Shown here piece after piece: positions 1-48,980 of a stretch of 48,980 nucleotides of DNA (within the stretch, counting starts at the first letter, position 1; each line of letters starts with the position of its first letter). A model generated the notes under the pieces. The model ran no database searches. It was not told the DNA's origin and saw only the letters and a list, made by a program, of their open reading frames with translations. The stretch spans positions 1-48,980 of the forward strand of contig JAJPKD010000148.1 in NCBI GenBank assembly GCA_021323895.1. Direction: 5' to 3'. Made by a program: the position numbers and the translations under genes. Source of the stretch: Acidobacteriota bacterium (GTDB lineage: Bacteria > Acidobacteriota > Blastocatellia > Pyrinomonadales > Pyrinomonadaceae).

Positions 1-603
1 GACGTCTTCAACGCTGGCGGCGTTCAGATCGTCCATCGATCCGATCACCGTGTGCTTGTAAGCAAAGTTGTCATAGATCAAACCCTGCTGGATCTCGCCG
101 CTCTGGCCGTACGGTTGATTGTCAACACCCAGCCGTCGCTCTTCCTGCACCGCGTTGCGCTGGTTGTCGAGGTTCATTTTGTTAATGACCAGGCTGCGCA
201 TGCGATCCGCTTCGATGAACAATGCCATGTCGAGTTGATTCGACGGCAGAGCTTCGAAATATGTCGTGCGATCTTCGTTGGTGGTGCCGTTCATCGTGCC
301 GCCGTTGTTGAAGATCAGATAGTACTGCTCGCCCGTGCCGACATTTTCGGAACCCTTGAACATCATGTGCTCGAACAAGTGGGCAAAGCCGGTGCGGCCG
401 GGCCGCTCGTTGCGCGAGCCGACGTTGTAAGTGACGTCAACCGCGATCACCGGCGCGCTGTGATCCTCGACAGTGATCACCCGTAAACCGTTCGCGAGCT
501 TCGTCTCTTTCCAATCGACGTGGGGGTTGCGCGCCTGCGCAAACGCCACCACGCTGAACGCCAGAATCAAGATAGTGCTGGCAAACCTTCGTTGAAATTT
601 CAT
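1..603 (-). CDS. M16 family zinc peptidase, N-terminal part (cut by window edge)
   Basis: The reading frame runs from an ATG at 603 to the window edge, giving 201 residues. The first 23 residues form a signal peptide ending AFAQA, so the protein is exported. The inverted zinc motif HLFEH lies at residues 75-79, and an EER at 154-156 sits about 76 residues further on, where the third ligand of M16 peptidases is expected. These are hallmarks of insulinase/processing-peptidase-like proteins, which degrade peptides in the periplasm. A good promoter lies upstream on this strand (see 696-724). The C-terminal domain is outside the window, so one- and two-domain forms cannot be told apart. Confidence 0.93.
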   Translation of the reverse strand, partial: MKFQRRFASTILILAFSVVAFAQARNPHVDWKETKLANGLRVITVEDHSAPVIAVDVTYNVGSRNERPGRTGFAHLFEHMMFKGSENVGTGEQYYLIFNNGGTMNGTTNEDRTTYFEALPSNQLDMALFIEADRMRSLVINKMNLDNQRNAVQEERRLGVDNQPYGQSGEIQQGLIYDNFAYKHTVIGSMDDLNAASVEDV

Positions 604-695
604 CACTGGAAAACTCCTGTTTGGAATCTAATCGGAACTGGACTGTGTGCCGACGGGTACAGTCGATTTGGCTAACTACGACTGAAGCGAGTGCG

Positions 696-724
696 ACTCT
701 ATTCAGCCGCCTGCGAAGTGTCAA
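696..724 (-). promoter_or_regulatory. Sigma-70-type promoter for the M16 peptidase gene
   Basis: On the minus strand the -35 box is TTGACA (724 to 719), followed by a 17-bp spacer and a -10 box TAGAGT (701 to 696). The -35 is perfect and the spacing ideal. Transcription would begin near 689, about 85 nt before the start codon. Confidence 0.6.
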
Positions 725-973
725 GCGCGGATGGTTTCGCGCGGCCTCGGTTTCCGAGAGTTTTCCCACCCTTCGCAGCCAACCGCGTCCGCCTCTGAGC
801 CATCCAAGACCGTGCCCAAGGTTGCTCAAAGGGTAAGTTACAGAACAGGGAGCGCTAGCGGCCTGATCAAATTATTTTCTGGAAGTTCTCGATCCCGTCG
901 CTACCGCTCGGGGTTCTGACACAGAACCGCCGCGTTGCCTCAAAGAAGCTGGCTGGCAAAGTATTACGTCCAC

Positions 974-979
974 TATAAT
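974..979 (+). promoter_or_regulatory. Consensus -10 box before the M1-like gene
   Basis: A perfect TATAAT lies 23 bp before the ATG at 1003. No convincing -35 box sits 16-18 bp upstream; the nearest candidate, CTGGCA, is weak. The 5' leader would be very short, with ACAGGA (985-990) as the ribosome site. Confidence 0.45.
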
Positions 980-1002
980 GCCCGACAGGAAATTTATTGC
1001 TC

Positions 1003-3057
1003 ATGTTTAAGAAACTTCTCTCCAATGCCGCAGCCGCGCTGGCAGTGATTCTGGGAATTGCTTTCATCGCCATGGCCCAACAGCCGGCGGCCGGCTCGCG
1101 TTACGACATTCAAAACTATCGCATTGAAGCCCAACTAAATCCGGACGAGCACACGATGCGCGCCGGCGCGGACATCACATTTACGCCGCTGGACGCAACG
1201 CGTTCGGTCGTTTTCGAATTGAACGGATCGCTGCACGTGGACAGCGTCGAGAAAGACGGCAAGGCGCTGACCGGATTTGTGCAGGATGCGGTCGGCGCAG
1301 GCTCTCTCGGCCCAAATGTAAGAATCGATCTGGGCGAGGTCGTGCAACCGAATAAGCCGGTGACGATTCGCATCCGCTGGAGCGGCGCGCTGGCTACGGC
1401 TGAAGGCGGACCACTCGCTACCAAGCGATTAGCTTACGTCGGTCCGGAAGGATCGTATCTGATGTATGCGTCGCGCTGGTTTCCCTTTCACGACTACGCA
1501 GCCGATCGCGCGACGGCGGATATCACGATGATCGTGCCGACCGGCGTGCAGGTCGGAGGCATTAGCGATGAAGCGGTCACGCCGCAGGTTGATACCAAGA
1601 ACGGCACCACGCGATTTCGCTTCGTTAACAAGACTCCAATTTTGATCGGCAACTTTGTCGCCGGCCAGTACGTGGTGAAATCCCTGCGCATGGGCCAGTA
1701 CGAGCTGCAATTCTTCGTCAAGCCGGGCAGCGAAAACCGCATCACGAATTACGGCGAGTTGATGGGACGCGCGCTCGAGTTCTATACGAACGAATACGGC
1801 GCGCCCGCGTTCGGCTCGCGTTTCATCGTCGCGCAAACCGATGACGAAACCATGGAAGCTTATTCGGGCCCGGGCATATTGTTCCTCTCGTCGAAACTTT
1901 TCGACGCCCCGAAAGCTTCGTCCGAAGAACGCCTGCAGCGCGAGGTCGCGTATCAATGGTGGGGACAGACCGTCGGCCTGAAGTCATTTGATGATGCGTG
2001 GATTTCCCAGGGCCTGGCCGAATGGAGCGCGTTTGCGTTGCGGGAAGCGACACTCAACGGCGGACAGCTCGATGCTGCGCAGCGCGAGGAGCAGGAACGC
2101 GCGCTGACGTTTGAACAAACTTCGTCGATCGTGCGCGCGCCTTCCGCGCTCGACGATCAATCGGCGGCGTATCAATCGATCGTTTTCTACAAAGGCGCCA
2201 TGGTCTATCGCATGTTGCGCGAGACGATGGGCAAGCAGCAATTCGGTCAGTTGCTGCGCAAGTTCGTCGAGCAGTATCGCAACAAGAGCGCGTCGATTGA
2301 CGATTTCGAACGGCTGACTTCGCAAGTTGCGGGCAAGAACATGCGCTACTTTTTCGCGCAGTGGGTCGAAGGCACCGGCGTGCCGGAGTTCAGCGTCGAT
2401 TATCAAATCATTCGCACGCGCGCGGGCAAGTTCCGCACGCGCGGCACCATCCGGCAGACCTTTGACAACCTGCACATGCCGGTCGAGGTGACGCTGCATT
2501 CGGAAGGCGACTCGCAGACGAAGACTCTGTATCTCGACGGCAAGAGCGAGGACTTTGACTTTGAATCAAACGGCCAGCCGATCAGCGCGGAAGTCGATCC
2601 GAACGACAAGATTCTGCGCATGTCCGACGATCTGAAAATCTCGATCGTCGCGCGCCGTGGCATTGAGCTTTTCAAGGACGGCCAATATGCCGAAGCGCAA
2701 CAACAGCTCGAGTCGGCGTTGAAGCTCGATCGCAACAACGCCTGGGTTTACTACAACCTGGGTTTGGTTTACTTCGAACAGAAGAATTGGCAGCTCGCCC
2801 TGGATAACTTCCAGGCGGCGCTCGACGCTGCCAGCAGCAAGCCGGAATGGATCGACACGTGGGCGCGCATCAAACGCGGCAATGCTTTCGACGCGCGCGG
2901 CGATCGCACGCGGGCCGTGGCCGAGTATCAAAAGGCCGTGCAAGCCGGCAGCAACTATGACAACGCGCAAGCCGTTGCGAAGAAATACATCGCCACGCCA
3001 TTCGATCCGAAGGCTTCCAACGAACAGGCTCAGAACGCGCCGGGCGATTCGTATTGA
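1003..3057 (+). CDS. M1-aminopeptidase-like secreted protein without zinc ligands, TPR tail
   Basis: This 684-aa protein has a signal peptide ending AMAQQ, an M1-like beta domain, a gluzincin-like domain and a C-terminal TPR region (about residues 545-655). The segment that should read HExxH...QWWG reads REVAYQWWG (R313, E314, Y317), and the third ligand in WLNEG is Q336 (WISQG). All three zinc ligands are replaced, although the fold markers TMEAY (GAMEN position), QWWG and FYKGA remain. It is probably a non-catalytic member that binds peptide or protein in the periplasm. ATG 1003 is chosen over TTG 997 because of the ACAGGA site and the signal peptide. A terminator follows at 3097. Confidence 0.85.
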   Translation: MFKKLLSNAAAALAVILGIAFIAMAQQPAAGSRYDIQNYRIEAQLNPDEHTMRAGADITFTPLDATRSVVFELNGSLHVDSVEKDGKALTGFVQDAVGAGSLGPNVRIDLGEVVQPNKPVTIRIRWSGALATAEGGPLATKRLAYVGPEGSYLMYASRWFPFHDYAADRATADITMIVPTGVQVGGISDEAVTPQVDTKNGTTRFRFVNKTPILIGNFVAGQYVVKSLRMGQYELQFFVKPGSENRITNYGELMGRALEFYTNEYGAPAFGSRFIVAQTDDETMEAYSGPGILFLSSKLFDAPKASSEERLQREVAYQWWGQTVGLKSFDDAWISQGLAEWSAFALREATLNGGQLDAAQREEQERALTFEQTSSIVRAPSALDDQSAAYQSIVFYKGAMVYRMLRETMGKQQFGQLLRKFVEQYRNKSASIDDFERLTSQVAGKNMRYFFAQWVEGTGVPEFSVDYQIIRTRAGKFRTRGTIRQTFDNLHMPVEVTLHSEGDSQTKTLYLDGKSEDFDFESNGQPISAEVDPNDKILRMSDDLKISIVARRGIELFKDGQYAEAQQQLESALKLDRNNAWVYYNLGLVYFEQKNWQLALDNFQAALDAASSKPEWIDTWARIKRGNAFDARGDRTRAVAEYQKAVQAGSNYDNAQAVAKKYIATPFDPKASNEQAQNAPGDSY

Positions 3058-3096
3058 GGTGCTCAAAACCAGCCGCGCAGCGGCGTCAGAAAATAG

Positions 3097-3145
3097 CCCC
3101 GGGTGAGCGAGCGCAGCGAGCGTAACCCGGGGTTTTTGTTTTCTT
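3097..3145 (+). terminator. Rho-independent terminator after the M1-like gene
   Basis: The arms CCCCGGGT (3097-3104) and ACCCGGGG (3125-3132) pair perfectly and are followed at once by TTTTTGTTTTCTT. The 20-nt loop itself contains a repeat of GAGCG units. It lies 40 bp past the stop codon. Confidence 0.75.
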
Positions 3146-3274
3146 ATACGCGGCTAGCCCGTGAAGCGGGCGACAGAACCTGCGACTCTAATCCACCTCC
3201 TTTGTCGTTGAACTCTCCTTAAGTAAGATTACATATCGCGCCCATCAACCTTGTTCGAGAAACGGGGCACCGTC

Positions 3275-4429
3275 TTGTCTAAATTTGAAGAACTAGCGAA
3301 TGAGTTCAAAGACTTGCACGGCGCAGCCCCCCGAATCTTCTCTGCGCCCGGTCGCGTTAATCTCATCGGCGAACACACCGATTACAACGAAGGCTTTGTG
3401 ATGCCGGCGGCGATCAACTTTTCGACCGCCGTCGCGGTTGCTGGCCGTGAAGACCGAACGATAGTCATTCAATCGGATCAATTCGCTGACCGCGCGGAAC
3501 TCGACCTCGATAAGCCACCATCCCAAGGCACTCATCACTGGAGCGACTATCCGTTCGGCGTCGCGATCAAATTGGAAGAGGCTGGCTGTCGCCTGCGCGG
3601 GGCGAATTTGCTGATCAAAAGTAACGTGCCGATCGGGGCTGGACTGAGCTCGTCCGCGGCGATCGAGGTATCAACCGCTCTGGCTTTGCTCGACAATTCC
3701 GGGCTGACTACCGATCGACTTGAGCTGGCGAAAAATTGTCAGAAGGCCGAGAACGAATTCGTCGGCGCGCGCAGCGGCATCATGGATCAATTCATCGCGT
3801 GCTTTGGCGCGGAAGGGCACGCGCTCATGCTCGACTGCCGCTCGCTGGAATCGACGCCGCTGCCGATTCCAGACGGAGTGAAGCTGGTCGTCTGCAATAC
3901 GATGGTCAAACATCAGTTGGCTGGCGGCGAGTACAACAAGCGGCGCGCGGAATGCGAAGCAGGCGTGCGCGTTCTCTCGCCACATCTGCCGAAGACAGCC
4001 TCGCTGCGCGATGTCACGCTCGCGGATCTCGAAAGCTACCGAGCCGAATTACCTGAGGTCGTTTATCGACGTTGCCGTCATATCGTCACGGAAAATGATC
4101 GAGTGCTGCGCGCGGCCGATGCTCTGCGTTCGAGCGATCTGCAAACTTTCGGGAAGCTGATGGCTGAGTCGCATCAAAGCCTGCGCGACGATTACGAAGT
4201 AAGCTGCCGGGAACTAGATCTGATGGTCGGGTTTGCCAACGAAGTGGAGGGCACGATTGGCGCGCGCATGACGGGCGGCGGTTTCGGCGGCTGCACGATC
4301 AATCTGGTCGCAGCCGATCGCGTTGACGCATTTCGAGAACACGTTTCGGCTCGATACACGAAGGCCGTCGGCAGAAACCCCGAAGTTTACGTGTGTACTG
4401 CGGCAACCGCAGCAGCGCGCGTTCAGTAA
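3275..4429 (+). CDS. galK: Galactokinase
   Basis: This enzyme phosphorylates alpha-D-galactose at C1 with ATP, the first committed Leloir step, in the cytoplasm. It shows the three GHMP-kinase signatures: APGRVNLIGEHTDYN near the N terminus (galactokinase signature), GAGLSSSAA (ATP loop) and GARMTGGGFGG near the C terminus. The RSGIMDQF segment carries the catalytic Asp. From TTG 3275 the length is 384 aa, close to the usual 382; an upstream in-frame TTG at 3251 would add eight residues. No ATG is available near the start. No other Leloir gene lies beside it; the nearby glycan genes suggest a supply of activated sugars, which is inference. Confidence 0.93.
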   Translation: MSKFEELANEFKDLHGAAPRIFSAPGRVNLIGEHTDYNEGFVMPAAINFSTAVAVAGREDRTIVIQSDQFADRAELDLDKPPSQGTHHWSDYPFGVAIKLEEAGCRLRGANLLIKSNVPIGAGLSSSAAIEVSTALALLDNSGLTTDRLELAKNCQKAENEFVGARSGIMDQFIACFGAEGHALMLDCRSLESTPLPIPDGVKLVVCNTMVKHQLAGGEYNKRRAECEAGVRVLSPHLPKTASLRDVTLADLESYRAELPEVVYRRCRHIVTENDRVLRAADALRSSDLQTFGKLMAESHQSLRDDYEVSCRELDLMVGFANEVEGTIGARMTGGGFGGCTINLVAADRVDAFREHVSARYTKAVGRNPEVYVCTAATAAARVQ

Positions 4430-4436
4430 GTGTCAC

Positions 4437-4485
4437 GCGGCACTTAGGCGTGGACGTCGAGACGCCCGTGCCACTTCGTGATATA
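4437..4485. repeat. Intergenic palindrome between galK and the FAH gene
   Basis: Nested arms GGCAC/GTGCC and GGCGT/ACGCC around GGACGTCG form a hairpin without a T-run. It resembles the other palindromes that fill gaps in this window. Confidence 0.4.
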
Positions 4486-4512
4486 AACCTCAGCACGACG
4501 GGAGCGACATAG

Positions 4513-5418
4513 ATGAAGCTGGCTCAATTCAAAACCAAAGATTCAGATCAGCAAAGGCTGGGAATACTGATCGGTGATGATGCTGTATGCGATGTCGCCG
4601 AGTTGGCGCGCGCGATAGACGGACCGCAGTGGCTGCGTCAGATAAACAGCACGATGGACGTGATCCGCAGCGGCGGCAGAGCGAAGGATATTGAAGCGTT
4701 GCTGAGCGGTGGCCCAACATCAGGCGGTAACCAGGCTGTGGCCTACTCGCTCAATTCGATCGAGTTCTTGCCGGCGGTTTATCCGCGAAAGATTCTCGCG
4801 ATTGGACGCAACTATGCCGATCGCGCGGCGGAAGGGGGTGCGGATTTGCCGAAGGCGCCTTTGCTTTTCAACAAGTTGCCGAACGCGCTGAGCGCGCACA
4901 ACGCGCCGATCGTGTTGCCATCGATCAGCGAGCAAGTCGATTTTGAAGCGGAGCTCGCAGTAGTAGTTGGCCGCACCGCAAAGCGAGTCAGCGAAGCCGA
5001 TGCGCTGAATTACGTGTTCGGCTATTCGCTCATCAACGACGTCAGCGCGCGCGATTTGCAATTCGGCGACGGGCAATGGACGCGGGGCAAGGGCCTCGAC
5101 ACTTTTGCGCCGCCCGGCCCCTTCATCACCACGCGCGATGAAATCGACGACGTGCAGTCGCTGAAGATCGAGGGCGTGCTGAATGGCCAAGTCATGCAGT
5201 CGTCGAACACTTCGAAGATGATCTTTGGCGTTGCGCATTGGGTTTCTTATCTCTCGCAAGGCATCACGCTCGAACCGGGCGATGTGATTGCGAGCGGCAC
5301 GCCGGATGGCGTCGGCATCTTTCGCAAGCCGCCGGTGCTGCTGAAACCTGGTGACGTCTTCGAAGTGAAGATCGAAAAGCTCGGCACGCTGCGGAACCCG
5401 GTGATGGCGGCAAACTAA
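4513..5418 (+). CDS. Fumarylacetoacetate hydrolase (FAH) family protein
   Basis: This 301-aa protein has the FAH fold C-terminal to a short N-terminal domain of about 85 residues. Visible signatures are LAIGRNYADRA, the metal-binding DFEAELAVV (the acidic residues bind Mg or Mn), NDVSARDLQ and GDVIASGTPDGVG. Members cleave or isomerise C-C bonds in acylpyruvates and in 2-hydroxyhepta-2,4-diene-1,7-dioate in aromatic catabolism. The sequence alone does not fix the substrate. An acylpyruvate hydrolase or oxaloacetate decarboxylase role is equally possible. The benzoyl-CoA cluster lies 20 kb away, so a direct link is not supported. Confidence 0.88.
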   Translation: MKLAQFKTKDSDQQRLGILIGDDAVCDVAELARAIDGPQWLRQINSTMDVIRSGGRAKDIEALLSGGPTSGGNQAVAYSLNSIEFLPAVYPRKILAIGRNYADRAAEGGADLPKAPLLFNKLPNALSAHNAPIVLPSISEQVDFEAELAVVVGRTAKRVSEADALNYVFGYSLINDVSARDLQFGDGQWTRGKGLDTFAPPGPFITTRDEIDDVQSLKIEGVLNGQVMQSSNTSKMIFGVAHWVSYLSQGITLEPGDVIASGTPDGVGIFRKPPVLLKPGDVFEVKIEKLGTLRNPVMAAN

Positions 5419-5421
5419 ATC

Positions 5422-5494
5422 GGCCACAGATTGACACAGATGAGCACAGATAAGCTTATGAATTCATCTGTGTAAATCCGTGTTCATCTGTGGC
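5422..5494. repeat. Palindromic repeat, CACAGAT/ATCTGTG family
   Basis: Left arm GCCACAGATTGACACAGATG and right arm CATCTGTG...TTCATCTGTGGC form a long imperfect stem-loop. Related copies with CGCAGAT/ATCCGCG arms lie at 11613-11674, 26349-26428 and 28876-28976. Confidence 0.6.
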
Positions 5495-5511
5495 TTGTCA
5501 GTAACTTCACC

Positions 5512-6528
5512 ATGCGCATCTGGATCGATCTCGCTAACTCGCCGCACGTACCTTTCTTTCAGGCGCTGATTCCAGAATTCACCGCGCGCGGTCATCAGGT
5601 CGAAATCACTGCGCGCGATTTTGCGCAGACTGTCGAGCTTGCCACCAAAGCCGGCCTGTTGCCGCACGTTATCGGTGGGCACGGCGGCGGATCAGTTACC
5701 GGCAAAGCCGGCAATCTGGTCGGACGCGCGGCGGCTTTACGGAAGTGGGCGCGCGGTCGCGGAATAGATCTCGCCGTCAGTCACAATTCTTACGCGCAGA
5801 TCGCTGCGACTGCCGCGCTCGGGATCAAAAGCGTGACGCTGATGGATTACGAGCATCAGCCGGCAAATCATCTGGCGTTCCGTCTGGCTTCGCGGGTGAT
5901 CGTGCCGCGCGCGTTTCCCGCCGCCGAGTTGCGAAAGTACGGCGCGTCTTTGCGCAAAGTGAAGCGCTACGATGGATTAAAGGAAGATGTTTACCTGGCC
6001 GATTTCCAACCCGATCCGGGATTCCGGGACACGTTGCGTCAACTGGGAGTTGCGGAGCAAGATGTGCTCGTCGTGGCGCGTCCGCCGGCGCGCGAAGCTC
6101 TATATCATCGGTTTGAGAACGAGTTGTTTGATGAACTGTTGGAGCGTTTGATATCGCAGCCGGGCGCTAAGATCATTCTGCTGCCGCGCACCGATGCGCA
6201 GCGCGACGAATACGCAGCGCGCAAGTCGGGGAATGTGATCATCCCGCGCGAAGCTGTGGACGGATCGAACTTGATCGCCGCGGCGGATCTGGTCATCAGT
6301 GCGGGCGGTACGATGAATCGCGAAGCGGCCGTGCTGGGAGTTCCGGTGGCCAGCATCTACGCCGGAAAGTGGGCGGCAATTGATGAAGAGCTGGTGCGCG
6401 AAGGACGATTGCAACGCATCGAGTCGAGCAGGGACGTCCAGCAATTGCAGATCGCAGAGAAAAGTGACGGGAAGCAGCGTCGCGAGTCAAGCGTAAAAAG
6501 CGAAGTCGTAAACCTGATTCTCGAGTAG
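5512..6528 (+). CDS. DUF354 family glycosyltransferase-like protein
   Basis: This 338-aa protein opens MRIWIDLANSPHVPFF, typical of DUF354, a family with a GT-B-like fold related to MurG and UDP-GlcNAc epimerases. Conserved features include GHGG near residues 57-60, SHNSYAQ, DYEHQPANH and a C-terminal nucleotide-site-like ISAGGTMNREAAVLGVP. Its substrate is not established. It ends 10 bp before the sugar transferase gene, which supports a role in surface glycan assembly. The ATG at 5512 follows a palindromic repeat with no strong ribosome site. Confidence 0.85.
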   Translation: MRIWIDLANSPHVPFFQALIPEFTARGHQVEITARDFAQTVELATKAGLLPHVIGGHGGGSVTGKAGNLVGRAAALRKWARGRGIDLAVSHNSYAQIAATAALGIKSVTLMDYEHQPANHLAFRLASRVIVPRAFPAAELRKYGASLRKVKRYDGLKEDVYLADFQPDPGFRDTLRQLGVAEQDVLVVARPPAREALYHRFENELFDELLERLISQPGAKIILLPRTDAQRDEYAARKSGNVIIPREAVDGSNLIAAADLVISAGGTMNREAAVLGVPVASIYAGKWAAIDEELVREGRLQRIESSRDVQQLQIAEKSDGKQRRESSVKSEVVNLILE

Positions 6529-6538
6529 CCATACCCAA

Positions 6539-8098
6539 GTGAAAGCTGAGCCAATCAAGCAGGACCGGATGACGACGCCGAGTGCGGTGCGCGTCGCCGC
6601 GCGCGCGCCGCGTTGGGTCGTGCCGCTCGTCAAGAGTTTCCTGGTCGTGGCTGATATAGCGTTGGCCTCGCTCTCATTCTTCATCGCGTTTTATCTGCGT
6701 CACTACAACTCGATTGTACAGCGCAGCGCCACCGGAACGTTGAGCTGGAGCCGCGAGTTTGCTCCTTACGCGGTGCTGCTGCCGCTCATCATTCCCATTA
6801 GGGTACTGCTGAATCGTTACTACGATCTGTATCGAGTGCGCGGCGAATTTTCGTTCGTGGATGATCTCGCGCGCGTTTTCAAAGCGACGGCGATTGGATC
6901 GCTGCTGGTTGTGGCCGCGACGTTCATGTATCGCGGCGGCGTGCAGTACCGAACGTTCTCGTATTCGCGCGGCATTTTCCTCCTGGATTTTCTGCTGGTG
7001 CTGGCGAGCATTGGCGCTACGCGCATGTTGTTTCGTGCCGGCCAGATCGCGGTGGGGCGCCGAGGGATCAATCTGATTCCGACTTTGATCGTAGGCCGCG
7101 GTCCGGAAGCCGCGCTGTTCATTCAGGAGATGCGCGCGCGCCCCGAACTTGGCTATCGCGTGATTGGGATTATCGAGAACGGGCCGGTTGTGGCTCCCTC
7201 GTCTTCGTTCGAAGGCGTGCCTGTCGTCGGCGATCTGAAAACGTTGCCGGAGGCAATTCGCGAATCGCGGGCCAACGAAGTGATCATCTCCGATCCGAAC
7301 GTTCCCGGCGAAGCCCTGTTCGACGTGATGATTCAAACTGGGCGCCGCCGTGGCGTTGAGTTTCGCATCGCGCCTACTCTGTTGAATTGCTTGCCGAGCA
7401 AGACCGAGATCGATCAAGTCGGATCGCTGCCCATGGTCACGCTGTTTCGCTCGCCGCTCTCGGGCGCGGCGCGAATCATTAAGAGAACGTTCGATCTCAC
7501 GATCGCGATCTTTGCCCTGACTGTTTTGTCGCCGCTCTGGTTGTTGATTGCTTTGCTGATCAAGCTGGATTCGCGCGGGCCGGTTTTTTACAAGCAGGAA
7601 CGCGTCGGGATGGACGGCCGCGTTTTTCTTTTCTACAAGTTTCGCACGATGCATCCCGGTGTTGACGATCGCCCGCACCGCGAATACCAACGCGCCTACA
7701 TCAACGGCCGGCCTGACTCGAATCTAGGCGATGATAAGCGACCGGTCTTCAAGCTGCGCACCGACGATCGCATCACGCGGCTGGGAAGAATCTTGCGCAA
7801 GACGAGCCTCGACGAACTGCCGCAGTTATTCAACGTGCTGCGCGGCGACATGAGCATCGTCGGGCCGCGCCCACCGATTCCTTACGAGGTGGAAAATTAT
7901 CAACTCTGGCATCGCAAGCGGCTCGACATGAAGCCCGGCATCACTGGTCTCTGGCAGGTGTCGGGACGCAATCGCTTGCCGTTTGACGAGATGGTACGCA
8001 TGGATTTGTACTACATCGAAAATTGGTCGGTGCTGCTCGACATCAAAATAATTCTGCAGACATTGCCGGTGATGTGGCGCGGCGAAGATGCCTATTAA
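6539..8098 (+). CDS. Polyprenyl glycosylphosphotransferase (WbaP/WcaJ-like)
   Basis: This enzyme transfers a sugar-1-phosphate from a nucleotide sugar to undecaprenyl phosphate to start an exopolysaccharide or O-antigen unit at the inner membrane. The 519-aa protein has four to five N-terminal membrane segments (about residues 20-165), a Rossmann-like CoA-binding domain (about 175-300) and the catalytic sugar-transferase domain from about residue 315. That domain shows [39 protein letters not shown] and MSIVGPRPP. The start is GTG 6539 or ATG 6569; the latter has AGGA four bases before it. It likely forms one unit with the DUF354 gene. Confidence 0.93.
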
Positions 8099-8099
8099 G

Positions 8100-8241
8100 A
8101 AGGGTGTGGGGGTTTGGGTATTGGGTGTGAATCGTGAGTCATGAGTCTTGGGTCACGAGTCATGAGTCTTGAGTCGAAGTTTTCAGTTTGATGTGAACGC
8201 GATCGACTTTGTAGAGCAGTTCCCCAACACCCTACACCCTT
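8100..8241. repeat. Intergenic element with a tandem 14-mer and flanking inverted arms
   Basis: The 14-mer GAGTCATGAGTCTT occurs at 8136-8149 and exactly again at 8157-8170, with related GAGTC units around it. The element is flanked by imperfect inverted arms: AGGGTGTGGG at 8101 and CACCCTACACCCT near 8229. It looks like a small non-coding repeat element. Two copies with no spacer structure do not make a CRISPR. Confidence 0.5.
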
Positions 8242-8260
8242 TCTGTGGAGGAGAAAGTTC

Positions 8261-8746
8261 GTGAGTAACCCCGATGAAAAACGCGACCTGCTGCGACACA
8301 CGTTGGCCACGCTCGCCTATCGTGGCGCGAAGGCGGTGCGTGATGCGCCCGAATCGTTTGCAACCTTCAAAGCTTCGGAAACGACGCGGACTCCGGCTGA
8401 GATACTCGCCCACATCGGCGACTTGTTTGATTGGGCTCTTTCGATCGCCAGAGGCGAGGAGACATGGCACAACTCGACGCCGCTCGATTGGCCTGCGGAA
8501 ATCAATCGCTTTCATGCTGCGCTAAGAGCCTTCGATGATTACCTTGCATCCGACAACGAGCTTGCTGCAACGTGCGAGCGCTTGTTTCAAGGCCCGATTG
8601 CTGATGCGTTGACGCACGTCGGTCAACTAACGATGTTGCGCCGCATCGCTGGCGAACCAATCAAAGGGGAAAACTATTCGCGTGCGAAGATCGCAGCGGG
8701 TCGCGTCGGCGCTGATCAAGAAAAACCGAAACGCGAATTCGATTGA
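8261..8746 (+). CDS. DinB-like four-helix protein
   Basis: This 161-aa, all-helical protein resembles the DinB/YfiT superfamily. Members bind a metal through three His residues and act as thiol transferases or are of unknown role. Visible elements are TPAEILAHIGDLFDWAL (first His), the middle helix around INRFHAALRAF and DALTHVGQLTMLRRIAG (last His). The GTG start at 8261 is decided by a strong site, GTGGAGGAGAAAG, nine bases upstream. The biochemical role cannot be given. It lies head to tail before the gamma-glutamyltransferase gene. Confidence 0.8.
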   Translation: MSNPDEKRDLLRHTLATLAYRGAKAVRDAPESFATFKASETTRTPAEILAHIGDLFDWALSIARGEETWHNSTPLDWPAEINRFHAALRAFDDYLASDNELAATCERLFQGPIADALTHVGQLTMLRRIAGEPIKGENYSRAKIAAGRVGADQEKPKREFD

Positions 8747-8817
8747 GTTTCAGAAGCCCGACTGTGAGGGAGGGCCTACACGGCGCTAACGCTTGGACTT
8801 TCACTTCAGGAGGCGGC

Positions 8818-10653
8818 ATGCGATCAATTATTCAAATTGCGCTCGTTGGTGTTCTAATTTTTTCCACTACGGTGTTCACGATGGCTCAGGAAGGCGAGGG
8901 AGACACAAATACGGCGACGCGCACGATGCGTCCCGTCGTTCGTGGCCGGCATTTCGCCGTCACGTCGATGAAGGCTGAAGCCACGCGCGCGGCTGAACGC
9001 ATCCTGGAAAAAGGCGGCAACGCCTTCGATGCGATCGTCGCGGGACAAGCCGTGCTGGGCATTGTCGATCAAGCGATGAACGGCATCGGCGCCGATGCAA
9101 CGCTGTTGGTTTACGACGCGAAAGCGAAGAACGTCTATTCGATCAATGCAGAAGGCACTGCGCCGAAGCTGGCGACGATTGAATGGTACAAAGAACACAA
9201 CGGCGGCAAGCTGCCGGTAAACGATTCGCTCCTGTCGGCGACCGTGCCGGGTTGCATCGATGCGTGGTACATCCTGCTCGATCGTTGGGGTACGATGAGC
9301 TTCGCGCAAGTCTTGGCGGAAGCGATCGACCTCGCTGAAAACGGATTTCCCGTTGGCGATTCGCTGGCACGCGCCTTCACGACCCAGGCAGCAAGCCGCA
9401 AGCTGCACAAATATCCAACCAGCGTGAAGCTCTATTACGCGAACGATCGTCCGCCCCAAGCCGGCGAGATCTTTCGCAATCCCGATCTCGCGCGCACACT
9501 CAGACATCTGGTTGAAGCGGAAACGCAGAACAAACGCAAAGGTCGTCATGCGGCTTTGAAGGCGGCGCGCGATCGCTTTTACAAAGGCGATATTGCGCGC
9601 GAGATGGCCGCGTTCTCGGAAGCGAATGGCGGGCTGTTCCGCTATGAAGACTTTGCCAATTACACCGCAAAGGTCGAAGAGCCGGTGTCGATCGACTTTC
9701 ACGGTTATCAAATCTACAAGAATGCTTCGGCTAGTCAGGGCCCGGCCGAACTCTTCGCGTTGCGCATTCTGGAGGGCTATGACTTGAAAGCGATGGGCCA
9801 TAACAGCGCTGACTACATTCACACGAGTGTTGAAGCGACCAAGTTGGCGATGGCCGATCGCGAGAAGTATCTCGGCGATATGGATTTCATCAAGATTCCC
9901 TACGCCGGGTTGCTTTCGAAAGAGTACGCGGCCGAGCGTCGCGCGATGATTAATAAGAACAACGCGTCGCTCGACTTTCGCCCGGGCACTGCGGAGAAGT
10001 TCACCAGCGACGCGACGCCGCTCTTCCGGCCGGTGCAGGTTACGACCAGCGACTTTGCCGACCATGACGGTGACACGAGCTACATCGCAGTGATCGACGG
10101 CGCGCGCAACATGATCAGCTTCACGCCAAGTTTGCACAGCGCTTTTGGCGACGCCGTTGTCATGGGCAACCTTGGTTTCATCTTCAATTGCCGCGGCGAC
10201 TACTTCACGCTGAATCCCGGCGAAGCGAATGCGCTCGCGCCGGGCAAGCGTCCGCGCAGCACTTTGCAGGGAACGTTGGTGATGAAAGATGGTCAGCCGC
10301 GTATGGTTCTGGGAACGCCGGGTGCGGATCAGCAGGTGCTGCTGACGATGCAAGCGTTGCTGAACATGATCGAATTCGGCATGAACGTGCAACAGGCGAT
10401 CGAAGCGCCCAAGTGGCTGACGCGCGCCTTTCCCGCTTCGCCTTTTCCCCACACAATGTATCCGGGTGATCTCTCGGTCGAGTCACGCGTACCCGAAAGC
10501 GTGCGCAAGGAACTTCTTTCGCGCGGTCACAAGCTTCAAGTTGCCGGGGCATGGTCCTACGGATCGTTGGCCGCGATCGTCGTTGATCCGAAAACCGGAG
10601 TGCTCAACGCCGGCACCGATCCACGCACAGAAGCATACGCCTGGGCCTGGTGA
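8818..10653 (+). CDS. Gamma-glutamyltransferase family protein, secreted
   Basis: Such enzymes are Ntn-hydrolases that self-cleave before a Thr and then hydrolyse or transfer gamma-glutamyl groups, for example from glutathione, in the periplasm. The 611-aa protein has a signal peptide ending FTMAQ, the conserved GGNAFDAIVAGQAVLG start of the large subunit, and GDTSYIAVID where the nucleophilic Thr of the small subunit is expected. GTPGADQQV stands where a Gly-Gly usually follows. ATG 8818 is chosen because AGGAGG lies five bases upstream and the signal peptide starts there; the longer frame from 8743 overlaps the DinB-like gene. The variant motifs leave room for a different acyl substrate. 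Confidence 0.87.
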   Translation: MRSIIQIALVGVLIFSTTVFTMAQEGEGDTNTATRTMRPVVRGRHFAVTSMKAEATRAAERILEKGGNAFDAIVAGQAVLGIVDQAMNGIGADATLLVYDAKAKNVYSINAEGTAPKLATIEWYKEHNGGKLPVNDSLLSATVPGCIDAWYILLDRWGTMSFAQVLAEAIDLAENGFPVGDSLARAFTTQAASRKLHKYPTSVKLYYANDRPPQAGEIFRNPDLARTLRHLVEAETQNKRKGRHAALKAARDRFYKGDIAREMAAFSEANGGLFRYEDFANYTAKVEEPVSIDFHGYQIYKNASASQGPAELFALRILEGYDLKAMGHNSADYIHTSVEATKLAMADREKYLGDMDFIKIPYAGLLSKEYAAERRAMINKNNASLDFRPGTAEKFTSDATPLFRPVQVTTSDFADHDGDTSYIAVIDGARNMISFTPSLHSAFGDAVVMGNLGFIFNCRGDYFTLNPGEANALAPGKRPRSTLQGTLVMKDGQPRMVLGTPGADQQVLLTMQALLNMIEFGMNVQQAIEAPKWLTRAFPASPFPHTMYPGDLSVESRVPESVRKELLSRGHKLQVAGAWSYGSLAAIVVDPKTGVLNAGTDPRTEAYAWAW

Positions 10654-10685
10654 CGTACTGATTTCCACCGCAGCGTGTTGGGCGT

Positions 10686-10750
10686 TAGAGTACCGACTTT
10701 AGTCAGGGCTTTGTCTGTCTCCTAAGAGCCCGACTGAAGTAGGTACTCTG
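10686..10750. repeat. Inverted repeat after the gamma-glutamyltransferase gene
   Basis: Arms AGAGTACCGACTTTAGTCAG and CTGAAGTAGGTACTCT pair imperfectly around a loop of about 20 nt. It contains ACTTTAGTC/GACTGAAGT, like the palindrome that received the transposon at 14603. There is no T-run, so it is not an obvious terminator. Confidence 0.5.
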
Positions 10751-10873
10751 ACCCTGCCCACGCGACCGGTACGCCGCGTGGAATGCTGCTTGCGGGCATC
10801 TCAGCTCTCAATATTTCGCATCCGTTAGGTGGGGTGAATATTGAGCACACCTGAAACCCGAAATGGAGGCAAG

Positions 10874-11593
10874 ATGAAGACAAGGTTAGGCAAGATCACT
10901 CAATTCGCTATTTTCTCTCTCCTGGTTATCGGAATCGCTGCCACCTCAAACACTGCGGCGCAGCGTCGCGGACGCAACTGGGATGGTTATCCAAACTGGG
11001 GCGGCGGCTATCAACTCCGCGAGACGGCTTTGAATGCCGGCTACAACGAAGGTTCAAAGGAAGGCCGCAGCGATCGCGAGCGCAATCGCTATCGCAACTA
11101 CACGGACTTCAGCGCATACAACAACGCCACAAAGGATTACAGCTCGCGGCTCGGCGATCGCGACTTGTATCGTCGCTACTTTCGCTTAGCTTTTGAAAGT
11201 GGCTACGACACTGAGAATCCGAGCAACTATCGCAACGATCGAAACCGCGATCGAGATCGTAATCGAGACCGTGATCGAGATCGTGACCGGGATCGCGATA
11301 GAGATCGCGACCGAGATCGAAACGATCGTTGGGGACGCGATTGGAACCGCTATGGCAACTGGGGCGGTTCGTATGAATTGCGACAGACGGCTTTGAACGC
11401 CGGCTACAACGCTGGCCAAAAAGAAGGCCGCAACGATGCTCGCCGCGGACGTCACCGCAACTACTCGGACTTCAGCGAGTATCGCAACGCGACCGATGAC
11501 TACAGTTCACGCCTCGGCGATCGCGAACTCTATCGGCGCTACTACCGGCAGGGATTCGAAAACGGATACGAAGACGGGTACCGCGGGTACTAA
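10874..11593 (+). CDS. Secreted protein with duplicated domain and Arg/Asp repeat linker
   Basis: This 239-aa protein of unknown function has a signal peptide (MKTRLGKITQ..., cleavage near TAAQR). The same roughly 75-residue unit occurs twice. Each copy starts YQLRETALNAGYN or YELRQTALNAGYN and ends near SSRLGDR(D/E)LYRRY(F/Y)R. The copies are joined by about 35 residues of alternating Arg and Asp encoded by repeats of CGAGATCG. ATG 10874 is chosen over the frame start at 10841 because GGAGGCAAG precedes it and the signal peptide begins there. The charged linker may be a flexible spacer, and its DNA repeats are likely to vary in length between strains. A terminator follows at 11613. Confidence 0.75.
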   Translation: MKTRLGKITQFAIFSLLVIGIAATSNTAAQRRGRNWDGYPNWGGGYQLRETALNAGYNEGSKEGRSDRERNRYRNYTDFSAYNNATKDYSSRLGDRDLYRRYFRLAFESGYDTENPSNYRNDRNRDRDRNRDRDRDRDRDRDRDRDRDRNDRWGRDWNRYGNWGGSYELRQTALNAGYNAGQKEGRNDARRGRHRNYSDFSEYRNATDDYSSRLGDRELYRRYYRQGFENGYEDGYRGY

Positions 11594-11612
11594 GACCGTC
11601 GCCGTTGATAGT

Positions 11613-11678
11613 AAGCCGTGGATAAACGTGGGCGCGGATGATAACTTATTCGCGCCCGCGTTCATCTGCGGCTTTTTT
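11613..11678 (+). terminator. Terminator after the Arg/Asp-repeat gene
   Basis: AAGCCG (11613-11618) pairs with CGGCTT (11669-11674), with inner arms GGCGCG/CGCGCC, and is followed by TTTTTT to 11678. It is built from a dispersed palindromic repeat. Confidence 0.6.
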
Positions 11679-11684
11679 CGTGTC

Positions 11685-11714
11685 GGTACCGCGAGCGATA
11701 GCGAGCGGATCAAG
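11685..11714 (+). repeat. Palindrome family B copy 1 (GCGAGCGATAGCGAGCGG)
   Basis: The core TACCGCGAGCGATAGCGAGC is followed by GGATCAAG. An inverted copy lies at 11779-11803, a direct copy at 13384-13416, inverted copies at 13461-13492 and 13502-13530, and diverged copies at 888-920 and 48061-48092. Confidence 0.7.
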
Positions 11715-11778
11715 AAGATCTCGCCCAGCTAGTCGCCAAGGAGACATCAGCATTTTGGTTCTTACTAATCGCGTCCAT

Positions 11779-11803
11779 GATCCGCTCGCTATCGCTCGCG
11801 GTA
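11779..11803 (-). repeat. Palindrome family B copy 2 (inverted)
   Basis: GATCCGCTCGCTATCGCTCG is the reverse complement of the core at 11685-11714, about 65 bp away. Confidence 0.7.
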
Positions 11804-12018
11804 TAACCCGGCGATTCGCCATTGCGCTCGCACTGACTTCTTAAACTATTCCAGACACGTCTCGTGATATCGAACCTAACGACACGCATCAGCGCAAAAG
11901 AAATCACACCCGGCCCGCTCGGCATTTGGCTTGAGCGTGCAATCGTCGCGCTCTGGTTCTATTTATAATCGCGGCGCCGAATTCAATTGCGGCGGCACAG
12001 ACGGCGTGGCTGCTGGGC

Positions 12019-13419
12019 ATGCTCTTTTGGGTCCTGCGTTTCTTCGTCTGGCCGCGGCCAAAGTTGGAACGCACGCCGATCGACTATCCGATGTTCGGAT
12101 TCTTTCTCTTGACCGGGCTGTCTTCTTTTCTTTCCTACGAACCGTCCGTCTCGATCGGCAAAATGCGCGCGGCCTCGCTCTTCACCATCGTGTACTTGTT
12201 TGCTGAGAATGTTCGCTCGCCGAAAATCCTGCGCGCGCTCACGATTTTGTTGGTGGCCGCGACGATGGTGAATGTGCTGTTCGTCTTTGGGCAATTTGCG
12301 ATTGGGCGCGGCGTGAAAGTTTACCGTGTCGCGCCGAACAGTACGCTCGGCGAAGCGCGCCTGGTTTCGCGGACGCACAACCAAAGCGTGCCGATAATCA
12401 ACGGCGACACGCTCGAATTCGTCGATGGCCAGAAAGTGCGAAACCTCGATCAACTAGTCAGCGCCCTCGATCAAGCGTCGGCTAAGACACCGGCAAAGAT
12501 CCGAGTCTATCGCGTTGAGTGGATCGCGGAACTCGAGGTGCCGCGCGGCCACCTCTTACCCGGCGCGACTGCGGAAGAACGGCTCGGAATTCAGCGTTGG
12601 TCGAGCGGCCGCGATCGACGGGCGACCGGCTTCTACGATCACTGGACCACGTATGCTGAAAGCCTGCAATTGATCGGCTCGCTCGTGCTGGGATTATTTG
12701 TGGCGCTGCCTTTGAAGAAGAGCCGTAACGGCTTGCTCATCGGCGCTGCTTTGGTCGGAATCTGCGGCGCGCTGCTGCTGTCGGTCACGCGCGCCTCGTG
12801 GCTTTCGTTCTTGCTATCGGCCTTCTTGATTGCGATCTTGAGTCTAAGTCGGCGCACCTTGATCGTGATTGGACTCTGCGCGATTCCACTCGTGTTGGGC
12901 GGACTGTTTGTGTTGCGAGCCAAGCGCAACGTCGGGTTCGTAGATCAGAAAGACGATTCGATCGTGTGGCGGCAGAAAATCTGGCGCGAAGGATTTCATC
13001 TACTGACGAGTAATCCGCGCCATCTCGCCGTCGGCGTCAGCATGGACTCGATCAAGTCGCATTGGCGCGAGTGGGATTTATTCGAGGGCGGCAAGCTGCC
13101 GATGGGCCACATGCATTCGGACTATTTGCAGATCGCGCTCGAGCGCGGCGTGCCGACGCTGATCGTTTGGTTGCTGCTGCTGGGAACCTACGCCAGGATG
13201 CTGTGGCGCACGCGTCGTCGTGTGGCCCCAGAGAATTGGATCGAAAAAGGAATCGTGCTGGGCGCGCTGGGTGGCTTGCTCGGCTTCATGTCGAGCGGCG
13301 TCGTGCATTACAACTGGGGCGACTCCGAAGTCGTCATGATCTTTTATTTGATTATGGGATTGAGCTTGGTAGTCGCGAGGGGCGTCAGTACCGCGAGCGA
13401 TAGCGAGCGAATCAAGTAA
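12019..13419 (+). CDS. O-antigen ligase-like membrane protein, 5' end frameshifted
   Basis: This polytopic membrane protein resembles Wzy/WaaL-type O-antigen ligases and polymerases, which act at the periplasmic face of the inner membrane. The Wzy_C-like part shows LSVTRASWLSFL, a long periplasmic loop ending MGHMHSDYLQIALERGVPTL, and later helices. Residues about 128-180 (IINGDTLEFVDGQKVRNLDQ...) look like a PDZ-like insertion. Upstream, the frame from GTG 11864 reads ...WLERAIVALWFYL and stops at 11966. The main frame continues the same helix from 11965 (IIAAPNSIAAAQTAWLLG). A one-base loss near 11965 therefore separates the two parts. The last residues, STASDSERIK, are encoded by an intergenic palindrome copy (13384-13416). 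Confidence 0.8.
   Translation: MLFWVLRFFVWPRPKLERTPIDYPMFGFFLLTGLSSFLSYEPSVSIGKMRAASLFTIVYLFAENVRSPKILRALTILLVAATMVNVLFVFGQFAIGRGVKVYRVAPNSTLGEARLVSRTHNQSVPIINGDTLEFVDGQKVRNLDQLVSALDQASAKTPAKIRVYRVEWIAELEVPRGHLLPGATAEERLGIQRWSSGRDRRATGFYDHWTTYAESLQLIGSLVLGLFVALPLKKSRNGLLIGAALVGICGALLLSVTRASWLSFLLSAFLIAILSLSRRTLIVIGLCAIPLVLGGLFVLRAKRNVGFVDQKDDSIVWRQKIWREGFHLLTSNPRHLAVGVSMDSIKSHWREWDLFEGGKLPMGHMHSDYLQIALERGVPTLIVWLLLLGTYARMLWRTRRRVAPENWIEKGIVLGALGGLLGFMSSGVVHYNWGDSEVVMIFYLIMGLSLVVARGVSTASDSERIK
13384..13416 (+). repeat. Palindrome family B copy 3, inside the O-antigen ligase 3' end
   Basis: GTCAGTACCGCGAGCGATAG begins a copy that encodes the final ten residues of the ligase. The repeat overlaps the true end of the gene. 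Confidence 0.65.
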
Positions 13420-13460
13420 GAGCTTGATATTAATCGGTCTTCTTTTTCCACATAACGAAA

Positions 13461-13530
13461 CTTGATCCCGTCCGATCGCTCCGGGTACTGACAGTTCGTC
13501 ACTTGATCCGCTCGCTGCCGCTCGCGGTAC
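13461..13530 (-). repeat. Palindrome family B copies 4 and 5
   Basis: Two inverted copies lie in tandem: CTTGATCCCGTCCGATCGCT at 13461 and CTTGATCCGCTCGCTGCCGC at 13502. They sit between the ligase and the convergent VOC gene and could form a stem with copy 3. Confidence 0.6.
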
Positions 13531-13535
13531 GGACA

Positions 13536-13940
13536 CTACGCAACTTCTTTCGGCACTTCGCTCATCAGCGCCAAAAAATTTCCTTCTGAATCTTTGAAGT
13601 CCGCCAGCCACAAATCATAAGTTGGCATCGACGCTACCAGGTGCGGCTTGACGATGAATTCAACCCCACGCGCGTTGAAAACCTCGTAAACTCTTTCGAT
13701 GTCGCCAACTTTGTAGTAGATGATCGACGCGGGATGATCCAGATCGGGCCGATCTGCAACGCCGAGCATGAGGCGCACGCCACCGCAGTCAAAGAAGGCC
13801 ATGTTGGGCGGCGCCTCAAACAGAAACTTCATGCCGAGCGTGTCGCGATAAAACTCGATCGCGCGATCCAGGTCTTTCACGTTTACGAAGATTTGGCCGA
13901 TCTGCGACAGAGTCGGGCCTATCGGGATTGGTGCCGTCAC
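13536..13940 (-). CDS. VOC (glyoxalase/bleomycin-resistance) family protein
   Basis: This 134-aa protein has one vicinal-oxygen-chelate domain made of two beta-alpha-beta-beta-beta units. The pattern is IGQIFVNVKDLDRAIEFYRDTLGMKFLF, then FFDCGGVRLMLG, then DLWLADFKDSEGNFLALMSE with a terminal Glu that is usually a metal ligand. Such proteins include lyases, dioxygenases and fosfomycin- or bleomycin-resistance proteins; the substrate cannot be told from the sequence. It is transcribed toward the O-antigen ligase and divergently from lptE, so it is probably an independent gene. Confidence 0.85.
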   Translation of the reverse strand: MTAPIPIGPTLSQIGQIFVNVKDLDRAIEFYRDTLGMKFLFEAPPNMAFFDCGGVRLMLGVADRPDLDHPASIIYYKVGDIERVYEVFNARGVEFIVKPHLVASMPTYDLWLADFKDSEGNFLALMSEVPKEVA

Positions 13941-14019
13941 GATTTTCTCCTTGTAAGAACCTGAGCGGGTTTCCTATAGCATGGCCGGTGACGTATTATC
14001 AACACTCTTCTTTTTCACG

Positions 14020-14565
14020 ATGTTGACCAAGAAAATAATCCGCGCATCTGTCTTTGCAGTCACACTTCTGCTCGTTTCCGGCTTCACGGAATGCTACAAG
14101 CCGGTGACGAAGAGCCAGTTACCGTCGCACATCAAAACGGTTGCCGTGCCGGCGTTTCAGAACAACGCGCTGCGTTACAAGATCGAGCATCGCTTTACCG
14201 AAGCCGTGATGAACGAATTGATTCGCCGCGGCCACGGTTTGAAAGTGCAGAGCGAACGCGAAGGCGCGGATGCGGTCATCGATGGCGTGGTGAGAAGCTT
14301 CGGATTTTCGGGTGTGTTGCTTGACGACAAAGGCCGTGCGCGAATTTTTGAAGTAACCATCACCGCGGCCGTCACGGTTCGCGATCAGCATGAGAACCGG
14401 GTGCTCTACGACAATCAAAATTTCGTTTTCCGTGGCGAGTTCGAATTCGCCAACGACCCGCGCAACTTTTTCAACGAAGAAGATCCCGCGGTGCAGCGCA
14501 TCGCGCGCAGCTTTGCCGAATCGATCGTCTCGACACTCGTAAACGGATTTGGCGTGAAGGAGTAG
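14020..14565 (+). CDS. lptE: LPS assembly lipoprotein LptE
   Basis: LptE plugs the LptD barrel and helps place LPS in the outer membrane. The protein (181 aa from ATG 14020; an upstream ATG at 13981 is possible) has an N-terminal hydrophobic stretch. It is followed by CYKPVTKSQLPSHIKTVAVP and FTEAVMNELIRRG, as in LptE proteins, then a beta-rich C-terminal half. The presumed lipidated Cys is preceded by GFTE, with Glu at -1 instead of Gly or Ala, so the lipobox is atypical. In many genomes holA follows lptE. Here a transposon separates them by 4 kb. Confidence 0.85.
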   Translation: MLTKKIIRASVFAVTLLLVSGFTECYKPVTKSQLPSHIKTVAVPAFQNNALRYKIEHRFTEAVMNELIRRGHGLKVQSEREGADAVIDGVVRSFGFSGVLLDDKGRARIFEVTITAAVTVRDQHENRVLYDNQNFVFRGEFEFANDPRNFFNEEDPAVQRIARSFAESIVSTLVNGFGVKE

Positions 14566-14610
14566 CATAGACTTCAGTCTGTGTTTACCGCTTCGATCAC
14601 AGACTAAAGT
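14566..14610. repeat. Left part of the palindrome split by the transposon
   Basis: The left arm CATAGACTTCAGTCTGTG (14566-14583) and most of the right arm, CACAGACTAAAGT (14598-14610), are here. The last bases, CTATG, lie beyond the transposon at 18655-18659. Without the element and one target copy, the arms match at 17 of 18 positions. Confidence 0.85.
14603..14610 (+). repeat. Left 8-bp target-site duplication ACTAAAGT
   Basis: ACTAAAGT directly precedes the left inverted repeat and is repeated exactly at 18647-18654 after the right one. Eight bases is the usual duplication length for IS1595-family elements. Confidence 0.9.
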
Positions 14611-14634
14611 GGTAATAATATAGCTGACACCGCA
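14611..14634 (+). repeat. Left terminal inverted repeat of the IS1595-type transposon
   Basis: It starts GGTAATAATATA and continues GCTGACACCGCA. Read inward, the right end has the same first twelve bases and then CTTGACACAGCA. Mismatches fall at positions 13, 14 and 21. Confidence 0.92.
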
Positions 14635-14719
14635 GACATTGCGGCTCCCGCCTAAATAGTAGTAGTCTCTCGCTGTTTTTGTGAACGCCCTGCTCCTTTA
14701 CTCACGGAGGAATCTTGCC

Positions 14720-15178
14720 ATGAGGCGGATCGTCTTAGTGTTCTTGTTCTGCTTGTTGGCCGGATGCGCTGATAAACAATCTGAAGTTGCCACTCCGACC
14801 GCGACACCTACACCGCCCAGTGATTTAACGAGTATCGAAAGAGACTTTCAGCTTGAGCGAGATAAAGACGGCAAGATTCAAACTGAAGCGCGCGAGGCTG
14901 CGATTGATGCTATGAAGCGTAATTATCCCAAGGTTGAGATCGTAGGAACGTCTACGCAGGGATTTCAAGGTAATACGTTTTGGGTCGATTTGGACATAAA
15001 AGACAACGGCAAGCCATCGGTTGTTAGCGTCAACGTGCAACGTTTTTTCGATGCGAACGGTAAAGGGTATTGGCGCGTCACCACTCTGAACGACAATCAC
15101 AAAGCGAGACTGAGCACCTATGATCCGTTGATTAAAGAGAAGGATAAGTGGGCGTTTGTTGACGAAGGTAATAAATGA
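14720..15178 (+). CDS. Passenger lipoprotein of unknown function
   Basis: The 152-aa product begins MRRIVLVFLFCLLAGC, with a canonical lipobox (LAGC) at Cys16. A Thr/Pro-rich tether (TPTATPTPP) and a globular domain with alternating strands follow (QGNTFWVDLDIKD, PSVVSVNVQRFF, GYWRVTTLNDN). ATG 14720 is chosen over the upstream frame start because GGAGG lies nine bases before it and the lipobox then sits correctly. Its stop codon overlaps the next start by four bases (ATGA), so the two genes are translationally coupled. It is the first gene inside the left end of the transposon. I do not recognise the family. Confidence 0.78.
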   Translation: MRRIVLVFLFCLLAGCADKQSEVATPTATPTPPSDLTSIERDFQLERDKDGKIQTEAREAAIDAMKRNYPKVEIVGTSTQGFQGNTFWVDLDIKDNGKPSVVSVNVQRFFDANGKGYWRVTTLNDNHKARLSTYDPLIKEKDKWAFVDEGNK

Positions 15179-15570
15179 ATATCTGGCAAAGAATCATTCT
15201 AGGGTGTGCTGCGGTTGCGCTAGCCGTGATGATTGCTTACCCGCCGTGGTTTTTTGACTATCGCTATGATGCTCCCAATTACCCGCGTGGCGGGCAGAAC
15301 ATTCAGGCGCAAAGGTTCGCTGGTTACTATCCTCTTTGGGAGGCGAATACCCCAAGCGATCAATCTCTTTTGGCTTCAATGTTTGGCGTACCGTATCAGC
15401 AGGCTGCGTTACACAGTTTTACGATTCGCATCGACACCGCGCGGCTGTCTATTCAGATTGTCGGGCTGACTCTAGGGACGATTATTCTCTTTGTGATGCT
15501 TCGCGGGGCATCTAACTGGTTTGGTAAAGTAAAAGACTTGCGGTCTCGCATGCGAGACCAAACTTTGTAG
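15175..15570 (+). CDS. Passenger small membrane protein of unknown function
   Basis: This 131-aa protein has a membrane segment at residues about 5-25 and another at about 92-112. Between them lies an external loop of about 65 residues rich in Tyr, Trp and Pro (YPPWFFDYRYDAPNYPRGG). The C-terminal tail is basic (VKDLRSRMRDQ). It begins within the stop codon of the lipoprotein gene, so the two products are probably made together and may interact at the envelope. The stop lies 9 bp from the stop of the convergent small gene. No family is recognised. A role in host fitness or element immunity would be speculation. Confidence 0.7.
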   Translation: MNIWQRIILGCAAVALAVMIAYPPWFFDYRYDAPNYPRGGQNIQAQRFAGYYPLWEANTPSDQSLLASMFGVPYQQAALHSFTIRIDTARLSIQIVGLTLGTIILFVMLRGASNWFGKVKDLRSRMRDQTL

Positions 15571-15579
15571 CCGCACACG

Positions 15580-15744
15580 TCACGCGACTTGCCTTTTCTT
15601 CGCTGCTTTTTTTCGTTCGTACTTCGCTTTCTCTACGTCAATCTCTTTTTTCGGAACGGCCATCAATCGGCGGGTGAAGTCCTCAAAGCGTTTGAATTCT
15701 TCAGGCGGTGGTTGTTTTGGTTTGGTTTTCTTCATCATATCCAT
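15580..15744 (-). CDS. 54-aa highly charged protein, third gene of the cargo operon
   Basis: The product starts MDMMKKTKPKQ and carries EEFKRFEDFTRRLMAVPKKE, then an EIDVEKAKY...KKAAKK tail. It is a small helical basic protein. The ATG at 15744 lies inside the end of the DUF4411 gene (stop at 15735), so the two are coupled; a second ATG at 15738 gives a 4-base ATGA overlap. Short proteins with this FxxF...L..VPK.EID pattern are, from memory, frequent beside PIN or ImmA-type genes. Whether it is an antitoxin, an RNA-binding accessory or something else is not known. Confidence 0.62.
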   Translation of the reverse strand: MDMMKKTKPKQPPPEEFKRFEDFTRRLMAVPKKEIDVEKAKYERKKAAKKRQVA

Positions 15745-16274
15745 TCCAAGTCCTCTGCCAATTCTCGAAGTTTGAGGCATCGAATTCCGCGAATCGCGCA
15801 AACTTCAGGAATTCTATCTTCTCTCAATTTGCTTCTCACCTTAGTTGTTCTTTCAGACTTTCTAAACTCGTCACTAATGATCGCGTAATTGTACTTCTCG
15901 GCAGCCAAAATCAGCCACGGGTCAGCGGGTTCCTTTTTTCGTAAACCCGCGCGTTTGACTAAATCAGGATGACGAGCAGTTATTTTCTGGTGCTCCAAAA
16001 ATAATTTTGGAGATCGTGGCAGAACTAATTCAGTACCGGGAAAGGTGTGTAATCGCGCGAGGGCGTTCGGGTGGTACTTAGTGAGTTCCTTTGCAACTTG
16101 AGCAATCACTTTCAACCTTCCCTCGTCGGCCAACTGATCTAATCCGTCCCATATTTTCACGCGCTCTTTGGTTGAATACGTTGACGTTGCCGGTATCCTG
16201 TGCCGACCATCTAACGTGAGCAGGGAGCACGTATCAATTAAGTAAATCTCAAAAAGGGGAGGGCTAAGCGTCAT
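15735..16274 (-). CDS. DUF4411 PIN-like protein, predicted toxin
   Basis: This 179-aa protein matches the DUF4411 pattern, a branch of the PIN-like nuclease fold. Acidic residues sit at the expected places: D14 in YLIDTCSLL, E63 in QVAKELTKY, D118 in ADPWLILAA and D135 in AIISDE. The family end IPEVCAIRGIRCLKL is also present. PIN proteins usually cleave RNA, often tRNA or mRNA at specific sites. The ATG directly follows the TAA of the XRE-ImmA gene (TAAATG), so expression is coupled. DUF4411 genes are commonly found beside XRE/ImmA-IrrE genes. The toxin role is predicted, not shown. Confidence 0.83.
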   Translation of the reverse strand: MTLSPPLFEIYLIDTCSLLTLDGRHRIPATSTYSTKERVKIWDGLDQLADEGRLKVIAQVAKELTKYHPNALARLHTFPGTELVLPRSPKLFLEHQKITARHPDLVKRAGLRKKEPADPWLILAAEKYNYAIISDEFRKSERTTKVRSKLREDRIPEVCAIRGIRCLKLRELAEDLEWI

Positions 16275-17471
16275 TTATCCGACATAGCGAACCTTCTGCT
16301 CTTGTGTTTCCTGTTCTAACCCATATAACTCGTCTAGAGACAAATCGAGAACGTCCGCAGCCTCCATAGCATCGGCTATTTGTTCGTTCCAAGCCTTTAG
16401 AATGACGGACGCAGCCGTGAGACCAACCTCATTTAGTTTTCGTTTTTGTTTCCACCCTGGGTTCTTCTTTATTCGCGGCGGGTCCTCTGGTTTTGGTCTA
16501 GCGTCGTAGGAATGCAATTCAGCTTTGTGTTTCTCGTAATAGTCTGGAATCGCTAATCCTAATTTCTGCAAACGTATTGCCATCGCTGGGCGACTAACAC
16601 GATAGTAAGTGGCTAACTTTGTAACAGCGGTCACTGGCCAATCGTATTCTTTCCCTGCCAACGGAAACCGTTCTTTCACATGAGACTTGATCGACTCTCG
16701 TGGCAAGAGAAATGCTGAGGCAAACTCATTGCACCATCGTTCGCTTGGACTCTGCGCACGGGTGGCTTGAAAGATCGAAGCGGCACCCAAAAGGAGGTGC
16801 GCATATTCGTGGAAAAGTGAAAAAATCCGGGCAGAGGGCATGTCTTCGGAATTGATAACAATCGTGGGCAACATATCCTCTTCTAACAGTAAAAACCCTC
16901 GACAGTCCTTCCACGGCATCTTTTTCAATAAAATTATCAAGCCTTTCTTTTCTAGCCAGTCTCGCCACCTGTTGAAGGAGTCCTCTTGAGGTTTCCACCG
17001 CAATTGTACGGCCAGCGATACTCCCAAATGCTCCCTTTCAATCGCGGCTCTTTGTTCAGGGTTTTCAGTTGTGGTAGCGGGCTTTATTTTGAGGGATTTG
17101 ATTAACTGCGGATCATCTATAACTAATTCACTAACGTACTGCTGAAGCTCTCTGGCTTCTCTTAGAGCCAATCGTGTTTCTGGCGTGAGTCCTGCCCGCC
17201 TTCCACCAGAAGTCCGAAAATCACGCGGCAATGCGATCGTCGGAGGTGGCGTTGTAAGCAGTAAGACAGACTCAGGCTGCTTATACGCGGAAACCATCCT
17301 GTCAAAGGTTTCCAAATCGGGCTGCGAATTGCCGTTCTCGAACTGCTCTAGTTCACCTTCAGTTATCTTAAGTTTTGTCGCGGCATCTTTGGTGGATAAG
17401 CCCCGAGTATTGCGCGCCCAACGTAGGACATCCTTTTTGACCGGAACCGTCGTTCTCTCTTGCTTTGGCAT
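16275..17471 (-). CDS. XRE HTH and ImmA/IrrE metallopeptidase fusion, predicted antitoxin/regulator
   Basis: The 398-aa protein has an N-terminal XRE-type helix-turn-helix (about residues 12-65). An ImmA/IrrE zinc peptidase domain follows with HEYAH at 221-225 and the third ligand in NEFASAFLLP (E249). A basic linker (about 320-345) precedes a short C-terminal helical part. ImmA proteins cleave repressors; in XRE fusions they act as regulators and often pair with toxin genes. AGGAGG lies about nine bases before the ATG at 17471. A 5-bp inverted repeat at 17512-17528 could be its own operator. It is the first gene of a tight three-gene operon inside the transposon. Confidence 0.88.
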   Translation of the reverse strand: MPKQERTTVPVKKDVLRWARNTRGLSTKDAATKLKITEGELEQFENGNSQPDLETFDRMVSAYKQPESVLLLTTPPPTIALPRDFRTSGGRRAGLTPETRLALREARELQQYVSELVIDDPQLIKSLKIKPATTTENPEQRAAIEREHLGVSLAVQLRWKPQEDSFNRWRDWLEKKGLIILLKKMPWKDCRGFLLLEEDMLPTIVINSEDMPSARIFSLFHEYAHLLLGAASIFQATRAQSPSERWCNEFASAFLLPRESIKSHVKERFPLAGKEYDWPVTAVTKLATYYRVSRPAMAIRLQKLGLAIPDYYEKHKAELHSYDARPKPEDPPRIKKNPGWKQKRKLNEVGLTAASVILKAWNEQIADAMEAADVLDLSLDELYGLEQETQEQKVRYVG

Positions 17472-17511
17472 TAGACCGCCTCCTGTGGCACACTAAGAAT
17501 GCGCCGACAAA

Positions 17512-17528
17512 AGGTGCTGCTAACACCT
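17512..17528. promoter_or_regulatory. Possible operator upstream of the XRE-ImmA gene
   Basis: AGGTG and CACCT flank a 7-bp centre 41 bp before the start codon. An XRE repressor often binds such a site in its own promoter. The arms are short, so this is only a candidate. Confidence 0.3.
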
Positions 17529-17564
17529 GACGACCAGGCACGCCAACTGCAATTATTAGAAGCA

Positions 17565-17591
17565 AGCCGTGAGTTGCCGCTCACGGCTTTT
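17565..17591. terminator. Hairpin between transposase and cargo operon
   Basis: The 9-bp arms AGCCGTGAG (17565-17573) and CTCACGGCT (17580-17588) enclose TTGCCG. TTTT follows on the plus strand, and a weaker T-rich tract on the minus strand. It probably limits read-through from the transposase gene into the cargo operon. Confidence 0.5.
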
Positions 17592-17641
17592 GCTTTGTGT
17601 TCGATCTACTTCCCCTTCGCTGTCGGGGTTTCCCTCCATCC

Positions 17642-18598
17642 TTATGATGAGGGTTCGCCGATGAGTTGTTTATCCTCAAGCCGCTTCCCTGTCAAACTTT
17701 TCACAACTTCTAAGAACCGATAGAGATCGTTTCCTATGCGCTTGTTAAAGCGGAATGCTTGCTCATCCAAATAGCGGAAAAGATGAAACGGTTCGACGGA
17801 TACATACGTGCCTTTGATCGCCCGCTTTAAGAGACTCCAAAAGTTCTCAATTCCGTTTGTATGCACGTTGCCCTCGACGTACTTTTCCGCATGGTCAATC
17901 ACGCCATGAATGAACTGATCATCAAGGCCGCGATACGCTCTCCAACCATCGGTATAGACGTTCGTGCCTTCTTGAACGTTCTCGCGGATGCTGTGATGCA
18001 GAATCTCGCGGCTCGCAGTGTGAATGACTTGCGCTCTGACTGCACCATTGCGTTCAAGTAATCCCATAACCGCAACCTTGCCAACGCTGATCGAACCCTT
18101 GTTGGATTCACCGCCGTACTTTTTGGCGATGACGGACTTGTGCATGTTGCGAGCCTTGCCGCCGATATAGGTCTCGTCAACTTCTACGTGGCCGGACAGC
18201 TTCTCGAACGACCTCGCTTGCATCGCTAATCGGATTCTGTGAAGTAAAAACCACGCCGACTTTTGCGTGATGCCTAAGTGACGGTGAATCTCATAAGACG
18301 AAACACCGTTCTTCGCATTTACGATCATCCAGATGGCCGGAAGCCACTTGTCTAATCCTATCGGCGAATCTTCCATTACACTTCCAGTCTTGACGGTGAA
18401 TTGCTTGCGACACTCTTTACATTGCCAGATGCGGCGCTTCGCTAGGAATGCGAAACGGGATTGGTCGTTCTGGGTGCAGTGCGGGCAGATGATGCCGTCA
18501 GGCCAGCGGACTGACGCCATGAACTTGACGCAGATGTCTAAGTCAGAAAAGAATCGAACGGCCTCAAGTAGCGTTTTCGGTAAGTGCTCGTTTTCCAT
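17642..18598 (-). CDS. IS1595-family DDE transposase
   Basis: This 318-aa protein has an N-terminal zinc ribbon (C38, C41, C60, C63: ICPHC...QCKEC). The IS1595-type catalytic core has D141 in VEVDETYIGGK, D217 in VYTDGWRAY and HTNGIENFWSLLKR, with N248 and E251. It moves the element by cutting at the terminal repeats. No stop or frameshift is seen, so it should be functional. The ATG at 18598 lies one base from a 7-bp hairpin (18600-18621) that would cover its ribosome site. The right inverted repeat starts 24 bp beyond the gene. Confidence 0.95.
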   Translation of the reverse strand: MENEHLPKTLLEAVRFFSDLDICVKFMASVRWPDGIICPHCTQNDQSRFAFLAKRRIWQCKECRKQFTVKTGSVMEDSPIGLDKWLPAIWMIVNAKNGVSSYEIHRHLGITQKSAWFLLHRIRLAMQARSFEKLSGHVEVDETYIGGKARNMHKSVIAKKYGGESNKGSISVGKVAVMGLLERNGAVRAQVIHTASREILHHSIRENVQEGTNVYTDGWRAYRGLDDQFIHGVIDHAEKYVEGNVHTNGIENFWSLLKRAIKGTYVSVEPFHLFRYLDEQAFRFNKRIGNDLYRFLEVVKSLTGKRLEDKQLIGEPSS

Positions 18599-18599
18599 G

Positions 18600-18621
18600 C
18601 CCTGATACTAACCGATCAGGG
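18600..18621 (-). promoter_or_regulatory. Hairpin covering the transposase ribosome site
   Basis: CCCTGAT (18600-18606) pairs with ATCAGGG (18615-18621). On the minus strand the 3' arm ends one base before the ATG and contains the only purine-rich stretch. RNA entering from outside the element would fold and hide the start. Confidence 0.45.
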
Positions 18622-18622
18622 T

Positions 18623-18646
18623 TGCTGTGTCAAGTATATTATTACC
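18623..18646 (-). repeat. Right terminal inverted repeat of the IS1595-type transposon
   Basis: The sequence ends TATATTATTACC at 18646. Read inward it matches the left end at 21 of 24 positions. Confidence 0.92.
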
Positions 18647-18654
18647 ACTAAAGT
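18647..18654 (+). repeat. Right 8-bp target-site duplication ACTAAAGT
   Basis: It is identical to 14603-14610 and directly follows the right inverted repeat. The next bases, CTATG, complete the broken palindrome. Confidence 0.9.
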
Positions 18655-18669
18655 CTATGTCACGTTAAG

Positions 18670-19668
18670 ATGCCAACTCGCACTCGCAAAGACCTGGAGA
18701 CCTCACTCAAGAAAGGCGAGATCAGGCCTTTCTATTATCTCTACGGCTCCGAGTCGTTTCTGCGCGATGAAGCTACGCGCGCAATTGCCGACGCGGCGTT
18801 GCAGGAAACGCTCCTCCGCGAATTCAACGATTCATCTTTCAATCTGTTCAGCGACGATGTTCGCGACGCGATCGCCGCGGCCGAACAATTACCGATGATG
18901 TCGCAGCGGCGCGTGGTCCGCTTACGCAATTTTGCGCGGCTCCGCGAAGCGGATGAAGAACTTTTGCTGGCTTATCTCGATCGTCCCGTGGAAACGACGG
19001 TCATGATTTTCGTCGGCGACGACATCGACAAGCGCAAGAAATTCGGCAAGAAATTAATGGCCGGAGCCGCTTACGAATTTGCGTCGCTCTCACCGAAAGA
19101 TTTGCCGGCTTGGATCAAAGCGCATCTGAAGACGCTCAATACAGAAATCGATTCTGAGGCCGGCCGTCGTTTGGTCGAAGTCGTCGCCAGCGATCTCTTA
19201 ACGCTGACAAACGAACTTAATAAGCTCGCCGCAGCGGCGTTGCCTGCGGGACGCATCACGCTCGAACTCGTCGATCAACTCGTGGGCCGTTCACGCGAGC
19301 ACATGAACTGGGATTTGACCGACGGCATCGTTTCGCGAAACGGACGCGTCGCGTTGAAAGTGCTGCGCGATTTTCTCGACGATGGTTACGAACCGCTGCT
19401 GTTGATTGGCGTGATTGCGGGCACGTTTCGTCGCCTGGCCTTAGCCAAAGAACTGTTCGATCGCGGCGCGCAACCGCGCGAAATTTTTAGCGCAGTGCGT
19501 GTGCCTAATTGGAAGCAACAGGATTATCTTTCGATGCTGCGAAGGACCGACGGCGCGAAATTACGCGACGCGCTGGCACGAATCGCGGAAACCGATCTCG
19601 CGATTAAGACTTCAAAAGCTACCCCGCGCATGCAGGTGGAAATGCTGGTTTGTGAACTGCTGATTTGA
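18670..19668 (+). CDS. holA: DNA polymerase III delta subunit
   Basis: HolA is the wrench subunit of the clamp loader that opens the beta clamp. The 332-aa protein (usual length about 340) shows PFYYLYGSESFLRDEA, then TVMIFVGDDIDKRKKF, the helical core around LTLTNELNKLAA and the C-terminal collar domain (YEPLLLIGVIAGTFRRL, QQDYLSMLRR). It starts about 15 bp after the rebuilt palindrome, and lptE lies on the other side of the transposon, so the ancestral order was lptE-holA. Its promoter may have been moved away by the insertion; the transposase is divergent and does not read into it. The 3' end overlaps the convergent hypothetical gene by 50 bp. Confidence 0.93.
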   Translation: MPTRTRKDLETSLKKGEIRPFYYLYGSESFLRDEATRAIADAALQETLLREFNDSSFNLFSDDVRDAIAAAEQLPMMSQRRVVRLRNFARLREADEELLLAYLDRPVETTVMIFVGDDIDKRKKFGKKLMAGAAYEFASLSPKDLPAWIKAHLKTLNTEIDSEAGRRLVEVVASDLLTLTNELNKLAAAALPAGRITLELVDQLVGRSREHMNWDLTDGIVSRNGRVALKVLRDFLDDGYEPLLLIGVIAGTFRRLALAKELFDRGAQPREIFSAVRVPNWKQQDYLSMLRRTDGAKLRDALARIAETDLAIKTSKATPRMQVEMLVCELLI

Positions 19669-20098
19669 AAACTTCACTCGCAAATTCGAGCGGTTTCAGA
19701 TCCGGGGCTACCCACTCCACTTTGGCCTTCGCCGAACCAATCAATTCACTCGTATAATACTCGTTGATTACATTCTTATCGACGAACTTTTCCGCCAAGC
19801 AGTTGGCGAGGCTAACCATTGATTCTTCATCGCCAGCTTCGGCAACAAACCCACGCACCATTTCCAACCAGAACATCGTGATCGTTTCGTGGTAGCCCAT
19901 CTTGCCGTAGGCGGCCGCGAGCTTTTGAATTCCAAGCCGCATCTTTTCGGCGGCCTCGGGATACGGAAAGTGCACGACATACCACAGCGCCACAGTGAGA
20001 TGCTGATAGTGTTTGAAGGTGGCGGGATTGATTGTGCACAATTCAAACTCGCCTACGAGCGTTTCGATCTCTCCTGGGTCCGTGAAATACTCAATCAT
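19619..20098 (-). CDS. Conserved hypothetical protein
   Basis: This 159-aa protein contains FKHYQHLTVALWYVVHFPYPEA in its N-terminal half, GYHETITMFWLEMVRGF in the middle and YYTSELIGSAKAKVEWVAPDL near the end. The repeated His-rich helices recall a helical bundle with metal or substrate sites. I recall similar unnamed proteins but no function. ATG 20098 is favoured because GGAG lies seven bases upstream. The gene lies downstream of rpsT on the same strand but beyond a terminator. Its last 50 bases overlap the end of holA on the other strand. Confidence 0.68.
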   Translation of the reverse strand: MIEYFTDPGEIETLVGEFELCTINPATFKHYQHLTVALWYVVHFPYPEAAEKMRLGIQKLAAAYGKMGYHETITMFWLEMVRGFVAEAGDEESMVSLANCLAEKFVDKNVINEYYTSELIGSAKAKVEWVAPDLKPLEFASEVFKSAVHKPAFPPACAG

Positions 20099-20150
20099 GA
20101 CAGTCTCCGTGTACTGGTCAGGGACTCCCCGATCCAGCCTCCTCGTGAAC

Positions 20151-20188
20151 AAAAGAAAAGAGGCGGACCGAATAAATCGATCCGCCTC
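20151..20188 (-). terminator. Terminator of rpsT
   Basis: On the minus strand GAGGCGGA and TCCGCCTC (plus-strand arms 20181-20188 and 20160-20167) form a perfect stem. It is followed by TTTTCTTTT (complement of 20151-20159). Confidence 0.8.
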
Positions 20189-20237
20189 TCAAAACCGAAA
20201 TGTTTTGATCCCGCCTGCTACGGCAAGCGGGCCGTAG

Positions 20238-20507
20238 CTACTTTGCTGTTGCCTGGTTAACTCGCGCAGTCAGACGCGATTTGTGACGCGCGGCCGCGTT
20301 GCGGTGCAACACGCCCTTCTGCACAGCCTTGTCGATCTCGGAAATCGTCGTCGGCAACAGCACGCCCGCCTCCTTGGTGTCCTTGCCGCTCAGCGCCTTG
20401 CGCAAAGTCTTGATTGACGTGCGCAACTTAGTGCGATTTTGCCGATTGACGACACGCCGGCGTTCGCTCTGCCGTACGCGCTTTTCCGCTGACTTGTGAT
20501 TAGGCAT
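20238..20507 (-). CDS. rpsT: 30S ribosomal protein S20
   Basis: S20 binds 16S rRNA early in assembly of the small subunit. The 89-aa basic protein opens MPNHKSAEKRVRQSERRRVVNRQ and contains TSIKTLRKAL and KGVLHRNAAARHKSRLT, typical of S20 (about 87 aa). It has a strong promoter at 20569-20597, a hairpin in its leader and a terminator at 20151-20188, so it forms a single-gene unit. S20 is often autoregulated through its leader in other bacteria; the leader hairpin here may serve this. The gene lies near holA, as in many bacteria. Confidence 0.96.
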   Translation of the reverse strand: MPNHKSAEKRVRQSERRRVVNRQNRTKLRTSIKTLRKALSGKDTKEAGVLLPTTISEIDKAVQKGVLHRNAAARHKSRLTARVNQATAK

Positions 20508-20534
20508 TACTTGACATCTCCGTTATTTCTCAAT

Positions 20535-20560
20535 AAAAGCGCCCGCATTGCTGCGAGCGC
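20535..20560 (-). promoter_or_regulatory. Terminator-like hairpin in the rpsT leader
   Basis: Arms 20539-20547 and 20552-20560 pair at eight of nine positions around a 4-nt loop. TTTTATTG follows on the minus strand. It lies between the promoter and the start codon, as an attenuator would. Confidence 0.45.
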
Positions 20561-20568
20561 GAAGTGAA

Positions 20569-20597
20569 ACTATAGAGACCGAGTTGCTGAGTGTCAA
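20569..20597 (-). promoter_or_regulatory. Strong sigma-70 promoter of rpsT
   Basis: TTGACA (20597 to 20592), a 17-bp spacer and TATAGT (20574 to 20569) are near consensus. The leader is about 55 nt. Confidence 0.75.
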
Positions 20598-20636
20598 GCA
20601 GCGACGAGTATGCCCTTTTGCGATCGCAAAGTAACT

Positions 20637-22070
20637 TCAGTCATTAAGTCGCAGCGAGCGCAGAATCGTCAGAAACGTATTCTGATAGGTGCTGTACTCG
20701 TCGCTCGGACTGACCGCGATCATGTAGAACAATTCGCCATTGCGCAGTTGCGTGGTTACCACGTTGACGATTTCGGGGCGGCCGGTCGCTTCGTTGACGT
20801 TGTCGAGCGTCAACAACTGCCCGTAATGACCATCGACATCCATGCGCTGATAATTTCCGCGCGCGCGCAAGTTGCCGTTGCCCTGCTGCAACGTGTTGAT
20901 GAAATCGTTCGTCGCCTGTTGCAGGTTGCGATAACGGGTCTGCGTCGTGCCGAAATTTACCGCGTGGGTGAACACTGCCTGGCCATTCGCCGAACCATAC
21001 CCACCGGTTGGCGCAAACCACAAACCGTCCTGATTCAGTTCGCGCCAGTTATCGGGAATGCTGACCGTGAATGTTCCTTCGTTATAAGTGCGATAGCGCG
21101 ACGATGGATAATCGACGCGACTCCGCGGCATCGATTCGGGATACCCGGTGCGATCGCCGTTTGGATACTGATCGCCCTGATTGGGATAACGCCGTCCGCT
21201 GCGCTGAATCTCGGCCATCGTCTGCGCGCGAGGATAACCACGCAGACGTTCCTGGATGCCAAAGAACTCGCGGCTGTCCGCGCGCATTGCGGTGTTCACG
21301 CGCAGGTATTGCGCTTCCTGGTTGATGCGCGCGTAACGATTCTTGGGGCTCGGGTGATCGCTTAAGAATCCACCACCGCCACCGCCGCCTTGTCGTTCCA
21401 GCGTCTGAAACACATTCGCGAGATCACGCGGATCGTAACCGGCATTCGCCATGATGCGCGCGCCGAGCAAATCCGCTTCAGTTTCATACTCGCGACTGAA
21501 CTTTAGCAAGTATGCGCCGATTGGAAGTTGCGCTAATTGGCCCACCGCGGGACTGCCGGTCAGGATCGTTCCGAGTATCCCTGCCACGCCTGCGCCAACA
21601 GCATATTTTTGGGCTTTGGTAGCTTGCGCAGTTCCGTGCCGCAGCGCCACGTGACTTAGCTCGTGGGCCATCACACCGGCCATTTCGCCTTCGTTACGCG
21701 CGGCTTCAATCATTCCGCGATTCACGTACATCGGCCCGCCAGGCAGAGCAAACGCGTTAATGTCGCTTGCGTTGACGACTTTGAAGTAGTAACGAAATTC
21801 AGGATGCTGAAACTCGGGCGGAATCGCCGCCACTAGACGTTGGCCCACCCGCTCGACGTACGCGTTGACTTGCGAATCGCGCAAGAGTGGAAATTGCTGC
21901 TCGGCTTCAGCGGCGGCCTGGCGTCCCAACTTAACATCGTCCGCAGTGCTGAACTTGTTTGCGTGCAGCTTGATCTGGGTCTGGCCGAATGTCGCGATCG
22001 GCATCAGCGCGATCACGATCGCAATAACTGCGGCCACGCACGCGTTTGTCTTCTGAAAATGTATTCTCAT
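20637..22070 (-). CDS. M48 family metalloprotease (BepA-like), exported
   Basis: The 477-aa protein has an N-terminal signal sequence ending ATFGQ. The M48 catalytic domain has HELSH (residues 136-140), a conserved ALPGGPMYVNRGM before it and an EYETEAD motif near 194-200 that supplies the third zinc ligand. A Gly run follows (ERQGGGGGGG), then the DHPSPKNRYARI element and a C-terminal PsbP-like domain (about residues 330-477, starting YNEGTFTVSIPDNWREL). M48 proteins of this type act in the periplasm on misfolded outer-membrane proteins. ATG 22070 has GGGAG upstream; longer frames start without one. Confidence 0.9.
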   Translation of the reverse strand: MRIHFQKTNACVAAVIAIVIALMPIATFGQTQIKLHANKFSTADDVKLGRQAAAEAEQQFPLLRDSQVNAYVERVGQRLVAAIPPEFQHPEFRYYFKVVNASDINAFALPGGPMYVNRGMIEAARNEGEMAGVMAHELSHVALRHGTAQATKAQKYAVGAGVAGILGTILTGSPAVGQLAQLPIGAYLLKFSREYETEADLLGARIMANAGYDPRDLANVFQTLERQGGGGGGGFLSDHPSPKNRYARINQEAQYLRVNTAMRADSREFFGIQERLRGYPRAQTMAEIQRSGRRYPNQGDQYPNGDRTGYPESMPRSRVDYPSSRYRTYNEGTFTVSIPDNWRELNQDGLWFAPTGGYGSANGQAVFTHAVNFGTTQTRYRNLQQATNDFINTLQQGNGNLRARGNYQRMDVDGHYGQLLTLDNVNEATGRPEIVNVVTTQLRNGELFYMIAVSPSDEYSTYQNTFLTILRSLRLND

Positions 22071-22286
22071 TAGGAACTCCCTTTGCCTGGTCTGTGAAAT
22101 CCTTCGATGCCGTTTGATCGAAGGTCTTTGCCAGAAGCTATCAATCACAGTGCCACACAATTAAGCGCAACAATCTCGGTAATTCTAAGATGCGGCGATG
22201 TCCTCTGTTGCATTTCACTTCTAATCTGGATCCCAGTGCCCGAAATCGTTTCATGCCAAAGCCGATTTGGTCTAGCTCCCGGTCTT

Positions 22287-22997
22287 TCACTTTTTGGGCT
22301 TGATTTTTTCTTCGAGCCACGTCCGCGGCGCATCCAGCGGTGCGATGTGATGCGGCTTTCCTTTGAAAGCGCGAATCATCGAAACAATGAGAAAGATGAA
22401 CGCGGCGAACCGGAAGACTCCGTGGACAAACGAGCTGCCCGAAATCAAAGTCAGAAACGTAAAGGCCCCAGAGATAACCAGAATCACGATCTGCAACGCC
22501 AGGCCCTGAGCTGCATGAAAGCGCGTGTTCACTTCGCTGCGCGGCACCAGGAGCAACTCCACGACTGCGGCAATCGCGCCAATGTATCCGGGAATATAAG
22601 GAAGCAGCTTCGCCCATCGCTCGGGGATGTTCAGCCCCACAACCGTGTTTGAGCCGGGCTTGATCGGCAACGGCGGTGGCTGGTAGATGTTCGGAGGAGG
22701 CGCCGGCGGCGGCTGATAAATCAGCGGCGAACGTAGCTTTGGCGATTCGTAAACCGGAGGTCGTTCCTGCTTCGGCGGGACAAACACCGACGGGTACGAA
22801 GCTACTTTGTCCTGAATCAACTGAGTGGGCGCTTCGTTCTCTGGCATTGCGCGAGCGGTGTCGCCGGCGATTTGCGTGGTCTCACCGCCGAGTTGAATAG
22901 TCTCGGCATCCGCGTGAGTTGCAAAAGAATCTTTCGCACGATCAGCTACGTTCTCGTCGAGCGGATTCGTATCGTACTTGGTGCGCTTGGGCTGCAT
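22287..22997 (-). CDS. DUF4870-like membrane protein with proline-rich N terminus
   Basis: This 236-aa protein begins with a hydrophilic, acidic and Thr-rich part (residues 1-70). A Pro-rich stretch follows (about 80-115, PPPAPPPNIYQPPPLP), then three to four membrane segments from about residue 130. The motif RFHAAQGLALQIVILV and the final region are typical of DUF4870 or Tic20-like small membrane proteins. Its function is not known. The proline-rich N-terminal part probably lies in the cytoplasm and may bind partners. It starts 34 bp after the stop of the JAMM gene, in the same direction. Confidence 0.72.
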   Translation of the reverse strand: MQPKRTKYDTNPLDENVADRAKDSFATHADAETIQLGGETTQIAGDTARAMPENEAPTQLIQDKVASYPSVFVPPKQERPPVYESPKLRSPLIYQPPPAPPPNIYQPPPLPIKPGSNTVVGLNIPERWAKLLPYIPGYIGAIAAVVELLLVPRSEVNTRFHAAQGLALQIVILVISGAFTFLTLISGSSFVHGVFRFAAFIFLIVSMIRAFKGKPHHIAPLDAPRTWLEEKIKPKK

Positions 22998-23031
22998 CTG
23001 AAAATCCTAACGAAAAGCGTGCTGGCCCGGT

Positions 23032-23445
23032 TCACTTATCGATTAATTCCAAATCGATCCGTTCCCAGCGATTTTCGCTCTCGGAAATACGAAAAGCGCG
23101 CACGCACGGCTCGTCATCGTTTAGTCCAACAATAAGGTAAACCGCTGATGGGTAGTAGGCAAGGCGCACGTCCGTCGCAGAAGGCTGCGGATCGGAGGAG
23201 CGTGGATGCGAATGATAAATCCCGATCAGTTCCTCGCCACGCTCGCGCATTTGGCGTTGCGCAGTGAATAGATCTTCCGGCGCCGCCTCATAGGTCACGA
23301 GCGGATCGGAAGCGATGTTGCGGGTTCGATAGACCGAGGTCGTGATGCCTTCCTTGCCGCCTATCAGGCCGCAGCATTCGTGTGGAGAGGCTTCGCGGGC
23401 TTGAGCGACGATCTGGTCGAATTGAAGTCTAGTAATGCGCAGCAT
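23032..23445 (-). CDS. JAMM/Mov34 (MPN+) metalloprotease
   Basis: This 137-aa single-domain protein carries the JAMM zinc site: E23 in SPHECCGLIGG, YHSHP (H78, H80) and a following SATD. Such proteins remove ubiquitin-like modifiers or process sulfur-carrier proteins of the ThiS/MoaD type, and some hydrolyse other isopeptide bonds. No ubiquitin-like or sulfur-carrier gene is visible nearby, so the substrate is open. The spacing between the second His and SATD is one residue longer than I expect for the family. ATG 23445 is chosen because the sequence before it is a palindromic repeat. The next gene downstream is a DUF4870-like protein. Confidence 0.87.
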   Translation of the reverse strand: MLRITRLQFDQIVAQAREASPHECCGLIGGKEGITTSVYRTRNIASDPLVTYEAAPEDLFTAQRQMRERGEELIGIYHSHPRSSDPQPSATDVRLAYYPSAVYLIVGLNDDEPCVRAFRISESENRWERIDLELIDK

Positions 23446-23448
23446 GAA

Positions 23449-23615
23449 GGCTAGCTTCGCTCCGTTTAGGAGCGACATATTTATAGAGGCCGATATCCTA
23501 AAACAACAAGCTCCGTTAGGAGCATCATGTCAACGAATTGCTATGACGCTCCTGACGGAGCTTTCGGAAATGGAAGGTAAAACTCCGGGCTATAAATATC
23601 TCGTCCCTAACGGGA
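23449..23615. repeat. Cluster of GCTCC(G)TTAGGAGC palindromes
   Basis: Four short palindromes follow one another: GCTCCGTTTAGGAGC (about 23459), GCTCCGTTAGGAGC (about 23510), GCTCCTGACGGAGC (about 23549) and CGTCCCTAACGGGACG (about 23602). They fill the gap between the JAMM gene and aspS. No gene is seen. Confidence 0.65.
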
Positions 23616-23649
23616 CGAACACAGGTCATCTAGATCGCTAAGACAATTG

Positions 23650-25452
23650 TCATTCAACAATCTTCAGATGCAACTCTGCCAGCTGTTTTTGATCCACTTC
23701 GCCGGGCGCGTCAATCATCAAATCCTGCGCTGATGCAGTCTTCGGAAACGCCATCACGTCGCGAATGTTTTCCGTCGGCACCAGCACCATCAACGTCCGT
23801 TCGATGCCTGACGCAATGCCGCCGTGCGGTGGCGTTCCGTAAGCCAGCGCGTCAAGAAAGAATCCGAATCGTGCGCGCGCCATCTCTTCCGTCATGCCAA
23901 GCGCTTTGAAGACGAGCGCCTGGACGTCGCGTCGATGAATTCGAATTGAGCCGCCCGCGACTTCCACCCCGTTGATGACCGCGTCGTAAGCCTTGGCGCG
24001 AATCTGGCCGAACAATTCGGTTTCGCCATTCACCGCGCGTTCGAAAACTGGGACGTCTTCGTCCATGGGCGAGGTGAACGGATGATGCATCGAATAATAA
24101 CGGTCGTCGTCTTCGTGATACTCGAACATCGGAAACTCGGTAACCCACAGCGGCGCATAGACGCCTTCCGGAATTAGCTTTTCGCGTTTCGCGATTTCGT
24201 TTCGCAACGCGCCGAGACTCGCCGCTACCACATCCGATTTGGCGGCTACGATCAGCACGGCGTCGCCTTTTTGCGCGCCGGCAATTCCGGCGAGATCGAC
24301 TACCGTGTCATGGCCCAACGCCTTCAAAAGCGATGACGTGACTTCATCGCCGAGCTTGATCCAGGCGAGCGCTGACGCGCCGTATCGCTTCGCAAACTCT
24401 TGCAACTCGTCCAACACTTTGCGCGACATCGTGGCGCCGCCACCGACTACCAGACCTTTGATTTCGCCTTTCGCCGACAGCACTGACGCGTACGGCGCGA
24501 ACGTCGTTTCGGCGAGCGCTTCCGAAAAATCCTGCAACTCCATCCCTTCAATGCGCAGGTCAGGCTTGTCTGAGCCGAAGCGCCGCATCATCTCCGCAAA
24601 AGTGAACCGCGGAAACGGCGTCTGCAATTCAACGCCAATCAACTTGAAGATGCGCGCGAACAATCCTTCAACCAGCCGGTAAATTTGATCAGTCGTCGCG
24701 AAGCTCATCTCAACATCGAGCTGCGAAAACTCCGGCTGACGATCGGCGCGAAGATCTTCATCGCGAAAACAACGAGCGATCTGGTAGTACTTGTCCATGC
24801 CCGCAATCATGCAAATCTGTTTGAAGATTTGCGGCGATTGCGGCAGCGCAAAGAATTTTCCCGGCTGCACGCGCGACGGCACGATGTAATCGCGCGCGCC
24901 TTCAGGCGTCGATTTGATCAGGTTCGGCGTCTCGATATGCGTGAAGCCCTGCTCGTCCATGTATCGATTGATTTCCAAAATCATGCGATGACGCAGACGC
25001 AGGTTGGCCTGCAACTGCGACCGGCGCAGATCCAGGTAGCGATACTTCAGCCGCAGGTCTTCGCTCGCGAGCGTGTTGTCCGAAGCATCCAGTTGAAACG
25101 GCAACGGCCGCGCGTCGTTGAGAATGATTATCTCGCTCGCCTGGACTTCAACTTCCCCAGTGGCCAGCTTTGGATTGATTGAGTTTTCATCGCGCAGAAC
25201 GATTTCACCGATCGCGGCGACCACGTATTCGCCGCGGACTTCTTTCGCTTTTGCGTGAGCCTGTTCGGCCTTTTCCTGATTGACGACAATTTGCGTAATG
25301 GCGTCGCGATCCCGAAGATCGATGAAAGTCAGCGGCCCAAAGTCGCGCCGCCGCGCGCACCAACCCATCAGCGTCACACGCTGGCCGACATTCTCTTTGC
25401 GCAGCGCGCCGCATGAGTGAGTGCGTTCGAGGTTGTTAAGGTTTTCAATCAT
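23650..25452 (-). CDS. aspS: Aspartyl-tRNA synthetase
   Basis: The enzyme charges tRNA-Asp in the cytoplasm. The 600-aa protein (usual 580-600) has an OB-fold anticodon domain (residues about 1-110), the class II motifs (KYRYLDLRR; ARCFRDEDLRADRQPEF; GIASGIERTLMVL) and the bacterial GAD insertion (about 290-420). In the anticodon-binding loop RRRDFGPL, residue 38 is Phe. Leu here is linked with Asp-only enzymes and His with enzymes that also charge tRNA-Asn. So the specificity cannot be read off, and a GatCAB pathway may or may not exist. The minus-strand stop lies next to GACAATTGTC. Confidence 0.96.
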   Translation of the reverse strand: MIENLNNLERTHSCGALRKENVGQRVTLMGWCARRRDFGPLTFIDLRDRDAITQIVVNQEKAEQAHAKAKEVRGEYVVAAIGEIVLRDENSINPKLATGEVEVQASEIIILNDARPLPFQLDASDNTLASEDLRLKYRYLDLRRSQLQANLRLRHRMILEINRYMDEQGFTHIETPNLIKSTPEGARDYIVPSRVQPGKFFALPQSPQIFKQICMIAGMDKYYQIARCFRDEDLRADRQPEFSQLDVEMSFATTDQIYRLVEGLFARIFKLIGVELQTPFPRFTFAEMMRRFGSDKPDLRIEGMELQDFSEALAETTFAPYASVLSAKGEIKGLVVGGGATMSRKVLDELQEFAKRYGASALAWIKLGDEVTSSLLKALGHDTVVDLAGIAGAQKGDAVLIVAAKSDVVAASLGALRNEIAKREKLIPEGVYAPLWVTEFPMFEYHEDDDRYYSMHHPFTSPMDEDVPVFERAVNGETELFGQIRAKAYDAVINGVEVAGGSIRIHRRDVQALVFKALGMTEEMARARFGFFLDALAYGTPPHGGIASGIERTLMVLVPTENIRDVMAFPKTASAQDLMIDAPGEVDQKQLAELHLKIVE

Positions 25453-25535
25453 TTTGGAGTGCGGCGGCTTGACGCCGCTTTATCATTTTTCAGTTGGAGG
25501 TATTAAAAAGCGCCGTCAAGCCGGCGCACTCCAAA
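25453..25535. repeat. Palindrome family C copy 1 (GGAGTGCGGCGGCTTGACGC)
   Basis: Long inverted arms TTGGAGTGCGGCGGCTTGAC...CCGCTTT and AAAGCGCCGTCAAGCCGGCG...CTCCAA enclose about 24 bases. The element fills the whole gap between aspS and the SDR gene. A second copy is at 27239-27329. Confidence 0.75.
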
Positions 25536-26318
25536 TTAAGACACCACCGTTCCGCCATCCACATTAATCGCCTGGCCATTGATCCCCCGACCATCTTCGG
25601 ATGCGAGCAACACCGCCAGCGCCGCAACTTCTTCGGGTGTCACCAGGCGGTTTTGCGGACTCATTCGCTCAAGCATCTTCAGGGCATCGTCAGCCGATCG
25701 TCCGGTCTTCTCAACAATATTTTCGACACCCCGGGAAGTCATCTCGGTATCGACATAGCCTGGGCAAATTGCGTTCACCGTGATTCCCTGCATGGCAACT
25801 TCCAATGCAAGCGATCGCGTCAGGCCCAGCACGCCATGCTTCGACGCCGCATAAGCCGAGACATAGGGCGCGCCGGTCTTGCCGGCGATCGAAGCGATGT
25901 TGATGATGCGTCCCCAGCCACGCTCGATCATTTCCGGCAACGCCGCATGCGTGCAACGAAACGTGCCGCCGAGATTTGTGTCGAGGTGATCGACCCAGAA
26001 CTCCTCGTCGGTATTGACGAATAGCGAAGTGCGGGCGATCCCGGCATTATTCACCACGATGTCCGGTCCGCGACCAAACTTCTCTCTCGCGACTGCAAAC
26101 GCGTCGCGGACACTTTCGGAATTTCGTACGTCGCATTCGACGGCGATCGCATCAACATTGAATTGGTTCCGAACTTCCCCCACGACCTGATCAACCTGCT
26201 CGCGCGTGCGCGCCGCGACCGCGATGTTCGCGCCTTCGCGCGCAAACGCCAGCGCTATCGCGCGGCCGATGCTGCGTCCACCGCCGGTGATGAATGCGAG
26301 TCGATTTTGCAGTTTCAT
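25536..26318 (-). CDS. Short-chain dehydrogenase/reductase (FabG-like)
   Basis: This 260-aa NAD(P)-dependent oxidoreductase shows a variant cofactor motif TGGGRSIGRAIA. The catalytic set follows, with NNAGIA, Ser in INIASIAGK and YVSAYAASKHG (Tyr and Lys). CPGYVDTEM and a terminal GQAINVDGGTVVS end are also present, which is the FabG-type layout. In the benzoyl-CoA cluster it could oxidise a 3-hydroxyacyl-CoA intermediate of ring-cleavage products, but a fatty acid role is possible. It is the last gene in the leftward series box, tetR and crotonases, separated by repeats rather than tightly linked. Confidence 0.88.
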   Translation of the reverse strand: MKLQNRLAFITGGGRSIGRAIALAFAREGANIAVAARTREQVDQVVGEVRNQFNVDAIAVECDVRNSESVRDAFAVAREKFGRGPDIVVNNAGIARTSLFVNTDEEFWVDHLDTNLGGTFRCTHAALPEMIERGWGRIINIASIAGKTGAPYVSAYAASKHGVLGLTRSLALEVAMQGITVNAICPGYVDTEMTSRGVENIVEKTGRSADDALKMLERMSPQNRLVTPEEVAALAVLLASEDGRGINGQAINVDGGTVVS

Positions 26319-26348
26319 TCCTTGATGACCAATTAAAGCAAAATATCA

Positions 26349-26428
26349 GCCGCAGATAAACGCAGATTGACAGGGATAGAAATGCGATCTTGATTTCTTA
26401 TCAGCGTCGATCCGCGTTCATCCGCGGC
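26349..26428. repeat. Palindromic repeat, CGCAGAT/ATCCGCG family
   Basis: GCCGCAGATAAACGCAGATT pairs imperfectly with the end GATCCGCGTTCATCCGCGGC across about 40 bases. It is related to copies at 5422, 11613 and 28876. Confidence 0.65.
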
Positions 26429-26446
26429 CAATTCATTCGTGCCTGT

Positions 26447-27238
26447 TCACCTTCCGGTAAACTTCGGCGGCCGCTTCTCTAAAAACGCGCGCACGCCTTC
26501 GCGGCCGTCTTCCGACTCGAAGCACCGCAACTGTGCCTCGACTTCATATTGCAGCATCTGCCCCAACGTGTCGTGCTCGCTCGCGTAAACAGCGTGCTTG
26601 GCAGCGGCGATCGAAACCGCCGGCGCGTCACGCAAACGTTCGGCCAGTTTGCGCGTCTCCGCCACCAATTCTTCGGGAGGAACCACGTAATTCACCAGTC
26701 CGAGCTGCAAAGCCTTCTGCGCATCGATTGCATCGCCAAAAAAGAACAATTCGCACGCGATATTCGAGGGCACCATGCGCGGCAAAAAATATGTGCCGCC
26801 CCAATCCGGATGAAAGCCGAGCTTGACGAAAGATTGGCTGAACGTCGCGGTCGATGACGCAATGCGCAGATCGCAAGCGAGCGCGAGATTGAATCCGGCG
26901 CCGGCACACGCGCCTTCGATCGACCCGATCACCGGCTTGGTCATTTGTCTGATCGCCAGAATGACGCGCCGCGCTGCGCCCAACAGTCGCGCAAATTCTT
27001 CCGAATCTCCGCGCTCGACTAACTCAGCCATGAAGTTGACGTCGCCGCCGGCGCAGAAGGCGCGCCCGGCTCCATTCAATACGATCACGCGCACGTCAGG
27101 ATCGCTCCCCGCTTCTTCGAGAGTCTCAGCGAGATCGCGCCGCATGTGACCAAACAACGCGTTAAGTTTCTCCGGACGATTCAACGTGATCGTCACGATG
27201 CCGGAATCTTCGGTTACTTTGATTAGTTCTTCGGACAT
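26447..27238 (-). CDS. Crotonase-superfamily enzyme, PaaG-like
   Basis: This 263-aa enzyme has the crotonase fold with oxyanion-hole motifs AFCAGGDV and EGACAGAGF. The segment SFVKLGFHPDWGGTYFLPR replaces the Glu of typical hydratases at the place where PaaG-type isomerases hold an Asp. The final CFESEDGREGVRAFLEKRPPKF is usual. PaaG isomerises a ring-epoxide to an oxepin in phenylacetate breakdown, and such enzymes also act as delta3-delta2 enoyl-CoA isomerases. Next to boxB and boxC, isomerisation of unsaturated adipyl-CoA products is plausible. It is transcribed with the rest of the leftward cluster. Confidence 0.87.
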   Translation of the reverse strand: MSEELIKVTEDSGIVTITLNRPEKLNALFGHMRRDLAETLEEAGSDPDVRVIVLNGAGRAFCAGGDVNFMAELVERGDSEEFARLLGAARRVILAIRQMTKPVIGSIEGACAGAGFNLALACDLRIASSTATFSQSFVKLGFHPDWGGTYFLPRMVPSNIACELFFFGDAIDAQKALQLGLVNYVVPPEELVAETRKLAERLRDAPAVSIAAAKHAVYASEHDTLGQMLQYEVEAQLRCFESEDGREGVRAFLEKRPPKFTGR

Positions 27239-27329
27239 TTTTGGGGTGCGCTGGCTTGACGGCGCTTTTCATTTGCGGCTTGGATCTACGAAAGAATTAC
27301 AAAGCGGCGTCAAGCCGCCGCACTCCAAA
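27239..27329. repeat. Palindrome family C copy 2
   Basis: Arms GGGGTGCGCTGGCTTGACGG and CGGCGTCAAGCCGCCGCACT share the sequence of the copy at 25453-25535. It also fills a complete gap between two genes. Confidence 0.75.
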
Positions 27330-27330
27330 T

Positions 27331-28143
27331 TTACTTTCCTTTGAATTCTGCTTTTCGCTTATTCACGTACGCTTCCAATCCCTCTTTCGCGTCTTCTGAT
27401 TGAAACAGCAACTGCTGAAGCTCCCGCTCAAGTGCCAACCCCGTTTCGAAAGGAATCTCTGCGCCCGTCTGCACCGCACGTTTGATGCGACCCACGGCGC
27501 GTGAAGCTTTGTTCGGCGTCGTGAACTGGCTGGCATAATCCATGACTTGCTTCATGAATGACTCGGTCGTGTCGCCAACAAAAAGACGATTAACCAAGCC
27601 AAGTTCCCGACCGACTTCGAAATCAAACAACTCTCCCGCGGCCATCAACTCGATCGCTTTCGATTTGCCAACGATGCGCGATAGGCGTTGCGTACCACCC
27701 GTTCCCGGCAGCACGCCGAGCGAAACTTCCGGCAAACCCATCTTGCCTGCGCCGCGACGCGCGATGCGAATGTCGGCCGCCATCGCCACTTCCAAGCCGC
27801 CGCCGACGCAATGGCCATTGATCGCCGCGATGACGAGCTTCGGCGTCTGCTCCAGACGATTCAGCGTCTCGTTCGCGTGCAAACAAAAATAATATTTGAA
27901 TTCAGGCGTGACTTCGCCAAGCATCGCGATGTTCGCGCCCGCGCAGAAGAATTTTTCGCCCGCACCGGTGATGACGATTACTTGCACGCTCTCGTCCATA
28001 CGCGCATTGAGAATGCACGCATCGAGCTGCTGCATCATCTCGTAAGAATAGGTATTCGCCGGCGGATCGTTGAGTGTGATCAGCGCAATACCTGAATCAA
28101 CGGCGTATTCGATCAACTGCTTTTGGACCAATTGTGTTGACAT
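27331..28143 (-). CDS. Enoyl-CoA hydratase family protein
   Basis: This 270-aa crotonase has motifs KFFCAGANIAMLG and NGHCVGGGLEVAMAADIRIA (oxyanion hole). Its catalytic loop GKMGLPEVSLGVLPGTGGTQRL has the Glu of true hydratases. It closely resembles the N-terminal half of BoxC in this window, which shows the same FCAGANIYMLG and LPEVPLLGVLPGTGG pattern, so it may have arisen from the same stock. A beta-oxidation-like hydratase role in the benzoyl-CoA lower pathway fits. The ATG at 28143 is chosen over one at 28155. It starts 25 bp downstream of the TetR stop codon. Confidence 0.87.
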   Translation of the reverse strand: MSTQLVQKQLIEYAVDSGIALITLNDPPANTYSYEMMQQLDACILNARMDESVQVIVITGAGEKFFCAGANIAMLGEVTPEFKYYFCLHANETLNRLEQTPKLVIAAINGHCVGGGLEVAMAADIRIARRGAGKMGLPEVSLGVLPGTGGTQRLSRIVGKSKAIELMAAGELFDFEVGRELGLVNRLFVGDTTESFMKQVMDYASQFTTPNKASRAVGRIKRAVQTGAEIPFETGLALERELQQLLFQSEDAKEGLEAYVNKRKAEFKGK

Positions 28144-28167
28144 ACATGCCTGCAATTGAGCGTAGGA

Positions 28168-28863
28168 CTAAGCGGTGCGCCAGACGCTAATCTTCTCAGT
28201 CGAACGCGCCGTCGGCATCGCAAGATGTTCATCTGAGGCAGAGAGAAAACCTTTCAAGAACAGCCGCGTAATATTATCGACGAGTTGGGTTACCGACAAC
28301 TTGCCGCGCGGATCGTACCAGTTGTAGATCCAGTTCATCATTCCGAAAAGCGCGTAAGTGGCGACAGTAAGATCAACCCGCCCATTCGCGCGCGCAGAAG
28401 CGACACGTAAGCTGCCTAACGGTCTGGCTTCTGCATTCTGAATCTCGCGCAATATCTTGCGCGCGAGCTTTGCGTACTCTTCCTTTTTTGTCGAAACATG
28501 CTTGTGCAAATCGCCTGCAAGCGATTCGGCTTCGTGCGAGAGCACTTTCATTTCAGCCATGTTGGCTGCAAAAAACGACAGATGATTGTCGATGAAGATG
28601 CGCAGCTTTTCGAACGGATCGTCAACGCCCTGCACACGCTCTTCCAATCGTTCCAACACGCGTCCAAAACAATGATCCTGAATCAGAAACAGCAGCTCTT
28701 CTTTCGACTCGCAGTAGTGATACAAGCCGGCGAGGCTCACGCCGGTCGCGCGCGAAATGTCGCGCATCGAAGTCGAGTGATAACTCTTCTCGGCAAAGAT
28801 GCGCGCGGACGTGCGCAGAATGTGCTCGAGTTTCTGATCGTAGCGACTGAGGTCGTTGTTCAT
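28168..28863 (-). CDS. TetR-family transcriptional regulator
   Basis: This 231-aa protein has an N-terminal TetR helix-turn-helix (residues about 12-60: ILRTSARIFAEKSYHSTSMR and TGVSLAGLYHYCESKEELL). A helical ligand domain follows, with a variable C-terminal tail. Such regulators of acyl-CoA pathways are released from DNA by acyl-CoA ligands. Its place within the box cluster and a PaaR-like palindrome upstream of boxC (32205-32222) suggest that it controls the cluster with benzoyl-CoA or a related acyl-CoA as signal. That link is inference. It lies between boxB and the two crotonase genes, probably in the same transcript. Confidence 0.87.
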   Translation of the reverse strand: MNNDLSRYDQKLEHILRTSARIFAEKSYHSTSMRDISRATGVSLAGLYHYCESKEELLFLIQDHCFGRVLERLEERVQGVDDPFEKLRIFIDNHLSFFAANMAEMKVLSHEAESLAGDLHKHVSTKKEEYAKLARKILREIQNAEARPLGSLRVASARANGRVDLTVATYALFGMMNWIYNWYDPRGKLSVTQLVDNITRLFLKGFLSASDEHLAMPTARSTEKISVWRTA

Positions 28864-28875
28864 GTCGAAAAATTT

Positions 28876-28976
28876 GCCGCAGAAGAACGCGGATTCACGT
28901 GGATTGAAGCCAAACGAATACTCGCGGCTGTTTTGGACGATGTTCGGATCCGCGCCGATCTGTGTTAATCCGCGGC
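28876..28976. repeat. Palindromic repeat, CGCAGAT/ATCCGCG family (diverged)
   Basis: GCCGCAGAAGAACGCGGATT at the left and GATCTGTGTTAATCCGCGGC at the right form an imperfect inverted pair between boxB and tetR. Confidence 0.55.
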
Positions 28977-28979
28977 CAA

Positions 28980-30380
28980 TTAAAGCCTCACATACTCAAA
29001 CTCAAACGGCTTGCCCTTGATGCCCGATGTGGGTGGCGCGATCCAGTTCGCGATCTTGCCAACTTCCGTCACCGGCTTCATCAAGCTACCGACATATTCA
29101 CGATCTTCCTTCGTCGGCAGCCATTCCGATTTCTTCGCTTCAAATTCTTCCTTTGAAATCAGATTGCCGTCGAGATCCAAATTATGTCCCGCGTATTCAC
29201 CGACGTGACGATGAAAACGAATGTTCGGTAGAAACAGTCGCTGCGACATACCTTCATCCGTTAGAGCCTTGTTCCAACGCGCCAAGCCCTTCTCGCAATC
29301 CTTCACGTATTCGCCGCGCAGAATTTCATTCAAAGCATTGCGCAAAGGCACTTCGCGCGGCACGAGCTTCCCATTCTCAACCACCATCATCGTGAACGAA
29401 CCTTCGGCTGCGATGTGATCGGTGTACTGCTCCTGCTCTTTGAATCTTCCTTTCAAGCCTGCCGCAAAAAAATCGGCTGAGTTAGAACTAATTTCGCCGC
29501 CAAATAAATCGAGCGAATAGCTGAACCAAAAGTTGATGTACTTCTGCACGATGTCGAGCGGAATGCCGCCGACTTCACGCACGTCTTCGTTCTCTTTCAT
29601 CAACTGCGCCGTGCGTTTGACGACGCGGCTCAACCCGGTGTCGCCGACAAACATGTGATGCTCTTCTTCGGTCAACATAAACTTGCACGTGCGCGCCAAT
29701 GGTTCGAACCCCGATTCAGCCAGCGCCGACAATTGATACTTGCCATCGCGATCCGTGAACATCGTGAACGCGTAGAAATTCAACCAGTCGTCGCACGGCT
29801 GATTGAAAGCTTCGAGGATGCTCGGCTTGTCCGGATTGCCGCTGCGCCGTTCGAGCAACGCATCGGCTTCGTCACGACCATCGCGCCCAAAGTACGCGTG
29901 CAGCAGATAGACCATCGCCCACAGGTGACGCCCTTCTTCAACGTTCACCTGAAACAGATTGCGCAGGTCGTAAAGCGATGGACACGTCGCGCCCAGACGC
30001 CGCTGTTGTTCGACTGAAGCCGGCTCGGTATCGCCCTGCGTGACGATGATGCGTCGCAAGGCGTTGCGAAACTCGCCGGGCACTTCCTGATAAGCCGGCG
30101 CGCCGAAGTTATCGCCAAAGCCAACCTTGGCGTCCGGCTGCGCTGGCTCAAGAAAAATGCCCCAGCGATATTCGGGCATCTTCACGTAATCAAAATGCGC
30201 CCAGCCCTCACTGCCGACATCGATGGCGGTCCGCAGCCACACGTCCTTTTCCTGAAAGCCTTCCGGCCCCATGTCGTGCCACCACGAAAGAAAATTCGGC
30301 AGCCATTTTTCCAGCGCGCGCTGGAGACGCTTGTCTTCGCTCAAGTTAACGTTATTTGGTATTCGTTCGTTGAGATTCAT
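28980..30380 (-). CDS. boxB: Benzoyl-CoA 2,3-epoxidase, oxygenase component BoxB
   Basis: BoxB is a diiron enzyme that uses O2 and electrons from BoxA to form 2,3-epoxybenzoyl-CoA. The 466-aa protein (usual about 470) shows the two helical ligand sites NVEEGRHLWAMVYLL and LTEEEHHMFVGDTG, and conserved stretches LPNFLSWWHDMGPEGFQ and WGIFLEPAQPDAKVGFGDNF. No BoxA reductase is seen in the window, so electrons must come from elsewhere. It lies 70 bp after the boxC C-terminal half. The gap is a cloverleaf-like palindrome (30397-30446). Confidence 0.95.
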   Translation of the reverse strand: MNLNERIPNNVNLSEDKRLQRALEKWLPNFLSWWHDMGPEGFQEKDVWLRTAIDVGSEGWAHFDYVKMPEYRWGIFLEPAQPDAKVGFGDNFGAPAYQEVPGEFRNALRRIIVTQGDTEPASVEQQRRLGATCPSLYDLRNLFQVNVEEGRHLWAMVYLLHAYFGRDGRDEADALLERRSGNPDKPSILEAFNQPCDDWLNFYAFTMFTDRDGKYQLSALAESGFEPLARTCKFMLTEEEHHMFVGDTGLSRVVKRTAQLMKENEDVREVGGIPLDIVQKYINFWFSYSLDLFGGEISSNSADFFAAGLKGRFKEQEQYTDHIAAEGSFTMMVVENGKLVPREVPLRNALNEILRGEYVKDCEKGLARWNKALTDEGMSQRLFLPNIRFHRHVGEYAGHNLDLDGNLISKEEFEAKKSEWLPTKEDREYVGSLMKPVTEVGKIANWIAPPTSGIKGKPFEFEYVRL

Positions 30381-30396
30381 TAAAATAAGTTCCCTC

Positions 30397-30446
30397 GTTT
30401 AGCGGCGGGCGTCGCCCGCCGACGAGGGCAACGCCCTCGTCTAAAC
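30397..30446. repeat. Three-stem palindrome between boxC and boxB
   Basis: GTTTAG and CTAAAC close a structure holding two perfect hairpins, GGCGGGC-GTC-GCCCGCC (30404-30420) and GAGGGC-AAC-GCCCTC (30424-30438). It may act as a processing or transcript-stability element between the two coding regions. Confidence 0.6.
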
Positions 30447-30450
30447 ATTG

Positions 30451-31389
30451 CTAGGTTCGTTTGTAATCGAATTTTGCCTGCGTCGGCTTGCCGTAATTGG
30501 TCAACGCGCCGTTCGGGCCAACAGCATTCGGTCGTTGGAAGATCCAGTTCTGCCAAGCCGTCAGGCGACCATAAATCTTCGTGTCCATCGTTTCCGGTCC
30601 GGCGAATCGCAGCGATGCCTCCATGCCGGTCAGCGCATCAGGCGAAAGCGAAGTGCGCTCTTCAATGGCCAAACGAATCTCGTCGTCCCAATCGAGATCG
30701 TCCGGCGCGAATGTCACCAGACCGGCGGCTTCCGCTGCCTCAGTGTCGAACGATCCTTCGTGCGCAAACGCCTCATAAGCTTTCTTTGGTTCAGCGAGAA
30801 ACCGAGACTCCAGTCGCGTCAACCCGTTGCTCATCGGAAACGCACCCGGATTCAATTCGCTCAGCGCGACTTCCACCCGTTCATCAGGATTATTCAGCAT
30901 GTAGCCGCGATCGGAAGCGAGCACCAACTCGAACAGGTTGCCGGCAAAGCAACTGCCAGGTTCCATGATCGCGAAGAAACTCTTCGCCGTGAGGTCTAAG
31001 CGGCGAAGCGTACGCGCCATTAACAAGATGATTTCGCGAACGAGCCAGTTGTCGCGGTTGGCGGCGAGTTCTGCATCACGATCCAAAACATTCTGAATGT
31101 CGCCTTGTGTGCGCACGCAAACCAGGCCAATCTCGGGTTCATTAACGCGCAGATACAACAGAGCATCATCAAGCTCACGGTAAGCGCGCAACGGCCAATA
31201 CTCATCACCCATCCGCTGAATCTCGTCAGCGTTTTTCTGCGGCCAGCACTCTGGCCCGCGCATCGTCAGATCGACATATCTTTTGTCGCGGTGAAATTTC
31301 AGCGAGACGTATTTGTAATCCCGCGTGTCGTCGGTCGACTCGACGTGCAAAGGACTAAGTTTGATTCCGCTTTGTGGGAGCGCAGGCAT
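30451..31389 (-). CDS. boxC: BoxC C-terminal half (2,3-epoxybenzoyl-CoA dihydrolase), separated by stop
   Basis: This part (312 aa from ATG 31389) carries the second crotonase-like domain of BoxC, with DYKYVSLKFHRDKRYVDLTM, GSCFAGNLFELVLASDRGYM and the final GRLTAWQNWIFQRPNAVG. BoxC opens the epoxide ring with two water molecules and releases formate. In this frame the codons continue upstream without a stop to 31476 (AIDEWVAQIVNSRGG...), where a TAA at 31477-31479 ends the N-terminal half. The ATG at 31389 lies inside a palindromic repeat, so translation from it may be accidental. Sum of both parts and linker is about 560 codons, the normal BoxC length. Confidence 0.85.
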   Translation of the reverse strand: MPALPQSGIKLSPLHVESTDDTRDYKYVSLKFHRDKRYVDLTMRGPECWPQKNADEIQRMGDEYWPLRAYRELDDALLYLRVNEPEIGLVCVRTQGDIQNVLDRDAELAANRDNWLVREIILLMARTLRRLDLTAKSFFAIMEPGSCFAGNLFELVLASDRGYMLNNPDERVEVALSELNPGAFPMSNGLTRLESRFLAEPKKAYEAFAHEGSFDTEAAEAAGLVTFAPDDLDWDDEIRLAIEERTSLSPDALTGMEASLRFAGPETMDTKIYGRLTAWQNWIFQRPNAVGPNGALTNYGKPTQAKFDYKRT

Positions 31390-31427
31390 CCCTGCCTGCG
31401 GGTCGCCGGCATCCTTGCCGGACCCTC
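31377..31427. repeat. Palindromic repeat inserted in frame in boxC
   Basis: Two linked palindromes, GCAGGCATCCCTGCCTGC (31382-31399) and GCCGGCATCCTTGCCGG (31405-31421), lie between the two crotonase domains. They encode a linker around GKDAGDPQAGMPALPQ that I do not recall in BoxC proteins. Confidence 0.7.
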
Positions 31428-31476
31428 CATCACCGCCGCGCGAATTAACAATTTGCGCTACCCACTCATCGATCGC

Positions 31477-32130
31477 TTATTGAAACTTAGTCGTCGGAAA
31501 CGTGTCATCGATCAGTCCCCATTCTTTCGCGCGCTTGCCTTTCAAACCTTCAGCCAAAGTCGAGAACACATCCGCGCGGTCGCGACGAACTTTGCGCTTA
31601 TCAACCAGACGCGTCAGGCCACCGGTGCCGGGCAACACTCCAAGTAGGGGAACCTCGGGAAGCGACACCGCCGAATTTCCGTCATCAACCAGATAAATTT
31701 CGTCGCAGGCAATCGCGAGCTCATACCCGCCACCTGAGGCCGTGCCATTCAGCGCCGCGAGGTAGCGACGCCCTGAGTGTCGCGAGTCGTCTTCGATGGC
31801 GCAGCGAGTCTCGTTCGTGAATTTGCAGAAGTTGACTTTGAATGCGTGCGACGACGTGCCGAGCATGTAAATGTTGGCGCCGGCGCAGAAGATGCGCGGC
31901 TTCAGGCTCGTGACGACGACGGCGTGCACTTCCGGATGTTCGAAACGAATTCGCTGAATCGCGTCAGCGAGTTCGATATCGACGCCAAGGTCATAGGAAT
32001 TCAGCTTGAGCTTGTAGCCTTCAGCGAGCGTCACGTCTTCCGCCACATCCATTGAAAGACGCGCGACGGCGCCGTCGAAAGAAAGCTTCCAGTGTTTGTA
32101 TTGATCGGGCGAAGTTTGGAAATTGATCAT
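31477..32130 (-). CDS. boxC: BoxC N-terminal half, ended by in-frame TAA
   Basis: The 217-aa reading frame opens MINFQTSPDQYKHWKLSFDG and contains the first crotonase domain of BoxC: FCAGANIYMLG, NGTASGGGYELAIACDEIYL and LPEVPLLGVLPGTGGLTR. It ends GLIDDTFPTTKFQ at TAA 31477-31479. The codons after the TAA read AIDEWVAQIV, as a BoxC protein would continue, in the same frame. The gene is therefore one frame broken by one stop, either a recent pseudogene, a sequence error, or a split enzyme. TAA is not a selenocysteine codon. The promoter and TetR-type operator upstream look intact. Confidence 0.88.
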   Translation of the reverse strand: MINFQTSPDQYKHWKLSFDGAVARLSMDVAEDVTLAEGYKLKLNSYDLGVDIELADAIQRIRFEHPEVHAVVVTSLKPRIFCAGANIYMLGTSSHAFKVNFCKFTNETRCAIEDDSRHSGRRYLAALNGTASGGGYELAIACDEIYLVDDGNSAVSLPEVPLLGVLPGTGGLTRLVDKRKVRRDRADVFSTLAEGLKGKRAKEWGLIDDTFPTTKFQ

Positions 32131-32134
32131 TTAC

Positions 32135-32196
32135 GTAGCACAGACTTCAGTCCGTGGTCTCTCATAATTATGGGCACAGACTGGGGTCTATGCTAC
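32135..32196. repeat. Palindrome of the ACAGACTTCAGTC family in the boxC leader
   Basis: GTAGCACAGACTTCAGTCCG and CACAGACTGGGGTCTATGCTAC form an inverted pair. It is the intact relative of the palindrome interrupted by the transposon at 14603. It lies within the 5' leader of boxC. Confidence 0.7.
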
Positions 32197-32204
32197 CGCC
32201 GCCA

Positions 32205-32222
32205 TTCGAACGTTCGTTCGAA
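32205..32222. promoter_or_regulatory. TetR-type operator upstream of boxC
   Basis: TTCGAACG and CGTTCGAA are perfect inverted half-sites two bases apart. The core CGAACGTTCGTTCG fits the CNAACGNNCGTTNG motif known for the TetR-family phenylacetate regulator PaaR of Thermus. It lies at the expected transcription start of the box operon. Confidence 0.65.
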
Positions 32223-32228
32223 AACTCT

Positions 32229-32258
32229 AATTTAGGGCAATTTCAGTTGATTCGTCAA
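32229..32258 (-). promoter_or_regulatory. Promoter of the box operon
   Basis: On the minus strand TTGACG (32258 to 32253), an 18-bp spacer and TAAATT (32234 to 32229) form a plausible sigma-70 promoter. Its start site would fall within the operator 32205-32222, which suits repression. Confidence 0.55.
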
Positions 32259-32268
32259 ACGCAAGAGA

Positions 32269-32367
32269 TGGCGGAGGCGTGTAGGAATCGAACCTACCTA
32301 AGCCTGCTCTCGCAGGCTCACTAACGGTTTTGAAGACCGCGCCATTCACCAGAACAGATGCGCCTCC
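32269..32367 (-). tRNA. selC: Selenocysteine tRNA (anticodon TCA)
   Basis: The 99-nt gene begins GGAGGCGC and ends CGCCTCC-G-CCA, with the CCA encoded. The anticodon loop CTTCAAA gives TCA (complement at 32331-32333), which reads UGA. A 6-bp D stem with a 4-nt loop, a long variable arm (AGCCTGC-GAGA-GCAGGCT) and G73 are the hallmarks of tRNA-Sec. The eighth acceptor pair is C-A. Resemblance to E. coli selC is clear at GGTGA, CTTCAAA and the GGTTCGA T loop. selA, selB and selD are not in the window, and no gene here shows an in-frame UGA that needs decoding. Confidence 0.95.
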
Positions 32368-32453
32368 GTGGTAATTCCAAATTGATGATTTGCGCTTCGC
32401 GTTTAAATGGCGGCCTACAGAGTACAAAGGTCACTGAGGTTTTGTCGAACGCC

Positions 32454-32482
32454 TTGACGCTCGATAGCCAACATGATATCTG
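32454..32482 (+). promoter_or_regulatory. Possible promoter of dprA
   Basis: TTGACG (32454-32459), a 17-bp spacer and TATCTG (32477-32482). The -10 is weak. Confidence 0.35.
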
Positions 32483-32555
32483 AGGCACGCACCGAGCGGT
32501 TTGAATCCCGAGCTTCCTTTATCTGCTTACTGCTTACCGCTCACGGCTCACATCA

Positions 32556-33686
32556 ATGAAAGATTGGATCGCGCTCAACATGACTCCCGGTGTAGGCCCG
32601 CGTGTCACGGCGCGCCTGCTGGAACATTTTGGATCGGCCGAGGCGATCTTCGATGCGCCACGTCGCGAACTCGGCCTGCTGCGATTGACTCCAGAGACAA
32701 TCGAGAGTATCGCCAACCGCGAACTGCATGAGCGCGCTGAGCAGGAGATCGAGCGCGTGCGCAAACTCGGTGGCGATATCCTAGTGTTGGATGATGGCGT
32801 TTATCCTTCGCTGCTACGCGAGACTTACGATCCGCCGGTGACTTTGTACGTCAGGGGCGCGTGGGCCGAGTGTCTCGAACGGCCGTGTGTGGCAATTGTT
32901 GGATCGCGTCGTTGTTCGACGTACGGACAGAACGCGGCGTTGATGTTGTCGCGCGAACTCGCGCAGCGCGGCGTGACGATTGTTTCAGGCATGGCGCGCG
33001 GCATCGATGCGGCGGCGCATCGCGGCGCATTAGAAGCTGGCGGGAAGACAGTCGCCGTGATGGGCACTGGTCTCGATCAATTCTATCCGCGCGATCACAG
33101 CAAGTTGGCGATGGAAATGCTCAACGGCGGCGGCGCGCTGGTGACGCAATTTCCACTCGGCACGCCACCCGTCTCGGAAAACTTTCCGTATCGCAACCGC
33201 GTGATTAGCGGATTGAGTTTGGGAGTTGTGGTCGTCGAAGCCGCTGAGAATTCCGGTTCGCTGATCACCGCGCGTCTTGCAATGGAACAGAACCGCGAAG
33301 TCTTCGCCGTCCCGGGAAACATCACGTCGCAAAACTCCTTTGGGACAAACTATCTAATCAAAGGCGCAGGAGCGAAGCTCGTGCAGCAATGGCAGGACAT
33401 CGCATCGGAGTTGCCGGCCGAGATTGCCGCGCAACTTCTGCCGCCGCCCAGCAAGAAGAAAAAGAAAGGCGAGCTGGTCGATCAACTCGCGTTAACTCCG
33501 AAGGATTTGAATGAACATGAAAGCGCGATCTTCAAGCTATTGACGACCGACACGCCGCTCCAGATCGACACGCTCGCCGAAACCACGAAGCTGTCTATTA
33601 CCCAGCTAACGACCGCGCTGCTGACGCTGGAAATGCGCGAGTTGATTCGCGCGCTGCCGGGAAAGTGCTTCGTGCGCAAAATGTAG
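32556..33686 (+). CDS. dprA: DNA processing protein DprA
   Basis: DprA binds incoming single-stranded DNA during natural transformation and loads RecA. The 376-aa protein (usual about 370) has an N-terminal helix-hairpin-helix region (TPGVGPRVTARLLEHFGS), the Rossmann core with VAIVGSRRCSTYGQ, VSGMARGIDAAAH and NRVISGLS, and a C-terminal winged helix after a Lys-rich linker (SKKKKKGE). It is followed after 177 bp by topA, a neighbour pair found in many bacteria. The ATG is the only suitable one, with no strong ribosome site. Confidence 0.95.
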   Translation: MKDWIALNMTPGVGPRVTARLLEHFGSAEAIFDAPRRELGLLRLTPETIESIANRELHERAEQEIERVRKLGGDILVLDDGVYPSLLRETYDPPVTLYVRGAWAECLERPCVAIVGSRRCSTYGQNAALMLSRELAQRGVTIVSGMARGIDAAAHRGALEAGGKTVAVMGTGLDQFYPRDHSKLAMEMLNGGGALVTQFPLGTPPVSENFPYRNRVISGLSLGVVVVEAAENSGSLITARLAMEQNREVFAVPGNITSQNSFGTNYLIKGAGAKLVQQWQDIASELPAEIAAQLLPPPSKKKKKGELVDQLALTPKDLNEHESAIFKLLTTDTPLQIDTLAETTKLSITQLTTALLTLEMRELIRALPGKCFVRKM

Positions 33687-33863
33687 TCAGCCGCCGCACT
33701 CACTTGTCATTAGCTCAGCATTTTGGCCGATTTGACCAGCCGATTTGACGTTACCGCGCCTCCTGGTGTTATTTTCAAGGCCGCTCAAAAACCCTCAGCA
33801 ATCGGTTTGAAAGCAACCCAAGGTCATCGAAGTGTCATCAGTGGCTGACCGGGAATTGGTCTA

Positions 33864-36368
33864 ATGGCAAAGAATCTCGTCATCGTCGAATCGCCCGCCA
33901 AGGCGAAGACAATCAACAAATATCTCGGCAAGGACTTCGTCGTGAAGGCCTCGATCGGGCATATCAAAGATCTGCCTTCGAAAGGTCTGGGCGTCGATGT
34001 CCAGAATAATTTCGAGCCGAGCTACGAGATCATTCCCGATTCGAAGAAACGAAATAATAAGAAGATCGTTGCTGATCTGAAGAAGACCGCGAAAGAAGTT
34101 GACGCGATCTATCTGGCCGCTGACCCTGACCGCGAAGGCGAAGCAATCTGCCAGCATCTCGCGGAAGAGATCGTTCCGAAGAAACCCGCCAAGCCTGCGT
34201 TTCGCGTGATGTTCAACGAGATCACCAAGCGCGCCGTGCAGGAAGCTTTCGAACATCCAAAGCCCATTGACGAGAACCTGGTTGACGCGCAACAAGCGCG
34301 ACGCATCCTCGATCGCTTGGTCGGCTATAAGGTTTCGCCGTTGCTGTGTCGCACGATTGGCGGCCGTTTGAGCGCGGGTCGTGTGCAATCGGTTGCGCTG
34401 CGCATGGTCGTCGAACGCGAACGCGAAATCGAAGCGTTCGTGAAAACAGAGTATTGGACAATCGCCGCAAATCTCACCGGCAACGAACCACCCGCGTTCG
34501 ATGCCCGCTTGCTGAAAGTGGGCGAGCAAACCGTCAAGACGAGCGGCTTCGATCAGGACTTGAAGAAGTCAGAAATCCTGATCGGCAACGACGCGCAAGC
34601 AAACGACATCGTCGCCGAAGCGAAACAGCAGACGTTTGTCGTCGATGAAGTCACGACGAAAGAGCGCAAGCGCAATCCCGTTCCGCCATTCATCACGTCG
34701 AAGTTGCAGCAGGAAGCGTCGCGCAAGCTCAGCTTTCCGGTGAAGCGCACGATGCTGATCGCGCAACACCTTTACGAAGGCGTCGAGATTGGCGCGGAAG
34801 GTTCAGTCGGCCTGATTACTTACATGCGCACCGATTCGACGCGCGTGAGTGAAGCTGCACTCGGCGAGGTGCGCGGGTTTATCGATCAGCAATACGGCGC
34901 GAATTATCTTCCTGAGAAAGCCGTTCACTATCGATCGAAGAAGGACGCGCAGGATGCACACGAAGCAATTCGACCTACGGACGTGACGCACACGCCAGAT
35001 TCGCTGGCGAAGTATTTGAAACCCGAAGAGCTGAAGCTTTATCGGCTGATCTGGCAACGCTATGTAGCTTCGCAGATGATGCCGGCGTTGTTCGACCAAA
35101 CCACGATCGACATCACGGCCGGACGATTCGTATTCCGCGCGACCGGATCTGTGCAGAAGTTTGATGGCTTCCTCAAAATTTATCAGGAAGGTCGCGATGA
35201 GAAACCGGCCGAGGACGAAGAAGACGAGCGCACGCTCCCGCGGGTCGCGAAAGGCGAAACACTCGCGCTGAACAAAATCGATCCTGAGCAGCATTTCACT
35301 GAACCGCCGCCGCGCTACACCGAGGCGACGCTGGTGAAAGCTCTCGAAGAGAAAGGCATCGGCCGGCCGTCAACGTACGCGGCGATCATGACTACCATCC
35401 AGGATCGCGAATACGTCGAGAAAAAGGAAAGTCGTTTTCATCCGACTGCGCTTGGCAAAACCGTGAACGACGTTTTGATCGAAGGCGGCTTTGACGATCT
35501 CTTCAACGAGACTTACACAGCGCGCATGGAAGAAGAGTTGGATGAGATCGAGGAAGGCAAGCTCAAGTGGACCGATGCGCTAAGTGAGTTTTACGACAAG
35601 TTCAAGGACGACCTGGCGAAATTCACTAAGTACTCAAAGGACATCAAGGAGAAGGAAACTCCGACTGACGAAGTCTGTCTGAAGTGCAACACGCCAGGCA
35701 TGGTCCAGAAGCTCGGGCGCTTCGGAAAATATCTAAAGTGCAACAACTGCGGCGCGACGCGTGATGCCGAGCCGGCTGCTGCTGCGGAAGCGACCTCTGC
35801 TTCTGGCGACGGCGAAGAAGAGATCGAAGCCTGCGAGCTGTGCGGCAAGCAGATGCAATTGAAGCGCGGGCGCTTCGGCCCGTTCTACGGCTGCTCGGGT
35901 TATCCCGAGTGCAAGAACATCCGCAAGATTTCCAAGAGCGGGAGAATCACCGCGCCGCCCGTGCCGATTGATGAGAACTGTCCGGTCGATGGCGCACAGC
36001 TTGTGCGGCGGCAAGGCCGTTTCGGCGAGTTCATCTCGTGCTCGAATTATCCGAAGTGCAAATACATTAAGCAGGAAACAACCGGCGTGAAATGCTCGCG
36101 GCCTGGTTGCGGCGGTGAAATCGTCGTGAAGAAATCGCGCCGCGGAAAGATTTTTTACGGCTGCGCGAATTATCCGAAGTGCGATACCGTTTTCTGGGAC
36201 AAGCCAGTCGAAGAAAAATGCCCGCAGTGCGGGAAGTCTTTCATGTTGGAGAAGACCACCAAGAAGGGCACGACGAAATATTGCTCTGATGCCGAAGGCT
36301 GCGGCTACAAGAGTGAGTTGATGCCCATCAGCCCGCCGCAGCAACCGCCGCAAGAAAAACGCGCCTAG
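33864..36368 (+). CDS. topA: DNA topoisomerase I
   Basis: TopA relaxes negative supercoils by a type IA mechanism. The 834-aa protein has the TOPRIM domain (VIVESPAKAKTI; DPDREGEA), the catalytic Tyr at residue 320 in LITYMRTDST and the central GRPSTYA motif. The C terminus carries five zinc-ribbon-like repeats. Four have full Cys sets, among them CLKCNT...CNNC, CELCGK...CSGYPEC, CSRPGCGG...CANYPKC and CPQCGK...CSDAEGC. The third, CPVDG...CSNYPKC, has lost one Cys. It lies downstream of dprA. A TTGACG at 33745 with TATTTT at 33770 could be its promoter, with a long 19-bp spacer. Confidence 0.96.
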   Translation: MAKNLVIVESPAKAKTINKYLGKDFVVKASIGHIKDLPSKGLGVDVQNNFEPSYEIIPDSKKRNNKKIVADLKKTAKEVDAIYLAADPDREGEAICQHLAEEIVPKKPAKPAFRVMFNEITKRAVQEAFEHPKPIDENLVDAQQARRILDRLVGYKVSPLLCRTIGGRLSAGRVQSVALRMVVEREREIEAFVKTEYWTIAANLTGNEPPAFDARLLKVGEQTVKTSGFDQDLKKSEILIGNDAQANDIVAEAKQQTFVVDEVTTKERKRNPVPPFITSKLQQEASRKLSFPVKRTMLIAQHLYEGVEIGAEGSVGLITYMRTDSTRVSEAALGEVRGFIDQQYGANYLPEKAVHYRSKKDAQDAHEAIRPTDVTHTPDSLAKYLKPEELKLYRLIWQRYVASQMMPALFDQTTIDITAGRFVFRATGSVQKFDGFLKIYQEGRDEKPAEDEEDERTLPRVAKGETLALNKIDPEQHFTEPPPRYTEATLVKALEEKGIGRPSTYAAIMTTIQDREYVEKKESRFHPTALGKTVNDVLIEGGFDDLFNETYTARMEEELDEIEEGKLKWTDALSEFYDKFKDDLAKFTKYSKDIKEKETPTDEVCLKCNTPGMVQKLGRFGKYLKCNNCGATRDAEPAAAAEATSASGDGEEEIEACELCGKQMQLKRGRFGPFYGCSGYPECKNIRKISKSGRITAPPVPIDENCPVDGAQLVRRQGRFGEFISCSNYPKCKYIKQETTGVKCSRPGCGGEIVVKKSRRGKIFYGCANYPKCDTVFWDKPVEEKCPQCGKSFMLEKTTKKGTTKYCSDAEGCGYKSELMPISPPQQPPQEKRA

Positions 36369-36468
36369 CATCCCAAGCCTCTCAGACAATGGTTGGCGGA
36401 AACGAGCCGCCGCGCGGACTCTCGCTTGGCCGTACTCACGTTCAGTCGCTAGAATAAATCATCACCAT

Positions 36469-37041
36469 ATGGATGCATTGACTTCATCGCTTGCGGTATT
36501 GACCGCGATGATCACGCCCGCGGTTTTGATTTCGGCCAGCGGGACAATGATCCTTTCTACTTCCACGCGGCTCGGGCGCGTGGTCGATCGCGTGCGCTCG
36601 CTGTCAGATCGTCTGCGAAGGCTGACCGGTGAAGAAGAAGCGGGTGAGTTTTTCGAAGAAGAGCGCGCGATGCTTTTCGATCAGCTCGACAAGCTCACCA
36701 GCCGATCGCGGCTGTTGCAGCGAGCGCTGACAACTTTCTATCTGGCCGTCGGAATTTTTGTAGCGACCAGCGTAGCCATCGGCGCCGTCGCATTTTTCTA
36801 CGCGCGCGGTTTGTCCACGGGTGCGCGCGGTGCGTGGGTGCCCGTGGTGATGGGCCTTCTGGGCGCGCTGTTTCTTTTTTATGGCAGCATGCTTTTGGTC
36901 TTTGAAGCCCGCCTGGCGCTTAGCACGACCCACTCGGAAATGGACTTCATTTGGAAAACGACGAAGCGCGTGGTGCCCAAAGAACTAGTCGAGCAACACA
37001 AGACGCATTACGTGCATTTTCGACGTAAAAGTAATGAGTGA
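36469..37041 (+). CDS. DUF2721 membrane protein
   Basis: This 190-aa protein matches DUF2721. An N-terminal membrane segment (residues about 5-27, LTAMITPAVLISASGTMILS) is followed by a charged coiled-coil-like region RVRSLSDRLRRLTGEEEAGE... (about 38-82). Two membrane segments (about 88-112 and 122-148) come next, then a basic tail. Function is not known. It overlaps the radical SAM gene by eight bases (ATGAGTGA), so the two are translated together and may act in one process. Confidence 0.82.
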   Translation: MDALTSSLAVLTAMITPAVLISASGTMILSTSTRLGRVVDRVRSLSDRLRRLTGEEEAGEFFEEERAMLFDQLDKLTSRSRLLQRALTTFYLAVGIFVATSVAIGAVAFFYARGLSTGARGAWVPVVMGLLGALFLFYGSMLLVFEARLALSTTHSEMDFIWKTTKRVVPKELVEQHKTHYVHFRRKSNE

Positions 37042-38062
37042 TGAGTTAACAACAAGCGCAGCCTCTTATCTGTCACTCTTGGAGGCTGGCGAATTGCTCA
37101 AGCGCGTCGAATCGCTCGAAGCTCTGCTCGAAAGCTGCACGGTCTGTCCGCTCGATTGCGGCAACAATCGACTGAATGATGAGCTGGCGCGTTGCTATTC
37201 GGGTCGGCTACCGATCGTTTCTTCTTACACGGCGCACTTTGGCGAGGAACCGCCACTGACGGGGACGCGCGGCGCGGGAAATATCTTTTTTGGCAACTGT
37301 AATCTGCGTTGTGTGTACTGCCAGAACTATCAAATCTCGCAAGCGCACAAAGAACAGATCAAAAACCAGGTTACGCACGAGCGACTGGCGGAGATGATGC
37401 TTGAGCTGCAAGCGCGCGGCTGTCATAACATCAACTTCGTCTCGCCGACTCACTTCGCGCCACAGATGGCCCGCGCGATTTTGATCGCAGCGGAAAGAGG
37501 TCTGCATCTCCCAATTGTTTACAACACGAATGCGTATGATTCGGTCGAGGTGCTGAGACTGCTCGATGGCATCGTCGATGTGTACCTGCCGGATCTGAAA
37601 TACGCTGAGGATGAAGCGGGATTCCTGTACTCGAAAGTTCGCAGTTATCGAGAGGTTTCGCGGGCGGCGCTCACGGAGATGTATCGCCAGATGGGCGACA
37701 AACAAGTTTACGACGAGCACGGCTTGCTGAAGCGGGGCCTGGTTATTCGTCTGCTGGTCCTGCCAAACGACCTCGGCGGACTGCGCGATTCGCTTGGCTG
37801 GATTCGCGATGAGTTGAGTCCGCGCGTCGCCGTCTCGCTGATGGCCCAGTATTATCCAACGAATGTCGCGGGAACGAATCCGCGTTATGCGCTGCTGTCG
37901 CGAAGAATCAGCGAGTCCGAATGGATGCGCGCGATTTCAGCGTTGGAAGAATTTGAGATGGAAGAGGGATGGATTCAGGAATACGACGGCGCCCCGTTTT
38001 ACTATCGTCCCAACTTCAACGATGCCGAGACGCCGTTCCATGACGTGCGAGATTTTCAGTAG
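37034..38062 (+). CDS. PflX-like radical SAM protein
   Basis: This 342-aa protein has the radical SAM motif CNLRCVYC (the three cluster Cys) after an N-terminal part with CTVCPLDCGNNR. It resembles the pyruvate formate-lyase-activase-like group COG1313 (PflX), whose substrate is unknown. Other preserved elements are GNIFFGNCN, NINFVSPTHFAPQ, YNTNAYDSVE and DLKYAEDEAG. It would bind one [4Fe-4S] cluster and use SAM to make a radical, probably on a protein glycine or small molecule. The coupled DUF2721 gene is the only local clue. Confidence 0.85.
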   Translation: MSDELTTSAASYLSLLEAGELLKRVESLEALLESCTVCPLDCGNNRLNDELARCYSGRLPIVSSYTAHFGEEPPLTGTRGAGNIFFGNCNLRCVYCQNYQISQAHKEQIKNQVTHERLAEMMLELQARGCHNINFVSPTHFAPQMARAILIAAERGLHLPIVYNTNAYDSVEVLRLLDGIVDVYLPDLKYAEDEAGFLYSKVRSYREVSRAALTEMYRQMGDKQVYDEHGLLKRGLVIRLLVLPNDLGGLRDSLGWIRDELSPRVAVSLMAQYYPTNVAGTNPRYALLSRRISESEWMRAISALEEFEMEEGWIQEYDGAPFYYRPNFNDAETPFHDVRDFQ

Positions 38063-38064
38063 CC

Positions 38065-40095
38065 TTACCTTGTGATCGGCAATTGCGGTTGCCGGCGCGG
38101 CGGAGGCGCCTCTATCTCGTCTTCTCGAACGGTGTCGAACACCTCTTTGTAAATCTTGATGTTGCCGGCCTGCTCCAAGCGCGTCTTCACGGCGGTTAGG
38201 TAATCCTCAAACACCTGGTTTTTGCGCTCGGTCAAAGCCGTCTGCATCAAGGAATCGCGCTGCTTAGCATATTCAGTCAGATCCGCATCTGTTTTTTTGT
38301 TGACGCCAATCACCAGATAGTTTTGATTCAGGAAGATCGGTTGCAGCACGTCACCCGCTTTCGCCGCGTACAAGGGATCGTCGATCAGCACGCTCGAACC
38401 AGCTTCGCCGAGCGGCGTGCTCACTTTGTAATTCGCTTCCGCTTTGGCTTCCAGTCCCAGACGTTCCGCGGCGGCTTTCAATTCTCCCGGCGTCTTAGCG
38501 GCGGCGACTAAATCTTTCGCCTTCTGTTCGAGTTGGCCCTTGGCTTTCTCTTCTTTCACCGCTTTGGTGACCTGGTCTTTGACTTCGGCCAGATCGGGAA
38601 TCCGTGGCGGTTTCTGATCGACCAGCATGGGAATGGCGAAACCATTCTTGATGCCGACGCGTTCACCGACATCATTTGCGTTGGCCAAAGGGGCGATGGC
38701 GTCTTCGAACTGCTGCGAGCTGCCGATGTCTTTCACGTCGTCGCCAGGTTTGATGTACGGCGTCTCGCGGACCATGTCGGCCGGATTCATGTTGGCTTCG
38801 GCGGCTAGTTCCTGTGCGACCTTCTGTGGATCTTTGGTTTCCTTCAAGCGATCCTGGGCCTTCTGGGCGATCTTCTGCGCCACTGTGTAGCCGCGACGGT
38901 TGCGCAGCGATACGAGCAACTCCGGCTTCGCGTCTTCGAATGTCTTCGGCACTGAATCACCGCGCCGCAGGATGTAATAAGCATTCTTGTACTTGATCGC
39001 GTCGGTGACTTCACCCGGTTGCATGTCGAGCGCCTGCTGGTAAGGGTCGGTCGGGTTATTCGGATTCTTTTTGACAATGCCCGCAATCCAACCATTATTT
39101 TTCGCGCTTGCCGGATCTTCGGAATTGCCCTTGGCCAAATCGCCGAACGCCTGCTCAGTTGCCGACCCCGTCGTCCCGCGCGCTTTCGCCACCAATCCGT
39201 CCGCTTTCGCCTTCACGGTCGCGTCGAGATCTTCGCGCGCAACTTTAAGAACTATTTGCTGAACTTTCACACCCGCCTGTTTGTATTGCGGTTGCAGGTT
39301 GTCATACTCGTCGTGAAGTTCTTTGTCGTTGATTTCTACCTTTGCGCCTGACTTATCTTGATCGATAAAGATGTATTTGATCTTCTTCTGCGGCACCAGG
39401 ATGTTGTAATCCGTCTTGTGTTTGTCGTAATAGGCCTTCAGTTCGTCATCGGTCGGGGTGATCTTTTCTGCCACTTTCGTCGGGGACACCACTACATAAC
39501 TCAGATCGAAAGTCGTGTTCTTTTTCTTAAACTCGCTCTGCACGTCCTCTTCAGAAACGCGCACGCTCGCTGAGATCAATGCTTCCAGTTTCTCGCGCGC
39601 GATGTCTTCAGCCACGCCCCGTTCAACCGCCGCCACATCGCCAACGCGCTGCTCATACTTCGCCATGTCGAGTTTTCCGGAGGCATCGAGGAGCGTCAGC
39701 TTGCCTGAGGCGTCGCTGAAATTCTTCCGAATGCGCTCGTTCACTTCCGCCGGTGACGCATCGAGGCCCAGACGGCGCGCTTCGAGCAACGCAACTTTCC
39801 GCTGGATCAAACTGTCGAGAATCTTGTCGTCGGTATAGCCCATCTGAGCCAGGCTGATCTGCCCGCCAAAGCGAGCGAATTGCCTCTGGATGTTCTGCTT
39901 TTGCGTCGCGAATTCACCCACGGTGATGTCTTCGCCGCCGACAGTGGCGAGCACTTCGGTGCTCTTGCCGGTCTCGACACCTGACTGACCGCTGTTGGGT
40001 CTAAAGAAAAGAACAAGGCTGACGGCCATCAAAGCCACAAAACCCAGGATCAGGACTTTGCTGGTGCGTTCGAACCGGCTGAGTTGTTTGAGCAT
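38065..40095 (-). CDS. Membrane-anchored peptidyl-prolyl isomerase (PpiD/SurA-like)
   Basis: The 676-aa protein has a short cytoplasmic N terminus, one membrane segment (residues about 14-31), a SurA-type chaperone domain (about 50-200) and a parvulin-like domain (about 270-380, VQQIVLKVAREDLD...GWIAGIVKKN). A long C-terminal helical region ends in a Pro-rich tail. This is the PpiD layout: a periplasmic chaperone anchored in the inner membrane near the Sec translocon. The parvulin part is loosely conserved, so isomerase activity is uncertain. It is convergent with the radical SAM gene, with only 2 bp between the stop codons. Confidence 0.88.
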   Translation of the reverse strand: MLKQLSRFERTSKVLILGFVALMAVSLVLFFRPNSGQSGVETGKSTEVLATVGGEDITVGEFATQKQNIQRQFARFGGQISLAQMGYTDDKILDSLIQRKVALLEARRLGLDASPAEVNERIRKNFSDASGKLTLLDASGKLDMAKYEQRVGDVAAVERGVAEDIAREKLEALISASVRVSEEDVQSEFKKKNTTFDLSYVVVSPTKVAEKITPTDDELKAYYDKHKTDYNILVPQKKIKYIFIDQDKSGAKVEINDKELHDEYDNLQPQYKQAGVKVQQIVLKVAREDLDATVKAKADGLVAKARGTTGSATEQAFGDLAKGNSEDPASAKNNGWIAGIVKKNPNNPTDPYQQALDMQPGEVTDAIKYKNAYYILRRGDSVPKTFEDAKPELLVSLRNRRGYTVAQKIAQKAQDRLKETKDPQKVAQELAAEANMNPADMVRETPYIKPGDDVKDIGSSQQFEDAIAPLANANDVGERVGIKNGFAIPMLVDQKPPRIPDLAEVKDQVTKAVKEEKAKGQLEQKAKDLVAAAKTPGELKAAAERLGLEAKAEANYKVSTPLGEAGSSVLIDDPLYAAKAGDVLQPIFLNQNYLVIGVNKKTDADLTEYAKQRDSLMQTALTERKNQVFEDYLTAVKTRLEQAGNIKIYKEVFDTVREDEIEAPPPRRQPQLPITR

Positions 40096-40229
40096 GTGTT
40101 ACGGAAACCTTTACTGCGTTAGTTTGAAACGACGAATTCTAAATGAGCACGGCGAGCGCTGCAACTTACGAGCGGGCGTCCGCATCCGCGTTTTGAGCGT
40201 CGCCGCACGGATGATATTTTAGTGGGAAG

Positions 40230-41264
40230 ATGCACTCGCTTGCGACTTCGACCCTGGCGTGGGGCGGTTTTTGTCTCTTCATCCTGATCATGCTCGCGAT
40301 TGATCTCGGCGTTTTCAATCGCAAACCTCACGAAATCAGCTACAAAAACGCAGCCGTTTGGAGCGTGGTTTGGATCATGCTCGCGCTGATTTTTGCCGGC
40401 TTGCTGTTTGGACCGCTGGGCTCTGAACTGTTCGGTCCCGCGAAATCGCAAAAGGCCCTGGAGTTCCTCACGGGCTATCTCATTGAGTTGTCGCTTTCGG
40501 TCGATAATCTCTTTGTCTTTCTGCTGCTGTTTTCCTACTTCAAAGTCCCGCCGAAGTATCAGCACCGCGTCCTCTATTGGGGCGTGCTGGGCGCGCTGGT
40601 AATGCGCGTCACAATGATTTTGGCGGGCACTGAACTGATCAACCGCTTTCATTGGATCATTTACATCTTTGGCGCGTTCCTGATTTACACCGGGATCAAG
40701 ATGCTGGGCAGCGGAGATACCGAAGTCGATCCGGAAAACAATCCGATCGTGCGCCTTGTCACGCGACATGTGCCGATCGTGCGGCATTACGAGCGCCGAA
40801 AATTTTTCACCGTCGTCGATGGCAAGCGGGTCGGCACGCTGTTACTGCTTGTGCTGATTGTGGTGGAAGTTACCGATTTAGTTTTCGCAGTCGATTCAAT
40901 TCCGGCCATTTTCGGCGTCACCACGGATCGATTCATCGTTTACACTTCAAACGTTTTTGCGATTCTGGGGCTGCGAACTTTTTATTTTCTGCTCGCGGGT
41001 GTCGTGGAAAGGTTCCACTACCTCAAGGTTGGCTTGGGGATCGTGCTTGGATTTATCGGCGTGAAAATGCTCTTGCCGTTGCTGGTGAAATTGCTGGCGG
41101 CAGCTCTTCACGCGATGGGGTTCGACTCCGTCGCATCGGCAGTGCGGGGCGCGGATCACATCCCGACGGGAATTGCGCTTGGCGTGGTCGCCATCGTCTT
41201 ACTGACTTCAGTTTTAGCGTCGCTGATATGGCCCAAGAAACCGGAGAAAGATGATAAGGGGTAA
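40230..41264 (+). CDS. TerC family membrane protein
   Basis: This 344-aa integral membrane protein has about nine transmembrane segments with the TerC/Alx signatures ELSLSVDNLFVFLLLF and EVTDLVFAVDSIPAIFGVT. The acidic residues in the membrane are thought to bind metal ions such as manganese or calcium. TerC proteins are linked to tellurium resistance, manganese export and metalation of exoenzymes at the translocon. No ter or yybP-ykoY-type element was seen upstream. It is divergent from the PpiD-like gene, with 134 bp between start codons. It lies opposite a strong minus-strand transcription unit (41274-41488). Confidence 0.92.
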   Translation: MHSLATSTLAWGGFCLFILIMLAIDLGVFNRKPHEISYKNAAVWSVVWIMLALIFAGLLFGPLGSELFGPAKSQKALEFLTGYLIELSLSVDNLFVFLLLFSYFKVPPKYQHRVLYWGVLGALVMRVTMILAGTELINRFHWIIYIFGAFLIYTGIKMLGSGDTEVDPENNPIVRLVTRHVPIVRHYERRKFFTVVDGKRVGTLLLLVLIVVEVTDLVFAVDSIPAIFGVTTDRFIVYTSNVFAILGLRTFYFLLAGVVERFHYLKVGLGIVLGFIGVKMLLPLLVKLLAAALHAMGFDSVASAVRGADHIPTGIALGVVAIVLLTSVLASLIWPKKPEKDDKG

Positions 41265-41273
41265 AAACGACAT

Positions 41274-41452
41274 CGCCCCGTGGGCTGTTCCCTACGGGGC
41301 GACGGAGCGCGCGCCGGAAAGCTCCGGCAGCTATTTTTGGAAACGGTACTTAAGCTACCTCGACTGTAGAGAACCTCGGTGTTGATTCTTCGCCCGCTGA
41401 GAACCAAGTGTTAGGAGCCAACGGGTACAGCCTTCCATCTAACTTGGTAAGT
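41274..41452 (-). ncRNA. Candidate orphan structured RNA in a convergent gap
   Basis: A minus-strand promoter (41459-41488) is followed by a sequence with a strong stem ACCAAGTTAG / CTAACACTTGGT (plus strand 41393-41455). Two further small hairpins follow, then a perfect CGCCCCGT/ACGGGGCG stem (41274-41301) and TTTTT. The unit would give about 180 nt with no reading frame. It lies between the stop codons of TerC and the SLC13 transporter. A plus-strand RNA could use the same stem. I could not match it to a known RNA family. Confidence 0.4.
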
Positions 41453-41458
41453 GAAGAA

Positions 41459-41488
41459 ATCTTAGCGCCGCGCACGCAAAATCGTCAA
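41459..41488 (-). promoter_or_regulatory. Promoter of the orphan RNA candidate
   Basis: On the minus strand TTGACG (41488 to 41483), an 18-bp spacer and TAAGAT (41464 to 41459). It lies downstream of the SLC13 stop codon, so it does not serve a coding gene. Confidence 0.55.
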
Positions 41489-41527
41489 GTATCATCTTGA
41501 CCGCACTTGAGTCATCCAGCGAACCGA

Positions 41528-43348
41528 TCAGCCTCTCCAAATGAGTTGCGCGAGCAGCGCTACGATCAACGCGCAAATCACCGTCAGAGGGGTTCCAACC
41601 TTCACAAAATCCCCGAATTTATAGCGCCCTGGACCGTAAACCAGCAGATTTCCGTGATGGCCGATCGGCGTCAGAAAAGCGACGACTGAGGCCATCGCTA
41701 CGGTCACGACGAAGGCTTCCGGCGCTCGACCCAAAGCCTGGGCCAGCGCGACCGCGACAGGCGCGAATAATGCGGTCGTTGCTGAGTCCGACATGAACTG
41801 CGTAATCACGGCAACGACCGCGAACAGGACCAGCAAAATCGCGATGCTCGGCCAGTTGCCCATCGCTCTTTGCAGCCACCCAGCGAGCAGGTTCGCAGTG
41901 CCGCTTTTCTGCATCGCCACGCCGAGCGGAATGGCGCAGGCAATGAAAACGAAAATGCGCGAATCAATCGCTTCGTAAGCCTGACGGATGCTGATGCAGC
42001 CGGTCAGCACAACCGCAACAGCTCCGGTAATCGCGGCCATCTCGATCGACATGAGGTTGAATGCCGCGAGCAGAATCGTCAGCAGCATGATCAAGCCCGC
42101 GAGCCAGGCCTTTCGGCGCGGCTTCGCTTCGCCGTGAAATGGCACCAACATCAGAAATGCCGGATCTTCGGCGACGTTAGCGAGTGACTCTTCATCGCCC
42201 TCGAGCACCAACACATCATTCGCCTTCAGCTTCGTTTTGGAAATCTCCTGAGTCAGCCAACCATTCTTGCGCCAGAGGCCAACCACAACCGCGCCATAAC
42301 GTCGCTGAAAATTGATCTGCTTCAACGTGCGTCCGATCAAATCCGATCGCGGCGCGACCACGGCTTGCACAAACTCGTCAGTTTCTTCGTCGCTGTTGGC
42401 AGATGCTTTTTCTTTTTTGTCTTGGCCATAGAGCTTTACCGGATGCAGCTCGAGCTTTTCCTCATCGCGGATCGATATCAATTCTTCGGGAGTGATGCGC
42501 ACGATCAGAACGTCACCGGATTTGAGTTCTTCATTCCTGAAAGGCGCTCGCAAGCGTCGCTCGTTGCGAATCAATCCCAACACCCGGAATTTGTATTTCT
42601 GATTTTCCTCGATTTCCGAAATCGTGGTTTTTAAGAACGGCGAATCTTTCGTCACCACGATTTCAGTAAGGTAATCCTCCAGCCGAAAATGACTCGTCCG
42701 ATCTTCCGCGGCGGTATGGCTTGGCAAAAGGAATCGGCCAATCAGCAGGATGAAAAGCGTGCCGGCAACTGACAGAGTCAATCCAATCGGCGCAATCGAA
42801 AAAATTCCCAGACCGCCGCGTCCCGCCTGTTGCAAGGCCGTGCTGGCAATCAGGAACGCGGGCGCTCCAATAATCGTGATCGTCGTTCCGAGCGATGCGG
42901 CGAATGACATCGGCATCAGTAGCTTGGACGCCGGAATGTCTTTGTTGCGCGACAGATCGAGTGTTACCGGAACCATGATGGCGGTGGTCGTGACGTGATG
43001 CGAAAAAGCCGACAGCACCGCCACCGAAGGCATGATCACCGAAATGGCGCGGGTGAAACTGCTGCCCGCCAGGCGGCCTATCCAATGACCGATCGTGTCG
43101 GAAAACCCAGTTGTGTGCAGGGCGCCGCTCAGCACGAAAATTCCGGCAACGACGATCGCCGGTTCACTGCTGAAACCGGACAGCGCGTCTTGCGCGGAAA
43201 GCACTCGCGTCGCATACAGCGCAATCACAATCAGCACGGCAACAACGTCTGTGCGTATCCATTCAGTCACGAACAGCACGATTGCCGCGACAAGAATTAC
43301 GAGAAAAAATATTTGTTGAGGACTCAATCCGAGCACAAAATTCTCCAT
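41528..43348 (-). CDS. SLC13-family sodium/anion symporter with RCK_C domains
   Basis: The 606-aa protein has two halves of the SLC13 (DASS/ArsB-like) permease fold with about eleven membrane segments. They enclose two TrkA-C (RCK_C) cytoplasmic domains (about residues 208-290 and 305-390, VVTKDSPFLKTTISEIEE and VVAPRSDLIGRTLKQINF). SHHVTTTAIMVP and FMSDSATTALFAPVAVALAQ are the hairpin regions for substrate and Na+. It likely imports sulfate, dicarboxylate or a similar anion; the substrate is not fixed by the sequence. ATG 43348 follows GAGGCTGCGCCT. The gene is convergent with TerC. Confidence 0.87.
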   Translation of the reverse strand: MENFVLGLSPQQIFFLVILVAAIVLFVTEWIRTDVVAVLIVIALYATRVLSAQDALSGFSSEPAIVVAGIFVLSGALHTTGFSDTIGHWIGRLAGSSFTRAISVIMPSVAVLSAFSHHVTTTAIMVPVTLDLSRNKDIPASKLLMPMSFAASLGTTITIIGAPAFLIASTALQQAGRGGLGIFSIAPIGLTLSVAGTLFILLIGRFLLPSHTAAEDRTSHFRLEDYLTEIVVTKDSPFLKTTISEIEENQKYKFRVLGLIRNERRLRAPFRNEELKSGDVLIVRITPEELISIRDEEKLELHPVKLYGQDKKEKASANSDEETDEFVQAVVAPRSDLIGRTLKQINFQRRYGAVVVGLWRKNGWLTQEISKTKLKANDVLVLEGDEESLANVAEDPAFLMLVPFHGEAKPRRKAWLAGLIMLLTILLAAFNLMSIEMAAITGAVAVVLTGCISIRQAYEAIDSRIFVFIACAIPLGVAMQKSGTANLLAGWLQRAMGNWPSIAILLVLFAVVAVITQFMSDSATTALFAPVAVALAQALGRAPEAFVVTVAMASVVAFLTPIGHHGNLLVYGPGRYKFGDFVKVGTPLTVICALIVALLAQLIWRG

Positions 43349-43491
43349 AGGCGCAGCCTCGTAAGGCTTTGGCCGCGTCGAACGCAATTAGCTAATTATG
43401 TTAAGGGGGTTGCCCGCAGAGTAATACGCCCCCAGCGATTCGGGCAAGTCAGCGCCCAATCGACACCGGCTTGGCGCATCTGTTAACTTCG

Positions 43492-44403
43492 ATGACCTTC
43501 AAGATGAAGATCACGATCAAGACGCCGCCAAACTTCAATTTTCATCGCACGGTTTTGAGCCATGGTTGGTGCGCGCTGCTTCCCTTCGAGTTGGACAAAG
43601 AGAAGTGGAAACTCGTACGCGTACTCGATCGCGGACAGACGAAGCCCATCACCATCGAGATCACTGCGACCAGAACCGGACTAACCATCAATACTTCTCG
43701 CACTGTCGGAAAACGCGCCGCGGAAAGCATCGTTCGCGACGTGCGCCACATGTTCCGGCTGGATGATGACCTGACGCAGTTCTATGCCGCGATGGCGGCC
43801 GATTCTGATTTCGCGTGGATCACCGACCAAGGCGCGGGACGATTGCTGCGCTCGCCGACCGTCTTCGAAGATCTGGTGAAAATGATTTGCACGACAAATT
43901 GCTCTTGGGCGCTGACTGAGAAAATGGTCACAGCTTTGGTAAATGAATTGGGGGAAGAATCTGACGATGGCCGGAAATCTTTTCCGACTGCGGAAACAAT
44001 GGCCAAACAGACCGCGGCCTTCTATCGCGACAAAGTTCGCGCCGGTTATCGCGCGCCGTATTTCAGCGAACTGGCGCAGCGCGTCGCTTCGGGTGAACTT
44101 GATGTCGAGGGTTGGTTGAAACTTGATTTGCCGCACGATTCATTCATGAAAGAAATGAAGCGCGTCAAGGGTGTTGGCAACTACGCCGCGGAGAATCTAC
44201 TGAAGCTCGTAGGCCGCTACGATGGTCTGGCGCTCGACTCGTGGACGCGCGCTCAATTCGCACAGCTTCGTAACCACGGACGCGCCGCCAGCGACAAAAA
44301 AATCCTGCGATTCTACGCTCGCTTCAATTCGTGGCGAGGGCTGGCGCTGTGGTGCGACATGACGCGTCACTGGCTGAATCCTGAAAATATCGCCAAATGG
44401 TAA
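43492..44403 (+). CDS. HhH-GPD DNA glycosylase (AlkA/OGG-like)
   Basis: The 303-aa protein has an N-terminal beta domain (HRTVLSHGWCALLPFELDK) and the helix-hairpin-helix motif in MKRVKGVGNYAAENLLKLVG. The catalytic Asp follows in LALDSWTR, the layout of HhH-GPD base-excision enzymes. They remove damaged bases such as 3-methyladenine or 8-oxoguanine; which one is unclear. CTTNCSWALTEKMVTALV matches the region before the HhH motif in related proteins. The start may be ATG 43492 or 43504; neither has a good ribosome site. There is no iron-sulfur Cys cluster at the C terminus. Confidence 0.82.
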   Translation: MTFKMKITIKTPPNFNFHRTVLSHGWCALLPFELDKEKWKLVRVLDRGQTKPITIEITATRTGLTINTSRTVGKRAAESIVRDVRHMFRLDDDLTQFYAAMAADSDFAWITDQGAGRLLRSPTVFEDLVKMICTTNCSWALTEKMVTALVNELGEESDDGRKSFPTAETMAKQTAAFYRDKVRAGYRAPYFSELAQRVASGELDVEGWLKLDLPHDSFMKEMKRVKGVGNYAAENLLKLVGRYDGLALDSWTRAQFAQLRNHGRAASDKKILRFYARFNSWRGLALWCDMTRHWLNPENIAKW

Positions 44404-44589
44404 GTGGACGATCCAAGCATTTGCATCTCTTCACAACTTCCTACTCGAAAATTCACACAACTTAACAACGTGACAGTTTTGCAACGCAACGTTTCGCCAG
44501 TTGTAAGCACTAACTAGGTACGAACGACTAAATGAATGCCATCGCTGAAAGCGGCGGGCAGATTCAATTGAACCTAGGAGGCTAATACA

Positions 44590-44973
44590 ATGAAACGTTT
44601 CATGAATACACTTTTCTTGGCGCTGATTATCGGCGCGCTCGCTTCGATCAGCGCATTCGCCGGCGATAAGGGCAAAGGCGAAAAGAAGACGGTGACGTTT
44701 ACGGAAGATATCACGGTGAACGGCACTCTGGTCAAAGCTGGTGAATATGAACTTAAGTACGACGAAACCAGCGGCGAGTTGAGCATTATCAAGAACGGCA
44801 AGGTCAAGGCAAAAACGCCGGCGCACGTAGAAACGCGAGCCGACAAAGCCAAGAACACTGCTTTGCGTACTCGCGAGGAGGGCGGCAGTTCGCAACTGAT
44901 CGGAGTCACGTTCGGTGGATCGAACCAGGACGTCGTGGTTGGCGCCAGCGCATCATCGGGCGGCACGCAGTAG
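44590..44973 (+). CDS. Small secreted protein of unknown function
   Basis: The 127-aa product has a signal peptide (MKRFMNTLFLALIIG..., cleavage near AFAGD). A lysine-rich beta domain follows (KKTVTFTEDITVNGTLVKAG, YELKYDETSGELSIIKNGK) and a Ser/Gly-rich end. AGGAGG lies seven bases before the ATG, and an efficient terminator follows. This points to high expression as a single gene. Similar short proteins are, from memory, frequent in Acidobacteriota, but no function is known. Confidence 0.78.
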   Translation: MKRFMNTLFLALIIGALASISAFAGDKGKGEKKTVTFTEDITVNGTLVKAGEYELKYDETSGELSIIKNGKVKAKTPAHVETRADKAKNTALRTREEGGSSQLIGVTFGGSNQDVVVGASASSGGTQ

Positions 44974-45062
44974 TAAAGTCGTCTTGTTTGTAACAGAACC
45001 GCGAGTGGTAGCAAGCGGGACAATGAATCCGGTTTAGCTAACGGATTCACGTAACATAACGA

Positions 45063-45093
45063 AAGGCGTTGCGGCATCCGCGGCGCCTTTTTT
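45063..45093 (+). terminator. Terminator after the small secreted gene
   Basis: AAGGCG...GCGG pairs with CCGC...CGCCTT (45063-45089) in a 12-bp stem with two wobble pairs and a 3-nt loop. A T-run follows to 45093. The convergent ATP-grasp gene ends 6 bp beyond. Confidence 0.8.
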
Positions 45094-45098
45094 GTTCT

Positions 45099-46214
45099 CT
45101 ATTCGGTGATGGCAGGTGGCGCGCCGGTGCGATAACGCAAACCGATGCCAATGATCTTCTGCAGGAGCGCTTCGTAATCGACGCCGCAATGCTTCGCCGA
45201 ATCCGCAAAGTCTTCCTGGTTGGCGATCTGAGGATTGGGATTGGCTTCAAGCAAATAAAGCTGGCCGTCATCCGTCATCCGGTAATCAAGCCGCGCGTAA
45301 CCACTTAAGAAAAGCGTGCGATAGATCTTCTTCGAAAGGCGCTCGAGCCTTTCGCGTGTCTTCTTCTCAAGTTCGGCTGCTTTCGTGACTACGCCAACTT
45401 TTTCCTGATACGCGGGGTCCCATTTCAGTTTCGAAGTCGCGATGTTCGGCGCGCCTTCGGGCAGCTTCTCAATCACCAATTCCCACGGCGTGTAGCATTG
45501 CAGACGCTGATTGCCTATGACGCTCACGTAAATCTCGCGGCCGGCGATGTACTGCTCAGCGATCGCGTGGGTCTTGGTTTGGCGATGAATGAAATCGACG
45601 CGCTCCGCGAGCTTTGCATCGTCGTTCACGATCGATGCGCGCGCGATTCCCACTGATCCTTCTTCGCTGATCGATTTGACGAGCAGCGGGAACTGCAACC
45701 GCTTCGAACGCTTGACTACGCGATTCATGTGAAAGACGGCGAACGCCGGTACATGGATGCGGTGATAAGCGAGCACCATTTTCGAGAGCGCCTTATCGCG
45801 GCAAATGGTCAGGCCTCGCGGATTGCAACCCGTGTACGGCTGCTTCATCAATTCGAGATAGCTGACGACGTGCTGATCGTAAAGTGGGTAGCCGTGAAAC
45901 TCTTCGAGCAGATTGAAAGCGATGTGCGGTTTGTGTTCGAGCAGCGCGTTACCAATGATGCCGAGGTTGTTGTAAACGCCGACCGGATGAACTTCGTGAC
46001 CGATTTTTTTCAACGTCGAGATTACATCCCACTCTGTTTTGAACGGCGCGATCTCTTTCGGCGTCAGGTCGTCGATGCTATCCGGCGGCACCAGGTCTTC
46101 GTGGCAAAGGACGATCACGCGCAGCTTCTTAAAAGGCTCGCCGTTTTTGCCGGCGCCTTTGCGCGATTTTCGCGCGCCCTTTCGCTCGGGCTTCTGATTT
46201 GGTTCGCTGCTCAT
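45099..46214 (-). CDS. ATP-grasp ligase (D-Ala-D-Ala ligase-like)
   Basis: This 371-aa protein has a Lys/Arg-rich N-terminal tail (MSSEPNQKPERKGARKSRKG) and an ATP-grasp domain of the D-Ala-D-Ala ligase type. Visible parts are LRVIVLCHEDLVPPD, TGCNPRGLTICRDKALSKMVL, FPLLVKSISEEGSVGIA, IAEQYIAGREIYVSVIG and the metal site YLLEANPNPQIA. Such enzymes join a carboxylate to an amine through an acyl phosphate. The ATG at 46214 overlaps the stop codon of the metallopeptidase gene by four bases (ATGA). This pairing with a Peptidase_Mx-type protein recalls predicted amidoligase systems for unknown peptide tags or metabolites. A role in peptidoglycan is less likely because of the partner. Confidence 0.87.
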   Translation of the reverse strand: MSSEPNQKPERKGARKSRKGAGKNGEPFKKLRVIVLCHEDLVPPDSIDDLTPKEIAPFKTEWDVISTLKKIGHEVHPVGVYNNLGIIGNALLEHKPHIAFNLLEEFHGYPLYDQHVVSYLELMKQPYTGCNPRGLTICRDKALSKMVLAYHRIHVPAFAVFHMNRVVKRSKRLQFPLLVKSISEEGSVGIARASIVNDDAKLAERVDFIHRQTKTHAIAEQYIAGREIYVSVIGNQRLQCYTPWELVIEKLPEGAPNIATSKLKWDPAYQEKVGVVTKAAELEKKTRERLERLSKKIYRTLFLSGYARLDYRMTDDGQLYLLEANPNPQIANQEDFADSAKHCGVDYEALLQKIIGIGLRYRTGAPPAITE

Positions 46215-47230
46215 AGGGCGATCCTGTAGTAACCCGAATGGACGACGTTCATCGTCTGCACCGTCAGCATGACCATCAGGTGACGTTTGAGTTGCTCTTC
46301 CCGACCAACCGCGCGCAGTTTCAGTTGTGCCGCGCGTTCGATCATCAGTTCCATCACGTGATCGATCGCATAGCCATGCACACCGGTGCCTTCGGAAACT
46401 AGTTGCTGAATTTCCGGTGCGACCCGTCGCAGAAAACTGACCGCAGTTTCGCGGTTTCGATGCCGTGCTTCGCCTGAAAAGATTCTGCGCAGGTCGTTGT
46501 CCAGATAAGCCGGCCACTCGAACGCATACTTCTCGCGCTTGCGGTCGTAGTGCTCGCGCAGCGTGATGCGAATTTCGGAAAGAGTTTCGATTTTGCGGCG
46601 TACGCGATTTCGCGGACGGGTGCCGGCTATTTCATTCAGAACTTCATCGACGTATTCCAACTTGCGCAGCGCCGGCCAACCGCGATAACGCCTCCGCCAA
46701 TTCGAGCGCGGTTGAAGCCAAACGGCGAACGTCTCGGCAAAGTCTTCCGCCGGATGCGCTTGCGCGTACCAGGCGTCGAGGTTCAGCACGTATCGGCGGC
46801 TGTTCGGTTTTGGTTTGTATGAAGGCGGATACTTCTGCGTGAACGATCCAAACATGCGGATCCACTTACGTTTGAAATGCAGCCGAAAAGCGTTGTCGAT
46901 TGCGTGGCCGGCTTCGTGGCGCAGGATGCGCATGCACTCGACGTCGGTGCCGCCTTCAACCTCGCGCATGAACTTGCGCTCGAGCTTCATCAAACGCGAA
47001 TGCGCCAAATAGAAAGGAATGGCAAAACCAGGCACGCCATCCGGTGTGAACCACTCGGCGGACAACCACACGTGTGGCTTGAAGCGAATGCCGCGATCGT
47101 TCAGCTCGCTGTAGAGGCGTTTGATGTGCGGCTCGATGAAGGAACCCTTGAGGCGAATCGGCAAATCGCAAATACGCGTGTCGAGTAGTCGCTCATCAGA
47201 AATGAGACTCCATTTGAATCGCGCGGGCAC
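46211..47230 (-). CDS. Putative zinc metallopeptidase partner of the ATP-grasp ligase
   Basis: This 339-aa protein without signal peptide carries HEAGH (residues 105-109) and, 50 residues on, HPAEDFAETFAVWL (E162 or E166 as third ligand). It resembles the Peptidase_Mx-type putative zinc peptidases. A basic C-terminal half follows, with helices around DHVMELMIERAAQLK. The four-base stop/start overlap with the ATP-grasp ligase implies a joint role: one enzyme may add and the other trim or remove an amide-linked group. Neither a substrate peptide nor a second ligase is seen next to them. Confidence 0.82.
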   Translation of the reverse strand: MPARFKWSLISDERLLDTRICDLPIRLKGSFIEPHIKRLYSELNDRGIRFKPHVWLSAEWFTPDGVPGFAIPFYLAHSRLMKLERKFMREVEGGTDVECMRILRHEAGHAIDNAFRLHFKRKWIRMFGSFTQKYPPSYKPKPNSRRYVLNLDAWYAQAHPAEDFAETFAVWLQPRSNWRRRYRGWPALRKLEYVDEVLNEIAGTRPRNRVRRKIETLSEIRITLREHYDRKREKYAFEWPAYLDNDLRRIFSGEARHRNRETAVSFLRRVAPEIQQLVSEGTGVHGYAIDHVMELMIERAAQLKLRAVGREEQLKRHLMVMLTVQTMNVVHSGYYRIAL

Positions 47231-47290
47231 GGGCAGGAATTGTAACTAGGATGAGAGTTGCGCGCTAGAGTTTATTTCGGGTTGTTCGAA

Positions 47291-47325
47291 AAGAAAGAGG
47301 CTGCAAGCGTGCCGCTCGCAGCCTC
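47291..47325 (-). terminator. Terminator of the Gly-rich secreted gene
   Basis: On the minus strand GAGGCTGC and GCAGCCTC (arms 47318-47325 and 47297-47304), with further pairing of GAGCG to the loop side, are followed by TTTCTT. Confidence 0.7.
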
Positions 47326-47357
47326 TTTTCTCGAAGCAGTGCTTCTACTAAATGTAA

Positions 47358-47918
47358 TTACTGCTTGTTGAAGACCAGCGTCGAATCCATCGGACCGCCG
47401 CGGCCGCCTTCGCTGTGAACCACTGCGGTCAGAGTCTTGCCGTCGCCCGAAAGCGAAAGCTTGCGCGTCTCGCTGCTGGTTCGTTCGGTGCCATCCGGAG
47501 CTGTGAACGAAGTCTTGCGTGATAGTTCAAGGGTCGCGCCTGACCAGGTCGCTTTCAACGTGGACTTCGCTGGTCCCATCTCCATCGTCGATTCACTTCC
47601 ATCGAGATTGTATGCAGCCGGCGCCGCCGGGCCGCGACCACCGCCACCGCCCATACCACCGCCACCGCCCATACCACCGCCGCCGCCACCTGCCGGCGGT
47701 TGGCCGCCTTCGACTTTTTGATCGATCGAGATCGTCTTGTCGTCTTGAGTGATATTCCAGGTCACTTTATCAGCGCCCTGCATGCGTTGGGACAAGCCCT
47801 GGCTTTTGCCTTTGTCCAAACCCCAGGCACCCGCAAAGCTCGTCTTTTGAGCACTTGCCGCGACGACTACCAGCAAAAAAGCAGCCATCAATCCGGCAAT
47901 CAGAACTAGTCTTTTCAT
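47358..47918 (-). CDS. Secreted protein with glycine-rich linker
   Basis: This 186-aa protein has a signal peptide (MKRLVLIAGLMAAFLLVVV..., cleavage near ASAQK) and two beta-rich halves. The halves, TSFAGAWGLDKGKSQG...TISIDQKVEG and LKATWSGATLELSRKTSF...LVFNKQ, are joined by GGGGGGMGGGGGMGGGGGRG. The pattern resembles lipocalin-like or DUF-type acidobacterial proteins that compare a treated and untreated state in repeats of W..D..(K/G)S. The function is unknown. GGAGGATTTC lies before the ATG. It has its own terminator. Confidence 0.72.
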   Translation of the reverse strand: MKRLVLIAGLMAAFLLVVVAASAQKTSFAGAWGLDKGKSQGLSQRMQGADKVTWNITQDDKTISIDQKVEGGQPPAGGGGGGMGGGGGMGGGGGRGPAAPAAYNLDGSESTMEMGPAKSTLKATWSGATLELSRKTSFTAPDGTERTSSETRKLSLSGDGKTLTAVVHSEGGRGGPMDSTLVFNKQ

Positions 47919-48060
47919 TAGAAATCCTCCGTAAATTGTGTTCGCTGTTGTTCGCGAGAGCGCGACTTAGTTGCGAGTTTCGTTGGTTAAGACGCGCGAG
48001 GAGCGCGGCTGGTTACGATAAGTTGAACCGAAAGCCTTTTCGATTTCTTGACGTGTTTGG

Positions 48061-48092
48061 TTGATCCCGTCGCTATCGCTTCGGGTAGTGAC
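48061..48092 (-). repeat. Palindrome family B copy (diverged)
   Basis: TTGATCCCGTCGCTATCGCT followed by TCGGGTAGTGACA matches the copies at 13461-13492 and 888-920. It lies directly after the GT2 gene. Confidence 0.6.
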
Positions 48093-48098
48093 ACACTA

Positions 48099-48980
48099 TC
48101 AGGACTGGGCCACGGCGCCGCCGCGGCGCCAGAACGCGCTGAGTCGTTTGCCACCGGCGGTCTGCAGCAGACTTAAAGTTCCCATGTAGCCATAGCCGAA
48201 AAAGAAAAGCAGCAGGAAGAAGATCGGCCCCCACATGTGCATGCGGATCGCGTATCCGATCGCCAGCACGAAGTAAGCCGCGAAGCTCAATTCAAGCAGC
48301 GGCAGCCAGCCATGTTTGCGTTTGTACTTCTTTCGCTTCCACGATTCGTCCGCTGTGTTCTCAACGCGGTATTTCGGCGTGCGCACAAATTCTGATTTCA
48401 CCCCAAACAGCGCTTCAAACACCGCGCGCGCATTCGAAAACGCCAAACCGATACCGAGACTCATAACCAGCGGCAGATGTAAGAGTCGCGAACCTCGTTT
48501 CTGATCGAGATACCAGACGGCTGAACCGTAGAACATCACCACCGAAACAGTCGAGAAGAAAAGCAGCGGCACGTCGAGCAACATCAGTTGATACAAGCCC
48601 TGGTTGTAACGAACCAGGAGCAACGGAAACTGCATGAAGCTCGCGACAATCATCAGCGGATAACTGATGTTACCGGTGAGCCGGAAGAACATTTCCAGCT
48701 TCACGCGCAATGGCAAGTCCGCGTACCAGATGCGCCGGTAAAGCTTGAACCAGACTTGCAGCACGCCCTTGGCCCAACGACGCTGTTGCGCTTTGAAAGC
48801 GTTGACTTCGACGGGAATTTCCGCGGGCGCTTCTTCATCGAGCAGGTAGACAAATCGCCAGCCCATCAACTGCGCGCGGAAACTCAGGTCCGTGTCTTCA
48901 GTCAGCGTGTCGTGCTGCCACCCGCCGCTTAGTTCGATCGCTTCGCGCCGCCAAATTCCCGCCGTGCCGTTGAAGTTGAA
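48099..48980 (-). CDS. GT2 glycosyltransferase, C-terminal part (cut by window edge)
   Basis: The reading frame is open from the window edge to 48099, giving 293 residues. The visible part starts FNFNGTAGIWRREAIELSGG and holds TEDTDLSFRAQLMGW (acceptor-side acid) and QQRRWAKGVLQV, the motifs of processive GT2 enzymes such as cellulose synthase. Four to five membrane segments follow, with a basic cytoplasmic loop (WKRKKYKRKHG). It likely makes a beta-linked polysaccharide at the inner membrane. The N-terminal catalytic part is outside the window. Confidence 0.9.
   Translation of the reverse strand, partial: FNFNGTAGIWRREAIELSGGWQHDTLTEDTDLSFRAQLMGWRFVYLLDEEAPAEIPVEVNAFKAQQRRWAKGVLQVWFKLYRRIWYADLPLRVKLEMFFRLTGNISYPLMIVASFMQFPLLLVRYNQGLYQLMLLDVPLLFFSTVSVVMFYGSAVWYLDQKRGSRLLHLPLVMSLGIGLAFSNARAVFEALFGVKSEFVRTPKYRVENTADESWKRKKYKRKHGWLPLLELSFAAYFVLAIGYAIRMHMWGPIFFLLLFFFGYGYMGTLSLLQTAGGKRLSAFWRRGGAVAQS

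Follow-up and report, generated by a model that had tools for sequence, protein, structure and literature searches.

A zinc metallopeptidase gene overlaps that of an ATP-grasp ligase

The two genes under study lie on the reverse strand of the window, by which we mean the whole 48,980-nucleotide stretch of DNA analysed. The first of the pair encodes a zinc metallopeptidase of 339 aa (46211..47230; PF15887) and the second a Ddl-fold ATP-grasp ligase of 371 aa (45099..46214; PF07478). As the original prediction had it, the ORFs share a 4-base stop/start overlap (46211..46214, reverse strand), read as TCAT on the + strand and ATGA on the coding strand, a sequence that holds both the TGA ending the peptidase and the ATG starting the ligase. 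Among named loci from Acidobacteriota, Planctomycetota, and others, 45 of 81 peptidase ORFs end in ATGA with a ligase in that frame, a recurrence beyond chance. The proposed pairing of an ATP-grasp ligase with a Peptidase_Mx-type protein also agreed with Pfam, which returned Dala_Dala_lig_C for the ligase (E 6e-28) and a borderline Peptidase_Mx match for the peptidase (27.2 bits against a cut-off of 27, covering residues 103-173 only). Searches of Pfam, NCBIfam, and PDB placed the ligase among ATP-grasp proteins, as a distant relative of Ddl. Relative to other members of the genus, dN/dS was 0.03-0.07 for peptidase and ligase genes alike, and by this sequence measure both are under strong purifying selection.

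The ligase keeps the ATP site of Ddl and has lost its D-Ala signature

The AF2 model of the ligase (pLDDT 90, pTM 0.87) matched Ddl along its whole length (Foldseek E 1e-24), and VIA-align comparisons with Ddl structures gave Z scores of about 31-33 (32.9 over 312 residues) at 20-26% identity. At the residue level, 69 family sequences were compared with 14 Ddl sequences of organisms related to the source. Besides the two-part fold of Ddl (PF07478), the family retains its ATP/Mg residues, with K141, K180, E220, E227, R308, D310, E323, and N325 being Ddl-like in 100% of the 69 ligases. In contrast, the D-Ala-binding signature was not recovered: the GGxSxEHExS loop is absent, the first Ser of the GSS motif is changed to Gly or Ala, and the PGxTS of Ddl is replaced by NPNP. 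This last exchange falls within the stretch E323-A-N325-P-N-P ... E334-D335 (45210..45248, reverse strand), where the Mg ligands are kept and the PGxTS substrate loop is replaced. In the same stretch, Glu334 occupies in 96% of the family the position equivalent to Ser281 of E. coli Ddl. Further residues are invariant in the ligases and new relative to Ddl (P43-P44, E61, D63, E104, and R312), including acidic and Arg positions; the added acidic residues could mean that the substrate is positively charged.

The ligase scored 132.6 bits with the best NCBIfam Ddl model, whose cut-off is 243, and a canonical Ddl is encoded elsewhere in the genome (L002). Given the loss of the Ddl signature and the presence of this separate canonical enzyme, the ligase of the pair probably has a specificity other than that of plain Ddl. 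On these sequence grounds, the view taken in the original prediction, that it is not simply a D-Ala-D-Ala enzyme, holds.

The ligase also carries a Lys/Arg-rich extension, which the original prediction had described as a tail and a possible target or nucleic-acid anchor. The basic stretch exists, but it is N-terminal (residues 1-28; 46131..46214, reverse strand). It is genus-specific, being missing from relatives outside the genus, and predicted to be disordered (residues 11-24, pLDDT <50), and a general role as target or nucleic-acid anchor was rejected on both counts.

The peptidase combines a predicted zincin core with a helical C-terminal domain

All 59 members of the peptidase family matched PF15887, a family of putative zinc-binding metallopeptidases for which we know of no assayed function. 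The AF2 model of the peptidase reached a pLDDT of 88. Across the 59 sequences, H105, E106, and H109 of the HEAGH zinc motif (residues 105-109; 46904..46918, reverse strand) are invariant, as are Y155, E162, and E166 of the stretch Y155 ... E162-D-F-A-E166 (46733..46768, reverse strand). We propose that Y155 is the catalytic Tyr, E162 the third zinc ligand, and E166 a second-shell Glu. The HExxH motif and the Tyr-Glu spacing of 7, which is that of LF and PPEP-1, are common to the peptidase and the M34-type enzymes of MEROPS (Pro-Pro endopeptidases and the lethal-factor catalytic domain). Residues about 23-205 aligned with the catalytic domain of lethal factor at a VIA-align Z of 9.8 (136 residues, 3.5 A) and with PPEP-3 at a Z of 8.4 (133 residues, 3.8 A). 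Lethal factor and PPEP entries formed the best group, with middling scores, and the best Foldseek E was only 0.16. From the model, the core is predicted to be an M34/PPEP-like zincin.

Unlike the M34-type zincins, with which it shares about 15% identity, the peptidase adds a helical C-terminal domain (residues 206-339; 46214..46615, reverse strand, AF2 model), is linked to a ligase, and has no signal peptide that could be seen when the sequence was judged by eye. The helical domain is conserved among bacterial paired peptidases and is absent from phage-borne stand-alone cores; a whole-chain structure comparison, of little weight for this part, gave no convincing fold match for it.

Peptidase and ligase form a widely conserved pair

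The pair was also sought outside this genome, where the original prediction had expected it to be conserved. The nearest named relatives belong to gp4/Blastocatellia (Pyrinomonadaceae) Acidobacteriota, and within the genus and family a ligase adjoined the peptidase in nearly every peptidase genome examined, with flanking genes differing outside the genus. A genome scan recovered relatives in bins of Acidobacteriota, Planctomycetota, Verrucomicrobiota, Nitrospirota, Nitrospinota, Methylomirabilota, Alphaproteobacteria, and Actinomycetota, of which some phylum labels may be binning errors; named carriers were Stieleria tagensis, Rhodopirellula, Roseiconus, and strain ZRK32. Among 396 sampled Acidobacteriota genomes, 53 encoded the close form of the peptidase, 55 the ligase, and 50 both (Fisher p 8e-54, uncorrected for relatedness). 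Among 294 Planctomycetota genomes the counts were 50, 56, and 50, respectively (Fisher p 3e-50). The neighbourhood survey thus bore out the expectation, a ligase accompanying the peptidase in 50/53 and 50/50 peptidase genomes, and in Planctomycetota the ligase was, in all 50, the next gene downstream in the same orientation. Overall, of the Acidobacteriota and Planctomycetota genomes sampled, roughly one in seven to one in six encodes the pair, which also turns up in several further phyla.

At named loci the ligase was the next gene after the peptidase in 72 of 80 cases, the remaining eight comprising three contig ends and five carriers lacking an adjacent ligase. Four of these five had the close ligase type elsewhere in the genome, and the fifth (L120) had a distant homologue only. 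The ligase and peptidase are therefore a true, widely conserved, and functionally linked pair. Co-occurrence marks a functional link; action on the same bond does not follow from it. Given such strong linkage and wide spread, the pair must serve a role kept under strong selection.

In the two phylum samples, 11 genomes encoded the ligase without the peptidase and 3 the peptidase without the ligase (sign test p about 0.06). A distant peptidase was present elsewhere in 3 of the 11, and no peptidase remnant was found beside the ligase in ligase-only genomes (e.g., G175, G362, and G401). Hence, the ligase is able to work without this peptidase, and the excess of ligase-only genomes weakly favors dependence of the peptidase on the ligase. 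In one genus member (G005), the ligase gene is broken by frame changes next to an intact peptidase gene (L051 4752-5864), which may reflect an assembly error or decay.

No third gene was conserved around the pair across phyla, neighbors such as an M28 peptidase, an HhH glycosylase, and MnmE being local only, and no small ORF within 1.5 kb, as a candidate precursor peptide, was conserved across phyla. The peptidase was absent from plasmids and sequenced phages, and neither PADLOC models of anti-phage defence nor PHROG models matched the pair. In the window, a 310-aa protein (43471-44403) adjoins a small secreted-type protein (44590-44973); it is kept nearby within the genus and had no Pfam match. 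Seven Pyrinomonadaceae loci (L070-L075 and L084) share a conserved short ORF downstream of the ligase, hydrophobic and MTLALTLLFAINLYR-like in sequence.

Candidate ligase-peptidase fusions, suggested by long ORFs at L055, L201, L206, L207, L225, and L134, were rejected, as no ORF matched both profiles. The long ORFs of L055 and L225 read as Arg-rich wrong-frame extensions, the peptidase and ligase of L206 and L207 sit in different frames, and Peptidase_Mx was the sole Pfam match in L225, L201, and L134. Coevolution between the two active sites fared similarly. By mutual information, A161 of the peptidase formed the top two pairs, with R139 and H115 of the ligase. In a phylogeny-aware co-change test, which gave no strong support, these dropped to ranks 7123 and 865 of 68,635, respectively; hence, this signal was not relied on.

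The paired peptidases end in a tail of fixed length

The peptidase ends in a conserved tail (residues 331-339, terminating in GYYRIAL-COOH; 46214..46240, reverse strand) that is predicted to be flexible (block mean pLDDT 48). Across 117 nonredundant close peptidases, the distance from a conserved Thr to the stop is 16 residues in 111, the last residue is L, V, M, or I in 112, and Arg stands at -4 in 82, the typical end being -R-[IV]-A-[LV]-COOH. The C-termini of the ligase and of Ddl are, unlike this tail, variable in length. The tail also occurs at loci with nonoverlapping or separated genes, including those with no adjacent ligase, and the nucleotide overlap was therefore rejected as its cause. 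More distant peptidase classes do not conserve the paired-form tail.

The only solitary peptidase paralogue in a genome also holding the full pair (L229) has an eroded tail, YRFHYGM. This does not establish that the tail depends on the ligase, because the paired sister copy (L152) ends similarly, in YRFYYGL, and peptidases from genomes lacking the close ligase type (L221 and L222) keep the usual tail. A search of the genome for a second protein with the same tail gave a single match with a true stop, a 33-aa frame lacking an ATG, GTG, or TTG start, which was discarded as not being a gene. The tail may be a docking tail, a substrate of the ligase, or a segment packed on its own protein.

A candidate make-and-trim module

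The explanation that we favor, at about even odds (roughly 0.5), is a self-contained module that makes and trims a product: the ligase would form an amide, the coupled zincin would hydrolyse a peptide bond, and the two would share a substrate or product. The Ddl-fold ATP-grasp ligase would activate a carboxylate with ATP, giving an acyl phosphate, and then join it to an amine, while the translationally coupled, cytosolic M34/PPEP-like zincin would cut a peptide bond in the substrate or product of the ligase. In the likeliest arrangement, the ligase extends or builds a small peptide or a protein terminus, which the peptidase trims or reverses. The chemistries are inferred from the folds and retained residues, and the shared substrate, more weakly, from gene linkage only. 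The proposed order, with the peptidase acting second, is weakly indicated by ligase-only genomes outnumbering peptidase-only ones (11 vs 3).

The reverse order, in which the peptidase would cut a precursor or cell peptide and the ligase would then modify the exposed end, appears unlikely. The peptidase gene does come first and is coupled to that of the ligase, and graspetide loci (PMC8939145) also contain zincin peptidases alongside their ATP-grasp ligases. However, the surroundings of the pair hold no small ORF that is shared across phyla, and the excess of ligase-only genomes, while not significant, is opposite to what this order predicts. It is distinctly improbable that the partner of the ligase is instead the C-terminal tail of the peptidase, either as a docking peptide or as a carboxylate to be extended, in the manner of TTL and RimK, which extend protein C-termini. 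Fixed length (111/117), an L/V/M/I end (112/117), and predicted flexibility would fit such a role, as would the variable C-termini of ligase and Ddl, the persistence of the tail at nonoverlapping loci, and its erosion in the solitary, ligase-lacking L229. Yet ligase-only genomes occur, L221 and L222 keep the tail without the close ligase type, L152 has a ligase and an L229-like tail, distant classes do not conserve the tail, and packing on the core of the peptidase itself would equally fix its length. The strictest version, a self-contained reversible switch in which the ligase tags the free C-terminus (-R-[IV]-A-[LV]-COOH) of its partner peptidase, is a long shot; if true, it would differ from the known TTL, RimK, and Pup systems.

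Peptide salvage or storage has little to recommend it. Here, the ligase would condense free amino acids into a dipeptide or a short polymer, to be degraded by the peptidase, with no protein target, in agreement with a ligase fold closest to the dipeptide-forming Ddl and with no dedicated protein target gene accompanying the pair. However, the amino-acid pocket residues of Ddl are replaced in the ligase, and the M34/PPEP-like enzymes whose activity is known are not general dipeptidases but endopeptidases that recognize an extended sequence.

Amidoligase systems combining ATP-grasp and peptidase proteins were reportedly predicted by Iyer et al. in 2009. These systems follow the same logic, a nonribosomal amide ligase beside a peptidase, whereas the present pair comprises two genes only, with no third component. 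Graspetide clusters likewise combine an ATP-grasp enzyme with a zincin (PMC8939145), but here no precursor peptide was found and the ligase is Ddl-type. Amide ligase/peptidase pairs having already been predicted, we rate this pair as a variant of such systems; our literature search, with most subscription journals outside its scope, found no paper on this ligase-peptidase pair. Current labels are misleading (D-Ala-D-Ala ligase) or empty (putative metallopeptidase), and the residues and carrier strains named above, together with the C-terminal tail, open the question to direct testing.

Distant classes and phage-borne cores

A second, distant class of peptidases (about 215-310 bits) often adjoins a ligase too, sometimes convergently. 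In a distant class seen at L200, L201, L202, L203, L213, and L214, the peptidase and ligase genes are convergent, tail to tail; the peptidases are 66-92% identical and end in exactly YAYTGRLTG or FAYTGRLTG. Phage contigs encode stand-alone peptidase cores lacking both ligase and C-terminal domain, with viral examples at L231 3560-5236, L232 3992-4615, and L233 3539-4708. The L233 core adjoins terminase and portal genes, and another phage core lies near helicase and primase genes. In our reading of the sequence, the peptidase ORFs of L233 and L234 appear to start with a phosphatase-like stretch. Distant ligase homologues in tandem pairs with no adjacent peptidase were present at L209 (6359-8505), L210 (6182-8354), and L062 (8173-10067), and are possibly a two-ligase variant.
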